A DNA stretch of 64,000 nt from Neoaquamicrobium sediminum (GTDB lineage: Bacteria > Pseudomonadota > Alphaproteobacteria > Rhizobiales > Rhizobiaceae): positions 124,001-188,000 of the forward strand of contig NZ_JABETK010000004.1 of NCBI RefSeq assembly GCF_013240295.1, given 5' to 3'. The translations under genes were made by a program, and so were the position numbers. How positions within the stretch are numbered: the stretch's first letter is position 1; the number at the start of each line of letters is the position of its first letter. This document shows, one piece after another, positions 1-64,000 of this stretch. The notes below the pieces were generated by a model. The model was not told the origin of the DNA. It was given only the letters and a program-made list of their open reading frames with translations, and searched no databases.

Positions 1-543
1 GCCGTTGCCGGAGGCACGCCTCGCCTGCCCGATCACGATCGTGCGACCACTCTCGCCTGCCGCCTCGCAGCCGGCCCCTTGCGCGTCGCATTGTCGCGCG
101 CGCTGGTCGACGCGCGAAAGTCGGGTGTCTGGATAAGGCGCGAGAACCGCAACCTGCCTGTCACGCAACTGTCTGCGACGCCGACTTTATGGGATGGACG
201 CTGGCGTATCGCGGTGAAGGACAAGGCCATGGAACTGCAGGTCCGCGCTTGCCGCGAGGCGCGGCCGACCGTCGATGCAGCAAGCCGCTCCCACATACCG
301 GAAAGTCTTGTTCGAGCGGCATTTTCTGCCGAACCCTGCATCTTTCGAGATGGCCGGATGATTGGCGCGGCGGAAAGCGGCGATGCCGATGCCCTGGGCA
401 TCTCGGCATCGCCCGTCGAGGCACTTTTCGCTCACTTCCTGCCCGAATTCGATCTCACCGCAGCACAGGCACTCCGCCGTGTGCTTGCTCGCCACACCCT
501 GCCCGTCTCGCCTTGGAAGAAACACATTGACGCCGATGCTTAA
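1..543 (+). CDS. tilS: tRNA(Ile)-lysidine synthetase TilS, C-terminal part
   Basis: The reading frame is open from the first base of the window and stops at 543, so only the C-terminal ~180 residues are present. TilS attaches lysine to C34 of the AUA-reading tRNA-Ile in the cytoplasm. The ATP-binding PP-loop domain lies upstream of the window, so the call rests on the LWDGRWRI segment, which resembles the C-terminal region of rhizobial TilS, and on position: tilS directly before ftsH is a common alphaproteobacterial order. The gap to ftsH is about 120 bases. The start is not visible. A wholly different protein is possible but the synteny makes it unlikely. Confidence 0.72.
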   Translation, partial: AVAGGTPRLPDHDRATTLACRLAAGPLRVALSRALVDARKSGVWIRRENRNLPVTQLSATPTLWDGRWRIAVKDKAMELQVRACREARPTVDAASRSHIPESLVRAAFSAEPCIFRDGRMIGAAESGDADALGISASPVEALFAHFLPEFDLTAAQALRRVLARHTLPVSPWKKHIDADA

Positions 544-662
544 CCGCATGCCTTAGTTGCGCTTGGCAAGGCTGGGGCCGCTGCCTATGTTAGTCGCAGC
601 ACTTGCTCAATGGGACCAGTGTCCGTGATGGCTCGCCCGGCCGGACACCAACGGGAAACACG

Positions 663-2602
663 ATGAATCCGAATTATCGCAACCTCGCGCTCTGGGCGAT
701 CATTGCCGTCCTGCTGATCGCACTTTTCAATCTGTTCCAGGCGCCACAGCAGCGTGGCGTATCGCGCGAGATTCCCTATTCGGAGTTCCTGCAGGAAGTT
801 GAATCGGGCCGCGTCAACACGGTGACGATTTCCGGCAGCCGGATTTCCGGCACCTACGGCGACTCCAACAGCGGTTTCCAGACCTACTCGCCAGGTGATC
901 CCTCGCTGGTCGAGCGGCTTGAGCAGCGCGGCGTCACGATCAACGCGCGACCGGAGACGGACGGCTCCAATTCGATCTTCGGTTACCTGATTTCCTGGCT
1001 GCCGATGATCCTGATCCTCGGCGTGTGGATTTTCTTCATGCGCCAGATGCAGTCCGGCTCCGGCCGGGCAATGGGGTTTGGCAAGTCCAAGGCCAAGCTT
1101 TTGACCGAGGCTCATGGCCGCGTCACTTTCCAGGACGTGGCGGGCGTCGACGAGGCCAAGCAGGACCTGGAGGAAATCGTCGAGTTTCTGCGAGACCCGC
1201 AGAAGTTCCAGCGACTTGGCGGCAAGATTCCGCGCGGCGTCCTGCTCGTCGGCCCTCCCGGAACCGGTAAGACGCTGCTTGCGCGTTCCGTTGCCGGTGA
1301 AGCCAACGTGCCGTTCTTCACGATCTCCGGTTCGGACTTCGTCGAGATGTTCGTCGGCGTCGGTGCCAGCCGCGTCCGCGACATGTTCGAGCAGGCCAAG
1401 AAGAACGCGCCCTGCATCATCTTCATCGACGAGATCGACGCGGTCGGCCGCCATCGCGGCGCCGGCCTTGGCGGCGGCAATGACGAGCGCGAGCAGACGC
1501 TGAACCAGCTTCTTGTCGAGATGGACGGCTTCGAGGCCAATGAGGGCATCATCCTCATCGCCGCGACCAACCGGCCCGACGTGCTCGATCCCGCACTTCT
1601 GCGTCCGGGCCGTTTCGACCGCCAGGTGGTCGTGCCCAACCCGGACATCATCGGCCGTGAGAAGATCCTCAAGGTGCATGTGCGCAACGTGCCGCTGGCG
1701 CCGAATGTCGACCTCAAGGTTCTCGCGCGCGGCACGCCAGGCTTCTCCGGTGCCGATCTGATGAACCTCGTCAACGAGGCCGCCCTGATGGCCGCGCGCC
1801 GTAACAAGCGCCTCGTGACGATGCTGGAGTTCGAGGACGCCAAGGACAAGATCATGATGGGCGCGGAGCGCCGCTCCAACGCCATGACGCAGGCCGAGAA
1901 GGAGCTGACCGCCTATCACGAGGCAGGCCACGCCATCACGGCGCTGCAGGTCCCCTCGGCCGATCCGCTGCACAAGGCGACGATCATCCCCGCGGCCGCG
2001 CACTCGGCATGGTCATGCAGCTTCCGGAGGGCGATCGCTACTCCATGAGCTACAAATACATGATCTCGCGTCTCGTCATCATGATGGGTGGACGCGTTGC
2101 CGAGGAAATCAAGTTCGGCAAGGAAAACATCACCTCTGGCGCGGCCTCCGACATCGACCAGGCGACCAAGCTCGCCCGTGCGATGGTCACGCGCTGGGGC
2201 TTCTCCGACAAGCTCGGCCATGTCGCCTATGGCGACAATCAGGAAGAGGTCTTCCTCGGCCATTCCGTCGCGCGCCAGCAGAACGTGTCGGAGGAAACGG
2301 CCCAGCTTATCGACGCGGAAGTGCGCCGCCTGATCGACGAGGCTTACAAGGAAGCGCATCGTATCCTCAAGGAGCATCGCGACGCGTGGCTCGCCATCGC
2401 CGAGGGGCTGCTCGAATACGAGACGCTTTCGGGCGACGAGATCAAGGCGATCATCAAGGGCGAGAAGCCCGCGCGCGATCTCGGCGACGACACCCCGCCG
2501 TCGCGTGGTTCCACCGTGCCGAAGGCCGGTGCCCGCAAGGACGACAAGAAAAAGGGTGGCGAAGAGCCCGACGCCGGCATGGAGCCCCAGCCCCAAGGGT
2601 GA
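663..2602 (+). CDS. ftsH: ATP-dependent zinc metalloprotease FtsH (one-base frameshift)
   Basis: FtsH is a membrane-anchored AAA+ protease that degrades membrane and short-lived cytoplasmic proteins. The start at 663 gives [11 protein letters not shown] followed by an N-terminal membrane segment, a second membrane segment near residues 105-125, the Walker A GPPGTGKT, the Walker [10 protein letters not shown], the second region of homology with [19 protein letters not shown], and the zinc site HEAGH. A GGGAAA lies about seven bases before the ATG. After KATIIP the frame slips: restoring one C in the C4 run at 1988-1991 gives the expected [10 protein letters not shown] and joins to the frame ending at 2602. 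The repaired protein is about 646 residues, a normal length. FtsH is important for viability, so the break is probably a sequence error. Confidence 0.95.
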
Positions 2603-2657
2603 CAAGTCTCCGAGCGTAGCGAGGAGCCTTCGCGAAGCACAAGTCACGCAGTTTCAG

Positions 2658-2691
2658 AAAGGCGGTCGCATTCGCGGCCGCCTTTTCTTTT
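2658..2691 (+). terminator. rho-independent terminator after ftsH
   Basis: AAAGGCGGTCGC and GCGGCCGCCTTT form a 12-bp stem with one G-U pair and a four-base loop, followed by TTCTTTT. It lies 55 bases after the ftsH stop and would end the tilS-ftsH transcript. Confidence 0.8.
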
Positions 2692-2764
2692 GCTGCATGG
2701 CGGGCCTCGCCAAAGCCAGTTGCAGCGGCTATGGCTTGCGGCGAAAGGCTTGTTCCCGCGCGCA

Positions 2765-3541
2765 ATGGTCCCACTGCTTTCCGACCCCTGGTTCTATGCT
2801 GCCGCCGTTCCGGCGGTGGTGCTCGTCGGCCTGTCGAAGGGCGGACTGGGCGGCGCGATGGCGCTGATCGGCGTGCCGTTGATGGCTCTGGTGGTGTCCC
2901 CCGTGCAGGCTGCGGCGATCCTGCTGCCGATCCTCGTCGTCATGGACGTCGTGTCGCTGTGGACGTGGCGCGGCGAACGAGACCCCGTGACGCTGAAGCT
3001 GATGCTGCCGGCGGCCATGCTCGGCATCGGGCTTGGTTGGCTGACGGCGGCGGTGGTGACCACCGGCGCCGTACGGCTTATCGTCGGGCTCGTCGCGATC
3101 GCGTTCTTCGCCCGCTGGGCAACGCAGGGGATGGCGACCGTCGAGCGGCCGACGGACCACAGTCCCGCGCGGGCGGGCTTTTGGGGCATCGTCAGCGGCT
3201 TCACCAGCTTCGTCGCCCATGCAGGCGGCCCGCCCTATCAGGTCTATACCCTGCCGCTCGGCCAGCAGCCCGCACTTTTCGTCGGCACCAGCGTCATCTT
3301 CTTCGCCGTCGTCAATGCGGTGAAGCTGATCCCCTATTTTGCCCTCGGCCAGTTCGATGCCACCAATGTCACCGCCTCGCTGGTGCTCATGCCCATCGCT
3401 CCGCTGGCGACGCTTGCCGGGGCGTGGATCGTTCGCCGCATGAAGCCGGAAATCTTCTATCCGTTGATGTACGGCATGGTGCTGATCGTCGGCGCCAAGC
3501 TGGTGTGGGACGGCGCCTTCGAGATATGGGCGCAACCCTGA
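2765..3541 (+). CDS. TauE/SafE-family membrane transport protein
   Basis: A 258-residue, very hydrophobic protein with about seven to eight predicted membrane segments. It carries the N-terminal VGLSKGGLGG motif and the HAGGPPYQVY segment in the middle, both typical of TauE/SafE (formerly DUF81) proteins. Members are proposed exporters of sulfite, sulfoacetate or other organosulfur anions, but the substrate cannot be read from the sequence. The ATG at 2765 is chosen because in-frame upstream starts fall inside the ftsH terminator; no good ribosome binding site is visible. The gene ends 48 bases before the acyl-CoA ligase, so the two may be co-transcribed. Confidence 0.82.
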   Translation: MVPLLSDPWFYAAAVPAVVLVGLSKGGLGGAMALIGVPLMALVVSPVQAAAILLPILVVMDVVSLWTWRGERDPVTLKLMLPAAMLGIGLGWLTAAVVTTGAVRLIVGLVAIAFFARWATQGMATVERPTDHSPARAGFWGIVSGFTSFVAHAGGPPYQVYTLPLGQQPALFVGTSVIFFAVVNAVKLIPYFALGQFDATNVTASLVLMPIAPLATLAGAWIVRRMKPEIFYPLMYGMVLIVGAKLVWDGAFEIWAQP

Positions 3542-3589
3542 TGACCGCCGCCGCGCCGTGTGCATAATCGCAGCGTGAAGGAGCTCCGC

Positions 3590-5230
3590 ATGACCAATCC
3601 CTACGCGCTCGGCCTTGAGAAAAACGCCGCGAACTACCAGCCGCTGACGCCGCTTACCTATCTGGAGCGTGCGGCGAAAGTCTTCCCCGACCAAGTCGCC
3701 ATCATCCACGGCGCGTCGCGCACCACTTATCGCGAATTCTGGCAGCGTTCGCTCAGGCTGGCCTCCGCGCTTGCAGGCAAGGGCATCGGCAAGGGCGACA
3801 CGGTTTCGGTCATGCTGTCCAACACGCCTCCGATGCTGGAGGCGCATCACGGCGTGCCGATGGTCAAGGCTGTGCTGCACTCGCTCAACACGCGGCTCGA
3901 TGCGGCGATCATCGCTTTCCAGCTCGACCATGCGGAAACCAAGGTACTGATCGTCGACCGGGAATTTTCCGGCGTGATGAAGGAAGCGCTGGCGCTGGCG
4001 ACGGTCAAACCGTTCGTAATCGACTATGACGATCCCGACTACGGCGACGACGCGCCGTATCCTAAGGGCGAGCGTATCGGCGACACGGACTACGAGGCGT
4101 TCCTGTCATCCGGCGACGAGAACTTCGCCTGGGCAATGTCGGACGACGAATGGGATGCGATCGCGCTGAACTACACGTCGGGCACTACGGGAAATCCCAA
4201 GGGTGTCGTCTACCACCATCGCGGCGCGGCGCTGATGGCATATGCCAACACGATCCATGCGGGCATGGGCAGGCATCCGGTTTATCTGTGGACCCTCCCG
4301 ATGTTTCACTGCAACGGCTGGTGCTTTCCGTGGACGCTGGCAGTCACCGGCGGAACCCATGTCTGCCTGCGCTGGGTCCGCGCCAGAGCCATGTACGACG
4401 CCATCGCCGACCATGGCGTGACACATCTGTGTGGCGCGCCGGTCGTCATGTCGACGCTGATAAACGCGGCTGACGACGAGAAGCGGGACTTTCCGCAAAC
4501 CGTCACCTTCAACACCGCAGCCGCGCCACCGCCGGAAGCGGTGCTTTCCGGGATGGCGGATGCCGGCTTCGCCGTCACACATCTCTACGGACTCACCGAG
4601 ACCTATGGCCCGGCCGTCGTCAACGAATGGCACGAGGGGTGGGACCAGCTTGACAAGGACGCGCGCACAGCCAGGAAGGCACGCCAGGGCGTGCGCTATG
4701 CAGCGCTCGAAAGTCTGACCGTCATGGACCCGGAGACGATGGAAGAAACGCCCGCCGACGGAACGACAATCGGTGAAGTCATGTTCCGCGGCAACATCGT
4801 CATGAAGGGCTACCTGAAGAACAAGGCAGCCAGCGACGAAGCCTTCGCCGGCGGCTGGTTCCACTCTGGCGATCTCGGCGTGATGCATCCCGACGGCTAC
4901 ATCCAGCTCAAGGACCGGTCCAAGGACATCATCATCTCGGGCGGAGAGAACATCTCGTCCATCGAGGTCGAGGATGCACTCTACAAGCACCCGGCGGTGG
5001 CGTCCTGCGGCGTTGTGGCGCGCGCGGACGACAAATGGGGTGAGACACCCGTCGCCTATGTGGAATTGAAGCCTGGCCGGACCGCGACCGAAGAGGAAAT
5101 CATCGCACACTGCCGCGCGCTGCTTGCCCGCTTCAAATGCCCGCGCACGGTGATCTTCGCGGAAATCCCCAAGACCTCGACCGGTAAGATCCAGAAGTTC
5201 CGCCTGCGCGAGATGGCGAAGGAACTATAG
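3590..5230 (+). CDS. acyl-CoA synthetase (AMP-forming ligase)
   Basis: A 546-residue adenylate-forming ligase that would activate a carboxylic acid with ATP and join it to CoA. The phosphate-binding loop YTSGTTGNPKGV, the HCNGWCFPW segment, the YGLTET adenine-binding motif, the GWFHSGDLG motif and the C-terminal catalytic lysine in PKTSTGKIQKFRLRE are all present. The HCNGW signature and LNTRLD segment place it with medium- or short-chain acyl-CoA ligases of the group that includes methylmercaptopropionate-CoA ligase DmdB and plant AAE enzymes. The exact acid is not determinable. AAGGAG eight bases before the ATG at 3590 supports this start over the in-frame upstream one. Confidence 0.88.
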   Translation: MTNPYALGLEKNAANYQPLTPLTYLERAAKVFPDQVAIIHGASRTTYREFWQRSLRLASALAGKGIGKGDTVSVMLSNTPPMLEAHHGVPMVKAVLHSLNTRLDAAIIAFQLDHAETKVLIVDREFSGVMKEALALATVKPFVIDYDDPDYGDDAPYPKGERIGDTDYEAFLSSGDENFAWAMSDDEWDAIALNYTSGTTGNPKGVVYHHRGAALMAYANTIHAGMGRHPVYLWTLPMFHCNGWCFPWTLAVTGGTHVCLRWVRARAMYDAIADHGVTHLCGAPVVMSTLINAADDEKRDFPQTVTFNTAAAPPPEAVLSGMADAGFAVTHLYGLTETYGPAVVNEWHEGWDQLDKDARTARKARQGVRYAALESLTVMDPETMEETPADGTTIGEVMFRGNIVMKGYLKNKAASDEAFAGGWFHSGDLGVMHPDGYIQLKDRSKDIIISGGENISSIEVEDALYKHPAVASCGVVARADDKWGETPVAYVELKPGRTATEEEIIAHCRALLARFKCPRTVIFAEIPKTSTGKIQKFRLREMAKEL

Positions 5231-5243
5231 ATCAGCCCGAAAC

Positions 5244-5273
5244 GAAAAAGACCGGCGCGAGGCCGGTCCTTTC
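5244..5273 (+). terminator. bidirectional terminator between acyl-CoA ligase and rpmF
   Basis: GACCGGC and GCCGGTC form a stem around a five-base loop, with AAAAA before it and CTTT after it. It lies between two converging genes and could serve both. Confidence 0.7.
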
Positions 5274-5298
5274 AATCCGTGGATTGGCTAGCTTTCGC

Positions 5299-5480
5299 TC
5301 AGCCTTCCTTCGGCTCCAGCACCTGACGGCCGCGATACATGCCGGTCTTCAGGTCGATGTGGTGCGGGCGGCGCAGTTCGCCGGAATTCTTGTCCTCGAC
5401 ATAGGTCGGGGCCTTGAGCGCGTCGGCGGAGCGACGCATGCCGCGCTTCGACGGCGAGGTCTTTCTTTTGGTACAGCCAT
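5299..5480 (-). CDS. rpmF: 50S ribosomal protein L32 (one-base frameshift)
   Basis: Reading from the ATG at 5480 gives MAVPKE, then the frame is lost. From the sixth codon on, another frame reads [20 protein letters not shown] and continues to [18 protein letters not shown], which is ribosomal protein L32. Adding one A to the A4 run (5466-5469, seen as T on the plus strand) restores a 60-residue protein starting [14 protein letters not shown], the normal length. GGAGCAGGA precedes the ATG. L32 is a component of the large ribosomal subunit, so a genuine break is unlikely. Automated callers may miss the gene or start it too far upstream. mtgA lies upstream on the same strand, a rhizobial arrangement. 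Confidence 0.93.
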
Positions 5481-5602
5481 TGTCCTGCTCCGGTGTTCGG
5501 TCAAACGGCCGCTGCCGCCCTCGACAAAAGGGCCTCGCATCGCGGCCGAGAACCAGGAAAGTTGCGTGCCTATACACTCACGCGCCGGATTTGACCAGCA
5601 CC

Positions 5603-5624
5603 GGCGCGCAAATTTTTGCGCGCC
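5603..5624 (-). terminator. hairpin just after the mtgA stop
   Basis: GGCGCGCAAA and TTTGCGCGCC form a perfect inverted repeat with two bases between the arms, starting four bases after the mtgA stop. In RNA a seven-bp GC stem with an A/U-rich loop is more likely. No separate U-tract follows, so it may be a weak terminator or an RNA-stability element. Confidence 0.5.
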
Positions 5625-5627
5625 GCG

Positions 5628-6401
5628 TTAACGCAGGCACTGATTGTAGCCGCCTGCGTGGCCGGCCCGCCGCTCGATGGTGCGCGCGAGCCGTTCCAGA
5701 CCCGGCCCCGGCTTGCCCGGCGTACGCGTCAGCGGGCTTGGAAGCGTCACCGCCAGCAGTGCGGCCTGTCGCGACGTCAGTTCGCTGCTCGACTTGCCGA
5801 AATGGTATTGTGCGGCGGCTTCGGCCCCGTAGATGCCTGGTCCCCATTCGGCGATGTTGAGGTAGATTTCCATGATCCGCCGCTTGGGCATCACGATGTC
5901 GAGGTAGATCGAATAAGGCAGCTCGATCGCTTTGCGCAGGTAGGATCGGCCGTGCCAGAGATAAAGATTCTTGACCGTCTGCATCGTGATGGTCGATCCG
6001 CCGCGCGTCGTCTCCCCGGCGAGCGTCTCTTCAAGCAGTACCTTGAACTCGGCCAGGTCGACACCGTCATGCGAGCAGAACTGTCCGTCTTCCGACATCA
6101 TCACCGAGTGGATGAGCCTGTCGCCGATCTCATCGATAGGCGTCCAGCGTCGATCGTAGCCTTGCAGCGTAACGATGTCCTTCATCATCAGCGTTGACAG
6201 CGGGTGCACGGCCGGCGGCAGATAGGCGAACGTCAGCAGTGCCGGCAGCAGGCCCAGCACCACGACAAAAAGCACAACGCGGCGCAGCCAGACGCTCAGC
6301 CGGCTGCGCTGTCGCCCGCCCTTCCAGCGTTTCCGCCTCATCTCCGGCTCGATCTCGACAACCGGCTCTGTGGTCGGCTTGTCCACCCTTGCGCCTCGCA
6401 C
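5628..6401 (-). CDS. mtgA: monofunctional peptidoglycan glycosyltransferase
   Basis: A GT51-family enzyme that polymerises lipid II into glycan strands on the outer face of the inner membrane. After a basic N-terminus (RRKRWKGG) there is one membrane segment around [15 protein letters not shown]. Then come the GT51 motifs: [15 protein letters not shown] with the catalytic Glu, [29 protein letters not shown], and [18 protein letters not shown]. No transpeptidase domain follows, so it is MtgA rather than a class A PBP. The start is uncertain: GTG at 6401 (GGGAAAG five bases upstream, 257 residues), GTG at 6386 or ATG at 6341 are possible. It is divergent from the polyprenyl synthase. Confidence 0.92.
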
Positions 6402-6478
6402 TTCATCTTTCCCGAATACAGACGCAAAGGGCAATGCGCAACGCCGCGGACCGCTTGACGCGGGCTGTATTTGCCCCC

Positions 6479-7411
6479 ATGCCTCGCGCCATGGAACAGA
6501 TGACCGCCCCCGCTGATTTCGAGATGGCGCTCGCCGATAGGGCACGGAATGTCGAGCAGTGCCTGCAGGCGCTTTTGACCACCAAACCTCGCGAGGGCGA
6601 GATCGCACGGCCAGAGGAACTGATGCAGGCCATCAGGCACGGCGTGCTGGGCGGCGGCAAGCGCCTGCGCCCGTTCCTCCTGATGGAAAGCGCCGCCTTG
6701 TTCGATGCCGACGGGCTTGCGGCCTTGCGCGTGGCTGCGGCGCTGGAATGTGTGCACTGCTATTCGCTGATCCATGACGACCTGCCGGCGATGGACGATG
6801 ATGACCTGCGCCGCGGCCGCCCGACCGTTCATCGGGCTTTCGACGAAGCAACCGCGATTCTCGCCGGCGACAGCCTGCTCACCTACGCCTTCGACATCGT
6901 TGCCGACGAGGAGACCGAGCTGCCCGCCGAAACGCGCGCACGGCTCGTGCTCCTGCTTGCGCGTGCAGCCGGCATGGGCGGCATGGCTGGAGGCCAGGCC
7001 CTCGACCTGCAGGCGGAGCGCGAGAAACCCGACGAACAGGGCATCATCAAGCTTCAGGCGATGAAGACCGGCGCGCTGATACGCTTTGCCTGCGAGGCAG
7101 GCGCGATTATCGGCGCGGCAGCGGAGCCGGAGCGGCAACGGCTAACCGAATTCGGACAGGCGACCGGCCTTGCGTTCCAGCTTGCCGACGACCTGCTGGA
7201 CGCCACTTCGGATGCCACCGCCCTTGGCAAGGCAGCGGGCAAGGATGCCGAGGCTGGCAAGGCAACGCTCGTCGCACTGCATGGCATCGACTGGACGCGC
7301 CAACAGCTTTCCGGGCTGGTGGACCAGGCAAACGCGTTGCTTGAACCCTTCGGCGAGCGCGCTGCGACACTGCGTCAGGCCGCACAATTCATCGCGCTGC
7401 GTTCGTTCTGA
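6479..7411 (+). CDS. ispA: polyprenyl synthetase, farnesyl-diphosphate synthase type
   Basis: This trans-isoprenyl diphosphate synthase condenses isopentenyl diphosphate onto an allylic diphosphate in the cytoplasm. It shows GGGKRLRP for substrate binding, the first aspartate-rich motif [10 protein letters not shown], a CLD-region [14 protein letters not shown], the GQALDL segment and the second aspartate-rich motif DDLLD. The CHC and YS residues just before the first motif fit the short-chain farnesyl class. The protein is 310 residues from ATG 6479; ATG 6491 and 6500 are equally possible. ispG of the isoprenoid precursor (MEP) pathway lies 3 kb away, but the two are not in one operon. Exact chain length is inferred, not shown. 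Confidence 0.85.
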
Positions 7412-7496
7412 AGCCCAAACTCCCTCGATTAACAGCGCTTTAATCGGATTGCTCGATTTTGAGCGATGTGTGTCGGGTAACGGGTCTTCGGGGTCA

Positions 7497-10033
7497 ATGT
7501 CGTTTGCTGTAACACGCGCCTATATGCGCGGCCGTCTGATCTTCATCATGACCGGCTTCCTGCTTGCTGTCGGCATCGGCGCCGCGCTGATCAACTGGCA
7601 GGCAGGCGAGGCCAAGACCAGCGCCAAATTCGGCGCCGTTCTCGGCGAAATGAGCGAGGCCACCGGCGAGGTCATTTATTACGCGCTGATGCTGGACCAG
7701 ACCCGCCTGAAGTCTGAACTCGCAGCCCAGAAGGCGCGACGATCGGTTTCCGTAGAACTCGGAAATGGCGACGTAGGACTGCCTGCCTCCACCCAAGCGC
7801 GCCCCGCCGCCGGTGGCAGTGCCGCCATGGCAGACGTGCAAGGCAAACTTCACGGGGCCATCGACCGTCTCGATCTGGCATACAGGGCATTCGGACGCGC
7901 TGCGGGTACGGAAATCGCCGTGGGCGAATCGCAGCTCGACACTCCCATGCATCAACCAGCCGATCTCGAGCCCGTCCTCGCGGAGATCGAAGGCCTGACG
8001 GCGCCGGAATCGATCGTCCGGCTATGGAACGGTGGCGGTCAAGCCGGCTCCCTTAAACAGGACGTGCTTGAAGTCGTCACGCTCGCGAACCGTCTCGATC
8101 TCTTCGCGGACTATTCGCTGCCCGCCGCCCAGCGCGTATTCACCCAGATGCAGACGATCGCCAGCGAGCGTGTCCGGCCAAATCTGGACAGCATCACCGC
8201 AGAACTGCGCGCAGACACCATCAAGGGCTACGGCTGGCTGGAAAAAATCCTCTACGCAGTGGCCGGGGTGATCTTTCTGGTCAGCGTCGGCACGACCCTG
8301 TGGGTCTTCGTGCCGATGATGCGCAACATCGCCAAGGCGCACGACGATTTGCGCGAGGCGAACGCCTCGATGGAAGCTGCCCGCATCAAAGCGGAATCGG
8401 CAGATCGGGCCAAGTCGGAATTCCTGGCCAATATGAGCCACGAAATCAGGACGCCGATGAACGGCGTGCTTGGCATGGCCGAATTGCTGGTGCGCACCGA
8501 TCTGGACAGCCGGCAGAAAACCTTCGCCGATGTGATCCTAAAATCCGGAAATGCACTGCTGACGATTATCAACGACATTCTCGACTTCTCGAAGATCGAC
8601 GCTGGACAGCTTAGCCTCGACCCTGCGCCATTCCGTCTTGGCGAGGCGATTGAAGACGTCGCAACCCTGGTCTCGACGCGCGTTGCCGAAAAGGATCTCG
8701 AACTCATCGTTCGTGTCGATCCCGACCTGCCGGGATGCGTCGTCGGCGACGTCGGACGGATCCGCCAGATTGTCACGAACCTTGTCGGCAACGGCGTCAA
8801 GTTCACAGAGAAGGGTCACGTGCTGGTCGATGTAAGCGGTCACGTCGAAAGCGACACCGCCTACGTTACCGTCCGCGTAGAGGATACCGGCATCGGCATT
8901 CCCGACGACATGCTGGCCAAAGTGTTCGAGAAGTTCAGCCAGGTCGATGCTTCGTCCACCCGCCGGCATGAAGGAACCGGCCTCGGGCTGGCCATCGCCT
9001 CGCGGCTTGTCGAATTGATGGGCGGCGAGATGGGCGTCTCAAGCGACTTCGGCAAGGGTTCGACCTTCTGGTTCACGGTCCCGCTGCCGGTTCACGCCGA
9101 TCTTGAACCGACGCTGCCGGTCCCGGTCGATGTTTCCGGGGCACGCGTGCTCGTCATCGACGACAACCGCGTCAACAGAGACATTCTTCTGGAGCAGCTC
9201 AGAAGCTGGCATTTCGACTGCGCAGCCGCGGAAAACGGCGAAGTCGGCCTCGCGTTCCTCGATCGCGCAACACAGCTCGGCGCCCGTGTCGACTGCATCA
9301 TTCTCGACTACCAGATGCCCGGCATCAACGGGCTTGAGGTTGCCCGCAGGATCGCCGCGAATCCGGCGACATGGGATATTCCTGTCCTGCTCCTGACGTC
9401 CGTGGATCAGGCGATCACCGGGCACCTGACGATCGAGTCCGGGATTTCGGCGCATCTGAACAAGCCAGCGCGCGCTTCCGCCCTGCTGGAGACCCTCGTC
9501 ACCATCATGCAGAAGGCAAAGGCGATGCCGAAACGCGACCGCCTTGCCGCCAGCCCGCAAGCTGTCCACAATTTCGCGCCCAAGCCGGTCGTCCGAATCC
9601 CGACCGGCCAATTGCGTCCGTTCGATCCGGCGGGGGCCGGCCGCTAGACATTCTCGTCGCCGAGGACAACGAGGTGAACCAGCTCGTCTTCAGCCAGATC
9701 CTCGACGGCCTCGGCCTTGCCTACAGGATCGCTTCCAACGGACGCACGGCCGTGGAGATGCACCGCACATTGAAGCCGCGCCTCATCCTCATGGACGTGT
9801 CGATGCCGGAGATGAACGGGCTGGAGGCGGCAGCCGCGATCCGCCGCGCGGAAGTCGGCATGGGCACCCGTACGCCGATCATCGGCGTCACCGCCCATGC
9901 GCTAAAGGACGACCGCGAGATGTGCATCGAAGCGGGCATGGACGATTACCTGTCCAAGCCGGTCTCACCCAACAAGCTAGCCGCCAAGATCAACGCATGG
10001 ATCGGCAGTGATGCGGTAGCGTTGAGCGCCTAG
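7497..10033 (+). CDS. membrane hybrid histidine kinase with two receiver domains (one-base frameshift)
   Basis: Domains in order: a membrane segment at about residues 13-30, an extracytoplasmic region of roughly 225 residues, a second membrane segment ([17 protein letters not shown]), a coiled-coil linker, HisKA with [10 protein letters not shown] (His315), a HATPase domain with DTGIGIP and EGTGLGLAI, a first receiver domain with acceptor Asp604 in LDYQMPG, and a second with AEDNEVNQ and [10 protein letters not shown]. The frame breaks between the two receiver domains: restoring one G in the G5 run at 9632-9636 joins [12 protein letters not shown] and extends the protein to 10033. There is no HPt domain, so a separate phosphotransfer protein is needed. 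No response regulator lies nearby, so input and output are unknown. Confidence 0.88.
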
Positions 10034-10043
10034 ACCGGCTGCC

Positions 10044-11296
10044 CTACTCCGCCGCCTGCCTTCCGCCGGCGCCGAAGCGCTGCTCGATGTACTCCGCGAC
10101 CATCTTTTGGAAATCGTCGGCGATCTGCGGGCCGCGCAGCGTCGCGGCTTTCTGACCATCGATGAAGACGGGCGCCGAAGGCGTCTCGCCCGTGCCCGGC
10201 AGGGATATGCCGATATCGGCATGCTTGGATTCGCCCGGGCCGTTGACGATGCAGCCCATCACGGCGACCTTGAGTTCTTCGACCCCCGGATATTTCTCGC
10301 GCCAGACCGGCATGTTGCGCCGGAGGTCGTCCTGGATGGTGGCGGCAAGCTCCTGGAACACGGTCGACGTCGTGCGGCCGCAACCGGGACAAGCCGCCAC
10401 GATCGGCACGAACTGGCGGAAGCCCATGGTCTGAAGAAGTTCCTGAGCGACCTGAACCTCGCGCGTGCGGTCGCCGCCGGGTTCCGGCGTCAGCGAGATG
10501 CGGATCGTGTCGCCGATACCCTGCTGCAGCAGGATGCCCATGGCGGCGGACGATGCGACCACGCCCTTTGTGCCCATTCCCGCTTCCGTGAGACCCAGAT
10601 GCAGTGCATGGTCGGAACGCTTGGCAAGCTCCACGTAGACGGCGATAAGGTCCTGAACCTGGCTCACCTTGGCCGACAGGATGATCTTGTCGCGCGGCAG
10701 GCCGATCTCCTCGGCCATCGTCGCCGAAATCAGCGCCGACTGCACGATCGCCTCGCGCATCACCTCGATCGCCGTCATGGGCGAGCCCTGAGCCTGATTC
10801 TGGTCCATGAGGCGCGTCAGCAGTTCCTGGTCGAGCGAGCCCCAGTTGACGCCAATGCGCACCGGCTTGTCGTAGCGGATGGCGGTCTCGACGATGGCGC
10901 CGAACTGCCGATCCTTCTTCTCCTTGAAGCCGACATTGCCCGGATTGATCCGGTACTTGGCCAGCGCTTCGGCGCAATCCGGGTGGTCGGCCAGCAGCTT
11001 ATGCCCGATATAGTGGAAATCGCCGACGAGCGGCACGTGGCAGCCGAGCCGCGCCAGGCGATCCCGTATGCGAGGCACGGCTGCGGCCGCCTCGTCGCGG
11101 TCCACCGTGATCCGAACGATCTCGGAGCCAGCGCGGTGGAGCGCTGCCACCTGGGCCACGGTCGCGTCAATATCAGCCGTGTCGGTATTGGTCATCGACT
11201 GAACGACGACCGGGGCGTCGCCCCCACGATGACATCGCCGACGGCGACACCGACCGAATGGCGTCGTGCAAGGGGGCGGTCAAGGAATTGCTGCAT
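10044..11296 (-). CDS. ispG: 4-hydroxy-3-methylbut-2-enyl diphosphate synthase (one-base frameshift)
   Basis: IspG (GcpE) converts MEcPP to HMBPP in the MEP isoprenoid pathway using a [4Fe-4S] cluster. The body reads [31 protein letters not shown], then the cluster ligands in [10 protein letters not shown] and [10 protein letters not shown]. An apparent start at the Met of MTNTDT is misleading: upstream, the frame from ATG 11296 gives [20 protein letters not shown], the conserved N-terminus, and joins to QSMTNTD if one base is added to the C5 run at 11221-11225. The repaired length is 417 residues, normal for alphaproteobacteria. The enzyme should be essential where the MEP pathway is the only one, so the break is probably an error. 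Confidence 0.94.
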
Positions 11297-11474
11297 CGGG
11301 TCGAACTCGTTGTCGCCTGTTCGCGGCGATATCTATGCCTTGATACCGTCTAGCACAATCCGCCAAAACTGACATGACAAAGGCGACACGGCGCTTACCG
11401 GCCGGCAAGGTTGGATTTTATGCTGCGCTGCAATAAATCTGCATCAAGGGAAATGGACACGCGAAGGAAGAGCC

Positions 11475-12257
11475 ATGCTGACCGGAAAAACGGCAATCGT
11501 GACGGGATCGACCTCAGGCATCGGCTTGGCCATAGCCGAGGCGCTGGCAGCCAAGGGCTGTGCCGTCGTCATCAATTCGTATTCCGACAGCCAGGAAGAC
11601 CATGCGATAGCCGCCGGCGTAGCGGAGCGCCATGGCGCCGAAGCCGTTTACATCAAGGCGGACATGTCGAAGCCTGACGACTGCCGCATGCTGGTCGAGA
11701 AGACGGTCTCGCGCTTCGGCACGGTCGATATTCTCGTCAACAATGCGGGCATCCAGTTCGTGGCCCCCGTCGACGAGTTCCCTGCGGAACGCTGGGATGC
11801 CATCATCGCCATCAATCTGAGCTCGGCCTTCCACACTGCGGCGGCAGCGATCCCCCACATGAAAGCGTCCGGCTGGGGCCGCATCGTGAACATCGCATCG
11901 GCGCATGGGCTACGGGCCTCACCGAACAAGTCTGCCTATGTCGCGGCCAAGCACGGCGTGGTGGGGCTTACCAAGACCATCGCGCTCGAGTTGGCAGGTC
12001 AGGGTGTGACCAGCAACGCCGTATGCCCCGGCTTCGTGCTCACACCGCTCGTCGAAACGCAGATCGAGGACCGCGCGAAAGAGACGGGCCTCGACCGCGA
12101 GACCACCATCCGCGACGTTATCCTTGCCAAGCAGCCGTCGAAGCAGTTCGCGACCGTCGAGCAGATCGCCGCCTCGACGGCCTTTCTGTGCTCCGACGAT
12201 GCGGCACAGATCACGGGCACCACGCTGTCCGTCGATGGCGGCTGGACGGCGCAATAG
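11475..12257 (+). CDS. bdhA: 3-hydroxybutyrate dehydrogenase (short-chain dehydrogenase)
   Basis: A 260-residue classical SDR. It has the NAD-binding GSTSGIGLA motif, the NNAG motif, the catalytic Ser in NIASAHG, and YVAAK with the catalytic Tyr and Lys. Overall sequence, including SAHGLRASPNKSAYVAAKHG and the C-terminal DGGWTAQ, matches D-3-hydroxybutyrate dehydrogenases, which oxidise 3-hydroxybutyrate to acetoacetate when polyhydroxybutyrate is mobilised. GAAGGAAGAG sits just before the ATG at 11475. The next gene, 33 bases on, is a patatin-like hydrolase on the same strand, so the pair is probably an operon. Other SDR substrates cannot be excluded. Confidence 0.87.
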   Translation: MLTGKTAIVTGSTSGIGLAIAEALAAKGCAVVINSYSDSQEDHAIAAGVAERHGAEAVYIKADMSKPDDCRMLVEKTVSRFGTVDILVNNAGIQFVAPVDEFPAERWDAIIAINLSSAFHTAAAAIPHMKASGWGRIVNIASAHGLRASPNKSAYVAAKHGVVGLTKTIALELAGQGVTSNAVCPGFVLTPLVETQIEDRAKETGLDRETTIRDVILAKQPSKQFATVEQIAASTAFLCSDDAAQITGTTLSVDGGWTAQ

Positions 12258-12290
12258 GATCTCCAACCTTTCGGGAGGCAACCGGGAGGC

Positions 12291-13468
12291 ATGGAGCACG
12301 ACATGAACGCGGACGCGACATCGGCCGACAAAAAGCCGGTCAACATAGCGCTGCAGGGTGGCGGTTCGCACGGCGCCTTTACCTGGGGTGTGCTCGATCG
12401 CCTGCTTGAAGACGGGCGGCTGGACATTGCCGCCATATCCGGCACAAGCGCAGGCGCAATGAACGCGGTGGCGCTGGCGCATGGCTGGGCCACCAATGAG
12501 CCGAGGGCGCCCGGCAAAAGCTTCACGACTTCTGGCGTGCGGTCGCCCAGCAGGGCCGCTTCAGCCCCGTCCGACGGATGCCGTGGGACGTGCTGTGGGG
12601 CAACTGGTCGGTCGAGAACACGCCGGGCTATCTGTGGTTCGACGCCTTCTCGCGGATTTTCTCGCCCTACAGCGCCAATCCGTTCAACCACAATCCGCTA
12701 CGCGATGTGGTCCGCACGGAGATCGATTTCGATCTGGTGCGCCGCTGCACGGGGCCGAAACTTTTCATCTCGGCCACCAATGTCGAGACAGGCCAGTTGC
12801 GCGTGTTCGAGACGAGTGAGATCACACTGGACACGGTGATGGCCTCGGCCTGCCTGCCGCAGATATTCCAGGCCGTCGAGATCGACGGCACACCCTATTG
12901 GGACGGCGGTTATGGCGGCAACCCGGCGCTCTATCCGTTCTTCTACGCGACGCCGGTCGAGGATGTGCTGCTGGTGCAGATCAACCCGGTGGAACGGGAG
13001 GGCGCGCCACGCTCGGCCCGCGAAATCCAGAACCGCATCGACGAGATCACCTTCAACGCGGCGATGCTTCGCGAATTCCGTGCCATCGCCTTCGTCAACG
13101 AACTGATCGAGAGCGGCCAACTTGAGCGCGGCCAGTATCGGCAGATCCGCATGCACAGGATCGACGCCGACGAGGCGTTCAAGGATCTCTCCGCCTCGTC
13201 GAAGGTCAACGCCGAATGGGCATTCCTCGAATATCTGCGCGATCTCGGCCGCTCGGCCGCTGAAGACTGGCTGGCGGAAAGCTACGATGATGTCGGCGAG
13301 CGCGCCTCGCTGGACATTTCCGGCGAACTGGCCCCGGGTCTTGCGGCGCGACCGCGCAAGACGGCAGGCGCCCGCGTGCGCGATTTCCTGGCCACCCGCA
13401 AGCGGCCGCCGTCAGCCAATCATCACCGCCCGCGCGGCGAGCCTACGGATTCAGAACCGCGCCGATAA
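12291..13468 (+). CDS. patatin-like phospholipase family protein (one-base frameshift)
   Basis: A serine hydrolase of the patatin family with a Ser-Asp dyad. It shows the oxyanion-hole motif GGGSHGAF, the nucleophile elbow GTSAG and the catalytic Asp in WDGGYGGN. There is no signal peptide, so it should act in the cytoplasm. The frame breaks between ATNEP and RQKLHDFWRAVAQQG; adding one base in the short G/C runs at 12503-12512 joins the two parts into about 392 residues. It follows a 3-hydroxybutyrate dehydrogenase gene. A role in lipid or polyhydroxybutyrate turnover is an inference from that neighbour only. The start at ATG 12291 is supported by GGGAGG 11 bases upstream; ATG 12303 is an alternative. 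Confidence 0.85.
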
Positions 13469-14057
13469 CCTTCAGATAGAGCTTGCCGCGTTCCATATGC
13501 TCCTTGGGATCGGCAATGCGGGCCTTCATACCTTCCATCGCGTCGTTCAGCATTGTCGCGAGGGTTTGAGCGGAAAAACCCTTGGCTTCCAGGTCGACGC
13601 CATTCTTGAGCGCCTCGGTCTCGATGACCTGCGCCAGGACCGCGTCCAGTCGTCCCCGCCATTCGGTCATCACATCGCCGGCAAGGTGATTCTTGACGTC
13701 GAGGAGTTCGGGGCCGTGCGGCGTCTCCTCTATCTCGCGCATCATGCAGTAGAAGACGCCTTCGCACATCCGGTCCAGCCGGGCCGCCAACGGGCCTTCC
13801 TCTGCCAGCACAGCTTCCGTGCGAGCCAGTAGTTCGTTCAGGAATTGTGAGGCGAGCGCCCTGTAGATGTCGGCCTTGTTGCGGAAGACAAGATAGAGTG
13901 CCGGCCGGGAGATTTCGGCCGCCCTGGCGATATCGTCCATGGTGGTGCGATCGTAGCCATACGCCAGGAAAACCTTGAACGCGCCCTCCAGGATGCGCTC
14001 GCGGCGCTCATCTGAGGGCTGACGTCGTTTGTCGCTGGTTGGCGCGGCCATGGTCAT
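13443..14057 (-). CDS. TetR/AcrR-family transcriptional regulator
   Basis: A 204-residue repressor-type protein. The N-terminal helix-turn-helix reads RRERILEGAFKVFLAYGY then TTMDDIARAAEISRPALYLV; the C-terminal ligand domain is not recognisable to subgroup. Its end overlaps the end of the patatin gene by 26 bases on the other strand. It is divergent from the molybdenum-hydroxylase cluster, and the 75-base gap holds a perfect 8+8 inverted repeat, so autoregulation and control of the oxidoreductase genes are likely. ATG 14057 or ATG 14051 could be the start; an in-frame start at 14081 would lie inside the operator and is less likely. Confidence 0.88.
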   Translation of the reverse strand: MTMAAPTSDKRRQPSDERRERILEGAFKVFLAYGYDRTTMDDIARAAEISRPALYLVFRNKADIYRALASQFLNELLARTEAVLAEEGPLAARLDRMCEGVFYCMMREIEETPHGPELLDVKNHLAGDVMTEWRGRLDAVLAQVIETEALKNGVDLEAKGFSAQTLATMLNDAMEGMKARIADPKEHMERGKLYLKVIGAVLNP

Positions 14058-14066
14058 GAGACTGTC

Positions 14067-14091
14067 TTGACAAAATAACAAAATTTGTCAA
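14067..14091. promoter_or_regulatory. probable TetR operator
   Basis: TTGACAAA and TTTGTCAA form a perfect inverted repeat with nine bases between. It lies in the intergenic region between the divergent TetR gene and the 2Fe-2S subunit gene, the usual place for a TetR-family operator. Confidence 0.6.
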
Positions 14092-14132
14092 GGTGTCCGC
14101 GATCAACCCCGACGGCCTGCAAAGGTATTCCC

Positions 14133-14591
14133 ATGCAACTCGAAGTCGACGGTCGGCAGATCGATATCCAGGTCGATCCCCAGATGCCACTCCTGTGGGC
14201 CTTGCGCGATGTCGCGGGCATCCTTGGTCCAAAATTCGGCTGCGGCATCGCAGCCTGCGGCGCGTGTACCGTTCTCATCGACGGCGCTCCCGTCCGGTCC
14301 TGCGTATTGCCGGTGGGCGACGTCACGGGCCGGGTCACGACGATTGAGGGGCTTGCCCGCGACGGGGCGCTTCACCGGGTTCAGCAGGCCTGGCTGGACG
14401 AGCAGGTCGCGCAGTGCGGCTATTGCCAGGCGGGACAGATCATGACCGCGGTGGCGCTGCTCGAAGAGATCCCCGACCCCACCGACGAAGACATCGACAA
14501 GGCCATGGCCGGCAATCTTTGCCGCTGCGGCACCTATCCCAGGATACGGGCCGCCATCAAGCGCGCTGCCGGCAACGGGACGGAGGCCTGA
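14133..14591 (+). CDS. (2Fe-2S)-binding small subunit of a molybdenum hydroxylase
   Basis: A 152-residue iron-sulfur protein, the electron-transfer subunit of an aldehyde/isoquinoline oxidoreductase-type enzyme. The plant-ferredoxin-like cluster ligands are in [13 protein letters not shown] and RSC; the second, all-helical cluster has CGYCQAGQ and NLCRCGTY. The closest named type is isoquinoline 1-oxidoreductase alpha (IorA). The ATG at 14133 has AAAGG eight bases upstream. The stop is two bases before the ATG of the large subunit, so the genes are translationally close. This subunit has no signal and would be exported with its Tat partner by hitchhiking, as in related enzymes. Confidence 0.9.
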
Positions 14592-14593
14592 CC

Positions 14594-16870
14594 ATGTCGC
14601 GTCTCGGAACGATCACCCGCCGAACCTTTCTCGGCCTGGCAGCAGTCGCAGCCGGCGGCATCGCCGTCGGCTATTACTACTACCGCAAGCCCTACCCCAA
14701 CCCGCTTGAAGACGGCCTCGCCGAGGGCGAAGTCACGTTCAACCCGTATGTGAAAATCGGCACCGACGAGACCATCACCGTCATCGCACCGCGTGCGGAG
14801 ATGGGCCAGGGCATCTCGACGACGCTGGCGGCCTTCGTCGCGGAAGAGCTCGACGTGACGCTGGACCGCGTCAGGGTCGAGCACGGCCCTGCGTCTTACG
14901 CCTATTACAACGCGGCGCTGCTTGAAGAAGGCGGCGGCTTTGATTTCTGGGACGACAGCTTTACCGCCGAGACCGTGCGCGGAATGATGGGCGGCGCAGG
15001 CAAGATGCTGGGTCTGCAGGCAACCGGCGGCTCGACCGCCGCGCGCGACGGCTTCGACAGGATGCGCCAGGCCGGCGCTGCCGCGCGAACGATGCTGATC
15101 GACGCAGCCGCCACACGTCTGGGCGTTGCAGCCACGGAACTCGAAACCGACAACGGCACCATCGTGCACGAGGCCTCTGGCCGCAGCCTCACCTATGGAA
15201 GCGTGGCGACGGACGCCGCAGAGCTGTCGCCTCCTTCGGAGGTGCGGCTGAAGGAGCCCACGCAGTGGAAACTGCTCGGCAAGCCGCAGCCGCGCGTCGA
15301 CATGCTCGACAAGGTCACCGGCGCGCCGATCTTCGGCATCGACGTCAGACAGCCCGACATGCTGTTCGCGACCGTGCGTATGAGCCCGGTATTCGGCGCG
15401 AAGCCGGTTCGGTCAGACCTGGCGGCGGCGGAAGCCTTGCCGGGCGTGGTCAAGATCGTGCCGATAGAATCGACCTATGGCAGCGGCTTCGGCGTCATCG
15501 CGGAGAACACCTGGGCTGCCTTCAAGGCTGCGGAAGCGATCGATGTCGAATGGGGCGAGCCAGCATATCCCGTCACCCATGACGCCATCGTCGCAATGAT
15601 CGCGGATGCCGCGCGATCCGGCGACGCAAGCGCGATGCGGGACGACGGCGACGTGGATGTCGCTTTCGCCGACGCGCCACCCGAGCGCGTCATCGAGGCC
15701 GAATATTCGGTTCCCTACCTGGCGCATGCGCCGATGGAGCCGATGAACTGCACCGCGCGCCTGAAAGATGGCGTGCTTGATGTCTGGGCGCCGAACCAGA
15801 TGCCGGTGCTCGTTCGCTGGTTCTGCTCGGACATCGCCGGCGTGCCAGGCGAGCGCACCAACGTCCACACCACATCGATGGGCGGTGCGTTCGGGCGACG
15901 CGGTGAACTGGATTACGCGCTCTATGCGACGATCCTCGCCAAAGAGACCGACGGACGCCCGGTGCAGGTGACCTGGACCCGTGAGGAAGATATGCGACGC
16001 GGGGTCTATCGCCCTGCTTCGGCTGGCCTCTTCCGGGCGCGCATCGGCGACGACGGCCTGCCGGTTGCGGTCGATATGCGCATCGCCGCGCAGAACATGA
16101 TGGCGTCGCTGACGTCGCGGCTGTTTCCGTCCCTGCCGGCTGGCGGATCTGATCCTGCGATCACCGACGGGTCGCGCAATCAGCCCTACACGATCCCCAA
16201 CTACCGGGTGTCGGAGATCCAGGTGCCGCTGACCATCCCAGTCAGCTTCTGGCGCTCGGTGGGCAACTCGGTCAACGGCTTCTTCCACGAGGCTTTCATG
16301 GATGAGATCGCCCATGCCGGCGGCATCGATCCGGTGGAGATGAGGCGAAAGCTCATGGCCGACTTTCCGGCGGCCGTCGCCGTCGTAGACAAGGTCGCGG
16401 AAATGTCGGGCTGGGGCGAACCTCTGCCTGAAGGCAAGGCAAAAGGGTTCGCCTTCACCCTTTCGTTTGGAAGCTGGTGCGGACAGGTTGTCCAGATCGC
16501 CGACACCCCGGCGGGCATCAAGCTGGAAAAGATGTGGATCGCAGTGGATGTCGGCACGGCGCTCGACCCCGGCATCATCGAGACACAGATGACGTCCGGC
16601 GCCGTCTTCGGCCTTTCAGCGGCCATGGGACAGGAGTTGACCTTCACGGACGGCAAGGTCGACCAGTCAAATTTCCACGATTTCGACGCCATGCGCATGC
16701 ATCAGGCCCCGGCGTTCGAGGTCGCGATCCTCCAGAACTTCCACAAGATGGGCGGCGTCGGCGAAGTCGGCACGCCACCCGCCGCTCCCGCGCTGGCAAA
16801 TGCAATCTTCGCATTGACCGGCAAGCGCATACGCTCCCTCCCGCTCGGCAAGGAGGTTGCCTTCGCATGA
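14594..16870 (+). CDS. Tat-exported molybdopterin-binding subunit, isoquinoline 1-oxidoreductase beta type
   Basis: A 758-residue catalytic subunit of the xanthine oxidase superfamily. The N-terminus has a twin-arginine signal (ITRRTFLGLAAVAAGG), so the folded enzyme should reach the periplasm. Molybdopterin-binding features include AEMGQGIST, TTSMGGAFGRRGE and the C-terminal MGGVGEVGTPP with the active-site Glu. The single-subunit layout without a FAD subunit fits the IorB/aldehyde dehydrogenase group that passes electrons to cytochrome c. The gene overlaps the next, a diheme cytochrome, by ATGA. The true substrate (N-heterocycle or aldehyde) is unknown; 'isoquinoline' reflects family naming only. 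Confidence 0.9.
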   Translation: MSRLGTITRRTFLGLAAVAAGGIAVGYYYYRKPYPNPLEDGLAEGEVTFNPYVKIGTDETITVIAPRAEMGQGISTTLAAFVAEELDVTLDRVRVEHGPASYAYYNAALLEEGGGFDFWDDSFTAETVRGMMGGAGKMLGLQATGGSTAARDGFDRMRQAGAAARTMLIDAAATRLGVAATELETDNGTIVHEASGRSLTYGSVATDAAELSPPSEVRLKEPTQWKLLGKPQPRVDMLDKVTGAPIFGIDVRQPDMLFATVRMSPVFGAKPVRSDLAAAEALPGVVKIVPIESTYGSGFGVIAENTWAAFKAAEAIDVEWGEPAYPVTHDAIVAMIADAARSGDASAMRDDGDVDVAFADAPPERVIEAEYSVPYLAHAPMEPMNCTARLKDGVLDVWAPNQMPVLVRWFCSDIAGVPGERTNVHTTSMGGAFGRRGELDYALYATILAKETDGRPVQVTWTREEDMRRGVYRPASAGLFRARIGDDGLPVAVDMRIAAQNMMASLTSRLFPSLPAGGSDPAITDGSRNQPYTIPNYRVSEIQVPLTIPVSFWRSVGNSVNGFFHEAFMDEIAHAGGIDPVEMRRKLMADFPAAVAVVDKVAEMSGWGEPLPEGKAKGFAFTLSFGSWCGQVVQIADTPAGIKLEKMWIAVDVGTALDPGIIETQMTSGAVFGLSAAMGQELTFTDGKVDQSNFHDFDAMRMHQAPAFEVAILQNFHKMGGVGEVGTPPAAPALANAIFALTGKRIRSLPLGKEVAFA

Positions 16871-17469
16871 ATTCGAAACCCGTCATCCTGGCTGCTCTGG
16901 TATCCCTCTTTGCGCCGGCACCGTTTGCAGCTTCCTTCGCGCAGACGGCCCAGCAGCAGGAGCCGGCGGTCGACCGCGAACGCGGGCTTGAGGAGTGGGA
17001 GAAGGTCAACGCAGTTTTCTCGCATCCGCGGTGTGCCAACTGCCATGTCGAGGACGAGCATCCACGCTGGTCGGGCCGTCATTACGGCGGAACGCGTTTC
17101 CACGCCTTCAACGTGCAGCGCGGCGACGATGGATCCGGTTTCGGCAATGCAGGCCTGCGCTGCTCGACCTGCCATTTCGAGACCAATTCGCAGGTCCTGC
17201 ACGGCCCGCCGGGTGCCGAGAACTGGCATCTGGCGCCGGCGGAGATGGTGTGGTTCGGCAAGACTTCGGCCGAAATCTGCGAGCAGATCAAGGACCCGGC
17301 GCGAAACGGCGATCGTTCCCTTCAGGAGGTTGCCACGCATGTTCGCGACGACGCACTCGTTGCCTGGGGCTGGGATCCTGGCCCCGGACGGGAACCCGCG
17401 CCGGGCAGCGCGGAGGAAACCTATGAGGCAATTCTCGCATGGGAGGCTGCGGGAGCCCCATGTCCTTGA
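16867..17469 (+). CDS. periplasmic diheme c-type cytochrome of the oxidoreductase cluster
   Basis: A 200-residue protein with a Sec signal peptide (cleavage near AASFA-QT) and two CxxCH heme sites, CANCH and CSTCH. The start ATG overlaps the stop of the molybdopterin subunit gene (ATGA). It is most likely the electron acceptor that carries electrons from the periplasmic molybdenum hydroxylase to the respiratory chain. Similar cytochromes are linked to IorAB-type genes in other proteobacteria. No transmembrane anchor follows the signal peptide. The distal axial ligands cannot be assigned from sequence. Confidence 0.85.
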   Translation: MNSKPVILAALVSLFAPAPFAASFAQTAQQQEPAVDRERGLEEWEKVNAVFSHPRCANCHVEDEHPRWSGRHYGGTRFHAFNVQRGDDGSGFGNAGLRCSTCHFETNSQVLHGPPGAENWHLAPAEMVWFGKTSAEICEQIKDPARNGDRSLQEVATHVRDDALVAWGWDPGPGREPAPGSAEETYEAILAWEAAGAPCP

Positions 17470-17796
17470 ATTGTCTTTATTTTATGTCGCCTCGAGGTCA
17501 GGTTGCAATGCCGGCGACAGCCGGTGGTGATGAGCCGAATACAATATTGAACGGATGCTGTCGGGTTGACGGTTCGTCAAACGTCCTTCGCGGCGAAGGC
17601 TGACAACCCATTGTCAGGAGTGATCGGAAGATCACAAGTTCTGACTATGTTGCACCGCAAAATTGAGGTAGAACCCCGTGCTTTTCGCATTGATTGCGGA
17701 CCGCCGGATTGAATGGGAAACGACGCACCCCCATATCGACGCCTTCCGTAGGGGTACGCGACCCACTGGGGCATCGCTCGCTGGATTTCGAAGAAC
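17470..17796. other. intergenic region with three inverted repeats
   Basis: A 327-base region between the cytochrome gene and the RND adaptor gene. I see no coding sequence. It holds three perfect inverted repeats within 70 bases (17566-17635) and probably the promoter of the RND genes, although no clear -35/-10 pair stands out. Confidence 0.6.
17566..17635. promoter_or_regulatory. cluster of three perfect inverted repeats upstream of the RND genes
   Basis: TTGACG-GTT-CGTCAA (17566-17580), CTGACAA-CCCA-TTGTCAG (17600-17617) and GTGATC-GGAA-GATCAC (17620-17635). The first two share the TTGAC/CTGAC half-site type with the TetR operator at 14067. They may be regulator sites or, in RNA, consecutive hairpins. 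Confidence 0.45.
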
Positions 17797-18936
17797 ATGC
17801 CAAAGATCAAGTTCCACAAGGTAGCGGCGGTCGCCGTTCTCATCGCAACCGCCGCTTGGGTGGCAACGGGCGAATTCTCGTCGGTCGGCAGCGCCGCAGA
17901 CGAAGAAGCCGCTGCGCCAACGCCCGCAGAAACCCAGGAAGAGCAGACGCCGCCGCGCACAGTCGCGGTGGTTCAGCCGCCACGCGTCGACCATTCGCGT
18001 GCGATCCGTCTGTCGGGAACCACCGACGCGGACAAGCGGGCCGTGCTTGCCACGCGTGCGGCCGGTGTCATCGAAGACCTGCCGATCCGCCAAGGCTCGC
18101 GTGTCGAGAAGGGCGACCTGATCGCCAAGCTTGAAGCCGAAGGCAAGGAAGCCTCGGTCGAAACAGCACGCCAGTTGCTCGCCCAGCGCGAAGCCGAGGC
18201 CGACGCGGCCAGCCGCTTGGCCAAGACGGGTAGCATGCCCAAGCTTCAGCTCGACAACGCGATGTCCGCGCTCGCTTCCGCCCGCTCGCAGCTCGAGATG
18301 GCGCAGGCCGAACTTGACCGCAACACGCTGCGGGCACCGTTTGCAGGCATCATCGACAAGGTCGACGTCGAGCTTGGCAGCTCCGTCAGCCAGGGCGCGC
18401 AGGTCGCCACCATCATCAATCTCGATCCGATCCTCGCACGCGGGGAGGTTTCCGAGCGCGACCTCGCTTACGTGGAGACCGGCGACAAGGCCGAAGTTCG
18501 CCTCGTCAACGGCATGACGGTCGAAGGCGAAATCCGCTACATCAGCCGCGATGCGACCGCCGCCACCCGCACATTCCGCGTCGAGGTTGCCGTGCCGAAT
18601 GCGGACCGCAAAGTGCCGGCCGGCATGACCGCCGAGGTCACGTTGCGCGCCGATCCGGTCTCAGCAACGATCCTTCCGCGTTCGGTCGTCACGCTCAGCA
18701 ATACGGGCGACCTCGGCATTCGCGCCGTCAATGGCGACAACGAGGTGGTGTTCTACCCGATCGATCTGGTCGACGACACGCCCAAAGGCCTGGTCCTCGG
18801 CGGCATCCCCGCAGATGCACGGGTAATCGTTGAAGGCCAGGAACTGGTCACCGAAGGCGACGTCGTGAACCCCGTCGAAGCCGACAAAGAGATGATCAAC
18901 AAGCTGGTCAGCGAAGCGACCGGCGGGACGCAATGA
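17797..18936 (+). CDS. RND efflux pump periplasmic adaptor subunit (HlyD/MFP family)
   Basis: A 379-residue membrane fusion protein that links an inner-membrane RND permease to an outer-membrane channel. After an N-terminal anchor (AAVAVLIATAAWVATG) come the barrel-sandwich half-motif GVIEDLPIRQGSRVEKGDLIAKLE, a coiled-coil hairpin (about residues 118-170) and the returning half TLRAPFAGIIDKVDVELGSSV, then beta-barrel and membrane-proximal domains. The permease gene starts four bases after the stop. No outer-membrane factor gene lies nearby, so a shared TolC-type protein is presumably used. The regulator may be the TetR protein upstream. Confidence 0.9.
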   Translation: MPKIKFHKVAAVAVLIATAAWVATGEFSSVGSAADEEAAAPTPAETQEEQTPPRTVAVVQPPRVDHSRAIRLSGTTDADKRAVLATRAAGVIEDLPIRQGSRVEKGDLIAKLEAEGKEASVETARQLLAQREAEADAASRLAKTGSMPKLQLDNAMSALASARSQLEMAQAELDRNTLRAPFAGIIDKVDVELGSSVSQGAQVATIINLDPILARGEVSERDLAYVETGDKAEVRLVNGMTVEGEIRYISRDATAATRTFRVEVAVPNADRKVPAGMTAEVTLRADPVSATILPRSVVTLSNTGDLGIRAVNGDNEVVFYPIDLVDDTPKGLVLGGIPADARVIVEGQELVTEGDVVNPVEADKEMINKLVSEATGGTQ

Positions 18937-18940
18937 GCTC

Positions 18941-21900
18941 ATGGACATCGTCAAACTTGCCATACGCAACGCAAGACTGACCCTCTCGGTCCTTCTGTTT
19001 CTGGTCATCGCAGGCGCTCTCGCCTACCAGTCGGTGCCAAAGGAAGCCGAGCCTGACGTTGCGATCCCGATCATTTATGTGAGCCTGACCTACCAGGGCA
19101 TCTCTCCGGAAGATCGGAGCGTCTGCTGCTGCGGCCTGTCGAGACCAAGCTCAAGACGATCAAGGGCGTCAAGGAAATGCGCTCCTCCGCCTATCAGGGC
19201 GGCGGCTTCGTGCTGCTTGAATTCGACCCCTCGACCGACCTGAAGACGGCCCTGGACGACACCCGCAGCAAGGTTGACGACGCCCGGGGTGACATTCCTC
19301 AGGGCGCGGACGAGCCGACGGTTCACGAGGTCAACGTTTCCGAATTTCCGGTTCTGGTCGTCACGCTTTCCGGCCATGTGCCCGAGCGCGTGCTGACGAG
19401 AGCAGCGCGCGAGCTGCGCGACCGCATGGAAGAAATTCCGGGCGTGCTGGAAGCCTCGCTGCAAGGCGCGCGCGACGATCTCGTCGAGGTCGTGATCGAC
19501 CCGATGAAGCTCTCATCCTATGGCCTGCGCCTCGACCAGATGATCCAGTCCATCGGGGCCTCCAACAGCCTTGTGGCAGCCGGTGCTCTCGAGGGCGACG
19601 AGGGCAAGTTTGCCGTCAAGGTGCCCTCGCTGATCGAGACAGTCGAGGACGTCGCCAACCTGCCGATCGTCGCGGGCCCCAATGCTGTGGTGCGGGCGCA
19701 GGATCTCGCCACCATCCGCTCGACCTACAAGGACGCCGAGACGATCACGCGCATCAATGGCGCGCCGGCGATCGCTATCGAAGTCAAGAAGCGCACGGGC
19801 GCCAACATTGTCGATACGATCAATGGCGCGAAGGCGCTCGCGGATCAGTTTGCGGCCGAGTTGCCGGAAGGCATGACCGTCACCTACACCCAGGACAAGT
19901 CGGTCTTCGTCAACCAGCTCCTGAACGACCTCCAGAACCACGTGCTCATCGCGGTCATCCTGGTCTTCATCATCATTCTCTACTCGCTGTCCGGCCGCTC
20001 CTCGATGCTGATCGGCCTTGCAATCCCGTCCTCATTCCTGATGGGTATCCTGGCGCTGGCGATGATGGGCTACACGATCAACATGATCGTGCTGTTCAGT
20101 CTCATCCTTGCCGTGGGCATGCTGGTGGACGACGCGATCATCGTCACCGAGTTCGCGGAAAGGCGGATGTCGGAAGGCATGCCGCGCGAACAGGCGTTCG
20201 AGCTGGCGGCCAAGCGCATGGCGGGTCCTGTGATCGCGGCAACGATGACGCGTATCGCAGCGTTCTCGCCGCTGCTGTTCTGGCCCGGCATCGTCGGCGA
20301 CTTCATGAAGTACATGCCGATCACACTGATCGTCACGCTCGCAGCCTCAATGCTCTATGCGCTGGTCTTTACCCCGACGCTCGGGGCCATGTTCGCCAAA
20401 GCGCATGTCGAGCCGGAAGGCTCCCATCGCGACGGCTGGTACATGGCGATCGTCAAGCAGGCAGTGCGTTTTCCGGTCACCGTGCTGGTCCTGACGGTGG
20501 GCCTGCTCGCCGGTGTCTTCTACTCCTATTCGCAATACGGCGCCGGCGTGGAATTCTTCCCGAGCGTGGAGCCCGACTACGGCCTGCTTTACGTGCACGC
20601 CCGCGGCAATCTCTCGCTGGCAGAGATGGACGCCGCGACGAGCGAGGCCGAAAGCCGTCTGCTTGGCTGGCCAGGCATCGATCTGTCTATACCCGCGTCG
20701 GCAAGACGCAGGGCGGAGGGCAGGACATCCCCGAGGATGTCGTCGGCGTCATCCAGTACGAGTTCGTCGACTGGCGCGAGCGTAAGTCCGCGAACGCCAT
20801 CCTCGATGACCTGCGCGTTGCGATGGCTGGCATTCCCGGCGTCGACGTTGAGGTGCGCGTGCCCGATGCGGGCCCACCAACCGGCAAGCCTATTCAGGTT
20901 CGCCTGTCGGCTACCGATCCCCAGAACCTCAATGACCATGCGCGTGACGTGGCCGCAAAGATCGCCCAGGTGCCCGGTGTGATCGACATCTCGGACGGAC
21001 TGCCGCCACCCGGCGTCGACTGGGCACTGGAAGTCGACCGCACCAAGGCCGCCCAATACGGCATCAGCCCGTCCTCCGTCGGTACGGTCGTCCAGCTCGT
21101 GACCACTGGTCTCAAGCTGACCGACTATCGCCCCGCCGGGGCCGACGATGCGGTGGATATTCGCCTGCGCCTGCCCGAGGATCGCCGCACGCTGTCGACG
21201 CTCGACCAGCTCCGCGTCGAGACCGCGCAGGGTTCGGTGCCGATCTCGAATTTCGTCTCCCGCGTTGCCGAGCCGCGCACCGGTATCTTGTCGCGTATCG
21301 ACGGCCAGCGCACGATCGTGGTGCAGGCCAATGTCGGCCATGGCTTCCAGGTAGCCGAAGTCCAGGCACAGGTGGCCGAGGCTGTCGGCGGCATGGAGCT
21401 CGCCGGCACGAACTGGAAACTCGCCGGGTCCAGCCAGGAGAGTGACGAGGCCAGTGCGTTCCTCGCCAACGCCTTCGGCGCGGCGATCTTCCTGATCTTC
21501 ATCGTGCTACTGGCGCAGTTCAACAAGTTCACCAGCGTATTCCTGGTTCTGATGACGGTGGTCATGTCCACCATCGGCGTGTTCCTCGGGTTGCTGCTGA
21601 CCGGCCAGACCTTCGGCATCGTGATGTCGGGTATCGGCGTCATCGCGCTCGCTGGCGTGGTAGTGAACAACAACATCGTGCTCATCGACACCTATGACCG
21701 TCTTCGCGAGGAAGGCTGGTCGAAGATGGACGCGGTGCTGCAGACCTGCCGCGAACGCGCGCGTCCGGTGGTTCTGACCGCCGTCTCGGCGATCATGGGC
21801 GTGCTGCCGATCGCATTCGGTCTGGGGCTGGAACTGTTCCACCATGAAACGACGATCAACGCGCCGTCGACGCAGTGGTGGATTTCTCTGTCGAGCGCGA

Positions 21901-22121
21901 TTGTCTACGGCCTCGCCTTCGCGACCGTGCTGACGCTCGTCGTGACGCCCTCGGCGCTGATGGTGTTCACCCGCGACAAGCGGCCGGAAGGCCACCGCAG
22001 CCTGCTGTCGCGCCTGTTCAGGCGCGGCAAGGGCGGCACTGTGGACACGACGAAGGATGCCGACAGCAAGCCTGCGATCGCCAACGATGAAGGCGTGGCC
22101 TACCCCAAGGCAGCCGAATAA
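18941..22121 (+). CDS. RND efflux transporter permease (two one-base frameshifts)
   Basis: An inner-membrane, proton-driven tripartite pump subunit. The protein begins with a membrane segment (LTLSVLLFLVIAGALAYQ) and shows two porter/membrane halves. TM4 carries the paired aspartates in GMLVDDAIIV; the matching C-terminal motif is GVVVNNNIVLID. Frame losses occur at about 19112-19120, where restoring one base gives PEDAERLLLRPVETK, and at about 20681-20685, giving WPGIDSVYTRVGKTQ. With both repaired the length is about 1060 residues, normal for RND permeases. Each loss is a deletion, matching the error pattern in the window. Substrate unknown; export of hydrophobic compounds is likely. Confidence 0.9.
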
Positions 22122-22127
22122 GGAAAA

Positions 22128-22155
22128 GGCGCCTCCGGATCATCACGGGGGCGCC
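22128..22155 (+). terminator. hairpin after the RND permease gene
   Basis: GGCGCCTCCG and CGGGGGCGCC pair over ten positions with one G-U pair and an eight-base loop, seven bases after the stop. No T-run follows, so it is only a possible terminator. Confidence 0.45.
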
Positions 22156-22232
22156 GACCGTCCTGCCGGGAACCAATCCCCTCCAAGCAGCATTTATGTC
22201 GTGTTTCACGCCACTATGCGAAGGGGACCATC

Positions 22233-22391
22233 ATGTCGCTCGGCACAATTCTCATCATCATCCTGATACTGATCCTGCTCGGCGCTGTGCCGGCGTGGCC
22301 GCACTCGCGCGGTTGGGGCTATGGCCCGTCCGGCATTCTCGGCGTCGTGCTGGTGGTCGTGTTGATCCTGGTGTTGATGGGCAGGATCTGA
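22233..22391 (+). CDS. DUF3309-type small membrane peptide
   Basis: A 52-residue peptide starting MSLGTILIIILILILLG and containing WPHSRGWGYGPSG between two hydrophobic segments. This matches the short DUF3309 family common in proteobacteria, whose function is unknown. The two membrane segments with a Gly/Trp-rich turn suggest an inner-membrane hairpin. AAGGGG lies about eight bases before the ATG. It is the only short gene I could support by family likeness alone. The preceding RND gene is 110 bases away with a hairpin between, so it is probably transcribed separately. Confidence 0.75.
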   Translation: MSLGTILIIILILILLGAVPAWPHSRGWGYGPSGILGVVLVVVLILVLMGRI

Positions 22392-22411
22392 CCCTGCCCA
22401 CATGACAGTAC

Positions 22412-23587
22412 CTACTCGGCGGGCTGGTGAGCCACGAAGTCCGCCGAGCGGGCAAGCCCCGCCATGAGGCTCACCACCACCAGCAGCCCCGACAGCGCGA
22501 CGAATATGAGGGCAAAGCCGACGCGCTCGCCCAGAAAGCCGATCGCCGAGGGCGCAACCAGAATGCCCGAATAGCCCATTGTGGTAACCACGCTCATACC
22601 GGTGCCCGATTCGATGCCATCCTGGTTTCCGGCCGCCGAGAAGGCGATCGGCACCATATTGGCAATGCCGAGCCCCGAGAACGCGAAAGCCGCGATCGCA
22701 AGCCATGCATGCGGCGCCAGTCCCGCGACCAGCATTCCCGCAGCAGCGATGAGGGCCGAGACCCGCAACGTGGCAACGGCGCCGAAGCGGTTGCGGACAC
22801 CGTCTCCCAGGAACCGCATAGCAGCCATCGTCGCCGAGAACGCGGCAAACGCGAACCCTGCCGTCGCAATGTCGCTGCCCATCTCCTGCTGAAGGTAGAG
22901 GGCGGCCCAGTCCAGCACAGCCCCTTCCGGGATCATCGAGAACAGCGCCATGAAGCCGACAAGATAGACCAGCGGATTCGAAGGCCATGAAAAGCGCGCA
23001 TGCTCCTGCGCTGCCGGCCGCTCGCCCTCGACCAGCATGCCGATTGCCACGGCCACGATGGCAAACACCACGACCGTGACCATACCGGCATGCGCGAGGT
23101 GGCCAACGGACTGGATGATGAGCCCGCCGCTCGCCCCGCCCGCAAAGCCGCCGAGGCTCCAGAAGCCGTGCGAAGACGACATGACCGCGCGGCCGAGGCG
23201 CTTCTCGACCACGACGGCATTGGTGTTCATGGCCACATCCATTGCGCCGATCACGCCGCCAAGGAAGAACATGGCGGGCGCTATCAGCCAGAGGTTGTTG
23301 GCCAGAGCCACCAACAAAAGCGCGAAAGAAGACAGTACCGCAAACACCCGCAGGATCGCGCGCGAGCCGTGCCGAGCCATCTGATAGCCGCACCAGGGCA
23401 TCGCGACCAGCGCCCCCAGCCCGAACACGAGGATCAACAGACCCAGCGTCGTCTCGGTGATGCCGAGGCGCGAGAGCACCAGCGGAATCTGCGGTGCCCA
23501 GCTGCCGATGATAAATCCATTGGCGAAAAACATCGCAGCAACCGCAAGGCGGCCGCGTCGGGCGGCTAGTTTCGTATCCGTCGTCAT
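22412..23587 (-). CDS. MFS transporter, YbjJ/FucP-like
   Basis: A 391-residue protein with about twelve membrane segments. The MFS A-loop is MPWCGYQMARHGSR between TM2 and TM3, and GFWSLGGFAGGASGG is typical of the YbjJ-like group. It would move a small solute across the inner membrane; members of this group are often named sugar permeases but few are tested. ATG 23587 is preferred (GCGGAAA upstream); ATG 23599 is possible. A perfect LacI-type palindrome lies 34 bases upstream of the start, so repression by a LacI- or ROK-type regulator located elsewhere is possible. Confidence 0.85.
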   Translation of the reverse strand: MTTDTKLAARRGRLAVAAMFFANGFIIGSWAPQIPLVLSRLGITETTLGLLILVFGLGALVAMPWCGYQMARHGSRAILRVFAVLSSFALLLVALANNLWLIAPAMFFLGGVIGAMDVAMNTNAVVVEKRLGRAVMSSSHGFWSLGGFAGGASGGLIIQSVGHLAHAGMVTVVVFAIVAVAIGMLVEGERPAAQEHARFSWPSNPLVYLVGFMALFSMIPEGAVLDWAALYLQQEMGSDIATAGFAFAAFSATMAAMRFLGDGVRNRFGAVATLRVSALIAAAGMLVAGLAPHAWLAIAAFAFSGLGIANMVPIAFSAAGNQDGIESGTGMSVVTTMGYSGILVAPSAIGFLGERVGFALIFVALSGLLVVVSLMAGLARSADFVAHQPAE

Positions 23588-23621
23588 TGATTTCCGCATC
23601 CTGATCGATCGCAGGTGAAAC

Positions 23622-23633
23622 TAAATCGATTTA
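23622..23633. promoter_or_regulatory. perfect palindrome, possible LacI-family operator
   Basis: TAAATCGATTTA is a perfect 12-base palindrome with the central CG typical of LacI-family sites. It lies just upstream of the MFS gene. No LacI gene is present in the window. Confidence 0.4.
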
Positions 23634-23825
23634 ATCGCCAGTCAAGGCCATGTAGACGCAGAAAGATTGGGCCAGAATGCAGCAGGCGGCTTGTGGAAAA
23701 GCGCATTGCCACAAAGCCGACCAAACGCAGCCACATTCCGGTTCCATGGAACTAGGCACAAGGAGAGGGGCATAGCCGCCTGCGCGCTCGTGCAGGCAGG
23801 CGGGTTTGGGCACCATATCGCCCAC

Positions 23826-24647
23826 ATGGAGAACAGCGTGAAGAGTCCCTTCAAGTTCAAGCAAGTCCAGCAGCCTTTTCTCGCACCTCTCGGGTCCCGC
23901 TCGCGCGTCCCTCGTCTTCCGCGGCTGTCACGCGAAACGTGGGCCGAACTTCCCGCCTCCGCCGCGCCGATCGCCGTGACCCTTGTCGGCGGACTGGCAC
24001 TGATCGTGTTGTTGGGAACGTTCCTGGGTCGCGAGGCCGGCAAGGATCACAGTCAGCCTGCTGTGGTTTCGGCCAGCGTGTCGGATGTAGAGCAGTCGGC
24101 GGCACAAGCCAGCCCGGTTGCAGCGCAAGCCGAGACATCCGGCGCGTCCGGTACATCCGATCAGGATGCGGTTGCGGCAGCCGCAGCAAAACCGGCCGTT
24201 CCGTCGGTCGAATCTGCCGGCCAGTTGCTGGAACCGGCCACCTTGGCTGGCAGCGGCAGTGCGTTCCAGCCGGATTTGGGGCGCACCTCGTCGATATTGC
24301 CAGCCAAGCCCGGCATCTCGGCCTTCGCACCTTCAGTTCCCGTCGCGGAATCGGAAGACGAGATCGCCAAGCTCGAAGCGATCCAGCGCCGCGAGGTCGA
24401 GGCCGATGTCGGAGCCCCCTCTGAGGAAGAAACCGCATCCATCGGCGCTATCGGAACGTCTTCGATGCAGCAGGCCACCACCACGCGCTATGTGAACATG
24501 CGTTCGGGACCTGCCGACGACTCGGAAGTGCTACTGGTTGTACCGGCGCTGGAAAAGGTCGAGGCCGAGGCGGACTGCGATTGGTGCTCCGTCCGATATG
24601 ACGGTCGCACCGGCTACATCTACAAGACATTCCTCAGCTACGAGTGA
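23826..24647 (+). CDS. membrane-anchored SH3b-domain protein
   Basis: A 273-residue protein of unknown function. A cytoplasmic N-terminus of about 50 residues is followed by one membrane segment (IAVTLVGGLALIVLLGTFLG), a long Ala/Ser/Pro-rich, low-complexity region of about 120 residues, and a C-terminal bacterial SH3 domain (about residues 218-273) starting TRYVNMRSGPADDSEVLLVV and ending YIYKTFLSYE. Two Cys (DCDWC) lie within the SH3 domain. The layout puts the SH3b domain in the periplasm, where such domains often bind peptidoglycan or mediate contacts. It stands alone, 71 bases before the convergent pyc gene. The start at ATG 23826 is the best in-frame choice. Confidence 0.75.
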   Translation: MENSVKSPFKFKQVQQPFLAPLGSRSRVPRLPRLSRETWAELPASAAPIAVTLVGGLALIVLLGTFLGREAGKDHSQPAVVSASVSDVEQSAAQASPVAAQAETSGASGTSDQDAVAAAAAKPAVPSVESAGQLLEPATLAGSGSAFQPDLGRTSSILPAKPGISAFAPSVPVAESEDEIAKLEAIQRREVEADVGAPSEEETASIGAIGTSSMQQATTTRYVNMRSGPADDSEVLLVVPALEKVEAEADCDWCSVRYDGRTGYIYKTFLSYE

Positions 24648-24718
24648 TCGGACGGCGGCCAAGCCGCCATCCCGGTACGCTCCGCACCCGCGAAAGGCAA
24701 TTGAGCAGCGTTGGATAG

Positions 24719-28177
<3,459 letters not shown>

Positions 28178-28284
28178 AGGTGGCTCTCCGTTGGCATTTG
28201 TAGGACGGTCCGCTTTCCTTAGCGGTAATTTGCTGCACTGCAAACCTCAAGCTGAAGCAAGATTCGTTCGTCTTGCAACGCAAG

Positions 28285-28312
28285 ACGGCCCGGCGCTTGC
28301 GCGCCGGGCCGT
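28285..28312 (-). terminator. strong hairpin downstream of livJ
   Basis: ACGGCCCGGCGC and GCGCCGGGCCGT form a perfect 12-bp stem with a four-base loop, 23 bases after the livJ stop. It ends the liv transcript before the pyc promoter; the following bases are only moderately U-rich. Confidence 0.65.
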
Positions 28313-28335
28313 TCGATACCGGTTGATGCGGTGTC

Positions 28336-29435
28336 TTACTGCTCGAGATAGTCGTACTTGCCGTCTTTCCACTCGTAGAAGACGTAGCCGGGCAGCGTCA
28401 CGTCGCCCTTGTCGTCAAACTCGAGCTCGCCGAGCACCGTGTTGAACTTGCCGTCGTTCAGCGCCGTCACGATCGGGTCGAAGTCGGTCGAGCCAGCCGT
28501 GGTTGCAGCCTCAGCCCATGCCTGGACAGCGGCGTATGTGTAGAGCACGTAGCCTTCCGGCTCGACGCCCTTGGCGCGGAACTTCTCGACCAGCGGCGCT
28601 GCATCCGGGTTCTTGCGCGGATCCGGCGAGAAGGTCATCAGCGTGCCTTCGCCTGCGTCACCGGTGATCGCCCAGTATTCGTCGGTGACCAGAGCGTCGC
28701 CCGACACCAGGACGGTGTCCATGCCCTGCTCTTTCATCTGACGCATCATCAGGCCGGCTTCGGTGTGGTAGCCACCAACATAGAGGACGCCAACGCCTTC
28801 GGCCTTCAGCTTGGAGACGAGCGCGCTGTAGTCTTTTTCACCAGCGGTGTAGGCTTCGTACATGGCCGGCTTTCCGCCCGCAGCCTCGTAAGCCGCCATC
28901 GTGGCGTCGGCGAGACCCTTGCCGTAAGCGGTCTTGTCGTGGACGAAAGCGACCTTCTTGTCGCCGAAGTTCTCAACGAGGAACTTGCCTGCAACGTCGC
29001 CCTGCTGATCGTCGCGACCGCAGACACGGAAGACGCCGTCGCCCGGACGCTCGTCGGTGAAGGTCGGGTTGGTCGAAGCCGGCGAGATCTGGACGATGCC
29101 TTCCTCGGCATAAACGGCCGAAGCCGGGATCGAGGAGCCCGAGCAGAAGTGACCGGCCATGAAGACAACGCCTTCGCCCGCCGCCTGGTTGGCGACCGCG
29201 ACAGCCTGCTTCGGATCGCACGCATCGTCACCGACGAAGAGCTTCAGCATCTCGCCGTTGACGCCGCCGGCGGCGTTGATGTCTTCCACGGCCTGCTCGG
29301 CGCCAGCCTTCATCTGCTCACCGAACGCCGCATACTGGCCCGTCATCGGACCTGCGGTGCCGATGAGGATCTCTGCAAGCGCGGGGGTGGAGAATGCGAA
29401 GCTGAGCGCAACGCCCGCCAAGAGTGCTTTTTCAT
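28336..29435 (-). CDS. livJ: branched-chain amino acid ABC transporter, periplasmic binding protein (one-base frameshift)
   Basis: A type I periplasmic binding protein of the Leu/Ile/Val-binding (Peripla_BP_6) group. The mature part begins EILIGTAGPMTGQYAAFGEQ and contains VGDDACDPKQAVAVANQ and HFCSGSSIPAS, typical of LivJ/LivK. The true start is ATG 29435, with GGGAG six bases upstream. It reads MKKALLAGVALSFAFSTPA, a Sec signal peptide, once a base is added to the A5 run (29428-29432). Without the repair an artificial 40-residue extension appears and the signal peptide is lost. The repaired length is 366 residues. It is the last gene of the liv operon. Confidence 0.93.
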
Positions 29436-29538
29436 GATTGCTCCCATTAACACCTGACAAAACCGGCGCCGGCGAGGTTGGTGTCGAATGCCCCTGCCCG
29501 GCGGCATGCGGGTGTTCCCTACCCGCTTGAACCGACAT

Positions 29539-29572
29539 AAAAGCCCAATTTCCCAATGAAATAAAGGCTTTT
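29539..29572 (-). repeat. intercistronic inverted repeat upstream of livJ
   Basis: AAAAGCC and GGCTTTT arms with a 20-base A/T-rich loop lie between the small membrane gene and livJ. It could be an RNA processing or attenuation hairpin that sets separate livJ levels. Evidence is only the repeat. Confidence 0.35.
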
Positions 29573-29626
29573 ACGCCGAACTTTCGTCACTGCAACGGAC
29601 TGCGGCAAGCTTGCCGCTCGGCAAGG

Positions 29627-29959
29627 TTAACCGGCCTGCGCTCGGCCGAGAAAACCATACTGCCTTGCCATTTGCTTCGACCGCGTCACCCTGAAGCCGA
29701 TCGTGGCGATGACCAGCAGAACCACGAGGTCGACGAGATAATAATAGGGCGAGAGCAGCGTTCCGCTGAACAACGCGAAGTGGATGAAGCGCGTCGCCGC
29801 GGCAAGCAGCACCATATAGGCAATGATATGCCCCGTCCCCAGCCATGAATTCGCGAGCGCCCTTCCCGTCATGTAGGCTGCCGCCCCGGCCAGTATCACC
29901 GTGACGAAGACGAACTCCCAGATCGTGACTTCCCAGATCAGCGTGTTCTGATTTTCCAT
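29627..29959 (-). CDS. small membrane protein of the liv operon (DUF6867-like)
   Basis: A 110-residue protein with three predicted membrane segments: WEFVFVTVILAGAAAYMTG, IIAYMVLLAAATRFIHFALF and YYYLVDLVVLLVIATIGF. It ends in a basic tail (RVTRSKQMARQYGFLGRAQ). It starts at ATG 29959 after GAGGGG, ten bases from the livF stop, and lies before livJ. Proteins of this kind occur in the same place in rhizobial liv operons, and I believe they are grouped as DUF6867, but their role is unknown. Location suggests an accessory part of the transporter. It has no motif for binding ATP or substrate. Confidence 0.8.
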   Translation of the reverse strand: MENQNTLIWEVTIWEFVFVTVILAGAAAYMTGRALANSWLGTGHIIAYMVLLAAATRFIHFALFSGTLLSPYYYLVDLVVLLVIATIGFRVTRSKQMARQYGFLGRAQAG

Positions 29960-29969
29960 CGCTCGCCCC

Positions 29970-30707
29970 TCAGTGCCTTCCGCCTTCGAGATAGGCGGCA
30001 CGCACCTCCTCGCGCTTCAACAGTTCGGCGCCCGTTCCGCTCATCGTGATATTGCCGTTGACCATCACGTAGCCGCGATGCGCCAGCTTGAGCGCGTGGA
30101 ATGCATTCTGCTCAACCAGAAAGACCGTCAGACCCTCGGTGCGGTTGAGCTCCTTCACAGCCTCGAAGATCTGCTTCACGATTAGCGGCGCAAGCCCAAG
30201 CGAAGGCTCGTCGAGCAGCAGAAGTTTCGGACGGCTCATGAGAGCGCGTGCTATCGCCAGCATCTGTTGTTCGCCGCCGGAGAGCGTACCGCCACGCTGC
30301 CCGGCGCGTTCCTTGAGCCTCGGGAACAGTTCGTAGACCTTGCGCAGGTCGTCGTCGAAATGCTCCGGCGCGACGAGCTGAGCGCCCATCTGCAGGTTTT
30401 CCAGAACAGTCATGCGCGGGAATATGCGTCGCCCCTCGGGAGATTGCGCAATGCCCAGACGCATGATCTCGTGCGTCGGCATCATGGTGATGTCGGTGCC
30501 GTCGTAGATAACCGAGCCTGTGCGCGCCTGCGGGCTGCCGCATATCGTCATCATCAACGTCGACTTGCCGGCTCCGTTGGCGCCGATCAGTGTTACGATC
30601 TCGCCGCGATTGACGTCGACATCGACGCCACGCAGCGCGACGATCTTGCCGTAATAGGTCTCGACACCGCGGACCGAAAGCAGTGGGGTTTGCGCTGTCG
30701 TGCTCAT
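29970..30707 (-). CDS. livF: branched-chain amino acid ABC transporter, ATP-binding protein LivF
   Basis: A 245-residue ATPase that powers uptake. Walker A is GANGAGKST, the signature motif LSGGEQQML, Walker B LLLLDEPSLGL, and the H-loop region FLVEQN. The tail VRAAYLEGG is typical of LivF. The start at ATG 30707 overlaps the livG stop by four bases (ATGA), and the gene is followed closely by the small membrane protein. It acts on the cytoplasmic face with LivG as a heterodimer. Confidence 0.94.
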   Translation of the reverse strand: MSTTAQTPLLSVRGVETYYGKIVALRGVDVDVNRGEIVTLIGANGAGKSTLMMTICGSPQARTGSVIYDGTDITMMPTHEIMRLGIAQSPEGRRIFPRMTVLENLQMGAQLVAPEHFDDDLRKVYELFPRLKERAGQRGGTLSGGEQQMLAIARALMSRPKLLLLDEPSLGLAPLIVKQIFEAVKELNRTEGLTVFLVEQNAFHALKLAHRGYVMVNGNITMSGTGAELLKREEVRAAYLEGGRH

Positions 30708-32005
30708 TTCGCGCCCCCTGTCTTGCCTTTGCTGGATTTTGCCAGCGTCTTCGCCTGCTTCACCCATTCCTCGCGTTCGATGCGGCCGGGGAAGGCAAGG
30801 TAGGAACCAACCCATTCAACCTCGGCCTTCTTCCAGGAAGCCACCTGGTCGAAATGCCAGATACCAAGGCCGTTCAGCTTCTTCTCGTTGACCGGCCCCA
30901 CGCCCTTGATGCGCGTCAGCTTGTCCGGTCCACCCTCTCGGGCGGCGGACAGGCCTGATGGCCGGGAACCGGGGTGGGCTTCGTCGTCTGCCGCAGGCAC
31001 GGCGGCCGCCTTGATGCCAACCTCCTTGGCGGCATCCCCGCCAATGGCCTCCACGACCAGCGACGCCACCTCCGGAGCCGCCTCGATTTCTTCGTCCTCG
31101 ACACCAAGATAGGCGGCAATGACGCTCGGGTCGTTGCGCACGAAATCGGCATCGCCGTCGGAAATCTTCACGCCGTAGTCGAGCACGACGATGTGGTCCG
31201 AAATCTCCATCACAACGCCCATGTCGTGCTCGATGAGCAGGATCGACGTCTCGTGATTGGCGCGAATGTACTGCAGCAGCTCGTTGAGCTCGGCGGACTC
31301 ACGCGGGTTGAGGCCCGCGGCCGGCTCGTCGAGGCACAGAAGCTGCGGCTCGGTGCACATCGCCCGCGCAATCTCGAGGCGCCTTTGCGCGCCATAGGGC
31401 AGATCGCCGGCCGGATCGTCAGCGCGTTCGATCAGATGAACCTGCTCCAGCCAATAGACCGCCTTGTCGATCGCCACCTGTTCCGCTTTGCGGAATGACG
31501 GAATGCCGACAATGCCGCCGAGCGTGAACCCCGATGCTTTCATCAGAACGTTGTGCTGGGCGACCAACAGATTCTCCAGAACCGTCATGCCGCCGAACAG
31601 ACGGATGTTCTGGAAGGTGCGTGCCACCTTCGCCTGATGCGAAATCTCGAAATCCGGCATCCGCTCGAGCAGGAAGACCGCGCCCTCGGAAGTCGCCTGC
31701 CATTTCAGGCCGCCTTCGGTGAGCTTGTCGATCGCCTGCTGTTGGCGTCCGGGACCGTGCCGCATCACGATGCGCCCTTCGGTCGGCTTGTAGAAGCCGG
31801 TAACGCAGTTGAAGACGGTCGTCTTGCCGGCGCCATTGGGGCCGATCAGCGCGGTGATCTGGCCGCGGCCCACATTGAACGACAGGTCGTTGATCGCGAC
31901 CAGCCCGCCAAACCGCATCGTCAGATGCTCGACCGTGAGGACCGGATCCTCGTCCCACTTCGCCGGCGCGCTCTCGGCCGGCTTCCTGACAGCTGCAGCG
32001 CTCAT
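30704..32005 (-). CDS. livG: LivG ATPase with C-terminal helix-hairpin-helix domain
   Basis: The first ~300 residues are a LivG ABC ATPase: GPNGAGKTT, the insert around GLKWQATSEGAVFLLERMP, LPYGAQRRLEIARAM as signature, CLDEPAAGL, and IEHDMGVVM. About 65 residues of acidic/Ala-rich linker follow. The last ~65 residues then form a helix-hairpin-helix-type domain: LTRIKGVGPVNEKKLNGLG, IWHFDQVASWKKAEVEWV, and a WVKQAKTLA end. As I recall, the same domain (COG3743-type) is appended to NuoE and ribosomal protein L21 in rhizobia. LivG proteins elsewhere are usually about 255 residues, so 433 is long. The start overlaps the livM stop (ATGA). What the extra domain does is unknown. Confidence 0.93.
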   Translation of the reverse strand: MSAAAVRKPAESAPAKWDEDPVLTVEHLTMRFGGLVAINDLSFNVGRGQITALIGPNGAGKTTVFNCVTGFYKPTEGRIVMRHGPGRQQQAIDKLTEGGLKWQATSEGAVFLLERMPDFEISHQAKVARTFQNIRLFGGMTVLENLLVAQHNVLMKASGFTLGGIVGIPSFRKAEQVAIDKAVYWLEQVHLIERADDPAGDLPYGAQRRLEIARAMCTEPQLLCLDEPAAGLNPRESAELNELLQYIRANHETSILLIEHDMGVVMEISDHIVVLDYGVKISDGDADFVRNDPSVIAAYLGVEDEEIEAAPEVASLVVEAIGGDAAKEVGIKAAAVPAADDEAHPGSRPSGLSAAREGGPDKLTRIKGVGPVNEKKLNGLGIWHFDQVASWKKAEVEWVGSYLAFPGRIEREEWVKQAKTLAKSSKGKTGGAK

Positions 32006-33383
32006 CAGTGCCCCTCGCCCTGCGCGACCATGTCCGCGCCGATTTTCTTTTTCTCCTTGAGCACGGCCGACGGTTCGCGCGTCGATACCAGTCCCCGCGG
32101 CTTCCAGACCATGATGAGCACCATGGCGAGGCCGAAGATGAGCATGCGGTATTGGGTCGGGTCGAAGCCAGGCCCAAATATCTGGCTGAGGAAGCCGATA
32201 TTGCGCAGCATCTCGATGCCGCCGATCATCACGATGGAGGCAATCACGACGCCGATCTGCGATCCGAGACCACCCAGCACCACGATCGCCAGGATGATCG
32301 CCGATTCCAGGAAGGTGAAGCTCTCGGGCGAGATGAACCCCTGTCGGGTGGCGAAGAAGGAGCCAGCGAAGCCGCCGAACATCGCACCGATGGCAAATGC
32401 CGTCAGCTTGGTGTTCGTCGTGTTGATGCCAAGCGAGCGGCAGGCGATTTCATCCTCGCGCAAGGCTTCCCAGGCGCGCCCCACGGGCAGCCGCCTCAGC
32501 CGCATCGTCACGATGTTGGTGATGATCGCGAGCAGGAAGATGATGTAGTAGAGATAGACGAAACGGTGGATCGTCGAGAATTCGAGCCCGAAGAAATCGG
32601 CGAACCCGCCCTCGCCCCGCGAGAACTCAAGTCCGAAAAAGGTCGGCTTCGGAATGCCGGAAATGCCGTTCGGACCGCCGGTGAATTCGTACCAGTTCAA
32701 CAGCACCACACGGATGATCTCGCCGAAGGCAAGCGTCACGATCGCCAGATAGTCGCCGCGCAGCCTGAGCACCGGGAATCCGAGGATCAACCCCCAGAAG
32801 GCGGCGAGCAGGCCGGCAAGCGGCAGCGCCGTCCAGAACCCGATGAACTCGAAATGCGTCGACAGAAGCGCGAAGGAATAGGCGCCCACCGCGTAAAAGG
32901 CGACGTAACCAAGGTCGAGCAGGCCCGCGAGGCCGACCACGATGTTCAGCCCCCAACCGAGCATGATGTAGGTCATGATCAGGATGGCGAGATCGATGTA
33001 CTGACGCTGCTGCGCAGGAAAGAAGATGATGAAGAAGAACGGCAGCACGACCGCGAATGCAAACAGCACCCGGCCAAGCCATTTGCCGAGGTCCGGCAGC
33101 GCCGTGCCGACACCCGAGCCTGCGGAAGCGAGGCCCCGTGTGATCGGCTTGTCGGTGCGCCAGACGAACAGGTTCAGCAGCAGGCGCCCCGCAAAGACGA
33201 TTGCGATAGCGGACAGCCAAAGTCCCCAGCGGGTGGTGATCGCAAGGCCGCCGGGCGCGATGTCCGTGCGCAAGGCGAGGAAGTAGAAGCCGAGCACGCC
33301 GGTCAGGAATGCGGCCAGAAGCGCATCCTTGATCGAGGCCTGAAAAGAGTTCTCGGGATTCACGTTGGTGGAAACCGCCGACA

Positions 33384-33384
<1 letters not shown>
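32005..33384 (-). CDS. livM: branched-chain amino acid ABC transporter permease LivM
   Basis: A 459-residue permease with about ten or more membrane segments. The first ~120 residues form an extra hydrophobic part before the conserved core. Core features are GWGLNIVVGLAGLLDLGYVAFYAVGAY, RLRGDYLAIVTLAFGEIIRVV and the cytoplasmic EAA-like loop GRAWEALREDEIACRSLGIN, which contacts the ATPases. The gene overlaps livH and livG by four bases on each side, so the operon is translationally coupled. Confidence 0.93.
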
Positions 33385-34312
<928 letters not shown>

Positions 34313-34645
34313 TGTTACGCGACCCCTCGAGGATGTCGCCGGTACGACGCATCCTTTTCTTTGGTTCCCCTAGTCCTATTATGTCGAGACCGGATTGCAA
34401 CGCTTAAATTCGACGGCAGGACGGTTCCGGCAACGTCGAACGGTTGTGCGCTTCTTCGCCATCCGCCCCTTGGACCACGGCGGAAGCTAGCACCGGCCCA
34501 ACGCAATGTCCTTGTCTCGGCACGGCGAATATTGACGCTGTCACGCAAACAAGCGTCAAAAATGGATAGATATCGGCGTTTTCTTGCATCGTATGGCGGC
34601 TCCCTGAATTGCGGTTCATGGTTGAAGCCGACCATGCGCTAGGCC
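34313..34645. other. intergenic region between livH and the hydroxyproline operon
   Basis: A 333-base gap without a supportable gene. It should hold the liv promoter (reverse strand) and the end of the hydroxyproline transcript. An inverted repeat TTGACGCT/AGCGTCAA lies at 34532-34559. A few short open frames cross the region but have no likeness to any family. Confidence 0.6.
34532..34559. repeat. inverted repeat between the two operons
   Basis: TTGACGCT and AGCGTCAA are perfect 8-base arms with 12 bases between. On the reverse strand the hairpin is not followed by a T-run. It may be a regulator site for the liv promoter or a weak end of transcription. Confidence 0.4.
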
Positions 34646-35647
34646 CTACAAAACCGAGAAACCGTGCGCGAACGGATCGCGGTCGTCGATGAAGATGGTG
34701 TTGAGCCCCGTCATACGTGCCCAGCCGCCGATCGACGGCACGATTGCCGGCCGGCCGGTCACCTGCGTCTCCTTTTCCACCCTGCCCTTGAACAGCGAAC
34801 CGATGATCGACTCGTGAACGAAGTCGTCGCCCTGCGTCAGCCTGCCTTTGGCATGCAGTTGCGCCATGCGGGCGGACGTGCCGGTGCCACAGGGCGAACG
34901 GTCGATGGCCTTGTCGCCATAAAAAACGGCGTTGCGGGCATCGGCGCCTTCGACCGTCGGCGCACCTGTCCACAAGATGTGTGTCAGCCGGTCGATGGTC
35001 GGATTGTCTGGATGCGCGAAGGTGTAGAGATCATTCAACCGTTGCCGCAGCACCGGGCTCCACGCGATCAGCGAGCCTGCGGAATACGCCGCCATATCGG
35101 AGAAGTTCTGCTGCGGATCGACGATCGCATAGAAATTGCCGCCATAGGCGACATCCACGACGAGGCGGCCGAGGTCCGGGCATTCCACTTCGAGCCCCTC
35201 GGCATAAAGGAAGGACGGTACGTTTGTGATGCGCACCTCCTCCACATATTGCCCTTCCTGGCGATACTCCGCCACCACGACCCCGGCCGGTGTATCGAGA
35301 CGCAGCACGCCCGGCGTTTTCGGCGTCACCAGCCCGTGCTCGATGGCCATGGTAACCGTGCCGATCGTGCCATGCCCGCACATCGGCAGACACCCCGATG
35401 TCTCGATGAACAGGATCGCGATGTCGCAATCCTCCCGCGTCGAGGGATAGAGGATCGAGCCGGACATCATGTCGTGGCCGCGAGGCTCTAACATCAGCCC
35501 CTTGCGGATCCAGTCGAACTCTTCGAGGAAATGTGCACGGCGCTCCATCATGGTGGTGCCGTTGAGACGCGGGCCGCCGCCGGCGACGAGCCGCACCGGG
35601 TTTCCGCAGGTATGGCCGTCGATGCAGAAAAACGAATGGCGAGCCAT
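34646..35647 (-). CDS. 4-hydroxyproline 2-epimerase
   Basis: A proline-racemase-family enzyme, 333 residues, that epimerises trans-4-hydroxy-L-proline to cis-4-hydroxy-D-proline. Both catalytic cysteines are present: MCGHGTIG and DRSPCGTGTSARM. The start FFCIDGHTCGNPVRLV is characteristic of hydroxyproline epimerase rather than proline racemase. The Cys in the second motif excludes the dehydratase branch, which has Thr there. It is the last of three same-strand genes; the ATG at 35647 lies two bases after the stop of the FAD oxidoreductase gene, a tight coupling. Confidence 0.9.
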   Translation of the reverse strand: MARHSFFCIDGHTCGNPVRLVAGGGPRLNGTTMMERRAHFLEEFDWIRKGLMLEPRGHDMMSGSILYPSTREDCDIAILFIETSGCLPMCGHGTIGTVTMAIEHGLVTPKTPGVLRLDTPAGVVVAEYRQEGQYVEEVRITNVPSFLYAEGLEVECPDLGRLVVDVAYGGNFYAIVDPQQNFSDMAAYSAGSLIAWSPVLRQRLNDLYTFAHPDNPTIDRLTHILWTGAPTVEGADARNAVFYGDKAIDRSPCGTGTSARMAQLHAKGRLTQGDDFVHESIIGSLFKGRVEKETQVTGRPAIVPSIGGWARMTGLNTIFIDDRDPFAHGFSVL

Positions 35648-35649
35648 GC

Positions 35650-36894
35650 TCAGAACCTCTGCGGCGAAAAGGGCGAAAGATCGATCGCAGGAGACTGGCC
35701 CGTCACGAGATCGCGCACAAGCCGACCCGTCGCGGCTGCCTGCGTCAGCCCGAGATGGCCGTGACCGAAAGCATAGACAATGCTGGCGGAGTTGCGCGAC
35801 CGCCCGATGACCGGCAGGGAATCCGGCAGCGAGGGACGGTAGCCCATCCATTCGCGCCCGCCATCGGTTTTAAGACCCGGAAGGAATTGCCGCGTCTTTT
35901 CCAGCATCGCTTTCGAGCGACGATAGTCGGGCGGACGGTCCAGCCCGCCAAGCTCGACCGCGCCGCCGATCCGCAACCCGGTTTCAAGCGGCGTGACGAC
36001 GAAGCCGTGGGATGAAAAGATCAATTGCCGCTTCACGTCGAAAGCATCGATAGGCAGCGTAGTGTTGTAACCGCGCTCGGTTTCCAGCGGAATCCTGTCG
36101 CCAAGCGGCGCCGCAAGCCGATGCGACCACGCACCGGCGGCAACCACGAGCGCGCGGCAAAGCACTTCCTCTCCGTCGGCCAGCCGCAACAGCGCACCTT
36201 TGTCACTCGGCGCGATCGTTTCCACCCTGCGCTGTTCGAACGCCACCCTGCCGCGCCGCCGCGCATGCTCGAAAACGGCCTTACCCAGCAATTTCGGATC
36301 AGCAACGTTCTTCCAGCCGGGCATGAACGTGCCCTTGACGAAGCGCGGCGAGAGGCCCGGCTGCAGTGCCGCCATCTCATCGCCCGCAACATGGCGGAAT
36401 TCGAAACCGAACCTGTCGCGTGCCTGCCACCCCGGGAGGGACGCCTTGAACTCGCCATCGCTTTCGTAAAGCTCGAGCGCACCTTCTTCGCGCAGCATCG
36501 AACGCGTGCCGGACGCATCGAGCAGCCGCATCCATTCCGCTTCGGCCAGCCTCATCAGTGACGACTGCGCCGCGAGGCTCTTCTCGTAAAGGCGCGGACT
36601 GCCCGCGCGCCAGAAGCGCCATAGCCAGGGCGCGAGCTTCGAGAAGTGGGAAGGCGGAATGGAAAGCGGCCCGAGTGGATCGGCCAGCCAGCGCGGCAGG
36701 TTCCGCATCATGCCTTTCTGCGCCAGCGGCAGGACGTCGGGAAAAGCCAGCGCGGCGGCGTTGCCGGAGCTCGTCTCCTCGCAGATGCCGGTGCGGTCGA
36801 AAACCGTGACGGCGCGGTCGGCTTCGGCGAGGCTGGCGGCAGCACAGATACCCACAATGCCCGCACCGATGATCGCGACGTCGACCTCCCTCAT
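35650..36894 (-). CDS. FAD-dependent D-hydroxyproline/D-amino acid dehydrogenase
   Basis: A 414-residue DadA-like flavoprotein. The dinucleotide-binding motif is IIGAGIVGICAAASL, the FAD motif SSGNAAALAFP is typical of DadA-like enzymes, and the C-terminal FGHGHLGLTQAAATG closes the FAD domain. In hydroxyproline catabolism it oxidises cis-4-hydroxy-D-proline to delta-1-pyrroline-4-hydroxy-2-carboxylate. It lies between the deaminase and the epimerase of the same pathway, which supports that substrate over D-alanine. The electron acceptor (quinone or oxygen) cannot be told from sequence. Confidence 0.88.
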   Translation of the reverse strand: MREVDVAIIGAGIVGICAAASLAEADRAVTVFDRTGICEETSSGNAAALAFPDVLPLAQKGMMRNLPRWLADPLGPLSIPPSHFSKLAPWLWRFWRAGSPRLYEKSLAAQSSLMRLAEAEWMRLLDASGTRSMLREEGALELYESDGEFKASLPGWQARDRFGFEFRHVAGDEMAALQPGLSPRFVKGTFMPGWKNVADPKLLGKAVFEHARRRGRVAFEQRRVETIAPSDKGALLRLADGEEVLCRALVVAAGAWSHRLAAPLGDRIPLETERGYNTTLPIDAFDVKRQLIFSSHGFVVTPLETGLRIGGAVELGGLDRPPDYRRSKAMLEKTRQFLPGLKTDGGREWMGYRPSLPDSLPVIGRSRNSASIVYAFGHGHLGLTQAAATGRLVRDLVTGQSPAIDLSPFSPQRF

Positions 36895-36980
36895 CGCCGC
36901 ACTCGCGACACCATCGAGATGAGGGACAGGTCAGACCGCAATGCCATCACTCCCACTGCTTGCGAATTGAGGTGCCGGCC

Positions 36981-37874
36981 TCAGAACGCCGGCATTTCCG
37001 GCCTCGTCGCCATGGCATCCCTGACGACCTTCTCCGCCGCCTGCCGCCTTTCGCCCGCAAGTGGCAGGCGCGGCGCGCGCACCCGCTCGTTGGACCCGAT
37101 GGCAAGCGCCTCGACGAACTTGATGTTTTGCACCAGATAGGTCGACACGTCGAGGTCGAGCAGCGGCCGGAACCAGCGATAGATGGCCAGCGCCTCCTCG
37201 CGGCGCCCCTGCTGCATGAGCTGGTAGATCGCCACAGTCTCGCGGGGAAAGGCGGTGACGAGCCCGGCCACCCATCCGACGGCGCCGACACAGAGCGCCT
37301 CATAGGCAAGGTTGTCCACGCCGGTCAGAAGATCGAACCTGTCGCCGAACGCGTTGATGATCTCGGTGGAGCGGCGGATGTCGTCGGAAGACTCTTTCAC
37401 CGCCACGAAACGCGAGTCGGAAGCAAGCTCCGCCATGACCGGTACGGTGACGTCGACGCGATATGCAAGCCGGTTCGAATAAATCATTATCGGCAGGTCG
37501 CCTGCGGCGGCGACAGCCTTGAGCGCGGCGACGGTCTCTTCCGGGTTGGTGTGGTAGATCGGACTTGGCACGACCATCAGGCCGTTCGCTCCCGCCTTCG
37601 CGGCCGCCTTGGCCAGCGAGCATGCATCGCGCGTAGCGGCTTCGTTAATCGTGAGGAGCACCGGCCTGTTCCCGGCGACGCCTTGGGCCGTCTTCAACAC
37701 GGCGAGCTTCTCGTCGACATGCAGCATGGGACCTTCGCCCAAGGAACCGCAAACGATCAGCCCGTCGCAACCCGCGTCGATCTGAAGCGAAAAGCAGCGC
37801 TCCATCTCCGCATGATCGAGCTCATCGTTTTCGGTGAACTTTGTCGTCACCGCCGGGAGAACACCTGCCCACAT
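36981..37874 (-). CDS. DapA-family pyrroline-4-hydroxy-2-carboxylate deaminase
   Basis: A 297-residue TIM-barrel lyase of the dihydrodipicolinate synthase family. It shows CGSLGEGPML (corresponding to GTTGE), the Tyr of YSNRLAY, and the Schiff-base Lys in FVAVKESS. In this operon it is best read as the deaminase that converts pyrroline-4-hydroxy-2-carboxylate to alpha-ketoglutaric semialdehyde. It is the first gene of the operon, starting at ATG 37874, with two TGATATATC-type sites within 40 bases upstream. True DapA activity is unlikely given the context. Confidence 0.88.
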   Translation of the reverse strand: MWAGVLPAVTTKFTENDELDHAEMERCFSLQIDAGCDGLIVCGSLGEGPMLHVDEKLAVLKTAQGVAGNRPVLLTINEAATRDACSLAKAAAKAGANGLMVVPSPIYHTNPEETVAALKAVAAAGDLPIMIYSNRLAYRVDVTVPVMAELASDSRFVAVKESSDDIRRSTEIINAFGDRFDLLTGVDNLAYEALCVGAVGWVAGLVTAFPRETVAIYQLMQQGRREEALAIYRWFRPLLDLDVSTYLVQNIKFVEALAIGSNERVRAPRLPLAGERRQAAEKVVRDAMATRPEMPAF

Positions 37875-37888
37875 CGCCTTGCTCCTTC

Positions 37889-37898
37889 TGATATATCA
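37889..37898. promoter_or_regulatory. TGATATATCA operator 1
   Basis: A perfect 10-base palindrome TGATATATCA 14 bases upstream of the deaminase start. It is one of three related sites in the divergent promoter region. Confidence 0.65.
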
Positions 37899-37899
37899 C

Positions 37900-37909
37900 T
37901 GATATATCT
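37900..37909. promoter_or_regulatory. TGATATATCT operator 2
   Basis: TGATATATCT, one mismatch from the perfect palindrome and only one base after site 1, so the two are about one DNA turn apart. Confidence 0.55.
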
Positions 37910-37943
37910 GTTGGCACGCGGGCTGTCAAGCGACGTTGGATAC

Positions 37944-37953
37944 TGATATATCA
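37944..37953. promoter_or_regulatory. TGATATATCA operator 3
   Basis: Perfect TGATATATCA, just before the GntR gene. Its centre is 55 bases from that of site 1, which would suit looping or joint repression of both divergent promoters. Confidence 0.65.
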
Positions 37954-37976
37954 AGGGAATGATGGAGAGTCGGTTG

Positions 37977-38630
37977 ATGATCGAAACGGAAGTCGCCAAC
38001 GAGCCCGCAGCACAGCGTGCCTATCGTGTGCTGGAAAGGATGATCGTCACGCTCGACCTTCAGCCTGGCGGCATCACCACCGAAGGCGCTCTGATCGAAA
38101 GGCTCGCTCTGGGTCGCACCCCTGTCCGCGAGGCGATCCAGCGTCTGGCATGGGAAGGTTTGATCGAGATAAGGCCGCGCGCCGGCCTTGCAGTCGCACC
38201 ACTGCTCGCACGCGACTGGCCGCTGGTGGTCGACGCACGGACGGGCGTCGAAATCGTTCTGGCGCGATCGGCGGCCCGCCACGCGTCGCCAGCAGACAAG
38301 CAACGCCTGCACGACGCGGCGGATCAGATGAACGATGCCGTTGCGGCGGCCGATGCGCTTGCCTTTCTCGAAGCCGACAAGCAGCTCGACGATGTCTTTG
38401 CCGCCGCTTCCAACAACAGCTTTGCGGTGCGCGTAGCCGCTCCATTGCAAACCCACAGCCGCCGCTTCTGGTTTCGCTACCAAAGCGACACTGGTCTTGC
38501 ACAATCAGCCGAACATCACATCCGGCTGATCCGCGCTGTTATCGATGGGGACGAATGGCAAGCCGGGCGCGAGGCGGAGCGTCTGATGCTCATGCTGCGT
38601 CGGCTTGCCGAACACGCTGCCCGCCGGTGA
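37977..38630 (+). CDS. GntR/FadR-family regulator of the hydroxyproline operon
   Basis: A 217-residue regulator. The N-terminal winged helix contains LIERLALGRTPVREAIQRLAWEGL, and the C-terminal all-helical FCD-type effector domain has the metal-binding His pattern (DKQLDDVF, then EHHIRLIRAV). It is divergent from the hydroxyproline genes, so those are its likely targets, and three TGATATATC-type sites in between fit FadR-type operators. The start at ATG 37977 is preferred because GGAGAG lies seven bases upstream; the ATG at 37959 has no room for a binding site. Confidence 0.88.
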   Translation: MIETEVANEPAAQRAYRVLERMIVTLDLQPGGITTEGALIERLALGRTPVREAIQRLAWEGLIEIRPRAGLAVAPLLARDWPLVVDARTGVEIVLARSAARHASPADKQRLHDAADQMNDAVAAADALAFLEADKQLDDVFAAASNNSFAVRVAAPLQTHSRRFWFRYQSDTGLAQSAEHHIRLIRAVIDGDEWQAGREAERLMLMLRRLAEHAARR

Positions 38631-38661
38631 CTCGACCTAGAGCGTGCCGGGCGACAACGTT

Positions 38662-39042
38662 CTAAGCGTCGACGCCACGCACCAGCTGGTTGCTTTCGAA
38701 GCCCTCACCGGCAGAGACGATGCAGCTCTTCCCGTCAGTGCCCGTTGCTAGGATCGTCCAGCTACCGTTGGCGGAGACGAGAATCTCGACAACCGAAGAA
38801 CCGTCAACCTGACCCACGGCCATTGGGGTCTCGTTAAACTGCTGTGACAGCTCGGCCACCACGGCGTCACGCTCTCCGCACATGGCCATACCCAGCATGT
38901 TGGCATTCAGCGCGGGGGTTTCGGCGACACCAACAGTCTCTGCAGCAGACTCGTCTTCAGGGCTCGTCGCCGAAGCGAGCGGAGAAACAGCGAGCATGGC
39001 GCCAGCGGCCAGCGCCGAAATGAGAAGTGGGATGCGTGCCAT
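38662..39042 (-). CDS. small secreted protein of unknown function
   Basis: A 126-residue protein. MARIPLLISALAAGAMLAVS and a cleavage near ASA-TSPE form a Sec signal peptide. The mature part of about 100 residues has two cysteines (MAMCGERD and KSCIVS), which could form a disulfide, and Trp-Thr-Ile within SWTILAT. AGGAGG five bases before ATG 39042 gives a strong start and favours a real gene. Similar short periplasmic proteins occur in rhizobia, but no function is known to me. It is not in an operon with its neighbours. Confidence 0.75.
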   Translation of the reverse strand: MARIPLLISALAAGAMLAVSPLASATSPEDESAAETVGVAETPALNANMLGMAMCGERDAVVAELSQQFNETPMAVGQVDGSSVVEILVSANGSWTILATGTDGKSCIVSAGEGFESNQLVRGVDA

Positions 39043-39257
39043 TGCAGCCTCCTGATGCCGAGGCGACCACCTGATCGGCGACCGGTCCGGCTTGTTTACC
39101 GCCCCGCGCAGCATGCAACGGGTCTCGCGAAAACAAGCTCTCAGGGACCACGCACGTTCCATCACGTTTTTTTGACAGTTTGTAACAATCACCTGCGGAT
39201 AACGGACGAAAATCCAGCTTTTCGGGTATTTTCGCCGCTGAAACGTTCACAAAAGAT

Positions 39258-39286
39258 AAGGCGGCGGTCCGGTGGACCGCCGCCTT
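39258..39286 (-). terminator. terminator downstream of mmsA
   Basis: AAGGCGGCGGTCC and GGACCGCCGCCTT form a perfect 13-bp stem with a three-base loop. TCTTTT follows on the reverse strand and GATTTT on the forward strand, so it can act in both directions. It lies 30 bases after the mmsA stop. Confidence 0.85.
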
Positions 39287-39316
39287 GATTTTCCATGAAA
39301 ACGTTGTGGCGCCCGA

Positions 39317-40813
39317 TCAGTTCATCGTCGGGATGACGAATTCCGCACCATCCTTGATGCCTGACGGCCAGCGCGAGGTGACGGTTTTGGTCTTGGTGTA
39401 GAAGCGGAAGGCGTCGGGGCCATGCTGGTTCAGGTCGCCGAAGGACGAAGCCTTCCAGCCGCCGAAGGTGTAGTAGGCGATCGGCACCGGGATCGGTACG
39501 TTCACACCAACCATGCCGACCTGCACGCGGGATGCGAAGTCGCGCGCGGCATCGCCGTCGCGGGTGAAGATCGCGACGCCGTTGCCCATCTCGTGGTCGT
39601 TGGCGAGCTTGATGGCGTTCTCGTAGGTCGGCGCACGCACTACCGACAGGACGGGACCAAAGATCTCTTCCTTGTAGATGCGCATGTCCTCGGTGACGTT
39701 GTCGAAGAGGCAGCCGCCCATGTAGTAGCCGTTTTCATAGCCTTGCATGGTGAAGTTGCGGCCGTCGACCACCAGCTTCGCGCCTTCCTGCACGCCGACG
39801 TCGACATAGTTCTTCACGCGCGCCAGCGCTTCCTTGGTGACCAGCGGGCCGAAATCGGCGCTGTTGTCGGTCGACGGGCCGACCTTGAGGCTCTCGACGC
39901 GCGGGATCAGGCGCTCGATGAGGCGATCGGCCGTCTCCTGGCCTACCGGCACGGCGACTGAGATCGCCATGCAGCGCTCGCCGGCCGAGCCGTAACCCGC
40001 GCCGATCAGCGCATCGACGGTCTGGTCCATGTCGGCATCCGGCATGATGATCATGTGGTTCTTGGCACCGCCGAAGCACTGGGCGCGTTTCCCGTTCGCG
40101 GTTGCCCGCGAATAGATGTATTGCGCGATCGGCGTCGAACCGACGAAGCCGACGGCCTTGATGTCCGGATCGTCCAGGATCGCGTCGACAACCTCCTTGT
40201 CGCCGTTGACGACATTGAGCACGCCGGCCGGAAGCCCCGCCTCGATGAACAGCTCGGCGATCCGCATCGGAACGGAAGGATCGCGCTCCGACGGCTTCAG
40301 GATGAAAGCGTTGCCGCAGGCGATCGCCGGCGCGATCTTCCACAGCGGGATCATCGCCGGGAAGTTGAACGGGGTGATGCCGGCAACAACGCCCAGCGGC
40401 TGGCGCATGGAATAGACATCGATGCCCGGCCCCGCTCCATCTGTGAACTCGCCCTTCATCATGTGCGGCGCGCCGATGCAGACCTCGACGACCTCCAGCC
40501 CGCGCTGGATGTCGCCCTTGGCATCGGCAATGGTCTTGCCGTGCTCGCGCGCCAGCATCTCGGCGAGCTCGTCATACTCGTTCTGTACCAGTTCCAGGAA
40601 CTTCATCAGCACGCGCACGCGACGCTGCGGGTTGGTCGCGGCCCATCCGGCCTGCGCCGCCTTGGCGTTCTCCACCGCGGCGCGAAGCTCGTCCTTGGAA
40701 GCAAGCGCAACCTTGCCGCGCACGGAGCCGTCCATGGGCTGCATGACGTCCTGGCTGCGTCCGCTGGCGCCGGCGACGTGCTTGCCGCCGATGAAATGTC
40801 CGATCTCGAGCAT
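39317..40813 (-). CDS. mmsA: CoA-acylating methylmalonate-semialdehyde dehydrogenase
   Basis: A 498-residue aldehyde dehydrogenase-superfamily enzyme that converts methylmalonate semialdehyde to propionyl-CoA (and malonate semialdehyde to acetyl-CoA) in valine and inositol breakdown. The motif TPFNFPAMIPLWKIAPAIA is characteristic of MmsA; the catalytic Cys is in GSAGERCMAIS, and the C-terminal FYTKTKTVTSRWP is typical. The start at ATG 40813 has GGGAGAGAG upstream. A LysR regulator is divergent, 150 bases away, and probably controls it. Other mmsA-type paralogues exist in rhizobia, so valine versus inositol cannot be decided. Confidence 0.94.
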   Translation of the reverse strand: MLEIGHFIGGKHVAGASGRSQDVMQPMDGSVRGKVALASKDELRAAVENAKAAQAGWAATNPQRRVRVLMKFLELVQNEYDELAEMLAREHGKTIADAKGDIQRGLEVVEVCIGAPHMMKGEFTDGAGPGIDVYSMRQPLGVVAGITPFNFPAMIPLWKIAPAIACGNAFILKPSERDPSVPMRIAELFIEAGLPAGVLNVVNGDKEVVDAILDDPDIKAVGFVGSTPIAQYIYSRATANGKRAQCFGGAKNHMIIMPDADMDQTVDALIGAGYGSAGERCMAISVAVPVGQETADRLIERLIPRVESLKVGPSTDNSADFGPLVTKEALARVKNYVDVGVQEGAKLVVDGRNFTMQGYENGYYMGGCLFDNVTEDMRIYKEEIFGPVLSVVRAPTYENAIKLANDHEMGNGVAIFTRDGDAARDFASRVQVGMVGVNVPIPVPIAYYTFGGWKASSFGDLNQHGPDAFRFYTKTKTVTSRWPSGIKDGAEFVIPTMN

Positions 40814-40963
40814 GGCTCTCTCCCTGTATATTGGTTGACGGCATTGTCCCGCTTCCGCAGCGCCAATGCAATGCGAGCAAATCAGCATCCGTTGTGCACA
40901 GATTGCTGTTCCTGCTATTGGGAACATGATTTGCTGCAATCCCACAATGTGGAGGCACCCTGC

Positions 40964-41844
40964 ATGAATTGGGACGACGTGCGCATATTCCTGGCGGTGG
41001 CGCGCGCAGGCCAGATCCTGGGCGCGGCGCGGCGGCTGGAGCTCAACCACGCAACGGTCTCGCGCCGCATCGCCGCGCTGGAGCGCGCGCTCGGCGCCAA
41101 GCTGTTTCGCCGGCTTACGACGGGGTCCGAGCTCACGGCTGAAGGCGAGCGTTTCCTGAACGTCGCCGAGCGCATCGAGGCGGACATGATTGCCGCACGA
41201 GCCGAGATCGCCGGGGAAAGCGACGAGGTCGCGGGCGTGGTGCGCATTGGTGCACCCGACGGGTTTGGCGTCACTTTCCTTGCGCCACGCCTGGGCCAGC
41301 TCACAGAACGGCATCCGGCGCTGTCGATCCAGCTCGTGCCGGTGCCGCGTTCCTTCTCGCTGTCGCGCCGTGAGGCCGACATCGCCATCACCGTTGAGCG
41401 CCCGACGGAAGGAAGGCTCGTCGCCGGAAAGCTGGTCGACTACACGCTCGGCCTTTACGCCTCGCGCGCCTACGCGGAAACGCGAGGACTACCTGGAACG
41501 CCGGGGAGCTCCGTGGCCACCGGCTTATAGGCTATGTGCCGGACCTGCTCATCAGCCCTTCACTCGACTACGGGCCCGAAATCCTGCCCGACTGGCAGGC
41601 CGATTTCGCCGTTTCGTCGGCACTCGGCCAGGTCGAGGCCGTGCGGTCCGGGGCCGGCATCGGCATCCTCCACACCTTTATCGCGCGTGCGCACGATGAC
41701 CTTGTGCCCGTTGCGGTCTGCCCGCCGATCCGTCGCGCCTACTGGCTGGTGTATCACGAGACAGTTCGCCCGCTGCGGCGCGTTCAGGCGGTTTCAGCCT
41801 TTATAGCAGCCGCCGTGGAGGGCGAGCGCGCCACCTTCACGTGA
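40964..41844 (+). CDS. LysR-family transcriptional regulator (one-base frameshift)
   Basis: The DNA-binding domain MNWDDVRIFLAVARAGQILG, with the helix-turn-helix around HATVSRRIAALERALG, leads into a substrate-binding domain (VVRIGAPDGFGVTFL). The frame breaks after GLPGTPG; adding one G to the G4 run at 41503-41506 gives ELRGHRLIGYVPDLL and carries on to 41844, for about 293 residues. GGAGG lies eight bases before the ATG. It is divergent from mmsA, the likely target, as LysR regulators often control the gene next to them. Confidence 0.88.
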
Positions 41845-41918
41845 ACAAGCGACGGCGCCCATTGCCCGGCAACTGCGAAGCCAATAGAAACGCGGCGACA
41901 CCAACAGGAGAGAATTCC

Positions 41919-42266
41919 ATGAGCATTGTCCGTCACGAAACCGGCCCCCGCATGAGCCAGGTCAACATCCATAGCGGCGTCGTATACCTCGCCGGCCAGG
42001 TTGGCGACGGCGAGTCGGTTGCCGACCAGACCAAGTCGATCCTGTCGAAGATCGACAACCTGCTGGCGCTGGCCAATTCGTCGAAGGAGCGCATTCTCTC
42101 CGCACAGATCTGGCTGTCGGACATGGCCGACTTCGCCGAGATGAATGCCGCTTGGGATGCCTGGGTCGCGCCCGGCAACGCGCCTGCCCGCGCCACCGGC
42201 GAAGCCAAGCTCGCAGCCCCGAAATACCGCGTCGAAATTATCGTCATCGCCGCGCAGAACGACTAA
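41919..42266 (+). CDS. RidA/YjgF-family protein
   Basis: A 115-residue protein of the RidA (YjgF/YER057c/UK114) family. Archetypal RidA hydrolyses reactive enamine/imine intermediates. It shows GQVGDGESVADQTKSIL, the loop AQIWLSDMADFAEMN, and the C-terminal KYRVEIIVIAA with the substrate-binding region. The Arg of the RidA active site (usually xxRxxV in this last motif) is visible as Arg in KYRVEI; the rest differs, so it is a subfamily member rather than canonical RidA. CAGGAGAG lies upstream of ATG 41919. The LysR gene ends 74 bases upstream on the same strand. Confidence 0.85.
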   Translation: MSIVRHETGPRMSQVNIHSGVVYLAGQVGDGESVADQTKSILSKIDNLLALANSSKERILSAQIWLSDMADFAEMNAAWDAWVAPGNAPARATGEAKLAAPKYRVEIIVIAAQND

Positions 42267-42279
42267 TCCCGCTTCGGCT

Positions 42280-42311
42280 GCGTGGCTGGGGCTTCACCGT
42301 TCCAGCCACGC
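42280..42311 (+). terminator. hairpin after the RidA gene
   Basis: GCGTGGCTGG and CCAGCCACGC form a perfect 10-bp stem with a 12-base loop, 14 bases after the stop. There is no T-run, so confidence as a terminator is modest. The rest of the gap to 42550 shows no gene. Confidence 0.45.
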
Positions 42312-42550
42312 CCACCTTGCATCCTGCCGCCGCAAAAGCCACGTTTCCATTCCCCAGCGTCATCCAAACCCTTGCCGCGTCAGGGGTTGCGTTAACATGA
42401 ACGAAACCAATCCTCGCCTATTGATGCAGCGGGGCTTGGTGGGGGAATAACCAAAGGCATGATGCCGCGCTCCCGATCCGGCTGGACCGGAATGTCGATT
42501 ATCCAGATCAGCGCATAGCCGCGGTTCCCTGCGGCTCGGGAATCTTTGCA

Positions 42551-44143
42551 ATGGCCGCATCGAATGCGACCCGGGTGACGCTCGAAGAACGCCTCGACTT
42601 CATCGGTCTCGATTCCTCGACCCGTCAGAATCTGAGGAACCTCAAGCCTCTCCTTTCGCGCGAAATCGGCCCGGCACTGAACGTCTTTTACGACAAGGTG
42701 CGGACCAACCCGCAGACCAGCGGCTTCTTTTCGTCCGCAACCCATATGGAGACCGCGAAGGGTCGGCAGGCAACGCACTGGACCGGCATTGCCGAAGCAT
42801 CCTATGGCGACAGCTACGAGCAGGCGGTCCGGCGCATCGGCGAAACCCATGCTCGTCTCGGCCTCGAACCGACCTGGTACATCGGTGGCTATGCGCTCGT
42901 GGCGGAGCATCTCGTCAAAGCGGTGGTCAAGGAAAACTGGCCGCGCCTGATGTCGCGCAGTGGGCCGGAAGCCATGAGCCAGGCGCTTGTCGCGCTGCTC
43001 AAGGCGATCATGCTCGACATGGACCTCGCGATCACCACCTATCTGGAATCGCTGGACGAGAAGCGTCGGCAGGCGGAAAACGCACGGCTCGAATCCGAAC
43101 GGCGCCAGAGCGAGGCGGTCAAGGCGATCACCAGGGCGCTTGGCGGCATCGCAGCCGGCGATCTGACGACGCGGCTTGAGGACGGGCTCGCCCCGGAATT
43201 CGACCAGCTCAAGGCCGATTTCAATCACACCGCAGCCGCGCTCGCCAGAACGCTTTCCTCCGTCGCGCAATCGGCGGACAGCATCGGTTCGAGCTCAGAG
43301 GAAGTCGGTCGGGCCGCCGACGACCTTTCGCGTCGCACCGAGCACCAGGCCATGCGGCTGGAGCAGACGGCTGCCGCGCTCAACCAGATCACCGGCAGCG
43401 TCAAGCGCGCCGCCGACGGCGCCTCGCAGGCTGCGGCCAAGGTGGTATCTACACGCGAAGAAGCACGGCACTCCGGCGAGATCGTGGGCAATGCGGTGCG
43501 CGCGATCAGCGAGATCGCAAAGTCCTCGCAGGAAATCTCCCAGATCATCGGCGTGATCGACGAGATCGCCTTCCAGACCAACCTGCTGGCGCTCAATGCG
43601 GGTGTCGAAGCAGCGCGTGCCGGCGACGCGGGCAGAGGCTTCGCCGTGGTAGCGCAGGAAGTGCGTGCTCTGGCGCAGCGCTCCGCTGACGCCGCCAAGG
43701 AAATCAAGACGCTTATCGCGACCAGCTCCGCACAGGTTGAGCAGGGCGTGAAATTGATGGCCGAAACCGGCGACGTTTCGGAGCGGATCATCGCCAGCGT
43801 GGTGGAAATCGATGAGCTGGTAGCCGGCATCGCGTCGTCGTCGCGTGAGCAGTCGTTGGGCCTGTCGGACATCAACACCGCCGTCAGCGAGATGGATCAG
43901 GGCACGCAGCAGAACGCGGCGATGGTCGAGCAGACGACAGCGGCCGTCCATTCGCTGCGCAGCGAGGCCGCGACGCTCGCCGAGGGCGTCTCCGCATTCG
44001 TTCTCGACAGCGCGCCTCGTGCAAAAGCGAAAGCGGCTGCATCACAGACGGGACGACCGGCAAGGGGGCAGCCGGTCTACGCAACTGCAGGGGCGACCGC
44101 ATTGGCGGTCAGGACGGAAACTTCCGAATGGGAAGAATTCTAG
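42551..44143 (+). CDS. globin-coupled soluble chemoreceptor
   Basis: A 530-residue methyl-accepting chemotaxis protein without membrane segments. The first ~175 residues are a sensor globin with the probable proximal heme ligand His100 in ETHARLGLEPTWY. A short HAMP-like linker leads to the signalling domain, with the hairpin tip [20 protein letters not shown] and methylation helices on both sides. The last residues WEEF form a CheR/CheB tether. Globin-coupled receptors usually sense oxygen. It is first in the che block, the position of icpA in Rhizobium and Sinorhizobium. The start at ATG 42551 has only GGGAA upstream. Confidence 0.92.
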   Translation: MAASNATRVTLEERLDFIGLDSSTRQNLRNLKPLLSREIGPALNVFYDKVRTNPQTSGFFSSATHMETAKGRQATHWTGIAEASYGDSYEQAVRRIGETHARLGLEPTWYIGGYALVAEHLVKAVVKENWPRLMSRSGPEAMSQALVALLKAIMLDMDLAITTYLESLDEKRRQAENARLESERRQSEAVKAITRALGGIAAGDLTTRLEDGLAPEFDQLKADFNHTAAALARTLSSVAQSADSIGSSSEEVGRAADDLSRRTEHQAMRLEQTAAALNQITGSVKRAADGASQAAAKVVSTREEARHSGEIVGNAVRAISEIAKSSQEISQIIGVIDEIAFQTNLLALNAGVEAARAGDAGRGFAVVAQEVRALAQRSADAAKEIKTLIATSSAQVEQGVKLMAETGDVSERIIASVVEIDELVAGIASSSREQSLGLSDINTAVSEMDQGTQQNAAMVEQTTAAVHSLRSEAATLAEGVSAFVLDSAPRAKAKAAASQTGRPARGQPVYATAGATALAVRTETSEWEEF

Positions 44144-44154
44144 AGGAGAGGGGC

Positions 44155-44442
44155 ATGGGCAAAACCGCCACGGAAAGCGTGACGCTTCCGAACGAACTCG
44201 ACATCAAGGCGGCCGGTCCGCTCGCGGCAGAGCTGCTGGCAGCACGCGGAAAGGACCTCGCTCTTAATGCGTCGCAGATCGAGCGCGTCGGCGGGCAATG
44301 CCTGCAGGTGCTGCTTTCGGCTGCCGCGACATGGGCCGCTGACGGCGCCGAGCTGACGATCGAGGAGCCTTCGCCCGCTTTTTTCGACGCGATCCAGACC
44401 GCAGGCCTCGACCTCACGCAATTCACCGCACGGAGCAACTGA
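44155..44442 (+). CDS. cheS: STAS-domain chemotaxis protein in the cheS position
   Basis: A 95-residue protein with a STAS fold pattern: LPNELDIKAAGPLAAELLAA, LNASQIERVGGQCLQVLL, then LTIEEPSPAFFDAIQTAGL. No Ser/Thr corresponding to a classical anti-sigma antagonist site is obvious. GAGGAGAGGGG precedes the ATG. It lies between the receptor and cheY1, the position of cheS (orf2) in Sinorhizobium meliloti, a protein of nearly equal size reported to bind CheA and speed dephosphorylation of CheY1. The symbol rests on position and size and needs an alignment. The stop is two bases before cheY1. Confidence 0.7.
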   Translation: MGKTATESVTLPNELDIKAAGPLAAELLAARGKDLALNASQIERVGGQCLQVLLSAAATWAADGAELTIEEPSPAFFDAIQTAGLDLTQFTARSN

Positions 44443-44444
44443 CG

Positions 44445-44810
44445 ATGGCGAAGACAATCCTGACCGTCGATGATTCGCGCACCATCCGCGAGATGCTGAA
44501 GGCGGCCCTTCTGGATGCCGGCATGGAAGTCGTGCAGGCCGAAGACGGTGTGCATGGCCTCGAAGTCCTGGAAACCTGCGATCCGGATGTGATCATCACC
44601 GACATCAACATGCCCCGCATGGACGGCTTCGGTTTCATCGAGGCCGTGCGTGGTTCCGACCGGCATCGCGCTATCCCCATCCTCGTGCTGACGACGGAAA
44701 GCGTCGACGAGAAGAAGGACCGGGCACGCCGGGCTGGCGCAAGCGGCTGGATCATCAAACCGTTCGATCCGGTCAAGCTCGTCACCGCGATCAACCGCGT
44801 CGCCGCCTGA
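44445..44810 (+). CDS. cheY1: chemotaxis response regulator CheY1
   Basis: A stand-alone 121-residue receiver domain. Acidic pocket VDDSRT, acceptor Asp53 in TDINMPRMDG, switch Thr in LTTES, conserved Lys in IIKPFDP. Position between the STAS gene and cheA equals CheY1 in rhizobia, which works as a phosphate sink rather than the main motor regulator. The stop is 19 bases before cheA. Confidence 0.93.
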   Translation: MAKTILTVDDSRTIREMLKAALLDAGMEVVQAEDGVHGLEVLETCDPDVIITDINMPRMDGFGFIEAVRGSDRHRAIPILVLTTESVDEKKDRARRAGASGWIIKPFDPVKLVTAINRVAA

Positions 44811-44829
44811 GCGAGGGAGGACACCGACC

Positions 44830-47060
44830 ATGGATACTATGGCCGCCATCAAGCAGACCTTCTTCCAGGAATGCGAGGAACAGCTCACCGAGATGGAAGA
44901 AGGCCTGATGGTGATCGAGCGCGAGGAAGGCGATCTCGAAACGATCAACGCCGTCTTCCGCGCCGTTCATTCGATCAAGGGGGCGCCGGTGCTTTCGGGC
45001 TCGACGACCTCGTGCGTTTCGCGCACACCTTTGAAACCACGCTTGACGGAATGCGCAGCGGCAAGCTGGAAATCACCCCGCAGATCGTCAAGCTCATGCT
45101 GCGCGCCGCCGACATCCTGTCCGACCTGGTGCGTATCTCCCGCGACGGCGGCGAGCTGGATGCTGCCCGCGTGGCGCAGATGGCGGAGGAACTCAGCAAG
45201 GCAGGCGGTGCTGTCCCCGCTCCGGCGGCTCCCGTTGCTCCTGTGGCCGACTTTTCGTTTGAACCTGTGGCTGCAGATGGTGACGGACCGGCAGTCGATG
45301 AGTTCGGTTTCGCGCCCGTCCAGATTTCCTTCGACACGCTCATCACCGACGGTGCGGGCAGCGACGGCCACACTTTCGAGATCAGCTTTACACCGCGACC
45401 GGAACTCTACGCCAAGGCCAACGATGCCCTGCGTCTGCTGCGAGAGCTTGGCCGTCTGGGCGAGATGAAAGTCAGCTGCGACGTTTCTGCACTGCCGGCG
45501 CTCGACGAGCTTGATCCGGAAGGTGCCTATCTGACCTGGAAAGTCAGCCTGACCACGGACGCTGATGAAAAGTCGGTTCGTGAGATTTTCGAATTCGTGG
45601 AATTCGATTGTGACCTGTCCATTGACGTCAATGTGGTTGGCATGGACGAGGAAAGTGCGGCCCAGACCGTCGAAGCCATCCTTGCCCAGGTCGCAGCCGA
45701 AGAAGCGGCCCAATCCGCCGCCGTCGAGCCTGTCGCAGTTGAGCCGGTCGTGATTGCGACAGAGCCGCAGGCAGCGCCGGATCCCGCACCCAGAACGCCC
45801 GTCGCAGCCAACCAGCAGTCCCAACCGGCAGCACAGTCGGGCCAGCAGCCCGGCGCCACCATCCGCGTTGATCTCGACCGTGTCGATCGCCTGATCGACC
45901 TGGTCGGCGAATTGGTTATCAACCAGTCCATGCTGGCGCAGCGTGTTACCGAGGCCGGCATCGCGCGCCTGTCGGATGTAGCTGTGGGCCTTGATGACCT
46001 CGAACACCTGACCCGCGAAATCCAGGATTCGGTGATGGCTATCCGCGCCCAGCCGGTGCGACCGATCTTCCAGCGCATGGCCCGCGTGGTACGTGAGGTC
46101 GCCGACATGACGGGCAAGTCGGTCCGCCTCGTCACCGAAGGCGAGAATTGCGAGGTCGACAAGACCGTTATCGAACGGCTGGCCGATCCGCTGACGCACA
46201 TGATCCGCAACGCGATCGACCATGGCCTCGAAAAGCCGGAGGATCGCGTGAAGGCCGGCAAGCCCGAGCAGGGTGTGGTCAAGATGGTCGCGGCACACCG
46301 CTCCGGCCGCGTGGTGATCGAGGTGTCTGACGACGGCGCCGGCATCAACCGCGCCAAAGTGCGCGAGATCGCGGTCAACAAGGGCATCATCGATGCCGAC
46401 GCCCAGCTCACCGATGCGGAGATCGACGATCTGATTTTCGCACCGGGCTTCTCGACTGCGGCAACCATCTCGGACGTTTCCGGTCGCGGCGTCGGCATGG
46501 ATGTCGTGCGCCGCTCCATCCAAGCGCTCGGCGGACGCATCACCATTTCCTCACGTCCCGGAAACGGCACAACCTTCTCCCTGTCGCTGCCGCTGACGCT
46601 GGCCGTGCTCGACGGCATGGTGGTCACGGTTGCCGGGCAGACGCTGGTCGTGCCGCTGTCGGCCATCGTCGAGACCCTTCAGCCGAAAGCCACCGATGTT
46701 CACGGGCTTGGCGAAAAGGCACGCGTGATCGCCATCCGCGGGTCTTTCATCCCGCTTGTCGATGTCGGCAGCGTGCTCAGCTACCGCGACGAGGAGGCCG
46801 ATCCGCTGCAGGGCGTGGCGGTGATGGTGGAGACCGAGAACCAGTCGCAATGCGCGCTGATGGTCGACGGCATCATCGGCCAGCAGCAGGTCGTCATCAA
46901 AAGCCTGGAAACCAACTACGGCCATGTCTTCGGCGTGGCGGCAGCCACCATTCTCGGCGATGGCCGCGTGGCTGTCATTCTTGACGTCGATGCAATTGTT
47001 GCCGGCTCTCGCAGCGATGTCGCGCGAGCCGACGCAAACCGAAAGAGGAGCGCAGCATGA
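44830..47060 (+). CDS. cheA: chemotaxis histidine kinase CheA (one-base frameshift)
   Basis: The central kinase of chemotaxis, bound to receptor arrays through CheW. Domains: HPt with His47 (FRAVHSIKGG), a P2-like region, an Ala/Pro/Gln-rich linker, dimerisation, the ATP-binding domain (HMIRNAIDHGLE N-box, SDDGAGIN G1, GRGVGMDVVR G2) and a CheW-like regulatory domain to the end. The frame breaks in the HPt at the G5 run 44979-44983; one more G gives HSIKGGAGAFGLDDLVRFAH. The repaired length is about 743 residues. The last base group overlaps the cheW start (ATGA). The error removes nearly all of CheA if uncorrected. Confidence 0.94.
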
Positions 47061-47533
47061 TCCAGGTCAGGGAACAGGACGCCACGGCGAGCAACGAGCT
47101 GATCGCTTTCCGCCTCGGCGAGCAGGAGTTCTGCGTCGACATCATGTCGGTGCGCGACATTCGCGGCTGGACGCAGACGACGCCGCTGCCCCATTCGTCG
47201 GCCTATGTGAAGGGCGTGATAAACCTGCGCGGCGCTGTGCTGCCGGTTGTCGACCTGGCCGCCAGGCTGGGTTTCGAGCCGGCGGAGCCGAGTGCCCGCC
47301 ACGTCATCATCATCACGCAGGTGGGACACCAGACGATCGGTCTGCTGGTCGATGCCGTCTCGGACATCCTGACCGTCGATTCCGGCGCGATCCAGGCGAC
47401 CCCCAACGTCGCCTCGGATCTGGCACGCACCTTCATGAAGGGCGTGATCGCGATGGAAGGCCGCATGATCAGCCTGATCGCGCTCGACAACGTGCTGACA
47501 CAGAACCAGGCAGGACAGGGCCTGCTGAACTGA
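47057..47533 (+). CDS. cheW: chemotaxis coupling protein CheW
   Basis: A 158-residue CheW adaptor that joins receptors to CheA. Conserved segments are [44 protein letters not shown] and GLLVDAVSDILTV. The start overlaps the cheA stop (ATGA). A second, similar CheW gene lies at 51515-51985 in the reverse block; the two share the unusual [10 protein letters not shown] segment, so they look like paralogues. Confidence 0.95.
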   Translation: MIQVREQDATASNELIAFRLGEQEFCVDIMSVRDIRGWTQTTPLPHSSAYVKGVINLRGAVLPVVDLAARLGFEPAEPSARHVIIITQVGHQTIGLLVDAVSDILTVDSGAIQATPNVASDLARTFMKGVIAMEGRMISLIALDNVLTQNQAGQGLLN

Positions 47534-47628
47534 CAACCCAGCCGCGCGGGGACCGGGAACGCGGCGACACACAGGGAAATCCCGCGCGAGCCGGCATTCG
47601 CCTCGGCGGGCAATAAGGAAAACGAGCT

Positions 47629-48018
47629 ATGTCACTTCTTGCTCAGTTGAAAATCCTCGTCGTCGACGACACGACAACCAGCAGGCTTCTCGTCAGGGAT
47701 GCGCTCGAAACGCTCGGCTTCCGCAACATCCAGGTGGCGGCCGACGGCGAACAGGCGATGAAGATGATGATGACGACACCGTCGCATCTCATCATCTCCG
47801 ACATGAACATGCCCAAGATGAACGGGCTTCAGCTCCTGCATGCGATCCGGACGTACAAGCCGACGTCGCGTACGCCCTTCATGATTCTCACCGGCAGCCC
47901 AGACCGGGCTGTATTGGACGAGGGGCGCAAGCTCGGCCTCAACAACTATCTGACGAAGCCTTTCAACCCCGACCAGCTTCGCAGGGCGCTGGAAGCGATC
48001 GTGGGCAAGCTTCACTGA
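47629..48018 (+). CDS. cheY2: chemotaxis response regulator CheY2
   Basis: A 129-residue receiver domain. Acidic pocket VVDDTTTSR, acceptor Asp58 in SDMNMPKMNG, switch Thr in LTGSPD, Lys in LTKPFNP. The sequence is closer to rhizobial CheY2 (VVDD.xTSRLL and NMPKMNGL) than to CheY1, so it is probably the motor-binding regulator. It is separated from cheW by 95 bases. The gene for the DxxxQ protein, a possible phosphatase, follows 90 bases later. Confidence 0.9.
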   Translation: MSLLAQLKILVVDDTTTSRLLVRDALETLGFRNIQVAADGEQAMKMMMTTPSHLIISDMNMPKMNGLQLLHAIRTYKPTSRTPFMILTGSPDRAVLDEGRKLGLNNYLTKPFNPDQLRRALEAIVGKLH

Positions 48019-48108
48019 GGATCTTCTTGCGGGCAGTCCGCACGCAAGGGGCAGAATGCCGGTCGCGGTTTTGGCCGGAAGTGCGAGTAAAGCGTAGGGT
48101 TGAGTATC

Positions 48109-48495
48109 ATGAGCCATGCACAGCGCGAAGACGCGGCAGAAACGGCCGAGCTTGTGGCCGACGTTCTTGCCCGCATCCAGTCCGAGCTTGAAGATATCGC
48201 GCGCCGTATCGACCGCAACCAGGCCGCCATCGCACGGTCGACCTGGGATGTAGGGGCGGCAGACGCTGCATACGTTCAGGCCATGCAGGATGCCGACCTC
48301 AGCGCCCAGCGTATTGCCGGCGTGGCGGATTTCCTGCGCGCCATTGGCGATGCCGCGCATCCACAATGGCGGATCGATACAAGCGCCGCGACAGGTGCCC
48401 TCAAGCTGACTGAGCTGGCGCGCTCGATCGGGCAGACAGGTTCCTCTGTCCAGGCTAAGGACGAAGCCGCTGCCGGCGAAGTCGACCTGTTCTGA
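48109..48495 (+). CDS. CheZ/CheT-like chemotaxis protein with a DxxxQ motif
   Basis: A 128-residue, mostly helical, acidic protein. Residues 59-69 read MQDADLSAQRI; D63LSAQ67 matches the DxxxQ phosphatase motif of CheZ (DLTGQ in E. coli) and of the small CheT protein of Sinorhizobium meliloti. The neighbouring Gln-Asp and Arg-Ile also fit a CheZ-type helix. The C-terminus EVDLF could be a partner-binding tail like that of CheZ. It lies just after cheY2 in the che block, so dephosphorylation of a CheY is a reasonable inference; no overall CheZ likeness is seen. The ATG at 48109 is chosen. Confidence 0.72.
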   Translation: MSHAQREDAAETAELVADVLARIQSELEDIARRIDRNQAAIARSTWDVGAADAAYVQAMQDADLSAQRIAGVADFLRAIGDAAHPQWRIDTSAATGALKLTELARSIGQTGSSVQAKDEAAAGEVDLF

Positions 48496-48501
48496 CAGGT
48501 T

Positions 48502-48831
48502 TCAGCCGAACACGGGCGTCCCTTCTACAAAGACCCTCATAGACGCTCCAAAAAGCAGGGTTGCACCCGTTACCGACATCGCGGCCGACGTTGCAATGTC
48601 GACACGATGCAACGGGTTTAGGACGATGCCGGCCGACGCCTCGTCAGAAACGCGTTTCATGGCGCGGACGCGCCACCACTGCAGCAACGACACTACCGCC
48701 AACGGCATTGCCCCGACCGAGTTGATAGGCAACGTCGAGGGCATGATCAGTCCGCTGGCCGCAACAAGGGCGGCAAGCAGCAGCCGCGTCACCGCCGACA
48801 GCAGACCAAGCCAATGCGCAATATTCTTCAC
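48502..48831 (-). CDS. possible small membrane protein
   Basis: An open frame of 109 residues between the two converging che blocks, starting with GTG at 48831. It has hydrophobic segments such as LLSAVTRLLLAALVAASGLI and SAAMSVTGATLLFGASM, consistent with three membrane helices. I recognise no family, and no good ribosome binding site is visible. It ends seven bases from the end of the DxxxQ gene. It may be genuine or a chance frame. Confidence 0.4.
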   Translation of the reverse strand: MKNIAHWLGLLSAVTRLLLAALVAASGLIMPSTLPINSVGAMPLAVVSLLQWWRVRAMKRVSDEASAGIVLNPLHRVDIATSAAMSVTGATLLFGASMRVFVEGTPVFG

Positions 48832-48915
48832 GCCGCGACTCTAGCGGGCTGCAGTCGCGAACGCTATCGCAGCTCGACGCGCCTGCGTTGCTGCCCGCGA
48901 CAACAACGCTTCAAC

Positions 48916-49511
48916 CTAGAACAGCTCGACTGAGCCCTCGCTTTCGACCGGCGGCACCGGCCGGGTACGGCGCTCGACATCGAACACCTGGATGCTCTCG
49001 CGTTCCATCAGCGATTGCCGGGCACGCCCGGAGACTGGCCAGAACTGCACCTTTCGCCCATGCTCGCCAAGCAGGCTTCCGCCCACATGACGAATGCGTT
49101 CGGCAGCGAGAAAGCGCTCCGCAAACTCCGCGTTCTGCCGGCCGACGTCGGTGAGACCGTCGATAAGCCGCGCTCCCCCAAAAGCTTGGCTTCGAGCCGC
49201 TCGCGCCGCGCTCCGCGCGACAGAAGCGCGTTGACGAGCAACTCCATGGCATGAACGCCGTGGCGCTGCGCCTGGGAATCCGTGCCTTGCGATCGATTGC
49301 CCGGCAGAAGAAAGTGATTCATGCCGCCGACACCGGCGACGGGGTCACGCATGCATGCGGCCACGCAGCTTCCCAGCAGCGTCGTCAGCACGGCTTCAGG
49401 ATCGTCGGTAACGAACTGCTCGCCCTGCACGACATGGACGCGGAGCCCGCCGGTGACGGAAGACGGTACGCCGGGCGGGCTTCGCTCGATCATGCCGCGT
49501 GTCATCGCCAT
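48916..49511 (-). CDS. cheD: chemoreceptor glutamine deamidase CheD (one-base frameshift)
   Basis: CheD deamidates Gln residues of chemoreceptors. The N-terminal part has the catalytic Cys in LGSCVAAC and the His in [10 protein letters not shown]. The frame breaks after LEAK; one extra base in the A4/C5 runs at 49175-49183 gives the typical [15 protein letters not shown], then [18 protein letters not shown] and an end SVELF at 48916. The repaired length is about 198 residues. Read without repair, the last third is nonsense. It is the last gene of the reverse block, 82 bases after cheB. Confidence 0.9.
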
Positions 49512-49593
49512 GCACTCCGCAGGCGAAGTCCGGTCGATCCCGACCCATCAGGTGGTGTTTCGGTGATTGCGTGCATATGGCCCCCTCTGCACA

Positions 49594-50634
49594 TCAAGCT
49601 GTTTCCCTAGTCGCGTTGCACCGGTTGATGATTTCCGCACCGATGCGTTCCAGCGGCAATTGCCGCTCGACCGCCCCTACCTCGAATGCAACCCTCGGCA
49701 TGCCGTAGACCACCGATGTCTGTTCATTCTGGCCGATTGTCGCCGCGCCCGCATTGCGCATGGACAAAAGCCCATTGGCCCCGTCGCGCCCCATGCCCGT
49801 AAGGATGACGCCGACAGCGCCCTTGCCGGCAACGCGGGCGACAGAATCGAACAGAACATCCACAGAGGGGCGGTGCCCGTTGACCGCAGGCTCAGGAACC
49901 AGCCTGCATCGAAGCTGCGTCGATCCGACGACCTGGAGATGGTTGTCGCCTCCTGGCGCCAGATAAATCTGGCCGACGCGGAGCTGTGCGCCTTCGCTTG
50001 CTTCCTCGACATGGGCGGCGCAGGTCCGGTTGAGGCGCTCCGCGAAGCTTCTGGTGAAGGTGCCCGGCATATGCTGGGTGATGACAGTCGGCGGACAGTT
50101 GGCCGGAAAGGCCGACAGGACAGACAGTAGCGCTTCCACGCCACCGGTCGACGAACCGATCGCGACGATCCGACCGTCGGGTTTGAAATCGCCACCGGCG
50201 GCATGGCTGGGTGCGCGATCGGAACCTGGACGCACCCTTGCCCGCGCGGCCGCCTTCACTTTGGCCGCCAAACTGGCAAACGCCTGCTCGGCGGGCACGC
50301 CGGCGGATGGCTTACCGACACAATCGATGGCGCCGATTTCCAGCGCCGCAAGGCTTACGTCGGCTCCGACCTGCGTCAGAGTGGAGACCATGACCACCGG
50401 CATTGGCCGCAGGCGCATGATCTTTTCCAGGAACGCCAGGCCGTTCATGTTCGGCATCTCGACGTCGAGCGTGATGACGTCCGGATTGAGCTGCTTGATC
50501 GCCGCCTCTCGCGCTTCGAGCGGGTCGCCGGCCTGCCCGACCACGGAAATCTCCGGATCCCGACGGAGCACGGCGGAAATGAGGCTGCGCATCGTCGCAC
50601 TGTCGTCGACGACGAGAACCCTCACCGAACTCAT
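49594..50634 (-). CDS. cheB: chemotaxis methylesterase CheB
   Basis: A 346-residue protein with an N-terminal receiver domain ([10 protein letters not shown], acceptor Asp57 in [10 protein letters not shown]) and a C-terminal methylesterase domain with the Ser of [11 protein letters not shown], His of QHMPGTF and Asp of [10 protein letters not shown]. It removes methyl groups from receptors after phosphorylation by CheA. It overlaps the cheR stop by ATGA. Both receptors of the window end in WEEF, which could recruit it. Confidence 0.96.
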
Positions 50635-51518
50635 CGAGCACCGTCCTTGAGACGATATGTCGTGAGACCATCGGTTTCAAACTTGACCATGTCGGTGACG
50701 CGCTCCGAATGGCCGACATAGAGCCGTCCGCCCGGGTTCAGCAGCGGCCCGAAGCGCCCCCAGATCCGCGCCTGTGTCGCCTCATCGAAATAGATGACCA
50801 CGTTGCGGCAGAAGATGGCGTCGAACCTGCCCTTCATAGGCCAGTTGCCCATCAGGTTCAGCTCGCGGAACGAGACCAGACGCCGCATTTCCTCGCCGGC
50901 ACCCCAGGCATCTCGTGCCCCGTCCTTGACCCTGACCATCCAGCGATCGCGCAGGGCCGAAGGCACCGGCTGTACGGCTTCGTCGGAATAGACGCCGGCA
51001 CGTCCCGTCGCGACCACGTTGGGGTCGATGTCGGTCGCGAGAATGCGCACGTCGTATTGTGCCGCATCCGGCAGCATGTCGAGTAGTGTCAGCGCGATCG
51101 AATAAGGCTCCTGCCCGGTCGAGCAACCCGCCGACCAGATGCGCACACGCCCCCGCGCCTTGGCACGGCTGACGAGTTCCGGCAGAACCCGGCTTTTCAG
51201 ATGCTCGAAATGATGCGGCTCACGGAAATAGCGTGTCACGTTGGTCGTTAGCGCGGCCAGCATGTTCTGGCGCTCGCTGGTTCCTTCGGAGCCGCCGACG
51301 AATTTGCAGTAATCGCGGAAGCTCTCCAGCCCCAGCGCCCGCAACCGCTTCGCGAGCCTGGAATAGACCAGCGAGGCCTTGCTTTCGGTCAGCGCAATGC
51401 CGGCGTCGTCGTACAGCATCCGCGCGATGGAGAGGAAATCATCGTTGGTGAAGAGGAACTCGCCCTCGACCAACGCCTGCTGGCGTGCACCCGTCGCAGG
51501 CCTGATGGCGGTCGTCAT
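50631..51518 (-). CDS. cheR: chemotaxis methyltransferase CheR
   Basis: A 295-residue S-adenosylmethionine-dependent enzyme that methylates receptor glutamates. The N-terminal helical domain is followed by [17 protein letters not shown], the SAM site [22 protein letters not shown], and FCRNVVIYF. It overlaps cheW2 upstream and cheB downstream by four bases each. CheR of this type binds a C-terminal pentapeptide on receptors, and both receptors here have one. Confidence 0.96.
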
Positions 51519-51985
51519 GCTGCCTCGGCTTCCTTTTCGGGCAGAATGCGCTCCAGGCCGATCTCGCCGATCATGCGCCCTTCGACGGCAAGGATGCCGC
51601 GAATGAAAGAGCGTACCGTTTCGCTCGCAACATTTGGCGTGGGCTGAAGCATGTCTTCCGTTACGCTGAGAATGTCGCAGACGGCATCGACCAACAGTCC
51701 AGTCTCCTGCTCGCCGACGCGCACAACGATGATGACGTGGCGAGCTTCCGGCGTTGTGAAGCCGAAGCCAAGGCGGGCCGAGAGGTCGATGATCGGCAAC
51801 ACGGTCCCCCGCAGGTTGATGACGCCGCGCATGAACTTCTGCGCATGCGGCAGCGGGGTTGCCGGTGTCCAGCCGCGGATTTCGCGCACCGACATGATGT
51901 CGACGCAGAATTCCTGCGCGCCCACACGAAATGCGATCAGTTCGCGGCGGCGGTCGGACGCCCTTCTATTCAGATGTTCGCTCAT
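51515..51985 (-). CDS. second CheW coupling protein
   Basis: A 156-residue Che[45 protein letters not shown] and [13 protein letters not shown] are conserved. The C-terminus extends to EKEAEAA. The ATG at 51985 has AGGA seven bases upstream; the stop overlaps the cheR start. With the receptor upstream it forms the reverse-strand block mcp-cheW-cheR-cheB-cheD. Confidence 0.94.
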
Positions 51986-52143
51986 TTTTTGTCCTGAGAC
52001 TCCGCCGGTACACGAAGCAACAGCAGAAACTGCACGTGCCGAGAATGTGCTGGACGGCGTTAATTTCACGTTTAGTGCAGCCAGCACGTTCGGTTGCCGA
52101 AAGATGAGACCGCCGCTGTTCCAGCGACGGTCTGATTGTCTGG

Positions 52144-54126
52144 TCAGAACTCTTCCCAACCGTCGTCCTGCGGCTGCGCCGCAAGCAGGGCGGCGGCGTG
52201 GCCGCCACCGGCAGAGACTGTCTTGAGAGCAGGCCGCGCCGACTGAGGCTTTGGCGTCACCGCAGCAACAGGGGCCGAGTTGTTTGCAGCCACGGCAACC
52301 TTGCGGGGTGCTGTCTGTGCTCCGGCCTGGGTGCCGAGGCGGAACTTCGACACCAGTCGTGCCAGTTCGTCGGCTTCCTGTGCCAGATGGTGGCTGGCGG
52401 CTGTCGACTGTTCGACCATCGCCGCGTTCTGCTGGGTAACCTGGTCCATCTGGTTGACGGCCGTGTTCACTTCGCCGAGCCCGGTCGACTGCTCGCGTGC
52501 CGAAGCAGCGATCTCCGTCACCAGACCGGTGATCTCTCCCACCTGTGCCACGATCTTCTCCAACGCCGAGCCTGTCTGGCCGACGAGGTCGACACCCTGA
52601 TCCACCTGCTGGGTAGAGGTCGAGATCAGATCCTTGATCTCCTTGGCGGCCTCTGCCGAACGCTGGGCCAGCGCGCGCACTTCCGACGCGACCACAGCGA
52701 AGCCCTTGCCAGCGTCGCCCGCACGCGCTGCCTCCACGCCGGCATTGAGCGCCAGCAAGTTGGTCTGGAAGGCGATCTCGTCGATCACACCGATGATCTG
52801 GCCTATCTGCTGGGACGATTTCTCGATCTGCGCCATCGCCTCGACCGCCTCGCGCACCACCGCGCCGGACTTCTCGGCGCCGACACGCGCCTGATCGGTC
52901 ACCTGCGATGCCTGATGGGCGCCTTCGGCGGTCTTCTTGACCGTTGCGGTGATCTCGTCCAGCGCCGCCGCGGTCTCCTCCAGGCTTGCAGCCTGCTGTT
53001 CGGTGCGCCGTGACAGGTCGTCCGCTGCCTGGCTGATTTCGCCGGTGCCGGAGCGCATTCCCTCGATCGCCCCGGTGATCGTCACCATCGTGTCCTGAAG
53101 CTGCTGCGCGGTGGCGTTGAAATCGTCCTTCAAACGCTGCGCTTCCGGGGAGAAGGTATCGGTGATGCGATAGGTCAGGTCGCCATTTGCAAGCGCCGAC
53201 AGACCGGTCGCCAGCGCCGAGATCGCGACGTGATCTTCCTCGGCTTTGCGGGCCTTTTCGCTCTCATTGCGCGACCGCTCGGCCTCCGCCGTGCCGCGCG
53301 CGTGCTCCGTTTCGCCTTCGAGCCGAATCTTCTCGATCGCCGCGTCCTTGAACACAAGCACAGCGCGAGCCATCTCGCCCACCTCGTCCTTGCGCTCCAC
53401 GGCGGGCACTTCCACCGAATGATTGCCCGAAGCCAGTTCGCCCATCACGCCCGTCAGGGCATTGACTGGCGCCGCAATCATACGCGAAAGCAGCCAGCCA
53501 AGCGCGACAGCGATGAGAACCGACAAAGCCAGGCCGACGATGATGGCCATCTCGGTCTGGCTCATCGCTCTGGAACTTATAGAGGCAACCTCGGCAAGCT
53601 CGAGCCGCTCGCCTTCGGAAAGCCCCGCAAGGATGTTTTCAACGGCTTCCATGTAGCCGTCGGCAGGACCGCTCTGGCCAATCATCTCGATGGCCCTGAA
53701 CCGGTTGATCGGATCCGCGTAATACTTCAGGCCGACATCGACGATATTCGTCTGCCATGCCTGCATCGCCGCCTCGGCGGTCTGGATCGCTCCGAGCATG
53801 TCTGCTTCGTTGCCATGACCGGCCTGCGATGCCTTCATCTTGTCAAGTGCTTCGTAAAAGCCCTTGCGGTGCTTATCGAGAAGACCCAGGTAGAAATCGT
53901 CGCCCGACACCAAAAACCCGCGATAGCTATTTTCCTGACGGGCCAGCTTGAATTCGGCCTGCGTGATGAGGTCGATCGCGGTCCGCGCGCCGTTCTCCTC
54001 GGCTGTTGCTTGCCTAAGTGTCTGAAGGTTCAGGTAAACCGCCGCACTCATACCGATGATGGTTGCGATAACCGCGAAGAAGCCGATCGCCAGCTTCCGT
54101 GAAATTTTCAGATTCTTGAACGACAC
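52144..54126 (-). CDS. membrane chemoreceptor (MCP) with CHASE3-like sensor
   Basis: About 660 residues from GTG 54126 ([17 protein letters not shown]); an upstream ATG at 54213 would add 29 residues. A first membrane segment ([18 protein letters not shown]) is followed by a periplasmic region of about 155 residues with [17 protein letters not shown], a CHASE3-type pattern, then a second membrane segment ([19 protein letters not shown]), two HAMP regions, and a signalling domain with [21 protein letters not shown]. It ends GWEEF, a CheR/CheB tether. It is the first gene of the reverse che block. The ligand is unknown. Confidence 0.93.
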
Positions 54127-54311
54127 GGTGACCCCCAAAATCTCGTGCAATCGCCCCGGCCCCGCGCCGGGCACAGCACCTGTCGCCCCAAGCAGAGGTG
54201 CTTTGGTAGTCATGTCCGCACAAGATTAATAAGCCGCTAATACAAGCGCGCCCAGTCGGCTAAAAGTTAAGGCAACGACCGCTACGTTTCGCCCAAGGCA
54301 GGCCCCGTCCC

Positions 54312-55571
54312 TCAGGCCGGCATACCCTCGGCACCCTTCTGCAACCTGTCGAGATGCCGTCGGATGTGGCTCGCCTCGGCGGTCGTATTGGCGCATGAAA
54401 TCGCCTTCTCGAATGCAGCCCTTGCTTCACGCGACCGACCGAGCTCAAGCAGCAGCGCGCCCCGCACGCCGTGGAAATGGAAGTAACCCTCGAGTGAGCC
54501 GGACAGGGGCTCGATCAACTGAAGCGCGTCAGTCGCTCCGGCATGCTTGGAAACCGCCACAGCGCGGTTCAGAGTGATGACCGGTGAAGGCTGCAGGGTC
54601 TCGAGCATCTGGTAATATTGATCGATCGCGCGCCAGTCGGTGTCGACAGCCTGCTTCGCCTTGGCGTGCTCGTAGGCGATAGCCGCCTGAAGCTGGTAAG
54701 TGCCGGGCCGGTTATGGCGTGCCGCCTTCTCGATCAACGCCGCTGCTTCCGCCATAAGCGAGCCGCGCCACAGGCTGCGGTCCTGCTCGTCGAGCAGCAC
54801 GATCTCGCCCTCCGCGTCCAGACGCGCAGGCACACGGGCATGCTGGAAAAGCATCAGCGCCACCAGACCCATCAGCTCCGGCTCGCCGGGGTACATTCTC
54901 AGGAGCAGGTAGCCGAGCCTTATCGCCTCGTCGCACAGCGGCTCGCGGATGTGGGCCTCGCCGCCGCTGGCGGAATAGCCTTCGTTGAAAAGCAGATAGA
55001 CCATCGCCGTCACGGTCGCGATGCGTTCGACACGGTCGACCGCGGAAGGCGTCTCGAATTCGACCCCGGCGGCAGCCACCTTGCGCTTGGCGCGGGTGAT
55101 GCGCTGCTCCATCGCGGCTTCGGAAACGAGGAAGGCCCTTGCGATCTCCGGCACGGTGAGGCCGGATACGATCCGCAGCGCCATGGCAATCTGCTGCGTG
55201 GCCGGCAGGTCCGGATGGCAGCAGATGAACAGCAGCCGCAGCACGTCGTCGCGGTAGTCGGCATTGTCGAGGCGTTCCGCCATCGACGGCTCGGTATCGT
55301 CAAGATCGGACAGCGTTTCTTCGTCAGGCAGCGCCTGCTGCCGGCCGCGCTTCCTGATGTCGTCCACACCGGCATTGCGTCCGACGAAGATCAGCCAGGC
55401 CGCGGGGTCGCGCGGAGGGCCCTTCTGCGGCCAGTTCTTCAGCGCGCGCAGGCACGCCTCCTGAAAGGCCTCTTCTGCCGTGTCGAGGTCGCGGAAATAC
55501 CGCATCAGCGCGCCCACAACCTGCGGCCGTGCCGCCGAAAGGGCCTGATCTATCCAGGAAAGGTCGTTCAC
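54312..55571 (-). CDS. ECF-type sigma factor with C-terminal TPR region (ECF42-like)
   Basis: A 419-residue RNA polymerase sigma factor. Region 2 includes YFRDLDTAEEAFQEACLRAL and RDPAAWLIFVGRNAGVDDIR; region 4 includes GLTVPEIARAFLVSEAAMEQRI. The C-terminal ~230 residues are helical with TPR-like repeats (YLLFNEGYSAS, then ALLLELGRSREARAAFEKAI), as in the ECF42 group. ECF42 factors have no anti-sigma factor and are usually encoded beside a DGPF (YCII) protein, as here, where the genes overlap by four bases. What activates it is unknown. Confidence 0.9.
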   Translation of the reverse strand: MNDLSWIDQALSAARPQVVGALMRYFRDLDTAEEAFQEACLRALKNWPQKGPPRDPAAWLIFVGRNAGVDDIRKRGRQQALPDEETLSDLDDTEPSMAERLDNADYRDDVLRLLFICCHPDLPATQQIAMALRIVSGLTVPEIARAFLVSEAAMEQRITRAKRKVAAAGVEFETPSAVDRVERIATVTAMVYLLFNEGYSASGGEAHIREPLCDEAIRLGYLLLRMYPGEPELMGLVALMLFQHARVPARLDAEGEIVLLDEQDRSLWRGSLMAEAAALIEKAARHNRPGTYQLQAAIAYEHAKAKQAVDTDWRAIDQYYQMLETLQPSPVITLNRAVAVSKHAGATDALQLIEPLSGSLEGYFHFHGVRGALLLELGRSREARAAFEKAISCANTTAEASHIRRHLDRLQKGAEGMPA

Positions 55572-55936
55572 GTTGCCTCCGCAGGGGGTACATAGGCCGA
55601 GATGGGTCTCACCTCGACACCGCCGAATTCGCGTTCTCGCGCCAGATGCTTCCCGGCCTCGATGGCATCTTCGAGCGAGGCGCAGTCGACGATCCAGAAC
55701 CCCAGCAGCTGCTCCTTGGTCTCGGCAAAGGGACCGTCAATGACCAAAGGATCCTGCCCCGCCTTGACGAAGGTGGCGGCGGTGGTCGGCATCAGCCGCA
55801 ACCGTGGACCGAATTTGCTCTTGGCAACGATCTTCTCCTCGGCTGCGCGGACGCGGCTCATCATGGCCTCGTCGTCTTCCTTGGAAAGGCCGCAGACGGC
55901 TGCCTCGTTGTTGTAGCAGAGAAGGGCATAAAGCAT
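55568..55936 (-). CDS. YCII/DGPF-domain protein
   Basis: A 122-residue protein with the DGPF motif in LVIDGPFAETKEQLLGFWIV and an N-terminal MLYALLCYN. Such proteins accompany ECF42 sigma factors, are often among their targets, and have no firmly known biochemical role. The stop overlaps the sigma factor start (ATGA), so the two are co-transcribed with this gene first. Confidence 0.9.
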   Translation of the reverse strand: MLYALLCYNNEAAVCGLSKEDDEAMMSRVRAAEEKIVAKSKFGPRLRLMPTTAATFVKAGQDPLVIDGPFAETKEQLLGFWIVDCASLEDAIEAGKHLAREREFGGVEVRPISAYVPPAEAT

Positions 55937-56032
55937 GACGCTTCCTCATCGTTCGGTTCAAAGGACGCGCGACTATGCTACCGACCGACAGTCGGGTTCA
56001 ATTTCTTTCGGAATAAACGTCGAGGTCGGGGC

Positions 56033-59000
56033 CTATCCCGCCAAGGCGGTGTCGACCTCGGCACGGATACGATTGGCCGCCTGTTCCTTGACTGGGCCGT
56101 AGCCGCGAATCTGCATCGGCTTTTCCATGGTCGAGCAAAGCGCGTCGTGGCTTTCAGATGAAAGGCGTGAAAGGCAGTGCTTCACCGCCTCCTCGTACCA
56201 GCCGATCAGTTCGCGTTCCATGCGGCGCTCGGCAGTGTAGCCGAACAGGTCGAAGTGCGTGCCCCGCAGCCGCTTCATCCGCGCCAGCGCGGTGAAAGGC
56301 AGCCTGATCCAGGGGCCGAATTCCCGCTTCAGCGGGCGCCCGCGCGCATCCTTTTCGGAGGCAAGGAATGGCGGCGCGAGGTGATGGACAATGCGGAAGT
56401 CGCCGTCGAACAGCTCCTTCAAGCCGTCGGCAAAGCCAGTCTGCGTGTGCAGGCGCGCCACCTCGTACTCGTCCTTGTAGGCCATCAGCTTGAACAGCGA
56501 GCGCGCCACGGCCGTGGTCAGTCGGTCGGATCCGAGCGATGCCTCCGCTTCGCGTACCCTGTCGACAACTTCTCGGTATCGCACAGCATAGGCGGCATCC
56601 TGATACTGCGTGAGGAAATCGGCGCGGCGGCCGATCATCTCGTCAAGCGTTTCGGGCTTCGGCTTTTCCGGGCGTAAAAGAGCGACCAGCCGTTCCGGGT
56701 TGGCGGCAGCAACCCGACCTACCAGAAACGCGCGATGGTTGGCCTCGACGGCGACGCCGTTCAGCTCGATGGCCTGTGCAAGCGCAGCAGCGCCGACGGG
56801 CACGAGCCCCTTCTGCCAGGCAAAGCCAAGCATCATGACGTTGGCGAAGACCGCGTCGCCCATAAGCGTCTCGGCAAGCTGGTTGGCATCGACTGCCGAC
56901 AACCGCTCGGCACCGATGACATTGGTGATCGCCGCGACGCGTCGGTCGACCGCGAGGTCGGCGTCGCGCCGGCGCACTATGTCGCCGGTCGGCATCTTGG
57001 CGAGGTTCACCGCAGCCCGCATTTCGGGCCGGTAGCTGGCCGAAGCCTTGGGCGACGAGGAGACAACGATATCGCATCCGATGAGCGCGTCCGCTGCGCC
57101 ACGGTCGATGCGAACCTGGTTGATCGCGGCGGGTTTCGAGGCGATGCGCACAAAGGACAGCACAGGGCCGAATTTCTGCGCAAAGCCGGTGAAGTCGAGC
57201 ACCGACGAGCCTTTGGCCTCCAGATGCGCCGCCATGGTGACGAGCGCGCCGATGGTCACGACTCCGGTTCCGCCGACGCCGGTGATCAGCAGGTCATAGG
57301 GCTTGCCCAGGCCCGGAAGTTCCGGCTGTTCGAGATCGCTTGCCAATGTCGCGAGATCGAGCTCCCGCCCGGTCCGCTTACGCCGAACCGCCCCTTCCAG
57401 CGTCACGAAGCTGGGGCAGAAGCCGTTCACGCACGAGAAGTCCTTGTTGCAGGACGACTGGTTGATGCGTCGCTTGGTCCCGAACTCCGTTTCGACCGGT
57501 TCGACGGACAGGCAGTTGGATTCTACCGAGCAATCGCCGCAGCCTTCGCAAACCAGTTCGTTGATGACGACCACCTTGCCGGGGTCGGCCATCGTGCCGC
57601 GCTTGCGCCGCCGGCGCTTTTCCGTGGCGCAGGTCTGCTCGTAGATGAGTACGGATACGCCCTCGACGTCGCGCAGTTCGCGCTGCACCGCATCGAGTTC
57701 GCGGCGATGATGAATGGTCACCCCGTGCGGGAAGTCGCCCGAATGAAACTTGGCCGGATCGTCGCTGACCAGCGCGATGCGCTCCACGCCTTCGGCACGC
57801 ACCTCCTGCGCGATCGCCTGCACGCTGACCGGCCCGTCAACCGGCTGGCCACCGGTCATTGCGACGGCATCATTGTACAGGATCTTGTAGGTGATGTTGG
57901 CCTTTGCCGCGATGGCCTGCCGGATCGCCATCGAACCGGAGTGGTAATAGGTCCCCTCGCCCAGATTCTGGAAGATGTGCCCCTTGCCGGTAAACAGCGA
58001 CGAAGCCGCCCAGTTGACGCCCTCGCCACCCATCTGGATCAGCGAACTCGTTTCGCGATCCATCCAGCTCGCCATGAAATGACAACCGATCCCGGCCAGC
58101 GCCTTTGAACCCTCGGGGACCTTGGTCGAGGTGTTGTGCGGGCAGCCGGAACAGAAATAGGGCGTGCGCGTCGCACCCTCGACGCTGATGGAAATCGCTG
58201 GCTCGCCGGCGATGCGCGCCGCGCGTTCGGCAAAGCCCTGCCCCGGAAAGATCCCGTCCAGCCGCTTTGCCACCAGAGGCACGAGCTGGCGCGGCGATAG
58301 TTCGCCGGTCCACGGGATCAGCCTTTCGCCGTTCTCGTCGCGCTTGCCGACCATGCGCTTCGGCTTGTCGCCCGGCCAGTCGTAGAAATATTCCTTGAAC
58401 TGGCTTTCGATGATGCCGCGCTTTTCCTCAACGACCAGCACTTCCTCCTTGCCGCGCACGAAGTCGAGCGCGTCGCGCCTGGCCAGCGGCCACACCATGC
58501 CGACCTTGTAGATGTCGATGCCGAGTTCGCGGCATTCGCTTTCACCAATTCCGAGCAGGCGCAGCGCCTCCATCAGGTCGAGATGCCCCTTGCCGGCGGT
58601 GACGATGCCGAAACGGGCGTGCTTCACGTCGTAGATGTGACGGTCGATCGGGTTGGCCTCGGCAAAGGCGAATACCGCCTGCTTCTTGGCCTCCATGCGC
58701 TCCTCTATCTGCGGTCCGGGCAGATCCGGCCAGCGATAATGGAGCCCGCCGGGCGGCGGCATGAAATCGGGCGTATTGAACAATCGGTGGGGTTTCAGCT
58801 CGAACGACGCGGCCGATTCCACCGTTTCAGATACGGCCTTGAAGCCGACCCACATGCCGGAAAAGCGCGACAGCGCGTAGCCGTATTCGCCGAACTCCAG
58901 ATATTCGGCAACGCTCGCCGGGTTCAGCGTCGGCATGAACCACGCCATGAAAGCGACGTCGGACTGATGCGGCATGGATGACGAGACGCAGCCATGATCG

Positions 59001-59458
59001 TCGCCGGCAACAACGAGCACCCCGCCATTCGGCGACGAGCCATAGGCGTTGCCGTGCTTGAGCGCATCGCCCGCCCGGTCGACACCGGGTCCCTTGCCGT
59101 ACCACATGGCGAACACGCCATCGACCTGCCGGTCCGGGTTGGTCTCGACCTGCTGCGAGCCCAGCACGGCTGTGGCCGCGAGGTCCTCATTGACGGCAGG
59201 CAGGAATTCGATTCCGGCGTCGGCCACCAGGCGCTTGTTGCGCCATATTTCCAGATCAAGCCCGCCCAGCGGCGAGCCGCGATAACCGGAGATGAAACCG
59301 CCCGTCTTGCGGCCCTGCGCACGGTCGCGTCGCGCCTGGTCCAGCGCGATCCGCACAAGCGCCTGCGTTCCGGTCATGAAGACGCTGCCATCTGTCTGCG
59401 TATAGCGATCTTCGAGGCGATAGCGTGTGAGTTCATGAAGCGGCGCGTGCGCGGTCAT
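56033..59458 (-). CDS. fused indolepyruvate:ferredoxin oxidoreductase
   Basis: A 1141-residue single-chain 2-oxoacid:ferredoxin oxidoreductase that oxidatively decarboxylates aryl-pyruvates (from Trp, Phe or Tyr) to acyl-CoA. The order is a pyrimidine-binding alpha part at the N-terminus (TGTQALVRIALDQARRD, GGFISGYRGSPLGGLD), a TPP-binding part (CSGCPHNTSTKVPEG, GGEGVNWAASSLFT), a ferredoxin-like region with VVINELVCEGCGDCSVESNC and SSCNKDFSCVNGFC, then the gamma part (ITGVGGTGVVTIGALV). It is divergent from an Lrp regulator, which is a likely controller. No frame break occurs in 3.4 kb. Confidence 0.93.
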   Translation of the reverse strand: MTAHAPLHELTRYRLEDRYTQTDGSVFMTGTQALVRIALDQARRDRAQGRKTGGFISGYRGSPLGGLDLEIWRNKRLVADAGIEFLPAVNEDLAATAVLGSQQVETNPDRQVDGVFAMWYGKGPGVDRAGDALKHGNAYGSSPNGGVLVVAGDDHGCVSSSMPHQSDVAFMAWFMPTLNPASVAEYLEFGEYGYALSRFSGMWVGFKAVSETVESAASFELKPHRLFNTPDFMPPPGGLHYRWPDLPGPQIEERMEAKKQAVFAFAEANPIDRHIYDVKHARFGIVTAGKGHLDLMEALRLLGIGESECRELGIDIYKVGMVWPLARRDALDFVRGKEEVLVVEEKRGIIESQFKEYFYDWPGDKPKRMVGKRDENGERLIPWTGELSPRQLVPLVAKRLDGIFPGQGFAERAARIAGEPAISISVEGATRTPYFCSGCPHNTSTKVPEGSKALAGIGCHFMASWMDRETSSLIQMGGEGVNWAASSLFTGKGHIFQNLGEGTYYHSGSMAIRQAIAAKANITYKILYNDAVAMTGGQPVDGPVSVQAIAQEVRAEGVERIALVSDDPAKFHSGDFPHGVTIHHRRELDAVQRELRDVEGVSVLIYEQTCATEKRRRRKRGTMADPGKVVVINELVCEGCGDCSVESNCLSVEPVETEFGTKRRINQSSCNKDFSCVNGFCPSFVTLEGAVRRKRTGRELDLATLASDLEQPELPGLGKPYDLLITGVGGTGVVTIGALVTMAAHLEAKGSSVLDFTGFAQKFGPVLSFVRIASKPAAINQVRIDRGAADALIGCDIVVSSSPKASASYRPEMRAAVNLAKMPTGDIVRRRDADLAVDRRVAAITNVIGAERLSAVDANQLAETLMGDAVFANVMMLGFAWQKGLVPVGAAALAQAIELNGVAVEANHRAFLVGRVAAANPERLVALLRPEKPKPETLDEMIGRRADFLTQYQDAAYAVRYREVVDRVREAEASLGSDRLTTAVARSLFKLMAYKDEYEVARLHTQTGFADGLKELFDGDFRIVHHLAPPFLASEKDARGRPLKREFGPWIRLPFTALARMKRLRGTHFDLFGYTAERRMERELIGWYEEAVKHCLSRLSSESHDALCSTMEKPMQIRGYGPVKEQAANRIRAEVDTALAG

Positions 59459-59603
59459 GGGTGCCTCCCTGAGGTGCCTTTCCCCATTCTAACGCGGCTG
59501 AAGCGGTAGAACTTGCCAGTTTTCTGGAAAAAGGCCACAAATCCGGCAAGAATGACCAAATCGATATAAAAATCGAAAGAATCTGCCGACAAAAGGAAAT
59601 GAT

Positions 59604-60065
59604 ATGGAGGAACTGACGGAACAGGATCGCCGTCTCCTGCGCATTCTCCAGGACAATGCGCGTATCTCCAACCAGGACATGGCGGAGCAGGCTGGCATGT
59701 CGCCATCAGCTTGCTGGCGGCGTGTGAGGGCCCTGGAAGATGCTGGCGTTATCAGGCGCTATGCGGCGATCCTCGACGCCGCGCGCGCCGGCCAGAAGTT
59801 CCACGCAATTGCCCATGTGTCTCTGACCCGGCACGACCACAGCCACGTCGACACTTTCATCGCCGAGGTGCGCAGGCGTCCGGAAGTGCTCGACTGCTTT
59901 GCCACCACAGGCGAGGCCGACTATCACCTTCGCGTGGCCTGCGAGAACCTCGACGCCTATAACCGGTTCCTGGAAGGCTTCCTGTTTCGCCTGCCGGGCA
60001 TCGCCAATGTCCGCACCAACCTCGTGCTCAAGGACATCAAGCAGGAGACCGCGCTGCCGCTTTAG
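59604..60065 (+). CDS. Lrp/AsnC-family transcriptional regulator
   Basis: A 153-residue regulator. The N-terminal helix-turn-helix is DRRLLRILQDNARISNQDMAE, and the C-terminal RAM domain, which binds amino acids and forms dimers, contains GEADYHLRVACENLDAYNRF. It is divergent from the indolepyruvate oxidoreductase gene with 145 bases between, so that gene is the likely target, with an aromatic amino acid as the likely effector. The gap is A/T-rich near 59560-59600. The start at ATG 59604 is clear. Confidence 0.9.
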   Translation: MEELTEQDRRLLRILQDNARISNQDMAEQAGMSPSACWRRVRALEDAGVIRRYAAILDAARAGQKFHAIAHVSLTRHDHSHVDTFIAEVRRRPEVLDCFATTGEADYHLRVACENLDAYNRFLEGFLFRLPGIANVRTNLVLKDIKQETALPL

Positions 60066-60139
60066 CTTGGCTATGGATAAGACATTTTTCACCACGCGGC
60101 GAGCTTTCGCATGGCCGATACCCTTTGGCAGGCAACCGC

Positions 60140-61315
60140 ATGGTAGAAGCGCCGAAATCCGTGGGGTGTGCGAAGTTGATCGACCGGGATTCGCTTTTCA
60201 TTGCCGCAGGCCTCTGTGCTGCGGCGCTGGCTCTGCCCATGCTGAGCGTCTGGATTCACAATCGCTCCGACCGCTTTCTGGTAGGCTGGGCGGCGGGAAT
60301 GCTCCTGCTCGCAACCGGCGTGATCCTTTATTCGACGCTGCCGCCGGACAATATGGCGATCGCCGCCACCGCCTTCACCATGGAAGCAGTCGGCTTTGTG
60401 ATCGTGTTCATCGCCGCAAGGCAGTTCGCAGGCGCGGCGACATCGTTCTTGCAAATCGTGCTGCTACTGCTGATGGCCGTCCCCGTCGGATTGCCGATCG
60501 CGCTCGGCTATGACGGCTTCGGCATCATGGTCTACAATTTTCTCGCAGGCTGGTTTCTGGTCGCGAGCGCAGCCCAGTATTGGAAGACCCGTTCCGAAGC
60601 GCCATCGTCCATGGCCCTCCTTTGCCTCCTCTATATCCTCGCAGCTATTTCGTTCTTCGCGTGCGGCGCCGTTCTCCTGCATGAGGCCGAGTGGAGCATG
60701 GGCCGCAGGCCGGACAACTGGGCAGAACAGTTCAACGCCATCATGTGCATAATCGGCATAACCGGGGTCGGCGCGCTTTCCCTCGGCCTCAACCATGCGC
60801 GCGCAGCGCGGCGGCACAGGCAGGAGGCCCGCACCGACATTCTGACCGGCCTGCTCAACCGCCGCGCCCTGTTCGACAGCATGTCGGCACAGGACCTTCA
60901 ACCCGGACACGCCGTGGTGGCTTTCGACCTTGATGACTTCAAGGCCATCAACGACCGCCACGGTCATGCGATTGGCGACGAAGTGCTGCGCCGTTTCGCC
61001 GACGCGATGCGCATGAACCTGCGAGATGGCGACCTGGCCGCCCGGATCGGCGGAGAGGAGTTCGTCCTCGTATTAAGGAATGCATCTTGCCTGCTTGCCA
61101 CCAGCACGGCGGAGCGCATTCGCGCCATCTTCGCGCAGAGCCGGGTCGAAACAGCGAACGGATTGATTTCCGGCACCGCCAGCGCCGGTGTCGCGCTTGT
61201 CCAGATCCAAAGCGAAAGCTTCGAAAGCGTGCTTCACCGCGCGGACACGTCGCTCTACAGAGCCAAGGACAGCGGACGCGACAAGGTGGTGGCCGAGCTT
61301 CAGGCTGTCGCCTGA
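60140..61315 (+). CDS. membrane diguanylate cyclase (GGDEF protein)
   Basis: A 391-residue protein. The first ~210 residues hold about six membrane segments with no recognised sensor family. The last ~170 are a GGDEF domain: TDILTGLLNRRALFD, DLDDFKAINDRHGHAIGDE, and the active site RIGGEEFVLVL. The inhibitory-site motif RxxD, usually five residues before GGEEF, is not clearly present (NLRDGDLAARIGGEEF has RDGD further out). It would make cyclic di-GMP, a regulator of motility and surface growth. The ATG at 60140 is used, a TTG start at 60125 being less likely. Confidence 0.87.
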   Translation: MVEAPKSVGCAKLIDRDSLFIAAGLCAAALALPMLSVWIHNRSDRFLVGWAAGMLLLATGVILYSTLPPDNMAIAATAFTMEAVGFVIVFIAARQFAGAATSFLQIVLLLLMAVPVGLPIALGYDGFGIMVYNFLAGWFLVASAAQYWKTRSEAPSSMALLCLLYILAAISFFACGAVLLHEAEWSMGRRPDNWAEQFNAIMCIIGITGVGALSLGLNHARAARRHRQEARTDILTGLLNRRALFDSMSAQDLQPGHAVVAFDLDDFKAINDRHGHAIGDEVLRRFADAMRMNLRDGDLAARIGGEEFVLVLRNASCLLATSTAERIRAIFAQSRVETANGLISGTASAGVALVQIQSESFESVLHRADTSLYRAKDSGRDKVVAELQAVA

Positions 61316-61328
61316 AAACCCGACAAGG

Positions 61329-62156
61329 TCAGCCGACGAAGGCGCGTTCGACCACGAATTCCGCAGGCTTGTTGTTGGCCCCTTCGGTGAGCCCGAAGGC
61401 TTCCACGAGCGCCTTGACGTCCCGGATCATATCCATCGAGCCGCAGATCATCACGCGGTCGACAGCCGGATCGAAGGGCTGCACTTCGAGATCGGTGAAG
61501 AGCTGCCCGCTTTCGATCAGCGTGGTGATACGGCCCATCTTGGGGTGGTTCTCACGCGTCGTCGTTGCGTAGTGCGTGAAGCGGCCGGCCGCCAGTTCGC
61601 CGATCAGCGGGTCGTCGACCAGTCCTTGGGCGAGGTCGTTACCGTAGACGAGTTCGGCCACGTCGCGACAGGTGTGGGTCAGGATGACCTGATCGAACTT
61701 CTCGTAGGTCTCGGGATCACGCATCAGGCTGGCGAACGGCGCGATGCCCGTGCCCGTCGAGATCATCCACAGCCGCTTGGCGGGCGTCAGCGCGTCGAGC
61801 ACCAGCGTGCCCGTCGACTTCTGGCGCATCAACACCGTGTCGCCAGGCTGGATCTTCTGCAGGTGCTGGGTCAGCGGACCGTCCGGAACCTTGATCGAGA
61901 AGAACTCGATCTCCTCGTCCCATGCAGGGCTGGAGATGGAGTAGGCGCGGAACACCGGCTTCTCGGCGTTGGGCAGGCCGATCATGACAAATTCGCCAGA
62001 TCGGAAACGGAAGGCCTGGGGACGTGTGATCCGGAACGAGAACAGCCGGTCGGTGTAATGGCGGACCGACACCACGCGCTCGGCATAGACACCGGCGGGA
62101 ATGGGAAACTCGGTCGGCCGTGCTGAACCGACTTCCTGGCGCGCGGCTGTGTTCAT
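61329..62156 (-). CDS. fpr: ferredoxin/flavodoxin-NADP+ reductase
   Basis: A 275-residue FAD enzyme of the bacterial FPR type that moves electrons between NADPH and ferredoxin or flavodoxin. FAD-binding motif FRAYSISSPAWDE; NADP-binding ISTGTGIAPFASLMRDPETY and MICGSMDMIRDVK; the C-terminus ends VVERAFVG. ATG 62156 follows AAAGGA; an in-frame upstream start (62249) would add a non-conserved extension. The promoter region has AT-rich sequence around 62230-62260. It is next to the end of the GGDEF gene (convergent, 13 bases). Confidence 0.92.
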   Translation of the reverse strand: MNTAARQEVGSARPTEFPIPAGVYAERVVSVRHYTDRLFSFRITRPQAFRFRSGEFVMIGLPNAEKPVFRAYSISSPAWDEEIEFFSIKVPDGPLTQHLQKIQPGDTVLMRQKSTGTLVLDALTPAKRLWMISTGTGIAPFASLMRDPETYEKFDQVILTHTCRDVAELVYGNDLAQGLVDDPLIGELAAGRFTHYATTTRENHPKMGRITTLIESGQLFTDLEVQPFDPAVDRVMICGSMDMIRDVKALVEAFGLTEGANNKPAEFVVERAFVG

Positions 62157-62332
62157 TCCTTTGATCCTGCTGCTTGAAATGGTGCCGGAGAAAAGAGGTC
62201 GCGGCTGTTGCAAGGTCTGTGCTTGCCAGTCAAGTTTATTAGTATACAAATGATTATTACGTCAAGGCAGCACAGTAGGGCGGCTTTCCAAATTGCGCGT
62301 CTTCAGCAGATTCTCTATCCCGGAATTGCGCC

Positions 62333-64000
62333 ATGATTGAGAAAGATGCCGCAGCAGGCACGGTTGCGGGGATCGACGTCGGCGGAACCTTCACGGACCT
62401 GCTCCTAATCGACGGCGCCGAAGACGGCCGGGTGCGCATCGCCAAGGTGCCCACCACCGTCGACAACCAGGCGTTCGGCGTGGTCGCGGCGCTCGAGGCC
62501 ACCGGCAAGGCCGTTTCCGACATCGACCTCATCGTCCATGGGACGACCACGACGACCAATGCGGTTCTGGAGCGGCGCCTTGCCAGGACCGGCATGATCA
62601 CCACAGCCGGCTTCCGCGACGTGATCGAGCTCGGCCGGCGTACCCGCCCGCAGCCCTACGGCATGACGGGTGTGTTCGTGCCTGTCATCCCGCGCGACCT
62701 TCGGCTGGAGGTTCCAGAGCGGATGGAGGCGTCCGGCAACGTGCGCATTCCGCTGGATGAGCAGGCCGTGCGCAAAACAGTCCAACACCTGCTGGACGCT
62801 GGCTGCGAGTCGCTGGTGATCCATTTCCTTCACGCCTATGCCAATCCGGCGCATGAGCTGCGCGCAGCCGAAATCGCGCGCTCGATGTGGCCGAACGAAC
62901 ACGTTACGACGGGTCATTCGCTGTTGTCGGAGGCCCGCGAGTTCGAGCGCGGCGTGACCGCCGCCGTCAATGCCTCGGTACAACCGATCCTGAAACGCTA
63001 CATCGGCAGGCTTGCCGATGAACTGGACGCGCGGGGCTACGCGCGCGACTTCCTCGTCATGAACGGCAATGGCGGCATGATCTCGGCGCGTTTCGTCACC
63101 GAGGAGGCGGCAAAGACCGTCATGTCGGGGCCGGCCTCCGGCGTCATGGCCGCCGCCTATACGGCGCGCCGCGCCGGTTTCCCGCATGTTGTCACTTACG
63201 ACATGGGCGGCACCTCCACCGACGTCGCGCTGATCCGCAACGCCCGTCCGGCGGTCTCCAATGAGATCGAGATCGAATATGCGATGCCGATCCATGTCCC
63301 GATGGTCGACGTGCATACGGTCGGTGCCGGGGGCGGTTCGATCGCACGCATCGATGACGCAGGCCTCATCCGCGTGGGGCCGGAGAGCGCAGGCGCGACC
63401 CCGGTCCGATCTGCTACGGCCGTGGAGGCACGGAGCCGACCGTTTCGGACGCAAATCTGGTGCTCGGGCGGCTGAACCCGAACCGGCTGCTGGCGGTCGA
63501 CAAGCCGGTTTCGGTCGAAGCCGTCACCGATATCTTCGCTGAACGGATCGGTCGCAGGGCCGGCCTCGACGGCGTCGGCGCCGCAGGAGCGGTGTTAAAA
63601 CTTGGCAACCTGAAAATGGCCGGCGCGATCCGCATGGTCTCGGTCGCCAAAGGGCACGACCCGCGCGACTTCGCGCTCTTTGCTTTCGGCGGCGCCGGGC
63701 CGCTGCATGCGGCCGCCCTCGCACGCGAACTCTCGATCCCGAAGGTGATCGTACCGGCGCGCCCGGGTATCACCAATGCGCTCGGCTGCGTGGTGGCGGA
63801 CATGCGGCACGATTTCGTGCGCACGGTAAACGTTCCCGTGGCCGAAATCGATGAAGCCGAGCTTGCCGCCATTCTCGCAACACAGGCCGACGAAGGCCGC
63901 GCACTGATCGCGAAGGAGGCGGTGAAGCCGCAGACGCTACGCTTCGTGCACTCCGCCGACATGCAGTTCGTCGGCCAGACACATCTCATCAACGTCGCGC
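62333..64000 (+). CDS. hydantoinase/oxoprolinase subunit A (one-base frameshift, cut by window end)
   Basis: An ATP-dependent hydantoinase A/5-oxoprolinase-type protein. The N-terminal nucleotide site GIDVGGTFTDLLLID and HGTTTTTNAVLERR, then DMGGTSTDVALI and HTVGAGGGSIARID, are hallmarks of the family. The frame breaks at about 63403; one more G gives GATPGPICYGRGGTEPTVSD and the open frame runs to the window end with FAFGGAGPLHAAALARE. The 3' end and the partner B-subunit gene lie outside. Substrate could be N-methylhydantoin, an oxoproline or acetophenone (acetophenone carboxylase is related). The divergent fpr gene is 176 bases upstream. Confidence 0.9.

Follow-up and report, generated by a model that had tools for sequence, protein, structure and literature searches.

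The window, that is, the whole stretch of 64,000 nucleotides of Neoaquamicrobium sediminum analysed here, contains at 48109-48495 of the forward strand an open reading frame (ORF) that runs from an ATG to a stop codon and translates into 128 residues ending in EVDLF. The length, the DxxxQ motif and the EVDLF tail given by the original prediction were all as it had read them, and the frame starts 90 bases past the end of cheY2. It closes a rightward row formed by a globin-coupled chemoreceptor, a STAS-domain gene, cheY1, cheA, cheW, cheY2 and cheT, which faces a leftward group with a chemoreceptor, cheW, cheR, cheB and cheD. The features of this region are the following:

42551..44143, + strand: globin-coupled chemoreceptor, head of the operon (PF11563 Protoglobin, PF00015)
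44128..44442, + strand: STAS-domain gene in the cheS position (PF13466, position)
44445..44810, + strand: cheY1, response regulator (PF00072; product 69-74% identical to the cheY1 product of L061-L072, loci of other genera)
44830..47060, + strand: cheA, with a one-base frame break near 44980 (PF02895, PF02518, PF01584)
47057..47533, + strand: cheW (PF01584)
47629..48018, + strand: cheY2, response regulator (the best solved match is a chain named CheY2, 1p6q)
48109..48495, + strand: cheT, diverged CheT-family protein of 128 aa with D63 and Q67 in a DxxxQ (NF047973 at E 1.5e-14, conservation, gene order)
48295..48309, + strand: putative phosphatase motif, codons of D63-L-S-A-Q67 (D and Q in 44/44 rows)
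48475..48492, + strand: conserved C-terminal tail GEVDLF (alignment conservation)
49008..49511, - strand: cheD as read, frame broken near 49180, with the ORF end out of frame (PF03975, first half)
49594..50634, - strand: cheB (PF01339)
50631..51518, - strand: cheR, sole genome match at E<=1e-20 (PF01739)

CheS is linked to a STAS domain, which agrees with the reading of 44128..44442 as standing in the cheS position. The protoglobin chemoreceptor at the head suggests that oxygen may be an input of the operon. A scan of 47900-49100 for promoters and terminators found none. Farther along, at 54312-55936 on the - strand, a sigma-factor-like ORF of 419 aa was recognised from its translation, as was a small YCII-type-like ORF of 122 residues that precedes it.

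Two genes of the cluster have a broken frame. cheA is one base short after HSIKG near 44980 (44975-44990 of the window, + strand), in or beside a single-base run, and cheD lacks one base near 49180 (49170-49190, - strand), in or beside single-base runs. The cheA stretch HSIKGGAGAFGL is in one open frame in all eight named relatives, and cheD is open across the break site in L050, the sole relative compared. Since two such losses lie less than 5 kb apart in genes that are otherwise intact, the breaks are probably assembly errors, a real loss of a base being the less probable alternative.

Regarding the family of the 128-residue protein, it matches the NCBIfam CheT model NF047973 with an E of 1.5e-14 over model positions 1-110 of 130, and at E<=10 this model finds only the 48109-48495 place in the genome. 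The match scores 54.1 bits and therefore fails the naming (equivalog) cut-off of 200 bits. The seven other genomes of this Aquamicrobium-like genus reach 37-56 bits; among 60 related genomes the model matches 19 at E<=0.01, and 4 of these 19 exceed the cut-off. Because other genomes below 200 bits keep the usual gene order, this value governs the naming and does not delimit the family. By its profile match, the protein is a diverged relative inside the CheT family and not the equivalog itself. Pfam, with matches up to E 10, offered no fitting model. A profile built from 22 CheT sequences (alignment A3) detects CheT at E<=0.001 in 65 of the 151 genomes of the bacterial family, at one place each in 64 of them and as two short pieces in the 65th (G253), and an eight-member alignment (A1) finds eight named loci from Aquamicrobium, Aminobacter, Mesorhizobium and one unclassified Hyphomicrobiales record. 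Three other matches of the protein within its own genome (E 0.03 to 1.0) were not taken as CheT.

The protein resembles CheT of Sinorhizobium meliloti and Agrobacterium fabrum (NF047973) in its length, 128 residues against 130 model positions, in its DxxxQ and acidic-aromatic C-terminal tail, and in the place of its gene, which comes last in a che operon that contains two cheY genes. It differs from them in its low identity to other genera (22-31%, L052 and L053 aside) and in its score below the naming cut-off; moreover, the gene here stands directly after cheY2 and not after cheD, and cheR-cheB-cheD lie on the opposite strand. Literature searches, in which subscription journals were mostly outside the scope, returned no paper on CheT of this genus, and one on chemotaxis in Aquamicrobium gave no paper at all.

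The order cheY2-cheD-cheT is the usual one, as it was found in 33 of 42 loci, namely the twelve loci L061-L072 of other genera, L053 and 20 further genomes. In the other nine, which are the window genome, the seven others of its genus and L052, cheY2 and cheT are adjacent, so that cheT remains the last gene and near cheY2 but is not after cheD. L053, from Mesorhizobium xinjiangense, has the usual order together with a CheT that is 43% identical to that of the window in the matched stretch, and judging by these two traits it is a bridge between the usual-order loci and the Aquamicrobium-like group. CheR is matched in all eight genomes of the genus; in three of them, which are drafts (G001, G003 and G006, with loci L047-L049), it is on another contig than cheT, and no cheR, cheB or cheD lies within 8 kb after cheT. 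Apparently, the cheR-cheB-cheD block has changed its place with respect to the main operon. The globin part of the chemoreceptor is present at the operon head, with 55-95% identity, in L046, L047 and L049-L052. At E<=0.01 the genome has three CheW-domain places, one CheA and two CheW, all in this cluster, and the CheZ family has no match at E<=10; therefore, the cluster is the only chemosensory core found in the genome, as counted on an assembly that is 94.85% complete.

A DxxxQ in one sequence is no evidence, because 12401 of 20000 shuffles of this 128-aa protein contain one; D63-L-S-A-Q67 is the sole DxxxQ of the protein. Its conservation is another matter. All 44 aligned CheT rows share D63 and Q67, and they represent 42 different genes, since L099 duplicates L030 and L103 is a shortened version of L052. 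These rows comprise the 22 of alignment A3 and 22 taken from the 30 best-scoring loci of the family-wide profile search, so that they cover the better-matching part of the family, with the lower-scoring half of those 65 genomes outside the alignment. The residues invariant in all rows are E26, Q60, D63, Q67, L100 and G123. Within the tail, G123 is followed by D or E at position 126 in 43 of 44 rows and by F128 in 42 of 44. CheT proteins of other genera share only 22-31% identity with it, apart from those of L053 (39%) and L052 (54%), and it is the invariance of D63 and Q67 down to this level, unlike the motif alone, that counts as evidence. The conservation of both residues in orthologues, on which the original prediction had made its own case depend, is thus complete among these rows, and its claim of likeness to CheT is supported by this invariance as well as by the profile match and the gene order. 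Regarding selection, dN and dS were 0.087 and 1.14 against L050, and 0.174 and 1.10 against L046, dS near 1 being close to saturation in both comparisons. Since dN is far below dS in both, the ORF is to be regarded as under purifying selection.

An AlphaFold model made with nine sequences (pLDDT 72.6, pTM 0.58) predicts a hairpin of two helices, residues 16-48 and 53-82, and a low-confidence tail. D63 and Q67 are one turn apart in the second predicted helix, in blocks of pLDDT 85-91. According to the conservation-averaged hydrophobicity, D63, Q67 and Q60 face 145-165 degrees from the hydrophobic side of this helix, whose hydrophobic moment is weak (0.21) and which has a hydrophobic position, 56, on the side of D63. 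Neither burial of D63 and Q67 nor a placement on different faces, either of which had been named as evidence against the prediction, was seen; both are in the same helix and on its polar side, as judged from conservation and not from exposure on coordinates. The CheT profile had 13 matches among solved structures, the best being keratins (E 1.5e-5), followed by other helical proteins and by chemoreceptors at E 0.67 and weaker, and CheZ was absent from the 13. The single sequence had three matches, with gamma-glutamyl phosphate reductase as the best (E 2.6e-6). We attribute the matches of both searches to helix composition. Foldseek with the hairpin model gave 94 matches with E values up to 10, of which none reached E<=0.001, and CheZ was not among the best 50; VIA-align gave unspecific hairpins, and CheZ was not among the 50 entries listed of 250 chains. 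Neither absence suffices to rule out a CheZ fold.

The likeness to CheZ that had been claimed holds for the motif and the tail, but that of the profiles is not significant. Like CheZ (PF04344), the protein has a DxxxQ and an acidic-aromatic C-terminal tail, the role of this tail in CheZ being what lies behind the comparison. Unlike CheZ, it does not match PF04344 up to E 10, it has no significant profile-profile match, and it is short, with 128 aa versus 201-287 aa in the 24 CheZ proteins collected. The comparison of 22 CheT rows with 23 CheZ rows (L078 was left out of the 24 as near-identical to L075) gave a probability of 1.8% and a P of 0.028. Although the best stretch places D63 and Q67 on the CheZ motif, 4 of 200 column permutations reach its score, and reversed profiles give 20.0 and 18.8 versus 19.2. 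We do not claim homology of CheT and CheZ, as the score is no better than the controls; the likeness is limited to motif, helix and tail, and it may be convergent. HisKA_3 sensor kinases also carry a DxxxQ phosphatase motif on a helix, with equal spacing, whereas the CheT-like protein has no kinase domain. The statement that rhizobia lack CheZ agrees with this genome, which belongs to an Aquamicrobium-like member of the Hyphomicrobiales and is rhizobial in a loose sense of the word, and where none was found at E<=10, and at E<=0.001 there was none in the seven genomes of the bacterial family (this one and six more) listed from a sample of 120 genomes of the phylum. As a general rule it does not stand, since one study describes a CheZ that is present and matters for chemotaxis in a rhizobium, Azorhizobium caulinodans (PMC8429497).

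Beyond the family membership by profile, the operon position, the conservation and the selection observed for CheT here, the full explanation that we favour, and hold to be reasonably probable, is that of a diverged CheT orthologue which is likely a hairpin phosphatase acting on CheY1~P. CheT would fold as a long two-helix hairpin and pair into a CheZ-like four-helix bundle, and its conserved acidic-aromatic tail would bind a phosphorylated CheY. D63 and Q67, in the second helix, would place a water for attack on the phosphoryl group, a role proposed after the chemistry of CheZ, and this attack would speed the loss of phosphate from CheY. The likeliest target would be CheY1~P as a phosphate sink; the drained CheY1 would take more phosphate back via CheA, and CheY2~P at the motor would be lowered. 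CheT may also have kept the ability to dock to CheR that is reported for S. meliloti.

CheY1~P rather than CheY2 is our best guess for the substrate because of the orthology to S. meliloti CheT, for which Agbekudzi et al. 2024 are said to have found that the CheY affected is CheY1~P, the phosphate sink. The original prediction had raised an action on CheY2 instead, which did not find support, as this orthology points to CheY1. A review states that CheT of S. meliloti has DXXXQ, that of two CheYs it enhances the dephosphorylation of one only, and that it forms a complex with CheR (PMC12654446). Regarding the two regulators of the window, their products are 69-74% (CheY1) and 48-54% (CheY2) identical to those of L061-L072.

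That the target of CheT in this genus is the motor regulator CheY2~P, with a direct CheZ-like shut-off in the place of the sink scheme, is unlikely in our opinion. Every one of the eight genomes of the genus does have cheT directly after cheY2, as does L052, and in three of the eight cheR is on another contig; nevertheless, the adjacency accompanies cheR-cheB-cheD lying elsewhere, and cheT is still the last gene of the operon. K92 of E. coli CheY contacts the CheZ aspartate, and the equivalent position, mapped through the alignment, holds R or K in all 22 CheY2 rows and in none of the 22 CheY1 rows, CheY1 having two lysines two and three positions beyond it. If anything, this would favour CheY2 as the substrate. 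However, R or K is present there in all lineages, the usual-order loci included, and therefore marks no switch; we dropped it as a guide, as it points to CheY2 everywhere, even where experiment reportedly says CheY1. A chain model of CheY2, a linker and CheT gave no confident assembly (pTM 0.43, mean pLDDT 64.6, low tail), a result that counts neither for nor against CheY2. Correlation of the evolutionary distances of CheT with those of its neighbours, for which L070 and the repeats L054-L057, L059 and L060 were left out, did not separate the two regulators either and was dropped as a substrate test: the partial values for all 21 loci were 0.76 for CheY1, 0.82 for CheY2 and 0.43 for CheA; those for the genus with L052 and L053 (10 loci) were 0.86, 0.85 and 0.85; and the other 11 loci gave 0.10 for CheY1, -0.22 for CheY2, 0.30 for CheR and 0.57 for CheB, whose values in the 21- and 10-locus sets are spoiled by loci without a nearby cheB. 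The stronger version, in which the Aquamicrobium-like CheT would have been recast as a direct CheY2 phosphatase that forms a two-gene unit with cheY2 and is freed from CheR, seems to us quite unlikely.

We regard it as equally doubtful that CheT here is an adaptor, for instance one that connects CheR or CheY1 with the signalling array, with D63 and Q67 kept for binding and no phosphatase activity. In S. meliloti the cheT deletion and the motif mutants reportedly differ in phenotype, which would fit an adaptor. So would the invariance of E26, L100 and G123 outside the motif and the binding of CheR by S. meliloti CheT that the review describes (PMC12654446). Nevertheless, the invariance of D63 and Q67 at this spacing is what catalysis predicts, and in three of the genus's eight genomes cheT and cheR are on different contigs. 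Finally, an unrelated helical hairpin, e.g. a WXG100-like one, with a chance DxxxQ is highly improbable. The motif is common by chance, WXG100-type hairpins are among the top VIA-align rows, and there is a weak WXG100 match (23.8 bits, E 3.7e-5), which is below its cut-off of 44.85; yet the CheT model matches about nine orders of magnitude better, the Z of 8-9.5 of the helical hairpins is in the range that VIA-align calls unspecific, and neither the operon position nor the invariance of D63 and Q67 agrees with such a hairpin.

The protein is thus of no new kind; it is an ordinary relative from a known family, encoded in an operon that has been rearranged, and it extends CheT to sequences below the cut-off of the current naming model, which is useful for annotation. 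D63 and Q67 persist where most other CheT residues have changed, although the function itself may have drifted, given the 54 versus 200 bits and the identity of 22-31% to other genera. If CheT were here a phosphatase of CheY2, signal termination would resemble the CheZ scheme of E. coli and not the sink of S. meliloti. This genus offers a natural test of whether the choice of CheY by CheT can change.
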